A DNA stretch of 24,811 nucleotides from a virus. The stretch lies in IMG/VR virus record IMGVR_UViG_3300038408_000025, positions 1-24,811 of that record. The stretch is one strand, 5' to 3'. Of the stretch, positions 1-24,811 are shown one piece after another. Numbering within the stretch: the first letter of the stretch is position 1; each line of letters begins with the position of its first letter. The notes under the pieces were generated by a model. It was not told the origin of the DNA and made no database searches. It worked only from the letters and a program-made list of their open reading frames with translations. The translations under genes and the position numbers were made by a program.

Positions 1-924
1 TACGGCCGGCTCGATCAATTGCTGTCCGTGATCGTTATCGGCCGGCAGGGCGTAGGCAAAACCAATCTGCTGCGCTTTATTTACGCACAATGCCTGCTCA
101 TCGGCGCCGAGGTCAACGCCTGGGACATCCATGAGGACATCATCGCCGATCTGCCCGGCGCGCAGATCTACACGACGCCCCAATCGATTGTCCAATCCGC
201 CGGCGCGACCATCGGCGAGCTCGATCGGCGCATCGCCTCTGGCGAGAAACATGCCGAACGGCCGCTGATGACCCTGATCGACGAATTTAATAGCCTATCC
301 TATGCCGTCCCCGATGCGATTCAGGCCGTGGCCAGGATTGTGACTGAAGGTCGAAAGTATAACGACTTCTGCACCGTTTCCTGCAAGGGCGCGCCGGCGG
401 CTGAATTCAGCAAGGCTTATATTCGCGACGCCTTCAGCGCGCGCTATGCGTTCAACACGACGACCCGTCAGGCGCTGATGATAGGCTTCGATCGGGAGGA
501 TGTTCAGCAGGTCCGCACGCTGGAAATCGGCCAGGCTCTCTTCGACGGACCGGTTCCCGCCCGCCTGGTTCGCATCCCGCTGATTACCTCGGCAGACGTG
601 CAAAATCTTTTGCCCGCTTCGCAGCCATTTTCCGAAGTACTTCGCCCCGCTTCACCCCACTTCGCCGAAGCGGCCCCAGCCGAAGTACTTCGCCCCGGCG
701 AAGCGGCTCCCGAAGTGGCCGGCGAAGCGGCGCGCGAAGCGGCTCGGGATCCCTTCGACGAAGTGGACGAAGCACGCCTGCGCCGTCAGCGCATCGCCGA
801 TCTCCTGCGCAGCGGCGCCAGCCGCAACGCCATCATCCGGGAGGTTTATAATGCGACCGGCGGCGAGCGCTATCAGAAAGCCGCAATCGAGATCAACAAG
901 ATTCAAAAGGAGATGCTCTCATGA
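1..924 (+). CDS. FtsK/HerA-like P-loop ATPase, 5' truncated by window edge
   Basis: The frame is open from the first base, so the true start lies outside the window; a TTG at 19 is the first possible internal start but sits only a few codons before the P-loop. Visible residues 14-21 (GRQGVGKT) form a Walker A motif after a hydrophobic strand, and LMTLIDEF about 75 residues on is a Walker B motif. This spacing and the 'GRQGVGKTNLLR' context fit FtsK/HerA-type DNA-pumping ATPases. After the motor comes a linker rich in Glu, Ala, Pro and Arg with repeated EVLRP/GEAA elements, then a C-terminal helical segment (LRSGASRNAIIREVYNATGG) that resembles a helix-turn-helix. Motor, linker and DNA-binding tail recall FtsK architecture. 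It overlaps the next gene by 4 nt (ATGA). The DNA translocation role is inferred; the phage has a separate terminase, so this is not the packaging motor. Confidence 0.7.
   Translation, partial: YGRLDQLLSVIVIGRQGVGKTNLLRFIYAQCLLIGAEVNAWDIHEDIIADLPGAQIYTTPQSIVQSAGATIGELDRRIASGEKHAERPLMTLIDEFNSLSYAVPDAIQAVARIVTEGRKYNDFCTVSCKGAPAAEFSKAYIRDAFSARYAFNTTTRQALMIGFDREDVQQVRTLEIGQALFDGPVPARLVRIPLITSADVQNLLPASQPFSEVLRPASPHFAEAAPAEVLRPGEAAPEVAGEAAREAARDPFDEVDEARLRRQRIADLLRSGASRNAIIREVYNATGGERYQKAAIEINKIQKEMLS
633..769 (+). repeat. Degenerate GAAGT/GAAGC repeats with CGAAGTACTTCG palindromes in the ATPase linker
   Basis: The linker-coding DNA carries two exact 12-bp palindromes CGAAGTACTTCG (633-644 and 681-692, 48 bp apart) and several further CGAAG(T/C) units down to about 769. 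They encode EVLRP and GEAA type peptides. The array can be read as protein linker low complexity, as DNA palindromes, or both. Confidence 0.6.
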
Positions 925-1709
925 AACGCCGATCGATTCTAATCATCCTCGCCTATTTGTTGATTTCATTCGCGTGGATCCCGATCGTGCGCGCCGATGG
1001 TCCGCCCCCGCCCCCGCCGCCCACGCCGATCGCGCCGCCGGTGAATCCCATCGATGTGGCCTATCAGCAGGCAATGCAGGCGCAGGCCGAGGCGCAGCAA
1101 TGGCAGGCCGTCGCGCAGCAATCGATCGCGCAGTCACAGGCGGCCATCCAGCAGGCGTATGCGTCGCTGGCCAGCGCGAATGCCGGGCTGGCGCAGGCCC
1201 GATCGACGATCGCGCAGCAGCAGGCCGCGCTGCAGAAATCACAAGAGGCCCTGCGCGCCGCGCAGGCCGGGCAGATTCAGGCGGCCTCGGAGGCCGCGCG
1301 CCTGGCGCAATCATTCGCGCTGCAGGCGTCTGTGTCGGCGTTGAATGCACAGCAGCAATCGAATGCGGCGCTGCAACAATCCACGCAGGCCGTCATCGCA
1401 CTGCAGACCGTCGCGGCTGCGAATCAAAATCTGGCGCAGCGCCTCATGCAGTCAGATGCCGATCGCGCAACGTTAACAGCCGCGCTCTATGCCGAGCGCG
1501 CGCGTTTCGATCTGCTGGTCAAACTCACGCTCGGCGTCATCCTCGCGCTGGCGATCGCGATCGGCTTCATCGCCTACATGGCCGTGCGGCTCTCGCGGCC
1601 GCTGCTACCGGCCAATGTCAAACTCATTCCGGCGATCGACCTGCGCCGGCCGTCGATCCCGGAAAATGGAAAAATGGAAATGGAGACTGTTCATGTTGAC
1701 GCAACATGA
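921..1709 (+). CDS. Secreted/membrane-anchored Ala-Gln coiled-coil protein
   Basis: This 262-aa protein starts at an ATG overlapping the ATPase stop and has a good Shine-Dalgarno (AAAAGGAGA, about 905-913). Residues 1-26 look like a signal peptide or N-terminal membrane anchor (basic start, long hydrophobic core, then VRADG). A Pro-rich stretch follows (six prolines plus PTPIAPP), then about 150 residues dominated by Gln and Ala with heptad-like spacing, probably a long coiled coil. A transmembrane segment lies near the C-terminus (LGVILALAIAIGFIAYMAV) with a short, probably cytoplasmic tail. I do not recognise the family. Its overlap with the ATPase suggests a membrane partner of that motor; a spanin-like or other envelope role cannot be excluded. 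Confidence 0.75.
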   Translation: MKRRSILIILAYLLISFAWIPIVRADGPPPPPPPTPIAPPVNPIDVAYQQAMQAQAEAQQWQAVAQQSIAQSQAAIQQAYASLASANAGLAQARSTIAQQQAALQKSQEALRAAQAGQIQAASEAARLAQSFALQASVSALNAQQQSNAALQQSTQAVIALQTVAAANQNLAQRLMQSDADRATLTAALYAERARFDLLVKLTLGVILALAIAIGFIAYMAVRLSRPLLPANVKLIPAIDLRRPSIPENGKMEMETVHVDAT

Positions 1710-1839
1710 TTCACTCATGGTGATCGGCTTCGTGCTCTTCCTGATTTTCGTCAAAATAACTTGGCCGAAATCTCGCCAGCGCCGTGTTCGCCGATCCGAT
1801 TTGCTCAAGATGCTCGACGAGATTCTGGAGGGAAAATGA
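1693..1839 (+). CDS. 48-aa single-helix membrane protein
   Basis: A short gene starting at ATG 1693 inside the end of the preceding gene (17-nt overlap) and ending in an ATGA overlap with the next one. The product has one hydrophobic helix near the N-terminus (residues 8-21, LMVIGFVLFLIFVK) followed by a strongly basic stretch (KSRQRRVRRSDLLK) and an acidic amphipathic tail. Tight overlaps on both sides support that it is translated. Positive-inside reasoning places the tail in the cytoplasm. Function unknown; it could be a small accessory subunit of the ATPase/coiled-coil pair or, less likely, a holin-like protein. Confidence 0.6.
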   Translation: MLTQHDSLMVIGFVLFLIFVKITWPKSRQRRVRRSDLLKMLDEILEGK

Positions 1840-2240
1840 CCGCGAACACCGCGCACGCCAATGCCCCGCGCACGCCGCGCACGTCTTCGCACTCTGCGCC
1901 GTCCGCGCAGGATGCGAAGAAATTCACCATATCACGGCCCGCCACCCAAAAACAGATCGCCGAAGTGCGAGCGCAATTGATCTGGCTGCGCGATCACGGC
2001 TTCACCTTTTCGATGCTCGAGCACGACACCGGCCGCTCGGGCGGCTGGTGTCACAAGGTCATCAACAACCGCGATCGCTACATCGTCACCACGCTCGACG
2101 TCGCCGTGATCCGCGCCTCCTATCGATCGGCCTTCCGGCTGCACGGCCGTGAGCAGCACAAATACGCGCTGATGCAGCAGATCATCGTGCAGGCCGCCAA
2201 CATCATGCGCGCCGTCGAGCAGCTTGCTGACGAAGCGTGA
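1836..2240 (+). CDS. Hypothetical protein with possible helix-turn-helix
   Basis: A 134-aa protein starting at ATG 1836, overlapping the previous stop (ATGA) and preceded by GGAGGGAAA. Residues 1-35 are Ala/Thr/Pro/Ser-rich and probably disordered. From about residue 38 the chain is helical, and residues 43-82 (QLIWLRDHGFTFSMLEHDTGRSGGWCHKVIN region) have the spacing of a XRE-like helix-turn-helix, with the second helix after the GRSGG turn. A further helical C-terminal part (residues 85-130) follows. A DNA-binding or regulatory function is inferred from this pattern only. It is the last gene of the overlapping run that begins with the ATPase. Confidence 0.6.
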   Translation: MTANTAHANAPRTPRTSSHSAPSAQDAKKFTISRPATQKQIAEVRAQLIWLRDHGFTFSMLEHDTGRSGGWCHKVINNRDRYIVTTLDVAVIRASYRSAFRLHGREQHKYALMQQIIVQAANIMRAVEQLADEA

Positions 2241-2243
2241 GAG

Positions 2244-2272
2244 AGAGGTGCATTTCTGTGGAAATGCCAGCG
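2244..2272 (+). repeat. Dispersed hairpin repeat, copy 1
   Basis: An inverted repeat GCATTTC-TGTG-GAAATGC (stem 2250-2256 with 2261-2267) lies just after the stop at 2240 and before the Shine-Dalgarno of the next gene. The surrounding 29 nt match 24 positions of a second copy at 4874-4902, including 13 identical bases (AGAGGTGCATTTC). Each copy follows the end of a plus-strand gene. Confidence 0.65.
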
Positions 2273-2292
2273 CCAAAAATATTAAGGAGCAC

Positions 2293-2889
2293 ATGAACAT
2301 GAACATCCCCACTATCACCATGTCGAAAAAAGATGCGCAGGCAAAACTGCTCGCCTATCGCGCGCAGCTGCGGAAACGATCAGATGCCGAATATCAGGCC
2401 GCGGTCGCCGGCTATCAGGCGCTGGTGAAAGGCACGCCGTTGGTCAACATCAGCGATGTCTTTGCCCAGGCCGGACTCGGCGCGGATCTGCGTCCAAAAC
2501 TCGCCATCGCTCGCGCCGACCGGCGCCAAGTCGCAGTCACCATCACAGCGAGCATGCTGAGTTTTCACGCCTTCAATAGGGACTCATGGCGCGAAAACGG
2601 AAGCGAAACCCTTTGGCGGAGAATCATGTATCAGCATCCGGATCATACGCACGCCACAACCGGATATGCATTGATCCCGATGATCCCCGCCGACGTGCGG
2701 CCGCGTGATGCGCTCGATCGATGCTTCGTGCTGTGGGAAGTCGAGCACTGGGCAGACCGTCCCGTGCGCTCCAGGCCCGATCGCGATCCCTATCTACTCA
2801 AACACATCATCGGCGACCTCTATGCCGTGATCGCCGAATGGGATCTGACCGAATTGGAGCGCGCGATCATGCAAGGCCGCCGGGCATAA
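2293..2889 (+). CDS. Hypothetical protein, 198 aa
   Basis: The start at ATG 2293 is preferred over the in-frame ATG at 2224 because AAGGAG lies just upstream (2284-2289) and the upstream extension would overlap the previous gene and encode the hairpin repeat. The N-terminal third is helical and basic (KKDAQAKLLAYRAQLRKRSDAEYQAAV). The middle has a segment with TITASMLSFHAFNRDSW, and the C-terminal third is rich in Trp, Arg and acidic residues. I do not recognise a family or catalytic motif. It is a soluble protein of mixed alpha/beta character, expressed after the membrane/ATPase run. Confidence 0.65.
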   Translation: MNMNIPTITMSKKDAQAKLLAYRAQLRKRSDAEYQAAVAGYQALVKGTPLVNISDVFAQAGLGADLRPKLAIARADRRQVAVTITASMLSFHAFNRDSWRENGSETLWRRIMYQHPDHTHATTGYALIPMIPADVRPRDALDRCFVLWEVEHWADRPVRSRPDRDPYLLKHIIGDLYAVIAEWDLTELERAIMQGRRA

Positions 2890-2921
2890 ACGCACTGGAG
2901 ACGGCGCGCTGTTTGTGCCAC

Positions 2922-2938
2922 TAGAACAAATTAGAACA
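2922..2938 (+). promoter_or_regulatory. Direct repeats TAGAACA, 10 bp apart
   Basis: Two exact copies of TAGAACA (2922-2928 and 2932-2938) are spaced one helical turn apart, in AT-rich noncoding DNA 25-40 bp upstream of the -35 box at 2963. This is a plausible activator or repressor half-site arrangement. No protein can be assigned. Confidence 0.35.
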
Positions 2939-2962
2939 CAACCTATCAATTTCAAAAACCCC

Positions 2963-2990
2963 TTGACAATTCGCGCGAATTGAATACAAT
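2963..2990 (+). promoter_or_regulatory. Strong sigma70-type promoter
   Basis: A perfect -35 box TTGACA (2963-2968), 16-bp spacer and TACAAT -10 box (2985-2990) lie in the only sizeable intergenic gap of the plus strand (2890-3041). The expected start is near 2997, giving a leader of about 45 nt to the ATG at 3042. Confidence 0.75.
2967..2982 (+). promoter_or_regulatory. Palindromic operator inside promoter spacer
   Basis: CAATTCGCGCGAATTG is a perfect 16-bp palindrome that occupies the spacer between the -35 and -10 boxes and overlaps the last bases of the -35. A dimeric repressor bound here would block RNA polymerase. The identity of the repressor is unknown; candidates in the window are the putative HTH proteins at 1836 and 4000. 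Confidence 0.55.
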
Positions 2991-2998
2991 AGAAGATG

Positions 2999-3017
2999 CA
3001 GGCGGTTAAACCGCCTG
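2999..3017 (+). promoter_or_regulatory. Inverted repeat at transcript 5' end
   Basis: CAGGCGGTT-A-AACCGCCTG has two perfect 9-nt arms around one base, immediately at the predicted transcription start. It could be a second operator in DNA or, with 1-3 arm bases opened to form a loop, a 5' hairpin that stabilises the mRNA. It does not cover the Shine-Dalgarno (AAAGGAAA, about 3028-3035). Confidence 0.5.
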
Positions 3018-3041
3018 ACAAAATCCTGAAAGGAAAACACC

Positions 3042-3767
3042 ATGAACACGCAGCAGATCGACCTCAGCAGCATCACCCGCGGCACCTACGACGAAATCAA
3101 CCTCAGCAGTCTCGATCCGCAACTGAAGCAATCCGTCCTCGACCTGATCGACCGCGCCGCCGACGCCGACAAAATCGACGAGCACGGCTCCTGGGATTTC
3201 AGCGCCGCTTTCGACAAAAAAGGCCGCGGCCAGGCTATCAATTGGGACCTCTATGGCGTCGGCTACGACTGCCACAGCGGCCAACTTCTCATCGTGGTGC
3301 AGATTCGGAAATATGAAAAGCGGCACAAGAATTGGTTCCCCTCCATTCGCAAGAACTATTTCCTCGTCGGTACCAATGAAGACGGAACCACGTTCGCGCA
3401 CAGTGTCAGCCACGCGCCGATCTTCGCGGCCATCCGCGCCGAGCGCGACGTGGTCCGCGCCGTGCAAAATTGGATCTTCGGCGGCGACTACTGCGCGATG
3501 ATTCGCCAGGGCGATCTGGCGCTGATCCCGATGAAGTCTCGGCCGGCCGGGACGAAGGGCCAGCTGCGCAAAAGCGCCGTGCTCGAGGACTCTCACGAGC
3601 TCAGCGCCACACAGATCGCCAACGTCGAGGGCCGCATCTACGCCAAGAATCCGACGCTGGTGCATCAGCCCGGCACGCACTCGACGGTGAGCGGCCTCGG
3701 CTGGTACCGGGTGATCGTCGGCAAGCGGGCATCGTTTTGGAAATTCGCCGCGCCGACGATTGATTGA
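3042..3767 (+). CDS. Hypothetical protein, 241 aa
   Basis: First gene after the promoter at 2963, with Shine-Dalgarno AAAGGAAA and an ATG at 3042. The product is a soluble mixed alpha/beta protein. Notable stretches are an acidic N-terminal helix (QLKQSVLDLIDRAADADKID), a beta-rich middle with aromatic residues (INWDLYGVGYDCHSGQLLIV, then IRKNYFLVGTNEDG) and a Lys/Arg-rich C-terminal third ending in GWYRVIVGKRASFWKF. No membrane segment and no familiar catalytic motif is seen. Being first behind a strong regulated promoter, it should be one of the best expressed plus-strand genes. Function unknown. Confidence 0.75.
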   Translation: MNTQQIDLSSITRGTYDEINLSSLDPQLKQSVLDLIDRAADADKIDEHGSWDFSAAFDKKGRGQAINWDLYGVGYDCHSGQLLIVVQIRKYEKRHKNWFPSIRKNYFLVGTNEDGTTFAHSVSHAPIFAAIRAERDVVRAVQNWIFGGDYCAMIRQGDLALIPMKSRPAGTKGQLRKSAVLEDSHELSATQIANVEGRIYAKNPTLVHQPGTHSTVSGLGWYRVIVGKRASFWKFAAPTID

Positions 3768-3775
3768 TGAATGAA

Positions 3776-3811
3776 CGCCGGGCAGGTTCTGCTCCTTGAA
3801 CCTGCCCGGCG
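3776..3811 (+). terminator. 14-bp perfect hairpin after the 241-aa gene
   Basis: CGCCGGGCAGGTTC (3776-3789) pairs perfectly with GAACCTGCCCGGCG (3798-3811) around an 8-nt loop, starting 8 nt after the stop codon. No T-run follows, so it is either a weak or Rho-aided terminator or an mRNA 3'-end/processing structure that lowers expression of the following genes. Confidence 0.5.
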
Positions 3812-3824
3812 CACGAGGCTGGCA

Positions 3825-4010
3825 ATGTACGACGAAAATCGGAATCTCAGCGGCACGCAGTTGAAAAAACTTGCCATACTCCGCCAGCGCAATCAATGCT
3901 ATGTGGTGCGTGACGGCAATCTGCTCTATTGCCTCGTGCATCGCATTTACACCGACAATCTCAAACGCTGCGCGCGAGCGCCGAAAAGGAACGCGAGCCA
4001 TGTTCATTAA
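3825..4010 (+). CDS. Small basic hypothetical protein
   Basis: I choose ATG 3825 (61 aa, product beginning MYDENRNLSG) rather than the in-frame ATG at 3771, because the longer form would be encoded by the 14-bp hairpin and because GAGG lies upstream of 3825. The protein is basic, with a helix GTQLKKLAILRQRNQ followed by a strand-like CYVVRDGNLLYCLVHRIY. Two cysteines are present but no metal-binding pattern. It overlaps the next start by 11 nt, which suggests coupling. No family recognised; moderate doubt that it is real. Confidence 0.45.
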   Translation: MYDENRNLSGTQLKKLAILRQRNQCYVVRDGNLLYCLVHRIYTDNLKRCARAPKRNASHVH

Positions 4011-4875
4011 CTTCGATATAGAACCATCTCAATTCGTGCTGATGAAAATCGACGATGATAAGCGCCGTTGGTACTATGCCAGCGGTGAGCCGCGTGTCGT
4101 GCTGCGTCTCGACGGCTTTGCGATCGAGGACATCCAGCCGGGCGAATGGTGCGACGGCTTGGTCGGCTGGGATCGCGGCGACGCCGGCTATGTGCTCCCC
4201 GCGCACGTCGGCGCCAAGCACACCAAGATCACGTTGAAATCGCACGGCGTGAAAGAGTTTTCGATCAATACGCCGCCCGCCGATCTAAAAATGCTATCCG
4301 CCATCCTGGCCGAAGCGCCGCGCCAGATCGTAAAATTCGACGCCGCGCAGATCGCCGACGAGACGATCTCCTGGTTGACCGAGCACGTGACGCGCCTCAG
4401 CCATAAACTCAGCATCGGCGGCTGGCATCCGGGCGTCGCGCCCGATCGGGATTTTGTCCCGCTGCGCGCTGAGATTGAGGATTTGTGCCGCATCGCCAAC
4501 GGCGAGATCGACCGCGCCACGGCCAGCGAGGAGCTGGTCGGCGAGACGAATGAATTGATACAGGACATTGCGGAGTTGTGCGCCTGGTGGTGGACCGCCG
4601 AATATCAGATCCCGCAGTCGTGGCGCGAGACGGACCTCGGTCGCGCCTGGGACGCCGCGCGCTTTTGGCTGCTCTCCGACGACATGATGACGCTCAGCGA
4701 TGCCGCCGCGCAGATGGGCTATGCCGCCGATTCTACCGGCCTGAGCAGGATCGATCGTCTCATCGAGCGCGGAAAATTATCGATCTACATCGATCCATCC
4801 GAATCCAATCCCCGCCGGGCGCGCCGGGTGTCGAAACGCGAGGTCAAAGCGCTGAAACGCAGCGCGAAAAAATAG
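4000..4875 (+). CDS. Protein with C-terminal MerR/excisionase-like winged helix
   Basis: The start at ATG 4000 (291 aa) has AAAAGGA at 3984-3990; an upstream in-frame ATG at 3871 would run through the preceding gene and lacks a good site. The N-terminal part (residues 1-110) is beta-rich and acidic; residues 110-225 are helical with several Trp (CAWWWTAEYQIPQSW). The last 64 residues (228-291) read TLSDAAAQMGY ... RIDRLIERGKLSIYID ... RRARRVSKREVKALKR, matching the helix, recognition turn, wing and Arg-rich tail of helix-turn-helix 17/excisionase-type DNA-binding domains. It is the last plus-strand gene before the convergent terminator. A regulatory role is likely; the function of the N-terminal part is unknown. 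Confidence 0.7.
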   Translation: MFINFDIEPSQFVLMKIDDDKRRWYYASGEPRVVLRLDGFAIEDIQPGEWCDGLVGWDRGDAGYVLPAHVGAKHTKITLKSHGVKEFSINTPPADLKMLSAILAEAPRQIVKFDAAQIADETISWLTEHVTRLSHKLSIGGWHPGVAPDRDFVPLRAEIEDLCRIANGEIDRATASEELVGETNELIQDIAELCAWWWTAEYQIPQSWRETDLGRAWDAARFWLLSDDMMTLSDAAAQMGYAADSTGLSRIDRLIERGKLSIYIDPSESNPRRARRVSKREVKALKRSAKK

Positions 4876-4902
4876 AGGTGCATTTCCGCAGACATGCCAA
4901 CG
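4874..4902 (+). repeat. Dispersed hairpin repeat, copy 2
   Basis: Second copy of the element at 2244-2272 (24 of 29 bases identical). GCATTTC (4880-4886) and GACATGC (4891-4897) pair with one mismatch. It begins at the stop codon of the preceding gene and runs into the arm of the large hairpin. On the minus strand it is followed, after a few bases, by a run of six T (4872-4867). Confidence 0.6.
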
Positions 4903-4931
4903 GCCGATCGGATCCCTCCGATCGGCCGTTG
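4898..4931. terminator. Bidirectional terminator hairpin between convergent operons
   Basis: A perfect 15-bp stem (CAACGGCCGATCGGA with TCCGATCGGCCGTTG) and a TCCC loop lie in the 84-bp gap between the convergent genes ending at 4875 and 4960. Neither side has a long T-run directly next to the stem, but the symmetric position and stability fit a shared transcription stop. Confidence 0.7.
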
Positions 4932-4959
4932 ATGTTCTCCAGTGTTGGCGATCGTCGCA

Positions 4960-6825
4960 TCAGGCCGCCAGATCTCCGCGCGACTTCAGAAAATCGATCA
5001 GCGTCCCCAGCACCCGCGCCACTTCCTGCACTCCTGCCGTCTCCGGATCGAAGGCCTTATCCGCCGTGTAACCCGCTGTCACGCTCCAACCCGTCGATTG
5101 CGCTACGGGCGCGGAATTATTGAAGCCCACTTTTGTTCCGCGATGCGCCAAATCCTGTGCGACGGCCAGCGATCCGCCTGTAGTCATCCCATCGGTGAAT
5201 GTCCCGAGCAAAAGATTCCCGGTGTCCGGCTGAATTCTCGCACGCTCCGATCCATTCGTGTAAAATCTGAGATGCCCGTTCGTCGCCGGAGCGCCATCGA
5301 TAAATCCGATCTGGACGGTGTCATCACCGGCAAGAAAGACCTGGAAATAATCGTCGGCGCTGTCTAGGGTAAAGATCGGCTGATTCTTGGCCAGAATGAC
5401 CGCGCCTGATGGGGTTATGCGGAAAAGAGGAGCGCCTGTGGCGCTTTCTACCAATAAAAGCGCGGCGCTTTGACCAGCTGTCCCCGTAATCACCATCGTG
5501 GTCTGATCGCGGCCTTGCAGGATCGCGCCCGTAAACAAAATTCGGAATATAGGTGTTTCGTCCGAATCTTCCACAACGAGCAGACTGGATTCCTGATCGG
5601 TCATACTCGTCACAATCAAGCGCGCCTCTTCGCTGGACGCTTGCGTATCGTTGACGACCTGCACAATTGGCCCTATGCGATGATTCCCATAGCGCGGAAG
5701 ATGCGTCATGACATCACCGCCTAGCGTCGAGAACATCAAACTCAGCGGCTCGTCGTACCCCAAGTGTATATTCGGCCCGACGTAAATATCGGCGCAATTC
5801 GCCGTCGTCCTGACTGCGCGTTGGGTATCCAAGCCATAGCCGAAAGTGTTTCCTTCAATGAATGTTCCTTCAGCGTAGTCGGCGCGGATATGATAGGTTG
5901 TCGTGTTCGGCGTCGCTGAGAACCAATTATCTCGAATGATCGTACCGCGCAGTGGATACGAGGACGAACCCTGAAGATCAATCAGCGTGGCGTTCGTTCC
6001 CGGCGTCGAACCTGACGTGGGCTCGAGGTTGTTATTGGTGATGATCACATTCTGTCCGGCTACGATGGTAATGCTGCCGTTAGCCGACACGATCGAATTG
6101 TGATCGATAATGAGTTGGCGCGCTGCAATCGCGCCATCCACCAAATTCACCTCTATCCCCGGCCCGACACCGGCGATCGTGTTGTCGCGGATTGCCAGCG
6201 TATCACCGGCCCGATCGAGATAGATCCCCCCGTAAATATAATTCTCGCGGATAACGCCGTTGAAGATTCCATCCAGATAGGTCGGGAACGTCGTACAGAT
6301 TCCGCGTCCACCGAACGGCCCAATCCAATTATGCTCGATTACGAACTTGGAAATGGGCCGCTCGCCGTTAAAACTGCTGGTCGCATCGAGATTGATTCCA
6401 TGCCGCGCGGGCGTTCCGCTGGCTGGCACGATTTTCAAGCCGGAAATTCTCAGACCTTCTGCCGGTCCTCTTACCCGAATCACGTCCACCGTCGCGCCGA
6501 CACTGGCATCGACGATGATTTGCGATCCCCAGCCACAACCGACCAGATTAATCGGCCCCTCGATCAGCAGCAGCTCGGTCCCGCTGCCCGCAACGCGATA
6601 ATTGCCAGATGGGAAAATGACCATACCATCTACCAATATTGCCGCGTCAATGGCCGCCTGAATCGCCGCCGTGTCGTCCGTCGCGCCGTCGCCGGCGGCG
6701 CCGTAATCGCGCACGTTATAAACTCCCAGCGCCGCGGCGAGATTCTCCGTCGCGAGCGCCGGCGTATCAGCCGACATCACACGCAGCGCATCATAGTTGG
6801 CTTCGCGTTGTCCAAATTTAGCCAT
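4960..6825 (-). CDS. Tail spike/fibre with pectate-lyase-like beta-helix
   Basis: A 621-aa virion protein. Residues 37-62 (NVRDYGAAGDGATDDTAAIQ) are the signature of the pectate-lyase-3 superfamily that opens right-handed beta-helices in phage spikes. Residues 65-390 continue with repeating hydrophobic strands ending in Asn-rich turns (EHNWIG, RENYIY, RDNTI, DHNSI, TNNNL, RDNWF, EGNTF), i.e. successive helix rungs. Residues 395-560 look like a beta shaft, including FTLDSADDYFQVFLAGD and a GHLRFYTNGSERARIQPDTG segment. The last 60 residues (GFNNSAPVAQSTGW ... LGTLIDFLKSRG) resemble a C-terminal trimerisation motif shared by many phage fibres. It probably binds or cleaves host surface glycan. 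Catalytic residues cannot be assigned. It is the last gene of the operon and overlaps its neighbour by 8 nt. Confidence 0.85.
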   Translation of the reverse strand: MAKFGQREANYDALRVMSADTPALATENLAAALGVYNVRDYGAAGDGATDDTAAIQAAIDAAILVDGMVIFPSGNYRVAGSGTELLLIEGPINLVGCGWGSQIIVDASVGATVDVIRVRGPAEGLRISGLKIVPASGTPARHGINLDATSSFNGERPISKFVIEHNWIGPFGGRGICTTFPTYLDGIFNGVIRENYIYGGIYLDRAGDTLAIRDNTIAGVGPGIEVNLVDGAIAARQLIIDHNSIVSANGSITIVAGQNVIITNNNLEPTSGSTPGTNATLIDLQGSSSYPLRGTIIRDNWFSATPNTTTYHIRADYAEGTFIEGNTFGYGLDTQRAVRTTANCADIYVGPNIHLGYDEPLSLMFSTLGGDVMTHLPRYGNHRIGPIVQVVNDTQASSEEARLIVTSMTDQESSLLVVEDSDETPIFRILFTGAILQGRDQTTMVITGTAGQSAALLLVESATGAPLFRITPSGAVILAKNQPIFTLDSADDYFQVFLAGDDTVQIGFIDGAPATNGHLRFYTNGSERARIQPDTGNLLLGTFTDGMTTGGSLAVAQDLAHRGTKVGFNNSAPVAQSTGWSVTAGYTADKAFDPETAGVQEVARVLGTLIDFLKSRGDLAA

Positions 6826-8281
6826 CGGGAGCCGCCCGGAACGTCACGCCATTCGCGGCGCTGTATTCGATTTCCTCAAGGTAGATGCGCCGGATCTGAT
6901 CGTAGCCGCTGCCGGTGATCTGCCCGGCCAACCCCGGCGCATCGTCCAGCTGCATCCAGCCCGGCTGGATCTGCCAGTCCTCCAGCAGCGTGCCGCTGGG
7001 CGAATAGAGCCGCCCGCCGCGGTAATGATAGGCCGTGGCCGTCGGCGTCGGAAAATAATCGATGCGGCGATCGCCCCGGCACATCAGCGACCAGCGATTG
7101 CCGGCCGCGTCGCCGGCGGCCGCCGCTTCGCTGGCCACGGTCCACAGGGTCAGCGGCAGCCGATCGTCGATCTGATAATCGATGTCGTTTCCTTCGATGG
7201 TGCCCTCGACCAAATAATCGCTCTGCGTGGCGATCAGCGATTGGATGATCGCCGTCACGTCCTGCGTGCCGGTGATCGGGCAGATGCGCCAGCCCGCCGT
7301 GAAAATATAGCCGAAGAGATTCAGCTTCAGCCGATCGGCGCCCGACCGCGCCCCGATCGTGTATTCGTCCGGCGGTGTAATGATCGGCCAGGCGTGTGTT
7401 TTCAGCAGCGTCGCCGCTTTGGCATTCGCCGCCGTGCTGGTCAGGCTCGCGTCAAGAATCGCATTCTCGATCCGGCCATACTGCGCGATCGCGGCCGGAT
7501 CTGTTTTCCATTCCGTTTCGGCGCGCGCCGGCGGGATTTGCAGCACGGCGCCGTCGCCGTACACCGTGCCGGCGCTGGCCTCGCTCGTGATCCGGAATCG
7601 CACCGTCCCGCCGTAAGTGTTGGTGTCGGGGATGGTGAGCGTAATCGTCACATCGCCCAATTGGCCGCGCGTGCTCCCGGCCGCGATCTTGGCGTCGGTG
7701 TCAGTGCGATTGATGGCCACGCGCCACGATCCGCTGAGCACGTGCAGCGAGACGCGCGCGGTGTAGGCCGCATTGGCGGTGATGCTCAGACTCGCCTGGA
7801 TGTCCGCGCCGCGCACCGTCGTGTCGGCGACGACGATCTTGCACGAGTACGATCCATCCGTCACCCATTCCGTGCTCTGCGTCACCGTCGCGCCGTTGAC
7901 GGCCGTCCAGGCGCCCGACTCCGCGCTGCCGTTCGTCAGGAGATTATCTCCCAGGCGCGTATAGATCAACTTGATCGCATTCGCGCGATCGGCCATGCTC
8001 AGCGTCCACAGCACGCCGTCGCGCAGATACGACATCGCGCCGACGAATCCCTGCCATGCGACCAGGCTGCCCAGCGAGGCGCGCACATCGCGCATCAGGC
8101 CCCGTAAGAACATATCCTCGAGATCGCCGCGATCGCCGCGATACTCGCAGTCGGCCGTCCACCAGCCGCCGATCCGCCGCGTGCGATGTTTCCAGGTAGC
8201 CTGGACCCGATCGCTGAAGTTCCCGATGAAGCGATTGCCGGACAAGATCGGATTATAAAAATTGAATGACAGATCGCTCAT
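6818..8281 (-). CDS. Tail/baseplate protein with carbohydrate-binding-like insert
   Basis: The start at ATG 8281 (487 aa, MSDLSFNFYN) overlaps the upstream stop by 4 nt; an upstream in-frame start at 8470 would lie wholly inside the upstream gene and is rejected. Residues 1-110 have the pattern of siphovirus tail-tip proteins (GNFSDRVQATWKHRTRRIGG, then SLVAWQGFVGAMSYLRDGV). Residues 113-250 begin NLLTNGSAESGAW and run through beta strands typical of a galactose-binding/CBM-like jelly roll. The C-terminal 230 residues are beta-rich and may be a hub domain. Located between the distal tail-like protein and the spike, it probably contributes to the baseplate and to sugar adhesion. The exact family is not certain. 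Confidence 0.7.
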   Translation of the reverse strand: MSDLSFNFYNPILSGNRFIGNFSDRVQATWKHRTRRIGGWWTADCEYRGDRGDLEDMFLRGLMRDVRASLGSLVAWQGFVGAMSYLRDGVLWTLSMADRANAIKLIYTRLGDNLLTNGSAESGAWTAVNGATVTQSTEWVTDGSYSCKIVVADTTVRGADIQASLSITANAAYTARVSLHVLSGSWRVAINRTDTDAKIAAGSTRGQLGDVTITLTIPDTNTYGGTVRFRITSEASAGTVYGDGAVLQIPPARAETEWKTDPAAIAQYGRIENAILDASLTSTAANAKAATLLKTHAWPIITPPDEYTIGARSGADRLKLNLFGYIFTAGWRICPITGTQDVTAIIQSLIATQSDYLVEGTIEGNDIDYQIDDRLPLTLWTVASEAAAAGDAAGNRWSLMCRGDRRIDYFPTPTATAYHYRGGRLYSPSGTLLEDWQIQPGWMQLDDAPGLAGQITGSGYDQIRRIYLEEIEYSAANGVTFRAAPDG

Positions 8282-9756
8282 GTCGTCCCGAAGGGGTTCC
8301 AGTCCGCGCCGCGCAGCGTGCGCCAGCGCGCGTAAACCAGATACTCGAAGGCGAGATCGATCGACAGTTCGCTCCCGTTGGCGATCGATTCGTGCGCGAA
8401 AACGAGATAGGGATAATCGGCGCGGTGATTGGGACCGGCCCAGCCCGGCGCCGTGATCGCCGCGCTCCACAGGATATGTTGAGCAGCTCCATCAAATTGC
8501 GATGCGGCGAAGGCGCTCGCTTCGCCGAGCGGGTCCGTGGCGGCGACCAGACTCTCGATCGTGCCGCCCGCCGACACGTCGGCCTCCGATTCAAGATGCA
8601 CATAGCCGTCGTTGACCGGGATCAATCGATAACAATCCAATTGCAAATCCTCGGCCCCGGCGAAGCGCTCGACATACAGGCCCAGCGCGCAATTGTTCAG
8701 CGCATCGTCGCCATATTGCCGCATCAATCGTTTGATCGGCGGGATGGAGGCCACACCCATTTCGTACCAGTGCCATTTCCCATCGGCCGTGATCAATTTC
8801 TTATCCGGCAGCATGGTCTCGGATTCCAGCGCCGAGACGGGCATGAAATTATTGAATCCAAATGACAGACCGGCGCGGATGATGGTCGGAGTCGCCGTCG
8901 TCGTAGCGACTTTGGCGCGCAGCAGCACCAGGAATCGGCCGCGCTGATCGTTCGGATTGGCCGTCACGTGGCTGACGCGCACGATCGAGCGCAGCGCCCA
9001 TTCATCGCCCGAGGTGAAATCGCAATCGACGCGCGTGCCGTCGAAGGCCGTGGCGTCGCTCGCGTTGGATAGATCGCTCAGCGTCGGATCGACGCCGTCG
9101 TGCAGCGACCAGGTCTCGACAAAATTCGCCGGCGCGCCCCAGCGCGTCGTCCTCCAGCCGGCCCAGATCTGGCTGAATACGGCATTATTGTCCGCGTAAA
9201 ATCTGGCCCAGCTCAGCCGCGCCGGCACGTCGCCCGCAATCAGAGCGATGAGCGGCGCTTTCGATCCGCTCGCGTCGATATTGGTCAGCGGGTCGGGCGG
9301 CATGCTCTGCCCATCGTAGGGCGCCTCCCAGAATGGGCTGCGCTCGATCTTCAAAATCAGCGTCGGCAGATCCTTCGTGCTCTCGACAACGTAATCATAG
9401 AACCCATGCTCGAGCTCATACGACATGCGCACAATCAACGCCCGCCGCGGCAGCGATTCGTCGTCTATCTGCGCCGTCAGCCACACCGCTTTGAAATCAG
9501 CCGCATCGCGCGAACGCTCGACATGCTGAATGTATTCGTCCAATAATTGCAGCGTCGCGGCCAGCGCGTCCGCGCTGCCGGCGCGCACGCGCAGCGTCAG
9601 CACCTCGAGCAGCGTGCGGCTGTATTCCGTCTCGAGCGGGGTCTTCGGGACCCAGCCATTTTCCGCGAGATCGAATCCGTCCGCATAGCCCAGGAGATTG
9701 AGCGAATCGCCGAATTCGGTTTCGTTAAACACATGATTCAGCGTCAGACTGGCCAT
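8278..9756 (-). CDS. Distal tail (Dit-like) protein
   Basis: A 492-aa protein directly downstream of the tape measure gene, where siphophages encode the distal tail protein. I choose ATG 9756, which overlaps the tape measure stop as TGATG; a GTG at 9759 one codon earlier is an alternative. Residues 1-160 (MASLTLNHVFNETEFG ... LPTLILKIERSPFWEAP) are beta-rich and fit a Dit-like N-terminal domain. Residues 200-400 contain jelly-roll-like strands (ADGKWHWYEMGVASIP, LQLDCYRLIPVNDGYVH), and the end (SIDLAFEYLVYARWRTLRG) forms another strand set. The assignment relies on position and overall pattern rather than a diagnostic motif. Confidence 0.65.
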   Translation of the reverse strand: MASLTLNHVFNETEFGDSLNLLGYADGFDLAENGWVPKTPLETEYSRTLLEVLTLRVRAGSADALAATLQLLDEYIQHVERSRDAADFKAVWLTAQIDDESLPRRALIVRMSYELEHGFYDYVVESTKDLPTLILKIERSPFWEAPYDGQSMPPDPLTNIDASGSKAPLIALIAGDVPARLSWARFYADNNAVFSQIWAGWRTTRWGAPANFVETWSLHDGVDPTLSDLSNASDATAFDGTRVDCDFTSGDEWALRSIVRVSHVTANPNDQRGRFLVLLRAKVATTTATPTIIRAGLSFGFNNFMPVSALESETMLPDKKLITADGKWHWYEMGVASIPPIKRLMRQYGDDALNNCALGLYVERFAGAEDLQLDCYRLIPVNDGYVHLESEADVSAGGTIESLVAATDPLGEASAFAASQFDGAAQHILWSAAITAPGWAGPNHRADYPYLVFAHESIANGSELSIDLAFEYLVYARWRTLRGADWNPFGTT

Positions 9757-11783
9757 CACATTCTCCGCTCGAATTGCGCGGTCTGCGCGCGCCGCTGCCG
9801 ATCGAGCAGCACCTCGACGCCGTCCCGATCAGTCGTCACGTTGTATGTCGTATTGGCCGTGTTGCTCACGCTCGCCGCCGCCGATCGCAGGCCCGCGCCG
9901 CTGATCGCATTCAGCCCGGCCGTGTCCAGCGCCAGCTGCGGCAGCGCCGCGCCCTGCGCGATGCCCAATGCCAGGCCCCTCATCATGTTCTGCCCGATCT
10001 CCTGGAACGCTTTCGACGGCGATTGAATGCCAAGTTTCTTGCGGATGTCGTCGATCGTGTTCTGGAAGAAATCGCTAATGCCCTTGCCGATATTGGCGAA
10101 CATCGATTTGATTCCGTTCCACAACCCCTCGATGATCTCTTTGCCGATCGCGAACAGCCGCGCGGGCAGCGTGCGAAAGAAATTGATGATCCCCTCCCAG
10201 GCGTTCTCGATGAACGTCTTGATCCCGTTCCAGGCGTTCTCGACGGCCTCTTTGATCTTCGCCCAGATGATGAGCAGGATCATGCGGACCGTCTCGACGG
10301 CTTTGGCCACGTAGTCCTTGATGCCGTTCCAGATATTCGTGAACATGTTTTTAATCGCGTCCAGCGCGCCGCGCACGTCGCCGCGCAGCAGCGACAGGAC
10401 CGCGTTGACGATGCCGCGAATCACCTCGAGCACGGTCCCGACAAAAATCTTGATCCCGTCCCACACGCCCTGGAAAATGCGCTGGATCTCGCCCTGGTTC
10501 TCGCCGATCCATTTCGCGATCCCGCCGAAGATGCTCGTAATCGTGTCGTAGAACCATTTGATCACCGGCTCGACGATGCTGCGGATCGTGTTCCAGGTCT
10601 CGCCGATAAAATTCTTGATGTCCTCGCCGTGCGTCGAGAGGAACGTCGCCACGGCGCCGAACACGGATTGAATGAACGCGCCGATCGCCTGCACGGCCGG
10701 CTCGACCGTGGCGCGGATATTCTCCCAGGCCGTCGCAATCGACGACTGGATCGCCGGCCCGTTCTCCGTGACCCACCCGAAGATTGCCTGCAGCCCGCCG
10801 ATGATCGCGTCGAGCACCGGCTGCACCGCCGCCTGGATCGCCGGCCAGTTGGTCTGGAACCACGCGACCACGCGGCCCACGCCGTCGATCGCCAGCTGCA
10901 CGAAATTGGCGATGCCGTTCGCCAGCGATTCGATCGCGGCCTGCACCCGAGGACTCGACAGGAATTCCATCAGGCCCTTCATGCCGGCTTTGAGTTTCTC
11001 GAAGATCGGCTTGCCGATCACGCGCCCGGCCTGGCCGATCCAGTCCTTGATGTTGCTCAGCATCCCCTCGAACGTGTTGGACTGCGCGTCCATCATGCCG
11101 CCGAATTTGCCCTGCATCGATTCGAGCAGCACGGTCATCGACTCGTCGAGCGGACTCAATAATTCGCCGCTCTTGCTGAAGCGCAGGCCCATTTCGGACA
11201 GCTCTTTGCGCGTGACGACGCCGAGCTCCTGGAAACGCGCGATCGCTTCGCCGGTGGACCCGGCCGAGAATTTGCCGATGTAGCCGGCGATCTCCTCGAA
11301 CGACGCGCCGGTGCCGGCCGCCACGTCGCCCGCGATCGTCCGGATCTCCTTGCCGCTCGCGCCGAAGCGCTTGGCGGTGTCCTCCGCATGCAGCCCGAAC
11401 GATTGCAGGACTTTATCGGCGCGCACGACTTCGGGCAGTTCAAATGGAGTTTTCGCGCCGAATTCTGCCAGTTCCTTCAGACGTTTTTGCGCCGCGTCGG
11501 CGGACCCGAGCAGCACGCCGAATTGAACTTCATATCGCTCGAACTCGGCATTGCCGTCGATCATCGCCGACTTGAGATCGCCGACGACGTCGGCAACTTT
11601 GCTCAGGCCTGCCGTGACGATGTTGCCGATCACGAAGCCCCCGGCGATCTTGCCGAGGCTGCCCAATGAGGATTCGATCGAGGATGAAAACGAGCGGGTC
11701 TCGCTCTTGGCCTTGTCGAGCGATTGCGTGAAGCCGCCCACATCGCCGACCAGCTTGATCACCATCGTCGCCAGTGTGCTCAT
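9756..11783 (-). CDS. Tail tape measure protein
   Basis: A 675-aa, mostly helical protein, the longest of the tail block and sited between the chaperones and the distal tail gene. The N-terminal part has the tape measure pattern (IVTAGLSKVADVVGDLK, then a helical FEEIAGYIGKFSAG segment). Residues 270-570 hold many amphipathic repeats with the W-x-x-I-K/W-N-G-I-K signature (VWDGIKIF, IWNGIKDYV, AWNGIKTF, LWNGIKSMF) and hydrophobic stretches. The motif LGIQSPSKAFQEIGQNMMRGL near residue 590 is widely conserved at the C-terminal end of tape measure proteins. At about 0.15 nm per residue this predicts a tail near 100 nm. No lysozyme or peptidase domain is evident. The Shine-Dalgarno is weak. Confidence 0.9.
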   Translation of the reverse strand: MSTLATMVIKLVGDVGGFTQSLDKAKSETRSFSSSIESSLGSLGKIAGGFVIGNIVTAGLSKVADVVGDLKSAMIDGNAEFERYEVQFGVLLGSADAAQKRLKELAEFGAKTPFELPEVVRADKVLQSFGLHAEDTAKRFGASGKEIRTIAGDVAAGTGASFEEIAGYIGKFSAGSTGEAIARFQELGVVTRKELSEMGLRFSKSGELLSPLDESMTVLLESMQGKFGGMMDAQSNTFEGMLSNIKDWIGQAGRVIGKPIFEKLKAGMKGLMEFLSSPRVQAAIESLANGIANFVQLAIDGVGRVVAWFQTNWPAIQAAVQPVLDAIIGGLQAIFGWVTENGPAIQSSIATAWENIRATVEPAVQAIGAFIQSVFGAVATFLSTHGEDIKNFIGETWNTIRSIVEPVIKWFYDTITSIFGGIAKWIGENQGEIQRIFQGVWDGIKIFVGTVLEVIRGIVNAVLSLLRGDVRGALDAIKNMFTNIWNGIKDYVAKAVETVRMILLIIWAKIKEAVENAWNGIKTFIENAWEGIINFFRTLPARLFAIGKEIIEGLWNGIKSMFANIGKGISDFFQNTIDDIRKKLGIQSPSKAFQEIGQNMMRGLALGIAQGAALPQLALDTAGLNAISGAGLRSAAASVSNTANTTYNVTTDRDGVEVLLDRQRRAQTAQFERRM

Positions 11784-11805
11784 TAACTTGCCGCCTGTCG
11801 CAATA

Positions 11806-12488
11806 TTATTTCATCCGCATGTTAAAGCCGCGCATCCGATCGAAGACCTTTTCCCACGGCCTCTTTTCGCGCTTGCCGATCGAGGCGAAGAAATCGCCCG
11901 GCTCGAACGGCTCGCGCTGCTGCTTGTCGTCGCGGTGGATGTTAGCCAGCAGGCTCGCGATCACGCCGGCGCGCAGATCGGCCCGCGCCTCGCCAAACGG
12001 CTCGATCGTGTAATAGGCCATCCACTCCATCAATAGCGGCGCGGACATCTGGCGCAACATCGCCTCGACGTTCCATTCGCCCAGCGCGAGCGCCAAACGG
12101 AACGCGAAGAGGCGCGCCGGCTGATCGCTCAGGCTTTTTTTGCGGCCTGCTGATCGAGATCGCTGAGCCGCTGCACGACATCCATGATGCGCTTCAGCGG
12201 CAGCGGATTTTTCCGGCCCAGCGCTTCCAGATCCGCGTCCGAAAACAGCCGCCGGCCCTGCGCATCGACGATGCACATCGCCGGAATGCGCAGCATCAGA
12301 TCCAACATGGCCGGCTCGCGATCGCCATTCGTCGCCGACATGCTGCTGCGTCCGACCTCGATCCATTCCGCGGCCGTCAGCGCGCGCACCAGGACCGCGC
12401 CGTCGGGAAACCATTCGGGCGTCGGCACTTCCTCAGTCGGCAGATCATTCGCCGCGAGAATCTCGTCGCGCGAGAGGATTTTCGCCAT
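11806..12488 (-). CDS. Tail assembly chaperone, long frameshift product (GpGT-like)
   Basis: The second reading frame after the short chaperone has no good start of its own, but is entered by a -1 shift at the A-run (12141-12135). The fused product would be about 227 aa: 118 residues of the first frame plus 109 of the second (starting SLSDQPARLF, with LALGEWNVEAMLRQMSAPLLMEWMAYYTIEPFGEA). The T-like part resembles the C-terminal parts of siphovirus tail chaperones, with a short acidic/aromatic stretch and a basic tail. In the lambda family such fusions are made at a few percent and recruit tail tube subunits to the tape measure. The position immediately upstream of the tape measure gene is exactly as expected. 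Confidence 0.75.
12129..12488 (-). CDS. Tail assembly chaperone, short product (GpG-like)
   Basis: A 119-aa protein between tail tube and tape measure genes. It has an acidic N-terminal part (LPTEEVPTPEWFPDGAVLV) and helical C-terminal part (LDLMLRIPAMCIVDAQG, KNPLPLKRIMDVVQRLSDLDQQ), as is usual for this class. It ends in AAKKA encoded by the slippery A-run, so most ribosomes stop here and a minority continue into the second frame. Starts 3 nt after the tail tube stop. It acts in the cytoplasm as a tail assembly factor and is not expected in the virion. Confidence 0.8.
   Translation of the reverse strand: MAKILSRDEILAANDLPTEEVPTPEWFPDGAVLVRALTAAEWIEVGRSSMSATNGDREPAMLDLMLRIPAMCIVDAQGRRLFSDADLEALGRKNPLPLKRIMDVVQRLSDLDQQAAKKA
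12135..12141 (-). other. Slippery heptamer A-AAA-AAA for -1 frameshift
   Basis: On the minus strand the short chaperone frame reads GCA AAA AAA GCC TGA. A run of seven A is in the X-XXY-YYZ register that permits tandem -1 slippage, and the stop comes two codons later. The downstream open frame is in the -1 register, as required. No clear downstream pseudoknot was identified by eye. Confidence 0.8.
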
Positions 12489-12491
12489 CGC

Positions 12492-12914
12492 TTACGTCCC
12501 CAATTCGCGCGTGATCTCGCCGCTGATTTTCAACTTGATTTCTTCGGTCACGGCACCATCGACCGGCGACTTCGTGCCCCAATCCGTGACGATCGCCGCG
12601 AAGGTGTCGCGGTAGCCGTTCGGGTACACGATCTTGAAATTGGCCTCGGCGCCGCTGTCGATCAGCGCGCGCAGAGCCTGCTGCGTCGAATCGGTCGGCA
12701 CGCTGTTGATCGGGAAACTCACCTCGCCGCCGTCGCGCAGGCCCGCGATGTATTCGCGCCAGCCCGCGCTGCTGTGGCTCGTGACCTCGATCTGCTCGCG
12801 GGTCTGATTCGGCCCGTCGATGTCCAACACCTCGGCGATCGTGTCGAAGGTTTCCGCCGTGCCGCCGTCGCCCAATTGGAGCAGCACGCCATTGCCAGCT
12901 ACTGCACTCGTCAT
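12492..12914 (-). CDS. Major tail tube protein
   Basis: A 140-aa protein with the size and beta pattern of siphovirus tail tube subunits: N-terminal strand GNGVLLQLGDGG, conserved EQIEVTSHSSAGWREYIAGLRDGGEVSF core (the E-V-T-x-H/H-x-S-G-W-R-E-Y motif common in this family), and a C-terminal strand EEIKLKISGEITR. It forms the stacked hexameric rings of the tail. Preceded by a perfect AGGAGG at optimal distance, in keeping with high copy number. Overlaps the upstream gene by 4 nt. Confidence 0.88.
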   Translation of the reverse strand: MTSAVAGNGVLLQLGDGGTAETFDTIAEVLDIDGPNQTREQIEVTSHSSAGWREYIAGLRDGGEVSFPINSVPTDSTQQALRALIDSGAEANFKIVYPNGYRDTFAAIVTDWGTKSPVDGAVTEEIKLKISGEITRELGT

Positions 12915-13336
12915 GTCGTTCCTCCTGTCGAAATAGTGATGCCTTCACTGTGCCAGATCGCCACGTCCAGCCGCACGACGTGCGTGGCGTGCGTCTCGCT
13001 GTATTCGTCCAGCTCGCCCGTGATCAATGCGCCGTCGATGCGCATCTCGACGATGTCCTGATTGCGATAGTCCTCCCACGCCTGGCGCACGGCCAGCGCC
13101 AGCGCCTTCGCGCCGGAATACGTTTCATCTTCACACGTGAATTGAAACAGCGTGCGCGCCAGGTTGCTCGATCCCGAGCGGCTGCTGATGTGCTGCGTAT
13201 CGACGATCTGATAGACCAGCGTCGGCTTGGCCGCGTCCTGCGGCGCGACGTTCGGATACAGCCGCTCGTCGATCAAATCGGTGATCGCGTCCAGGCTCAA
13301 TAGATGTTCGACAACCGCTTCGGCGATGGTACTCAT
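12911..13336 (-). CDS. Tail completion/terminator protein, DUF3168-like
   Basis: A 141-aa protein with the features of DUF3168 tail terminator proteins: an N-terminal helix (AEAVVEHLLSLDAITDLI), the DERLYPNVAPQDAAKPTLVYQIVD segment, a strand region with LARTLFQFTCEDETYSGAKALALAVRQAWEDY and a C-terminal HVVRLDVAIWH strand. These proteins cap the tail at the head-proximal end and fix tube length. Gene order (gp10-like, small gene, DUF3168, tail tube) is standard. 4-nt overlaps join it to both neighbours. Its last codons also carry the AGGAGG site used by the tail tube gene. Confidence 0.85.
   Translation of the reverse strand: MSTIAEAVVEHLLSLDAITDLIDERLYPNVAPQDAAKPTLVYQIVDTQHISSRSGSSNLARTLFQFTCEDETYSGAKALALAVRQAWEDYRNQDIVEMRIDGALITGELDEYSETHATHVVRLDVAIWHSEGITISTGGTT
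12921..12926 (-). promoter_or_regulatory. Perfect Shine-Dalgarno of the tail tube gene
   Basis: AGGAGG on the minus strand, 6 nt before the ATG at 12914 and inside the end of the preceding coding region. Together with the one at the capsid gene, it is one of the two strongest ribosome binding sites seen on this strand. Confidence 0.75.
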
Positions 13337-13533
13337 TGCGTTTTATCAATCGGGACAAATTCATCTGTCTGCCCGTGGTCATGAATTTTGAATACCTGCT
13401 TTATTTTCTCTGTGACTTCATTGTAAGCGGCCAGGCTGCGGCGCGGATAGCCGGTATCGATGAACCATGATTCAACCGTCTTCAATTCATTCAACAATGA
13501 TTGCACCGCTTCCTTTTCCACCTTAGTCGCCAT
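13333..13533 (-). CDS. Small helical protein between gp10-like and DUF3168 genes
   Basis: A 66-aa protein. ATG 13533 is chosen (product MATKVEKEAVQS): it comes 1 nt after the upstream stop and has GAGG just before it; an earlier in-frame start at 13554 would overlap the upstream gene by 20 nt. The chain is almost entirely helical (KEAVQSLLNELKTVESWFID, NEVTEKIKQVFKIHDH) and is clearly more AT-rich than its neighbours, which hints at later acquisition. It overlaps the next gene by 4 nt. Function unknown; the place in the head-tail joining block suggests an assembly role. Confidence 0.65.
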   Translation of the reverse strand: MATKVEKEAVQSLLNELKTVESWFIDTGYPRRSLAAYNEVTEKIKQVFKIHDHGQTDEFVPIDKTQ

Positions 13534-13534
13534 A

Positions 13535-14038
13535 TCAGTCCTCATCCGTCGCATTGTCCAATTGCGCGCGCCGCGTCTCGAGCGCCTGGCGCATCGCGGC
13601 GCCGAAGGCCGCGAGCGCGGCCGCGGTCGATTCGTCGAAGGCCGGGCGCAGCCACGGTTTGGCCGAAAAACCCGGATGCTTCACGCGCCGCGCGGTAATC
13701 AATTTCCCGCTGCGCAGAAAGCGCAGCATGGGCCGGCCCTTGATGACGTGCGGCTTCGCGCCGGTTTCAAGAAAACGCAGATACCATTTTTTCTTCGACG
13801 GCCCCAGCGCGCCCGTCACGGCGCCGCGCTGTTTCGACGAGATCTTGATCGCCGTGGCCTTGCCGGGCCGTGAGCTGCGCGCCCGGCCGCGCCGCTCGGC
13901 GTTGACCTGCATGGCCTTCAGCCCGGCGCGCACGCCTTTGCGCGTCGTGCCCTTCACGCTCAGGCCCACCGCTTGCAGAGCGGCGATCAGATCTTCGGCG
14001 CCCTCGAGGCTGCCTTTGACGACGACCGATTTGCTCAT
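13535..14038 (-). CDS. HK97 gp10-family head-tail/tail completion protein
   Basis: A 167-aa basic protein. ATG 14038 (MSKSVVVKGS) overlaps the adaptor stop by 4 nt; an upstream start at 14428 would be out of register with the operon layout and is rejected. The pattern matches the gp10 family: helix GAEDLIAALQAVG, AGLKAMQVNAERRGRARSS, WYLRFLETGAKPHVI (the F-x-E-x-G-x-x-x-H signature) and PGFSAKPWLRPAFDES near the end, with the P-x-x-PFxRPA-type motif. It links neck to tail. Length is ordinary for the family. Confidence 0.88.
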   Translation of the reverse strand: MSKSVVVKGSLEGAEDLIAALQAVGLSVKGTTRKGVRAGLKAMQVNAERRGRARSSRPGKATAIKISSKQRGAVTGALGPSKKKWYLRFLETGAKPHVIKGRPMLRFLRSGKLITARRVKHPGFSAKPWLRPAFDESTAAALAAFGAAMRQALETRRAQLDNATDED

Positions 14039-14355
14039 GCCGTAATCGCCTCGCTGCACATCAGCACCGTCTCGCGCTGTCGGTTGTCGTCGAGCACGGC
14101 CTCGATCTCGAATGAGCGCGATCCCCACTCGACGATCATCGTCGGCGCCAGGCCGGGATAATAGCGGATCGTGACCTTGTGCGTGATAGACGCGGCCTGC
14201 GCCTCGACATCCTGATACTCGCTGCCGCCCGTCGTTTTGATCGCCGCGCGCACCGTCGCCACGGTGGACCAGGTGATGATCTCCTCGTTGAACGTGTTCA
14301 GCGTCACCGTTTTCGATTTGATCGTGATGACGTGCCGCAGTGTTCCCGCTCGCAT
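14035..14355 (-). CDS. Head-tail adaptor (phage_H_T_join / SPP1 gp16-like)
   Basis: A 106-aa beta-barrel-like protein: MRAGTLRHVITIKSKTVTLN at the N-terminus (the M-R-x-G-x-L-R/H-R-I opening is diagnostic), E-E-I-I-T-W-S-T-V-A-T-V-R-A-A-I in the middle, then ITHKVTIRYYPGLAPTM. It is the stopper that closes the portal channel below the connector. The start overlaps the connector stop by 1 nt and it overlaps the gp10-like gene by 4 nt. Confidence 0.88.
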   Translation of the reverse strand: MRAGTLRHVITIKSKTVTLNTFNEEIITWSTVATVRAAIKTTGGSEYQDVEAQAASITHKVTIRYYPGLAPTMIVEWGSRSFEIEAVLDDNRQRETVLMCSEAITA

Positions 14356-14933
14356 TAGAACCTGAGTCCCCGATTGATCCCCAGCAGCGATATAACGCCA
14401 TGCTCAATCGATTTGCTGATGCTTCCAATCAGCACTGTTTCCCGGTTCTCATACCAATGGCCCACCAGAAGCAAAATCGCTTGTTTGATGCGCATGGGCA
14501 CGCTGGCCGCATTGGCATAACCGCAGACGAACCGGATCGCGATCCCGTTCGCGTCGCGCAAAGTCACCGCCGGCCAGGTATAAAGGCTTTTCAGGATCAG
14601 CCAGCCCGGATCGCTGACGGCATCGACGATGTATTGGCTGCTGCTCAATGTCGTCTCGACATCGTCCGCGTCGGTATATTTGACGCTCGTGATGCTTTGC
14701 AAAGGCGGCTTGGGAATCTCGATGGTGTTTCTGCTCGGCCAGGCGTCGAGATAGAATTCCCAGGTCTGCGGCATGTAGACGCGCCAATCGAATTGCTCGC
14801 ACCATTCGCGCGCCGCGATGATCAGATTGCTGATATAGGTGTCATCGGTCGAGATGTCCACCCGGCACTGCGCTTTGGCTTCGGCCAGCGTCACCGGTTC
14901 GGAGGCCGGCGCCGTGATCAATTTAACGCCCAT
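14355..14933 (-). CDS. Head-tail connector, HK97 gp6 / phiE125 gp8-like
   Basis: A 192-aa protein opening VKLITAPASEPVTLAEAKAQCRVD, the hallmark of the phiE125 gp8 / gp6-like connector family (PxxEPVTLxEAKxHLRxD). A helix ISNLIIAAREWCEQF follows, then a beta-rich middle (TWEFYLDAWPSR, IEIPKPPLQSITSVKYTD) and a C-terminal helix pair with PMRIKQAILLLVGHWYENRE. It forms a ring under the portal. The gene abuts the stop of the upstream repeat protein. Confidence 0.9.
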   Translation of the reverse strand: MGVKLITAPASEPVTLAEAKAQCRVDISTDDTYISNLIIAAREWCEQFDWRVYMPQTWEFYLDAWPSRNTIEIPKPPLQSITSVKYTDADDVETTLSSSQYIVDAVSDPGWLILKSLYTWPAVTLRDANGIAIRFVCGYANAASVPMRIKQAILLLVGHWYENRETVLIGSISKSIEHGVISLLGINRGLRF

Positions 14934-16631
14934 CTATGGACCTCGCTTGCGCTCTCGAGCAATGGGGCGATCGCGCAGGCTGGGAACCGGCCGATCGCGC
15001 AGGCTGGAAATCGGCCGATCGCCGCGCGCCGGATAGCCGCCTAACCCGCCGCCGATCGAGCGCTCTCCGCTGTAATTGATGGCCAGATCATTTCCGGCTA
15101 ACACATAGGCGCCCGCGCCGCCGGCAATCTGATACGCGCGATCGAATTCCGCCTCGACGCCGTCCAGCGCATATGCCTCAGCATTCGCCTCGAGCAGCCG
15201 ATTAAACAGCAGTGCCGCATCACTGCCTGATTGTGCATAGGCGCCTGCATCACCCGCGAGAATGCGCGCTGCCAACAGCGCCGCGTCCAGGCCGGCGATC
15301 GCGAATGCGCCGGAGGATGCAACGAGCGTATACCCGCCCGCCGGCGTATAGGTCAATTCGACGCCGACGCCGATCAGCGTGTAGGCGCCCTGCGCGGCGA
15401 GCAAAACGAGCGCCCGCCATAGCGCGATGTCAAGGCCGGTGAGCGCATACGTCCCCGCGTCGGCGGCGAGCGATCGGCCCAGCAGCAAAGCTGCATCGAC
15501 ACCCGATAAGATATAAGCCCCGCTCTCCGCGCCGATGAGCCGATCGAATAATAGCGCCGCATCCAGGCCGGCGATGACGTGCGCGCCGGCCTCACTGGCG
15601 AGAAGATAAATGCGCGGGAATGATGCATCAAGGCCGGTGAGCGCATACGTCCCCGCGTCGGCGGCGAGCGATCGGCCCAGCAGCAAAGCTGCATCGACAC
15701 CCGACAAGATACAGGTCCCGCTCTCCGCGCCGATGAGCCGATCGAATAACAGCGCCGCATCCAGGCCGGCGATGACGTGCGCGCCGGCTTCACTGGCGAG
15801 AAGATAGATGCGCGGGAATGATGCATCAAGGCCGGTGAGCGCATACGCCCCCGCGTCGGCGGCGATCGTGTAGCTGTGCAAGAGCGACGCTGCAATGCCC
15901 GCTTGGGCAAATGATCCTGCGGCCGCGCCCAGGCTGCGATGAAATAGCAGACTCGTCGCAATGCCCGTTTTAGAGAATGATCCCGCGCTCGCGTCCAGCG
16001 TATAGGCCGTTCCTGCTGAGATCTTGAACGCGACGATGACCGTCGCTTCGCTGGCTCCCGTCGCCGTCCAGGTGCAGCCGATCGCGTTGGTCGAGTTATA
16101 TGGATTGACGGTCGCCACGGCGCCGCCGATTTGAACGCCGTTTTCCCAGGGCTGTTGGAACTCTTCTGAGAAATCACCATCGGCAACGTAGGTATCTGTG
16201 TTGGTCGTCGTGTATCCGCTCAGGATCAATTCACCTGAAGCGGCGGGTGTGATATTGCCGCTGACGTTGCTAGTGCTGCTGCCGTTGATCGTATCGTAGA
16301 CGCCCGATCCAGTCACCATGCCGCTATAAGCCAGCACAAAATACGTCGCCCAGGATGAGTCGCTCGAGGTGGGCAGGCTGAATGTATGGCCCGTGCCGAC
16401 GGTCGGCGAATAAGCATACCAGACCTTGACTCGATTAGTGCCTGACCCATACATGGTCAGACCCTGCCACGTGTTTGACTTTGAATCGGTGGGCGTGACC
16501 GTGGATGCATTGTAACTGCAGCAGACAATGATCAGCAGATTCGCGCCGGTCGTATTGATCGCATCGGTCGTAAATCCGGCGTTGCCATCGCCGTTATATT
16601 TGCTGGTTTTAGCGACGAGTGTAGCCGCCAT
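14934..16631 (-). CDS. Virion display protein with about 14 tandem 22-residue repeats
   Basis: A 565-aa protein of unrecognised family. Residues 1-205 form a Ser/Thr/Gly/Tyr-rich beta domain (ATYFVLAYSGMVTGSG, INGSSTSNVSGNI, GYTTTNTDTYV), similar in style to head-fibre or decoration modules. Residues 207-535 are about 14 units of roughly 22 residues, consensus AGAYALTGLDAALLxxRxLAAD, with Gly-Leu-Asp at the centre. The C-terminal tail has a basic repeat around RDRPI/SSLRDRPV (about 24-bp DNA repeats at 14965-15020). Two 66-residue blocks are nearly identical. No signal peptide. Located between glycosyltransferases and the connector gene, it is probably a virion surface protein; this is an inference from position and composition. 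Confidence 0.65.
   Translation of the reverse strand: MAATLVAKTSKYNGDGNAGFTTDAINTTGANLLIIVCCSYNASTVTPTDSKSNTWQGLTMYGSGTNRVKVWYAYSPTVGTGHTFSLPTSSDSSWATYFVLAYSGMVTGSGVYDTINGSSTSNVSGNITPAASGELILSGYTTTNTDTYVADGDFSEEFQQPWENGVQIGGAVATVNPYNSTNAIGCTWTATGASEATVIVAFKISAGTAYTLDASAGSFSKTGIATSLLFHRSLGAAAGSFAQAGIAASLLHSYTIAADAGAYALTGLDASFPRIYLLASEAGAHVIAGLDAALLFDRLIGAESGTCILSGVDAALLLGRSLAADAGTYALTGLDASFPRIYLLASEAGAHVIAGLDAALLFDRLIGAESGAYILSGVDAALLLGRSLAADAGTYALTGLDIALWRALVLLAAQGAYTLIGVGVELTYTPAGGYTLVASSGAFAIAGLDAALLAARILAGDAGAYAQSGSDAALLFNRLLEANAEAYALDGVEAEFDRAYQIAGGAGAYVLAGNDLAINYSGERSIGGGLGGYPARGDRPISSLRDRPVPSLRDRPIARERKRGP
15431..15826 (-). repeat. 198-bp in-frame tandem duplication
   Basis: Two full copies (15431-15628 and 15629-15826), with the start of a third at 15827, differ at about 7 of 198 positions by my count. 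Each copy equals three 66-bp units, i.e. three 22-residue protein repeats. Of the 7 differences, 3 bases change two codons (Ala-Tyr versus Thr-Cys), while the other 4 are silent. High identity indicates recent unequal recombination or replication slippage. Confidence 0.85.
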
Positions 16632-16637
16632 AGAGCC

Positions 16638-17060
16638 TCATGCGATCGTGAACACGCCGTTCGCGTCGTCGAAGTTGATCGTGAACGTCTCGCCATTATG
16701 CAGCGTCACGTCCGAGCCATAATCATAATAGGCGATCAGCGGATCGGCGGGCGAAGTTGGATCGTCGTTGTAGAGAATCACGTAGCGGAAGGTCGCCACA
16801 TCGCCCGAGGCCGTCAGCACCAGATCGCTCAGCGTCAATTTATAGGTGCCGCTGGTTTGTGCGCTGCTGGCTACCGTCACCACTCGCGCAGAGAGATTCG
16901 TGTATGAAATCTGCGTCACCTGCGAGAGTGTCGCCCAGGTGTTTGTCGGCGCGGTCGCCGAGAGAGCCACGGTGATCGTGCACGTCGAGTCCGACGTGAA
17001 ATTATGGACGCCTTCGGCGAGATGCTCGACAAACGGTTGGAACTTGGTATAGGTTGCCAT
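16638..17060 (-). CDS. Conserved-type phage structural protein, 140 aa
   Basis: A 140-aa beta-rich protein opening ATYTKFQPFVEHLAEGVHNF, followed by CTITVALSATAPTNTWATLS, ISYTNLSARVVTV, TYKLTLSDLVLTASGDVATF and RYVILYNDDP ... LIAYYDYGSDVTL. I recall this layout from many siphophage genomes near connector genes, where it is annotated as hypothetical or structural. No signal peptide or membrane segment. The start has a GAGGA site. It is probably a virion component; its exact role (decoration, head fibre or tail) cannot be told. It is separated from the upstream glycosyltransferase by 53 nt with no clear terminator. Confidence 0.7.
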   Translation of the reverse strand: MATYTKFQPFVEHLAEGVHNFTSDSTCTITVALSATAPTNTWATLSQVTQISYTNLSARVVTVASSAQTSGTYKLTLSDLVLTASGDVATFRYVILYNDDPTSPADPLIAYYDYGSDVTLHNGETFTINFDDANGVFTIA

Positions 17061-17113
17061 AGTTTATCCTCGTTTTTTTTGCGAATGTTTCCTCGCGCCA
17101 TCCGCGCGGCACT

Positions 17114-18052
17114 TCATTCCGATTTCTTGATCGTCTTTGCGCGCCGTTTCGACGGCGGAACAATTTCGACCTCGGCTGCCGGCGGCGCGCTCTCAACCTC
17201 GCCCATCGGCAGCGGCGCCTGGGCCGGCACGCCCGGCTCCGGCATGGCTTCGATGAATCCGCAGCGGCCGACGTCGGCCGCCTCTTCATCGCTCAACTCC
17301 ACTTCTTTCCCGGCCGTCAATTGAATAATTCTTCCGCAGCTGGACACGCGCACGGTTGTGCGCGCTAGATATTTGAGCATCTTCACCTCCTTGAACGGAT
17401 GCAGCCATCCCCCGTTCGTGTAATGCCATACCGGCACGTCGAACCGGCCATAGGACGTGAATCCTGCCTGCAAGGCCCGCGTGGCAAATCCCAGATCCGG
17501 GCAGGGATTGCGCGGCGATGAATGCTCGAACGGGATCGCTTCGACAATAGGCCGCCGAAACAAGGTGCACCCCATGCCGCAGCCGCACACGCGCCATACG
17601 ATATTCTTGCGCGCCTGGCGCAGCTCGCGCGGATGCTGAGTCAGGCTCATGCCCAGGCTGCGATTGTTGACGTACTGCCAGGTGCTCAACATCGGCCGGC
17701 CGTGGCGCAGCAAATACGGCGCGTAGATCACATCTCCGGGCGTATCGAGCAGCCGCTGCACCGCGTCCGGATCCGGCAGCACATTGTCGTGCTCGATCGT
17801 CAACAGCGCATCGTAGGGGCGACCCTCGCAGTCGCTCCCTTTCAAGAACCACTCGCGCGCTTGCTGATACTGGTGCAGCACGTTGCGATGATCCCCGATC
17901 GGATATGGGTTGTCCCACGTCACGTGCCAATCGAATTCGCCGTCGCGCAGCACCTGCGCCTTGATCGCCGCCTCGCACTCCGGCCGAATCGCCGTCTCTT
18001 GCGTGGCCGGATCGATCCACGTGGGTGTGAAGATCAGGATTGAATCACCCAT
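17114..18052 (-). CDS. Glycosyltransferase-like protein with C-terminal extension
   Basis: A 312-aa protein with GT-A-type features: N-terminal strand DSILIFTPTW, a central strand ending in the acidic EHDN (residues 87-90) in LLTIEHDNVLPDPDAVQRLL, which is the expected DxD-like metal/nucleotide-sugar site, CGCGMGCTLFRRPIVEAIPF (156-175) for the acceptor loop, and PDLGFATRALQAGF with DVPVWHYT (205-212). Residues 213-312 are an added domain: a beta segment (TTVRVSSCGRIIQLTAGKEVELSDEEAADVGRCGFIE) followed by a Pro/Glu-rich linker and basic tail. It overlaps the upstream glycosyltransferase gene by 19 nt. It probably adds sugar to a phage or host product; donor and acceptor are unknown. Confidence 0.72.
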   Translation of the reverse strand: MGDSILIFTPTWIDPATQETAIRPECEAAIKAQVLRDGEFDWHVTWDNPYPIGDHRNVLHQYQQAREWFLKGSDCEGRPYDALLTIEHDNVLPDPDAVQRLLDTPGDVIYAPYLLRHGRPMLSTWQYVNNRSLGMSLTQHPRELRQARKNIVWRVCGCGMGCTLFRRPIVEAIPFEHSSPRNPCPDLGFATRALQAGFTSYGRFDVPVWHYTNGGWLHPFKEVKMLKYLARTTVRVSSCGRIIQLTAGKEVELSDEEAADVGRCGFIEAMPEPGVPAQAPLPMGEVESAPPAAEVEIVPPSKRRAKTIKKSE

Positions 18053-18747
18053 ACGTGCCCCGGCTCAACGTCGTCATACTGCACGTGCCAGCCGATCGCG
18101 CGCTCGGCATCGCTCCAGCGCGGCCGCCGCTCCCGAAAAACCTTGCGCTCGCCGTGCGCCTGGCTTCGGATGGGGTAATGCTGGCGGATGAATTTCCGCG
18201 GAAATACCCGCCGCCCCGGGAAGCGCACGTCGTGCCCGCCCTGCCCGCGCAGGTCCGGCGTGATGCCCGGCAGTTTCTTCCACGTGTCACACAGAAATCC
18301 CGGCGAATCATAGTAATGCCGATTGAACGTCGCCACCGGATCGCCGCTGACGAAGGTGTCGTCGGGCGGCGTGAAGTTTCGATGGATCATCTCCAGCGCG
18401 TTATAGCCCAGCCGATCGGCCTCGGCGATCGCGGCCAGCACGTCGTCGCCGCCGTCCGGCGCCGCCAGGTAATGATCGGCGCCGCTCAGGCTGAACCAGT
18501 CCGAGGGGATCTCCCTCAGACGCTGCTGAAAATGATCGAGCATCGCGCCCCATTCAAAGGTGTCGATCGGGTGCGACGGCCAGCGTTCGACCGCCACACC
18601 CGGCTCGCTCAGCGCGATTTCATAACTGCCGTCGTCCGACCAGTTGTCCAGCACGTAGGCAAACATGCCGCGCTGGATCCAGTGGCGCAGCATCGCGCGC
18701 AGGATGTCCGCCTCGTTATAGCAGGCGATCAGCGCCGTGACGATCAT
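18034..18747 (-). CDS. Family 2-type glycosyltransferase
   Basis: A 237-aa protein starting 3 nt after the capsid stop. It opens VTALIACYNEADILRAMLRHW, the nucleotide-binding strand and NE-x-D/L helix of GT2-like enzymes, then VLDNWSDDGS (residues 33-41, the D-N-x-S-x-D-G-S signature) and WFSLSGADHYL (88-94), an acidic site in DxD position. This matches the small GT2_4-like group rather than long processive synthases. The C-terminal third is basic with several Trp and His (RQHYPIRSQAHGERK). A cytoplasmic enzyme; presence inside the head gene block suggests modification of a virion protein. Confidence 0.78.
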   Translation of the reverse strand: MIVTALIACYNEADILRAMLRHWIQRGMFAYVLDNWSDDGSYEIALSEPGVAVERWPSHPIDTFEWGAMLDHFQQRLREIPSDWFSLSGADHYLAAPDGGDDVLAAIAEADRLGYNALEMIHRNFTPPDDTFVSGDPVATFNRHYYDSPGFLCDTWKKLPGITPDLRGQGGHDVRFPGRRVFPRKFIRQHYPIRSQAHGERKVFRERRPRWSDAERAIGWHVQYDDVEPGHVWVIQS

Positions 18748-18750
18748 GCC

Positions 18751-19962
18751 TCACGCCGTGGGATGCGTGCCGTAGTAGATCGCATCCGCATTCAGCGTCT
18801 TGTAGACGATGCTCGTGCGATAGTGCAGCATCACGCGGCTGGTGTTGGCCTTGCTGTACGGGTCGTACAAAAAGGTCAGCGGAATCTCGCGCATCCCCAT
18901 GTACTCAAAGTTGCCGAAAATGCTCGATTTGTTGCCGGCGCCGATCGCGGGCACGAACGATGACAGGAACGCCTGCGATTCGCCCAACGCTCGCGGCGCC
19001 ATTCCGGCCGGCGTGGCCTGATACAGGAACGGGTTGCCCGTCAACTTTCGATAAGCCCCCAGCGTCGCGCGCCGCATCACAAAAAATGCGCCGTCGGCAT
19101 ACTCAGCCGCCACCGCATACTCCAGCGTCTCGACGTCGCCGGCGGTGGCCGCCGCGGCCGCGCCCAGCGCCACGGTCGTTCCGCCTGCCAGCGCCTCAGT
19201 CACTAACGCCGAGTTGTGCGTCAACGCCAGCGCGCGGCCAACGTAGTTCGTGAGAAAGACCATCAACTGACTGTCTTCCATGTCGCGCAGATCGTTGGTC
19301 AATTCGATCGACTTAGTGAAATTCACATAGGTCAGTGCGGCCGTGCCCAGCACCGGCGCATCCCGATCGACCGTGCCCGGCGATTCAGCGGTGCTCACGA
19401 ACACATTCGCCGATCCGGTTTCAGCCGGCACGTTCAGCGTTGTGCCGCGATAACCGTTGAACGGCGTCACGCCCAGCGGCCCGAACAGCGCGCTCTCGTT
19501 CCGCTTGGCGACGATGCCCTGGAAGTGCGCCGTCGGCACGAGCACGCCGCCATCCTCGGCGGTGGTCACGTTCATGTCGGTGTCGTTGCTGGCCGCCATG
19601 AAATCGGTGAGCTGCGCATTGTCGAGCGCGGCCAGGCCGCTGCGATCGCCGCGCTTGACGTAGGCCGCCGTTGCCTTGAGCGCGTTGTCGCCGATCCCGG
19701 TGTTCTTGTTGAAATTGAACCCCTGCGGCGGCGCGCTGTTGCGGCGCGATTCGACCTCGTTGAATGAGGCCGCCCGCTGCTCGATCGCCGAATAGCGCTC
19801 GATCTGGACTTCCAATGCCTTGATCTGATCCTCGATGCCGGACATCTCCACATCTTCCTCGGGCGTCAAAGCGCGCTTTTCGGTCTCCGCCTTCTCCAGC
19901 ATGGCGACCTGCCGCACATGAAGCGCCTTGCGCTCATCCTTCAACTCTCGCGCAGTTTTCAT
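18751..19962 (-). CDS. Major capsid protein, HK97 fold
   Basis: A 403-aa protein. Residues 1-75 are a charged coiled coil (ELKDERKALHVRQVAMLEKAETEKR ... EDQIKALEVQIERY), the delta/scaffold domain normally cut off by the prohead protease. The rest follows the HK97-fold phage capsid family: GGVLVPTAHFQGIV at the start of the mature part, LTYVNFTKSIELTNDLRDMED (E-loop/spine region), FFVMRRATLGAYRKL, and a C-terminal SKANTSRVMLHYRTSIVYKTLNADAIYY strand. The gene starts in a 4-nt overlap with the protease and has a perfect AGGAGG 7 nt before the ATG. HK97-type crosslinking cannot be decided from sequence alone. Confidence 0.93.
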   Translation of the reverse strand: MKTARELKDERKALHVRQVAMLEKAETEKRALTPEEDVEMSGIEDQIKALEVQIERYSAIEQRAASFNEVESRRNSAPPQGFNFNKNTGIGDNALKATAAYVKRGDRSGLAALDNAQLTDFMAASNDTDMNVTTAEDGGVLVPTAHFQGIVAKRNESALFGPLGVTPFNGYRGTTLNVPAETGSANVFVSTAESPGTVDRDAPVLGTAALTYVNFTKSIELTNDLRDMEDSQLMVFLTNYVGRALALTHNSALVTEALAGGTTVALGAAAAATAGDVETLEYAVAAEYADGAFFVMRRATLGAYRKLTGNPFLYQATPAGMAPRALGESQAFLSSFVPAIGAGNKSSIFGNFEYMGMREIPLTFLYDPYSKANTSRVMLHYRTSIVYKTLNADAIYYGTHPTA

Positions 19963-20879
19963 GACATTTCCTCCTCATAGATTTTTTCGAGCAATTCAAG
20001 CCTGCGGCGCTTCAGCGCAATTTGCGCCTGGCTGTTGCTGCTAAATTCTTCCGCGCGATTGCCGGCCAATCGGCGGAAGGTCTCGTCGCTGGTGGCCACC
20101 CGATCGATCATGCCGGCGGCCTTCGCGTCGGCGGCCGACAGGACGCGCCCCTGCCCGTAATCGCTGCGGACCGTCGCCGGCGAGACACCGCGCCCCTTCG
20201 CCACGTCGGCGACGAAGAGATCGTAATCGGCATCGACCAGGCCCTGAATGTGATCGCGCGCCTCGTCGCTCAATGGCTCGTCGGGATTGCCCTCGACCTT
20301 GTATTTTCCGGCGTGGATATAAGTGATCTTGATCCCGATGTCGTCCATCATTTTTGAAAAGTCGGCATGGTAAGTGAACACGCCGATCGATCCGATCAGC
20401 GCCTCGGGCGTGGCGACGATCTCATCGGCCTGGCTGGCCAGCCAGTAAGCGGCCGACGCGGCCAGGTCGTTGGCCAGCGCGACGACGTGCTTGGTCTCGG
20501 TCAGGCGCCGGATCTCGGCCGCCAGTTCCGGGATGCCGGACACCGTGCCGCCCGGCGAATCGATGTCGAGCAGCACCGTGCCGATCGAGGGATCCGCGCC
20601 GTGCTCGCGCAGCACTTTGGTCAATCGCTCGACTGTGGCGCCGCCGAAGAAAGATGACCAGAACGATCCGCGATGGGAGATCCCGCCGATAATCGGCACC
20701 AGCGCCACCTTGCCTGTCTTCGGTCCGGGCCGGATCGCCGCGGTGATTTCCTCTTCCGACACCAGGATCGATCCGGTTTCTGCCAGCGTGGCCTGTAATG
20801 CGGCTTGCAGCGCTTCCGGCCAGATGGCCCAGACCTCGGCCTGCGCCCGCAGCAGTAGATCGTTGAATTCTTTTTTCAT
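19959..20879 (-). CDS. S49 (SppA-like) prohead protease
   Basis: A 306-aa serine protease located between portal and capsid genes, as in many HK97-type phages. Residues 103-111 (LLDIDSPGG) form the oxyanion/substrate strand. Ser142 in ALANDLAASAAYWLAS is the predicted nucleophile and Lys194 in AGKYKVEGNPDEPLS the general base, the usual Ser-Lys dyad spacing. The N-terminal 55 residues are helical and may act in scaffolding. It should cleave the capsid delta domain and other head proteins during maturation. Start overlaps the portal stop by 4 nt. Confidence 0.9.
   Translation of the reverse strand: MKKEFNDLLLRAQAEVWAIWPEALQAALQATLAETGSILVSEEEITAAIRPGPKTGKVALVPIIGGISHRGSFWSSFFGGATVERLTKVLREHGADPSIGTVLLDIDSPGGTVSGIPELAAEIRRLTETKHVVALANDLAASAAYWLASQADEIVATPEALIGSIGVFTYHADFSKMMDDIGIKITYIHAGKYKVEGNPDEPLSDEARDHIQGLVDADYDLFVADVAKGRGVSPATVRSDYGQGRVLSAADAKAAGMIDRVATSDETFRRLAGNRAEEFSSNSQAQIALKRRRLELLEKIYEEEMS
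19970..19975 (-). promoter_or_regulatory. Perfect Shine-Dalgarno of the capsid gene
   Basis: AGGAGG on the minus strand, 7 nt upstream of the capsid ATG and inside the end of the protease coding region. It allows strong independent initiation in addition to the ATGA coupling. Confidence 0.8.
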
Positions 20880-22135
20880 GGCGTTTCCCCGAGGGTGACG
20901 GCCACGTTGTCCGTGGTCGTCATGTTCAGCGGCATCAGGTATTTGTCGAGCGCTTCCTCGTCTGGATTCATGTTCTCCAGTTCGCGCACCTGGTTGCGCG
21001 TCATCCAGCCGGTATTGATCGCGCTGGCGTAGGCCGTGTAACGACTCACGATGTCGCCGCGCAGCAGGCCATTCACCAAAAATTCACTGAAGTACCGCGA
21101 GCGCTCGCGCGGCAGCAGCAGCCGGTGGCTGATGGCCTGTTCCCATCTCACGAGCCAGGGTGTCAGCGAATAGATCACGAAGTCCAATGATTGCTGTTCG
21201 ATATTGCTGAAAGTGGCGTTGGAGAGATCGGCGACCATGTGCGGGGGCACGCGAAACATGCGGCAGATCTCCGTCACCTGGAACTTGCGCGACTCTAAAA
21301 ATTGCGCGTCGTCGTTGGGCATGGTCAAGGGCGTGAACTTCGTGCCCTCTTCCAAGAGGATCGTTTTGCCGGCATTCTCGATGCCGCCGTACTCTGCGGA
21401 GAAAGAGCCTTTCAAGCGCTCGTAAGCCTCTGGACTCATCACGCCGGGATGCTCGAGCACGCCGCCGGCGCGCGCGCCGTTGGCGAACAGTTTCGATCCG
21501 TGCCGGGTGAGCGTCAGCCCCAGCCCGATCGTCTCGCGCGCGATCCCGATCATGCTCATGCCCACCAGGCCGTTCATGCTGAGGCCCGGCACGTGGAAGA
21601 TTTGATCCCGGTTGTAAGTGATCAATCCGGCTTGAGGATCGCGATATTCGTAGATCAGCACGCCATTGACGCGCTTCGGCGTCATGTACTGCGGGAAGAG
21701 CGGCCACAACTCGCGCACGCGCCCGGCCCCGTCGTCGACGATCTCGCTGTAGCTGTTTCCCCACAACGTGCAATGTCCCATCGACGTCTCGCGCCACTGG
21801 AACGAGGTCATATCGTCGTTGGGGGAATCGTGCAGGACGCTGTAGAGGGAATGATCGGCGGCGCGATCCTTGCCGCGGCCGATGCGCTCGTAAGTGATGA
21901 GCGGCAGCGTGGCCACGCCCTCGGCGAGCACGCGCACGCAACCCAGCACGGCGCTGAAAGTCAGCGCATTTTCCGGGGTCACGTAGACGCCGCTGGCAGA
22001 TTGGTTGGTCGCCAGCAGCATCTTGACGACCTCCTCCGTGGTGGAGGCGTTCATGCGCGGCGCCGGCGCCGGCTCCGGCTGCGGATCCGTCGCGATCGTT
22101 TTGGCTTTGCGCTTGAAGCGATCGAAGATGCTCAT
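20876..22135 (-). CDS. Portal protein, HK97 family
   Basis: A 419-aa portal protein. ATG 22135 (product MSIFDRFKRKAK) is chosen; the longer in-frame start at 22219 would be encoded through the terminator hairpin and gives an Arg-rich non-phage-like N-terminus. Family features: TFSAVLGCVRVLAEGVATLPL, LHDSPNDDMTSFQWRE, HCTLWGNSYSEIV, VPGLSMNGLVGMSMI, GGIENAGKTILLEEG, then FQVTEICRMFRVPPHMV and NIEQQSLDFVIYSL near the C-terminal third. It forms the dodecameric packaging channel. Its leader carries the terminator-like hairpin at 22146-22179. Confidence 0.93.
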   Translation of the reverse strand: MSIFDRFKRKAKTIATDPQPEPAPAPRMNASTTEEVVKMLLATNQSASGVYVTPENALTFSAVLGCVRVLAEGVATLPLITYERIGRGKDRAADHSLYSVLHDSPNDDMTSFQWRETSMGHCTLWGNSYSEIVDDGAGRVRELWPLFPQYMTPKRVNGVLIYEYRDPQAGLITYNRDQIFHVPGLSMNGLVGMSMIGIARETIGLGLTLTRHGSKLFANGARAGGVLEHPGVMSPEAYERLKGSFSAEYGGIENAGKTILLEEGTKFTPLTMPNDDAQFLESRKFQVTEICRMFRVPPHMVADLSNATFSNIEQQSLDFVIYSLTPWLVRWEQAISHRLLLPRERSRYFSEFLVNGLLRGDIVSRYTAYASAINTGWMTRNQVRELENMNPDEEALDKYLMPLNMTTTDNVAVTLGETP

Positions 22136-22145
22136 GTCCACCAAC

Positions 22146-22179
22146 AAAAAAGGCGCAGACCTCCGAAGAGATCTGCGCC
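22146..22179 (-). terminator. Intrinsic terminator with cUUCGg tetraloop
   Basis: On the minus strand GGCGCAGATCTC, TTCG, GAGGTCTGCGCC forms a 12-bp stem (one G-U pair) closed by a cUUCGg loop and followed directly by six T (22151-22146). The wobble pair is only possible on the minus-strand RNA, which sets the direction. It ends about 10 nt before the portal ATG, so it works as a terminator, attenuator or antitermination target for the downstream operon. Confidence 0.85.
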
Positions 22180-22231
22180 GTGTGCCGGCCCCGCCCGTGC
22201 ATCGGAGCCGCCGTTTCACTTTGCCTGATCC

Positions 22232-22240
22232 ATTATATCA
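22232..22240 (-). promoter_or_regulatory. Extended -10 promoter candidate upstream of portal
   Basis: The minus strand reads TGATATAAT, a perfect extended -10. The transcript would begin near 22225, giving a leader of about 80 nt to the terminator at 22146. A TTGACA lies upstream but only 8 bp from the -10, too close to be its -35; no good -35 at 17 bp is seen. Confidence 0.45.
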
Positions 22241-22247
22241 CGAGATG

Positions 22248-22454
22248 TCAACTGTCCGGCTCGACGCGCACCCGGCCGCGATCGTCCTCCAATAAGCGCA
22301 CCAGGGTGCAGCCCTGGTTGTGCAGCTGCTGCAATCTCACCACCGCCTGCGCCCACTCCAGCGGCAGCACGAGCGCCACGGCGCGCGGCTGCGCGGCCGT
22401 TAGATCGATTTCCGGCCGGGGCTGCCTGGCCTGGAATTCAATCTCGTCTCTCAT
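22248..22454 (-). CDS. Small hypothetical protein after terminase
   Basis: A 68-aa protein whose ATG overlaps the terminase stop by 4 nt. The composition is Arg/Leu/Gln-rich with a long helix (PLEWAQAVVRLQQLHNQGCTLVRLLEDDRG). No signal peptide, membrane helix or known motif. Its end lies next to the promoter-terminator leader of the portal gene. Probably real by coupling; function unknown. Confidence 0.5.
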   Translation of the reverse strand: MRDEIEFQARQPRPEIDLTAAQPRAVALVLPLEWAQAVVRLQQLHNQGCTLVRLLEDDRGRVRVEPDS

Positions 22455-24118
22455 AGCGCCCTCACGCCGCGCGCTGCGTACACGCTCTGCGCCTGATGTG
22501 CGTTGCGCATCGCGCGATCGAGCGCCATGATGAGCGCCACAATCCCGTCGATCTTCTCGCGCGATTTCTCTTTGTCCGGCTTGATGTTGCCGGCCGGGTC
22601 CATCCCGGCGACGACGTTGTCGGCCATCCAGTTCAGCACCGGGTTGTTGCCGTGCGCGATCGTGTGGCTCATCACCAGGCGTTCCAATTCTTTCATCGGC
22701 GGCGACATCGAGGCATAGCCCTGCCCGAACTCCACCATTGTCAGGCCGTTGGACTGCAGCACGTTAGACACCCGCGCCGCGCCCCAACGGTCGAACGCAA
22801 TCTCGGCGATCTTGAATTCTTTTGCATCTCGTCCAATCTGCTCGAAGATGAAATCATAATCGATCACGTTGCCCGGCGTCGAGGTCAGATAACCAGCCCT
22901 CTGCCACACGTCGTAAGGGACCCGATCGTCGTGCACCCGCTTCAATAGATTGTCCCCCGGGATCCAGAACCTCGGCAGAACCAAATACACATCCTCGCCG
23001 GCCAGCGGCGGAAACACCAGCACGAACGCCGTCAGGTCCAGCGTGCTCGACAGGTCGAGGCCGCCATAGCAGGTCCGCCCCGCGAGTTTTGAATAGTCGA
23101 TAGGCAGTCCGCATTGTCGCCAGTGCTCGATGGGCATCCATTTGGTCTCACTCTGCGTCCAGACATTCAGCTCGAGCCGCAGGAATGAATTCTGCGCGCT
23201 GGGCATCTCGATCGCCCGCGTGCATTTGCGGCGCATGTCGTCCCATTTTTTCGAGACGCCTAAATTCGGATTCGACTTGATCCACGTGCTTTCATCCTGC
23301 CAATCGTCGCCATCATCTAATGTATAGATCAGCCCGAAGAAGCTGTCGTCGTCGATGACCCGATCGAGAATCTTTTTGCTGTATTCGTTCAGCGTCCAAC
23401 ACAGCGACTGCCGATCGTAGCCGGCCGTCGTGATCCCGAACATCAACGGCTGCCGGCGCGCGCCCGTGGCCGTGTCTATTTTGTCCCAGACCTCGCGCGT
23501 TTTATGCGCGTGGATCTCGTCGATGACGGCGCCGTGAATGTTCAGGCCGTCGAGCGTATCCGCATCTGCCCCCAGCGGCTCGAACTTGCTAGCCGTCCCC
23601 TCGATGTTGAGATTATCTCGAAAGGTTCTAATCCTCTTCCGCAGCATCGGCGAGGTCCGTACCATCCGTACAGCCTCCTGGTGGGTGATACGCGCCTGAT
23701 CGCGCTTGGTTGCTGCGGAATAGATTTCCGCGCCAGGCTCACCGTCCGCCGCCAGGAGATATAATCCCACCCCCGCTCCGAGTGTACTCTTGCCGTTTTT
23801 GCGCGCCACTTCGATATCCGCAGTTCGATAACGCCTTGATCCGTCATCGCGCTTCCACCCGAACAAGGTCCAGATCAGAAATTGCTGCCATGGCTCCAGC
23901 GTCAACGGCTGTCCTGCCCACTCGCCCTTCGAGTGTTTCAAAATGCTGAAGAACTTCAGCGCGTGCTCGGCGGCGCTCCGATCGAAATGCAAGCCCCGCC
24001 CGGTGCCGTGCTCCAGGTCGTCGAGCTGCCGCCGGCAAGCAGCCTGAATCCAATGGCCCGCGATCTGCCTGCCGCTGATCACATCGGCGATGTACTGATC
24101 GGCTTTCCATTCATTCAC
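22451..24118 (-). CDS. Terminase large subunit (Terminase_1 family)
   Basis: A 555-aa DNA packaging motor. Motor domain: ALKFFSILKHSKGEWAGQP and LEPWQQFLIWTLFGWK (adenine-binding region), Walker A-like VARKNGKST (residues 104-112), Walker B GAVIDEIHAHK with D200/E201, and the coupling motif ITTAGY near 229. RNase H-like nuclease domain: YGGLDLSSTLDLTAFVLVF with an acidic residue near 355, and SREKIDGIVALIMALDRA near the C-terminus with the third acidic site. It binds the portal and cuts concatemeric DNA. Overlaps the small subunit gene by 8 nt. Confidence 0.95.
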   Translation of the reverse strand: MNEWKADQYIADVISGRQIAGHWIQAACRRQLDDLEHGTGRGLHFDRSAAEHALKFFSILKHSKGEWAGQPLTLEPWQQFLIWTLFGWKRDDGSRRYRTADIEVARKNGKSTLGAGVGLYLLAADGEPGAEIYSAATKRDQARITHQEAVRMVRTSPMLRKRIRTFRDNLNIEGTASKFEPLGADADTLDGLNIHGAVIDEIHAHKTREVWDKIDTATGARRQPLMFGITTAGYDRQSLCWTLNEYSKKILDRVIDDDSFFGLIYTLDDGDDWQDESTWIKSNPNLGVSKKWDDMRRKCTRAIEMPSAQNSFLRLELNVWTQSETKWMPIEHWRQCGLPIDYSKLAGRTCYGGLDLSSTLDLTAFVLVFPPLAGEDVYLVLPRFWIPGDNLLKRVHDDRVPYDVWQRAGYLTSTPGNVIDYDFIFEQIGRDAKEFKIAEIAFDRWGAARVSNVLQSNGLTMVEFGQGYASMSPPMKELERLVMSHTIAHGNNPVLNWMADNVVAGMDPAGNIKPDKEKSREKIDGIVALIMALDRAMRNAHQAQSVYAARGVRAL

Positions 24119-24593
24119 TCTTGACGACCTGCGCCGCCGGTCCGAACAATTCCATCTCCAATTGATCGGGTTGTTCAGGCAGCGGCACTTGAATGCGCGA
24201 TCGCGCGCTGGGCGTCATGCCAAACTCTGCCGCGTAGGATTTGAACAGCGCACTGTTGTCACGCAAAATCTGCAATGCCGGATGCTTATGCATCTGATCG
24301 AACTTATCTTTGATGACCAGTCCTTGCGCCTGGACGATCTCTGCGGCGCGCCAGGCCATTGCATAGTGCACGCTCATTAGCTCGAACGCCGCCTGATCGA
24401 CATCGGTGAAAATTCGCATCTCTTGCAGCAGCGGCAGATACTGATCGACGAACGCGTACATGCCGGCATCGATCTGCGCCGGCGTAATCTTCGCGGATAT
24501 GCGCGGCTTTGGCTCGCGCTTATTCAACTTGCGCTTGCCCGGATTGCCTTCAAGTTTCTTTTTAGCTGTCGGCTTCGGCTTGCGTCCGCGCAT
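24111..24593 (-). CDS. Terminase small subunit, P27 family
   Basis: A 160-aa protein opening RGRKPKPTAKKKLEGNPGKRKLN, the standard basic start of P27-family small terminases (RGRKPxPTxLKxLxGNPGKR). Helices follow (AFVDQYLPLLQEMRIFTDVDQAAFELMSVHY), then KDKFDQMHKHPALQILRDNSALFKSYAAEFGMTPSARSRI, the conserved C-terminal stretch N-P-x-L...L..FGLTPSSR. It recognises the packaging site and stimulates the large subunit. The cohesive-end or pac site is probably beyond the right edge. Confidence 0.93.
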   Translation of the reverse strand: MRGRKPKPTAKKKLEGNPGKRKLNKREPKPRISAKITPAQIDAGMYAFVDQYLPLLQEMRIFTDVDQAAFELMSVHYAMAWRAAEIVQAQGLVIKDKFDQMHKHPALQILRDNSALFKSYAAEFGMTPSARSRIQVPLPEQPDQLEMELFGPAAQVVKSE

Positions 24594-24762
24594 TCTCGCT
24601 CATCTCAAAACAAGCGCACGCGCCATTCTCATCGATCGTAATGCGCTTGAGGTTGCACGTGAAGTCATTGCTCATGCCTTGATTGTGTTTGCACCTGACA
24701 TTCAGGCAGAGCAGCTTCACGATCGGCTCGAATTCAAATTGAATTGCAATTTCGTTTGGCAT
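24562..24762 (-). CDS. Small Cys-rich protein, possible metal-binding
   Basis: A 66-aa protein if started at ATG 24762, which has AGGAT 6 nt upstream; an in-frame ATG at 24768 adds two residues. It overlaps the small terminase start by 32 nt. Cysteines occur as LLCLNVRCKHNQ, then DFTCNLKRITIDENGACACFEM: a C-x4-C ... C ... C-x-C arrangement that recalls small DUF1540-like metal-binding proteins. More AT-rich than its neighbours. Function unknown; similar tiny proteins near terminase genes are common. Confidence 0.55.
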   Translation of the reverse strand: MPNEIAIQFEFEPIVKLLCLNVRCKHNQGMSNDFTCNLKRITIDENGACACFEMSENARTQAEADS

Positions 24763-24811
24763 TTTCATCCTGTACCAAATTCGATCAATTTCGCGGGTGT
24801 GTGAAAAAGGC

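Follow-up and report, generated by a model that had tools for sequence, protein, structure and literature searches.

Conserved leader RNAs between the terminase and portal genes as candidate readthrough switches of phage late operons

In phage lambda the promoter pR' is followed by a short leader (the 6S RNA) and the terminator tR', and antitermination by Q admits polymerase to the late genes. Q loads at a DNA site of the promoter, its element lying between -35 and -10, and a further part of the Q module is a -10-like pause element within the bases transcribed first. The put sites of phage HK022 are two RNAs of about 70 nt with two stems each, located below two early promoters; putR lies about 270 nt downstream of the promoter, the distance of put from the promoter may vary, and the sites act on early operons with terminators that are distant (PMC9378689). 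In the Caulobacter GTA, antitermination by GafZ gates the cluster past a terminator near its start, with GafZ binding the DNA between -10 and -35 and the terminator being formed by GC-rich repeats after the first gene (PMC11150451).

The unit described here lies in a stretch of 24,811 bases, hereafter the window, which is a fragment of a virus record and an incomplete contig. It is composed of a promoter, a leader and a terminator hairpin, and lies on the minus strand, the same strand as TerS, TerL, portal, protease and capsid; orf68 and the tail genes are also encoded there (Table 1). Four contigs carry this unit, termed family F1 (the window, L085/L032, L092/L089, and L093), and a second leader RNA, family F2, was found in relatives. 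As in lambda pR'-tR', positions 22251-22135 of the window hold a constitutive-looking promoter, a short leader and then an intrinsic terminator, with the late genes right behind it. The locus differs from lambda in that the conserved part is RNA and may be separated from the promoter by as much as about 160 nt, whereas lambda Q uses promoter DNA; in addition, the terminase genes are upstream of the unit and no Q homologue was seen in the contig fragment. Compared with the Q module, no -10-like hexamer was found in GGATCAGGCAAAGTG by eye, and the TTGACA-N7/8-TATAAT arrangement is conserved but also occurs in host genomes. Like put, the unit has below a promoter an RNA of about 70-80 nt that comprises two stem-loops, here hairpin A and the terminator hairpin; its distance from that promoter varies and, as seen here in F2, there are two sites per phage. 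The difference is that the second stem is here the terminator itself, with the late genes next to it. This likeness is one of layout; sequence and structure were compared through Rfam. By this comparison, RNA-level conservation and variable promoter distance are closer to HK022 put than to lambda pR'-tR'. The Caulobacter GTA is alike in being a phage-like particle gene cluster gated by antitermination, but it has no leader RNA motif.

We favour the reading that the unit is a cis-acting leader of the head-structural operon which works as an antitermination-type readthrough switch, and give it a probability of roughly one half (0.52). The shell proteins would then probably be made only when RNA polymerase passes the stop signal. 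From the sequence, its conservation, its placement and its pairing, which is strong in F2 and modest in F1, we infer a start, termination and regulated readthrough of the following kind. A short RNA would arise when host RNA polymerase, starting constitutively at the leader promoter, stops at the hairpin. In the late phase of infection, polymerase would become terminator-resistant through the nascent leader itself (GCAAASTGAAACG and hairpin A) or through a phage factor that binds this RNA, and would go on to transcribe the portal, protease, capsid and tail genes. Even with such a cis-acting role, the short terminated transcript would continue to be produced. No antiterminator or Q-like gene was recognized by Pfam or PHROGs among the plus-strand ORFs of the contig, which is a fragment, and the operon's upstream promoter would fall off it. 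A more specific version is distinctly unlikely: that Chloroflexota phages have at least two unrelated leader RNA families (F1 and F2) that render host polymerase termination-resistant with no phage protein, in the way that put RNA acts, and thereby turn on the packaging and head operons, as a put-like RNA-only late switch with an origin independent of HK022. We know of no study of late-gene timing in Chloroflexota phages; searches of the open-access literature found no relevant paper on this subject and no description of the F1 or F2 RNAs. Conserved leader RNAs at the heads of late operons provide a concrete testable site; the F1 and F2 leaders would extend the small set of processive antitermination systems with RNA-centred examples, and they mark where to seek a cognate phage factor.

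Table 1. Positions of the promoter-leader-terminator unit and neighbouring genes in the window, and of F2 copies in related contigs.
Feature	Position	Strand	Remarks
TerL gene	22451..24118	-	PF03354/PF20441
orf68 (small ORF, 68 aa)	22248..22454	-	no family assigned; between TerL and leader
TTGACA element	22251-22246	-	8 nt upstream of TATAAT; not the canonical -35 distance
Extended -10 box TGATATAAT	22240-22232	-	exact match, unique in window
Whole leader RNA (F1)	22137..22225	-	covariance model R1, 69 bits
Leader segment GCAAAGTGAAACG	22212..22224	-	four contigs identical but for one G/C position
Hairpin A (GGCTCC / GGGGCC)	22187..22209	-	pairing kept despite two-sided changes in relatives
Intrinsic terminator	22179-22146	-	12-bp stem, TTCG loop, T6; hairpin 22179-22152, T6 22151-22146
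Portal gene	20876..22135	-	first gene past terminator; Phage_portal PF04860, E 7e-114; phrog_12
F2 in L230	647-726 and 7522-7607		GCAGTCTTGGTGTAGACCGAGAC...TTGTCGGAAATGATGCGCCCG-terminator, as in L099, L100 and L101
F2 in L099	3450 and 10079		no Rfam match for L099 copy
F2 in L101	3452 and 11572		
F2 in L100	5980 and 10040		

The initial annotation had proposed an extended -10 box before the portal gene, followed after about 45 nt by a textbook terminator. The box is indeed present on the minus strand, against an expectation of 0.14 TGnTATAAT matches per shuffled window, and its TATAAT is kept in L032, L089 and L093. The spacing of about 45 nt to the terminator stem holds from the predicted transcription start near 22225; from the box itself it is about 52 nt. 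No -35 element lies 16-18 nt upstream of the window's -10 box, and the promoter scanner overlooks the box because it requires one at that distance. In three of the four F1 contigs, TTGACA precedes TATAAT by 7-8 nt (7 nt in L032/L085 and L089/L092). Promoter spacings were counted in 80 genomes of the Anaerolineae, the class to which the host of one of the nearest cellular TerL matches belongs, with the reversed pattern as control. The classical N17/18 spacing was found 2374 times versus 8 reversed, and these counts show that ordinary sigma-70 promoters are used by this host group. TTGACA-N7/8-TATAAT was found 91 times versus 8 reversed, about 11-fold above control, and the irrelevant spacing N11/12, taken for comparison, 29 times versus 9. 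The short-spaced form is rarer than N17/18, yet it is above background and about three times as frequent as N11/12, and is possibly a minor promoter type of the Anaerolineae. In an otherwise unrelated viral contig (L088, 3036-3018, minus strand) the 20-base ATTGACACTCGTGCTATAAT, common to L032, stands directly before an ORF, which suggests a recurring short-spaced promoter; L088 was rejected as an F1 member, having only this promoter stretch in common and lacking the RNA. A leader-peptide attenuator was also rejected: the only short ATG ORF (MDQAK, start 22234) begins inside the -10 box and would therefore be missing from the transcript.

The terminator hairpin GGCGCAGATCTC-TTCG-GAGGTCTGCGCC forms 12 pairs (-22.8 kcal/mol folded alone) and its T6 ends 10 nt from the portal ATG (22135), in keeping with the earlier description; this gap is too small for a promoter between terminator and ATG, as had been argued, a point that applies to the window. 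A stem of at least 10 pairs directly before T5 occurs at a single place in the 24.8 kb window and in none of 100 dinucleotide shuffles, and this sole strong intrinsic terminator of the window sits inside the late operon. The stem ACACGGCGC...GCGCC is kept in all four F1 contigs and maintains its pairing through two-sided changes. The cUUCGg loop highlighted by the initial annotation is present in the window but incidental, relatives having AATT (L089) or another loop (L093), and the exact window hairpin is absent from the viral contigs searched. Conservation in related phages, which had been suggested as a check, thus extends to the unit, found in three other, independent contigs, and not to the tetraloop. 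In several relatives (L095, L097, L098, and L104) the gap between TerL and portal has neither promoter nor terminator, and control of this kind is therefore not universal. A strong terminator between terminase and portal could also reflect simple attenuation or insulation, damping or stopping transcription from the terminase genes while the promoter resets a fixed leaky level without dedicated antitermination; the relatives lacking a terminator fit this, as no factor need then depend on it. We regard this explanation as unlikely: it accounts neither for the invariant GCAAASTGAAACG and hairpin A that separate promoter from terminator nor for the TGTAGA loop and CGGA linker, which do not vary in F2, and a promoter with a strong terminator right after it makes a poor reset of transcription.

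The closest viral relatives were retrieved by terminase and portal. In the F1 contigs the order is always promoter, GCAAA(G/C)TGAAACG, covarying hairpin, ACACGGCGC and terminator hairpin, just upstream of the head genes; these conserved parts, namely GCAAA(G/C)TGAAACG, hairpin A and the terminator stem with ACACGGCGC, had been overlooked by the initial annotation. Hairpin A is found in relatives as GGCCCC/GGGGCC, GGGCC/GGCCC or GACCG/CGGTC, and the A3/A7 alignment mis-registers that of the window. Covariation in F1 is modest, with 11-12 of 500 shuffles reaching the score for the four sequences. In L032 (TerL 64% and portal about 48% identical to the window) the interval between orf68 and portal reads TTGACACTCGTGCTATAAT, some 155 extra bases, GCAAAGTGAAACG, the hairpin, and ACACGGCGC...GCGCCGTTTTGCG. 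In the source record of L036 (TerL 86%, portal 53%), orf68 is followed by cargo genes, some of them glycosyltransferase-like, and then by TTGACAATAGGTGTATAAT, the F1 core, a small ORF and portal. L093 emerged when all viral contigs were scanned for the pattern; its core is followed by a small ORF and then by the portal, protease and capsid genes. From these three comparisons it follows that the F1 core is conserved while the neighbouring genes change: portal identity among the F1 contigs is about 45-53%, with L093 below that, and between the window and L092 the core is 81% identical over 79 nt with portals at 53% at the protein level. The extra nucleotides between promoter and core (about 155 in L032 and 48 in L093) imply that the conserved part works as RNA or at a long distance from the promoter. 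Together this indicates, on sequence grounds, that the F1 unit is real and under selection, and by the same reading F1 is a conserved late-operon leader, previously unannotated. In L032 the stretch between promoter and core (2473-2630) could start with a near-leaderless mini-ORF, MKSLWIWVST, and strong structure is predicted for the entire RNA (z -3.9).

Only one R1 copy was found in the window with filters off, and every F1 contig ends before TerS. A search of Rfam gave no match for the window above any gathering cut-off, the window and L032 reaching chance level only (E<=10). R1 against 396 Anaerolineae genomes found only plain terminators with look-alike stems, the core pattern had two unstructured chance matches in 400 Chloroflexota genomes, and a blastn search of isolated phages with the core gave no useful match. 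Pattern matches in L086, L087, L091 and L094 were dropped as coding or unstructured.

Homologues of orf68 follow TerL in L031, L032 and L036 (TerL in L031/L036 is 84-86% identical to that of the window), and the interval after it accepts cargo genes in L031 and L036/L092. By sequence reading, and not by family scans, the cargo in L031 (2527-4422) and L089 (413-5220) is glycosyltransferase-, methyltransferase- and sulfotransferase-like; the window has none there. In L089 the cargo lies just before the F1 unit, and in L092, with cargo between orf68 and the unit, the unit still adjoins the head genes. An interval that takes cargo could have held a moron, of which the promoter and terminator are the remnant after loss of the gene, or the unit could have arisen by chance; both are hardly credible, as the RNA between promoter and terminator is conserved in four phages with no ORF inside, and a chance origin is excluded by the shuffles.

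A ligand- or protein-sensing attenuator, either riboswitch-like or autoregulated by the portal, terminase or capsid protein, would also combine a structured RNA with an adjoining terminator ahead of structural genes. The GCAAA at the 5' end of F1 can pair with the TTTGC/TTTGT 3' tail, but this alternative pairing shows no covariation and F1 has no Rfam match. PyrR-type attenuators (RF00515) likewise have a structured leader and a terminator before an operon, and F2 in L099 weakly resembles the PyrR site, its 28.9 bits being under the Rfam cut-off of 54; the genes downstream are ordinary virion genes. A sensing attenuator is thus very improbable.

The cis-acting antitermination leader draws further on F2, which is carried by relatives with similar terminases (Chloroflexota prophages and viral contigs), in the same layout and at the same site between TerL and portal. 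Its order is promoter, GCAGTCTTGG-TGTAGA-CCGAGAC hairpin, TTGTCGGAAATGAT linker and GCGCCCG terminator hairpin, the TGTAGA loop and the CGGA linker being invariant. Across 12 distinct sequences none of the 19 pairs is lost, and 11 of the pairs show two-sided changes (0 of 500 shuffles); this alignment was fitted to the model, and an independent MAFFT alignment of six members agrees. No cross-match was seen between models R1 and R2, and F1 and F2 are therefore separate RNAs of like layout. All four contigs that span both places (L099, L100, L101, and L230) have two F2 copies, one before the holin-like/HNH/TerS genes and one between TerL and the portal side. F2 appears to do the same job as F1, serving the packaging operon as well as the head operon. 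Searched with the F2 covariance model, 396 Anaerolineae genomes yielded no strong host copy. The 39 F2 pattern matches in viral contigs were mostly chance, with about seven real, and L078/L079 carry a third look-alike RNA.

The initial annotation had left the choice between an attenuator, an antitermination target and a small RNA of 80 nt. As a trans-acting RNA of about 80 nt, the transcript would pair with phage or host mRNAs through GCAAASTGAAACG or bind a protein, and portal would be expressed by leaky readthrough or upstream transcription. Promoter and terminator would indeed delimit a discrete RNA in which a conserved segment is single-stranded and a stable hairpin forms the 3' end, and the position of the unit is free relative to the upstream genes. 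However, pairing of the segment with late-gene starts does not rise above the 5% background level, the terminator adjoins the portal gene, and F2 occurs twice per phage and always at operon heads, which a trans-acting RNA would not need. We therefore prefer a cis-acting leader, for antitermination or attenuation, and hold a trans-acting function to be fairly unlikely.

Other sequence features were observed around the F2 copies. Upstream of the first copy in L099, L100, L101, L222 and L231, TATAAT is followed by TGAAAGGAGG, a perfect Shine-Dalgarno-like stretch with no consistent start codon after it. Between TerL and F2 in L034, L035 and L062 there is a promoter-like site, TTGACAAAATAGAA...TTCTAAAATA, which precedes a long hairpin with a C-rich loop (GGGTGCCCCCCTCACCC); this arrangement is also found in L078, L079, L099 and L100.
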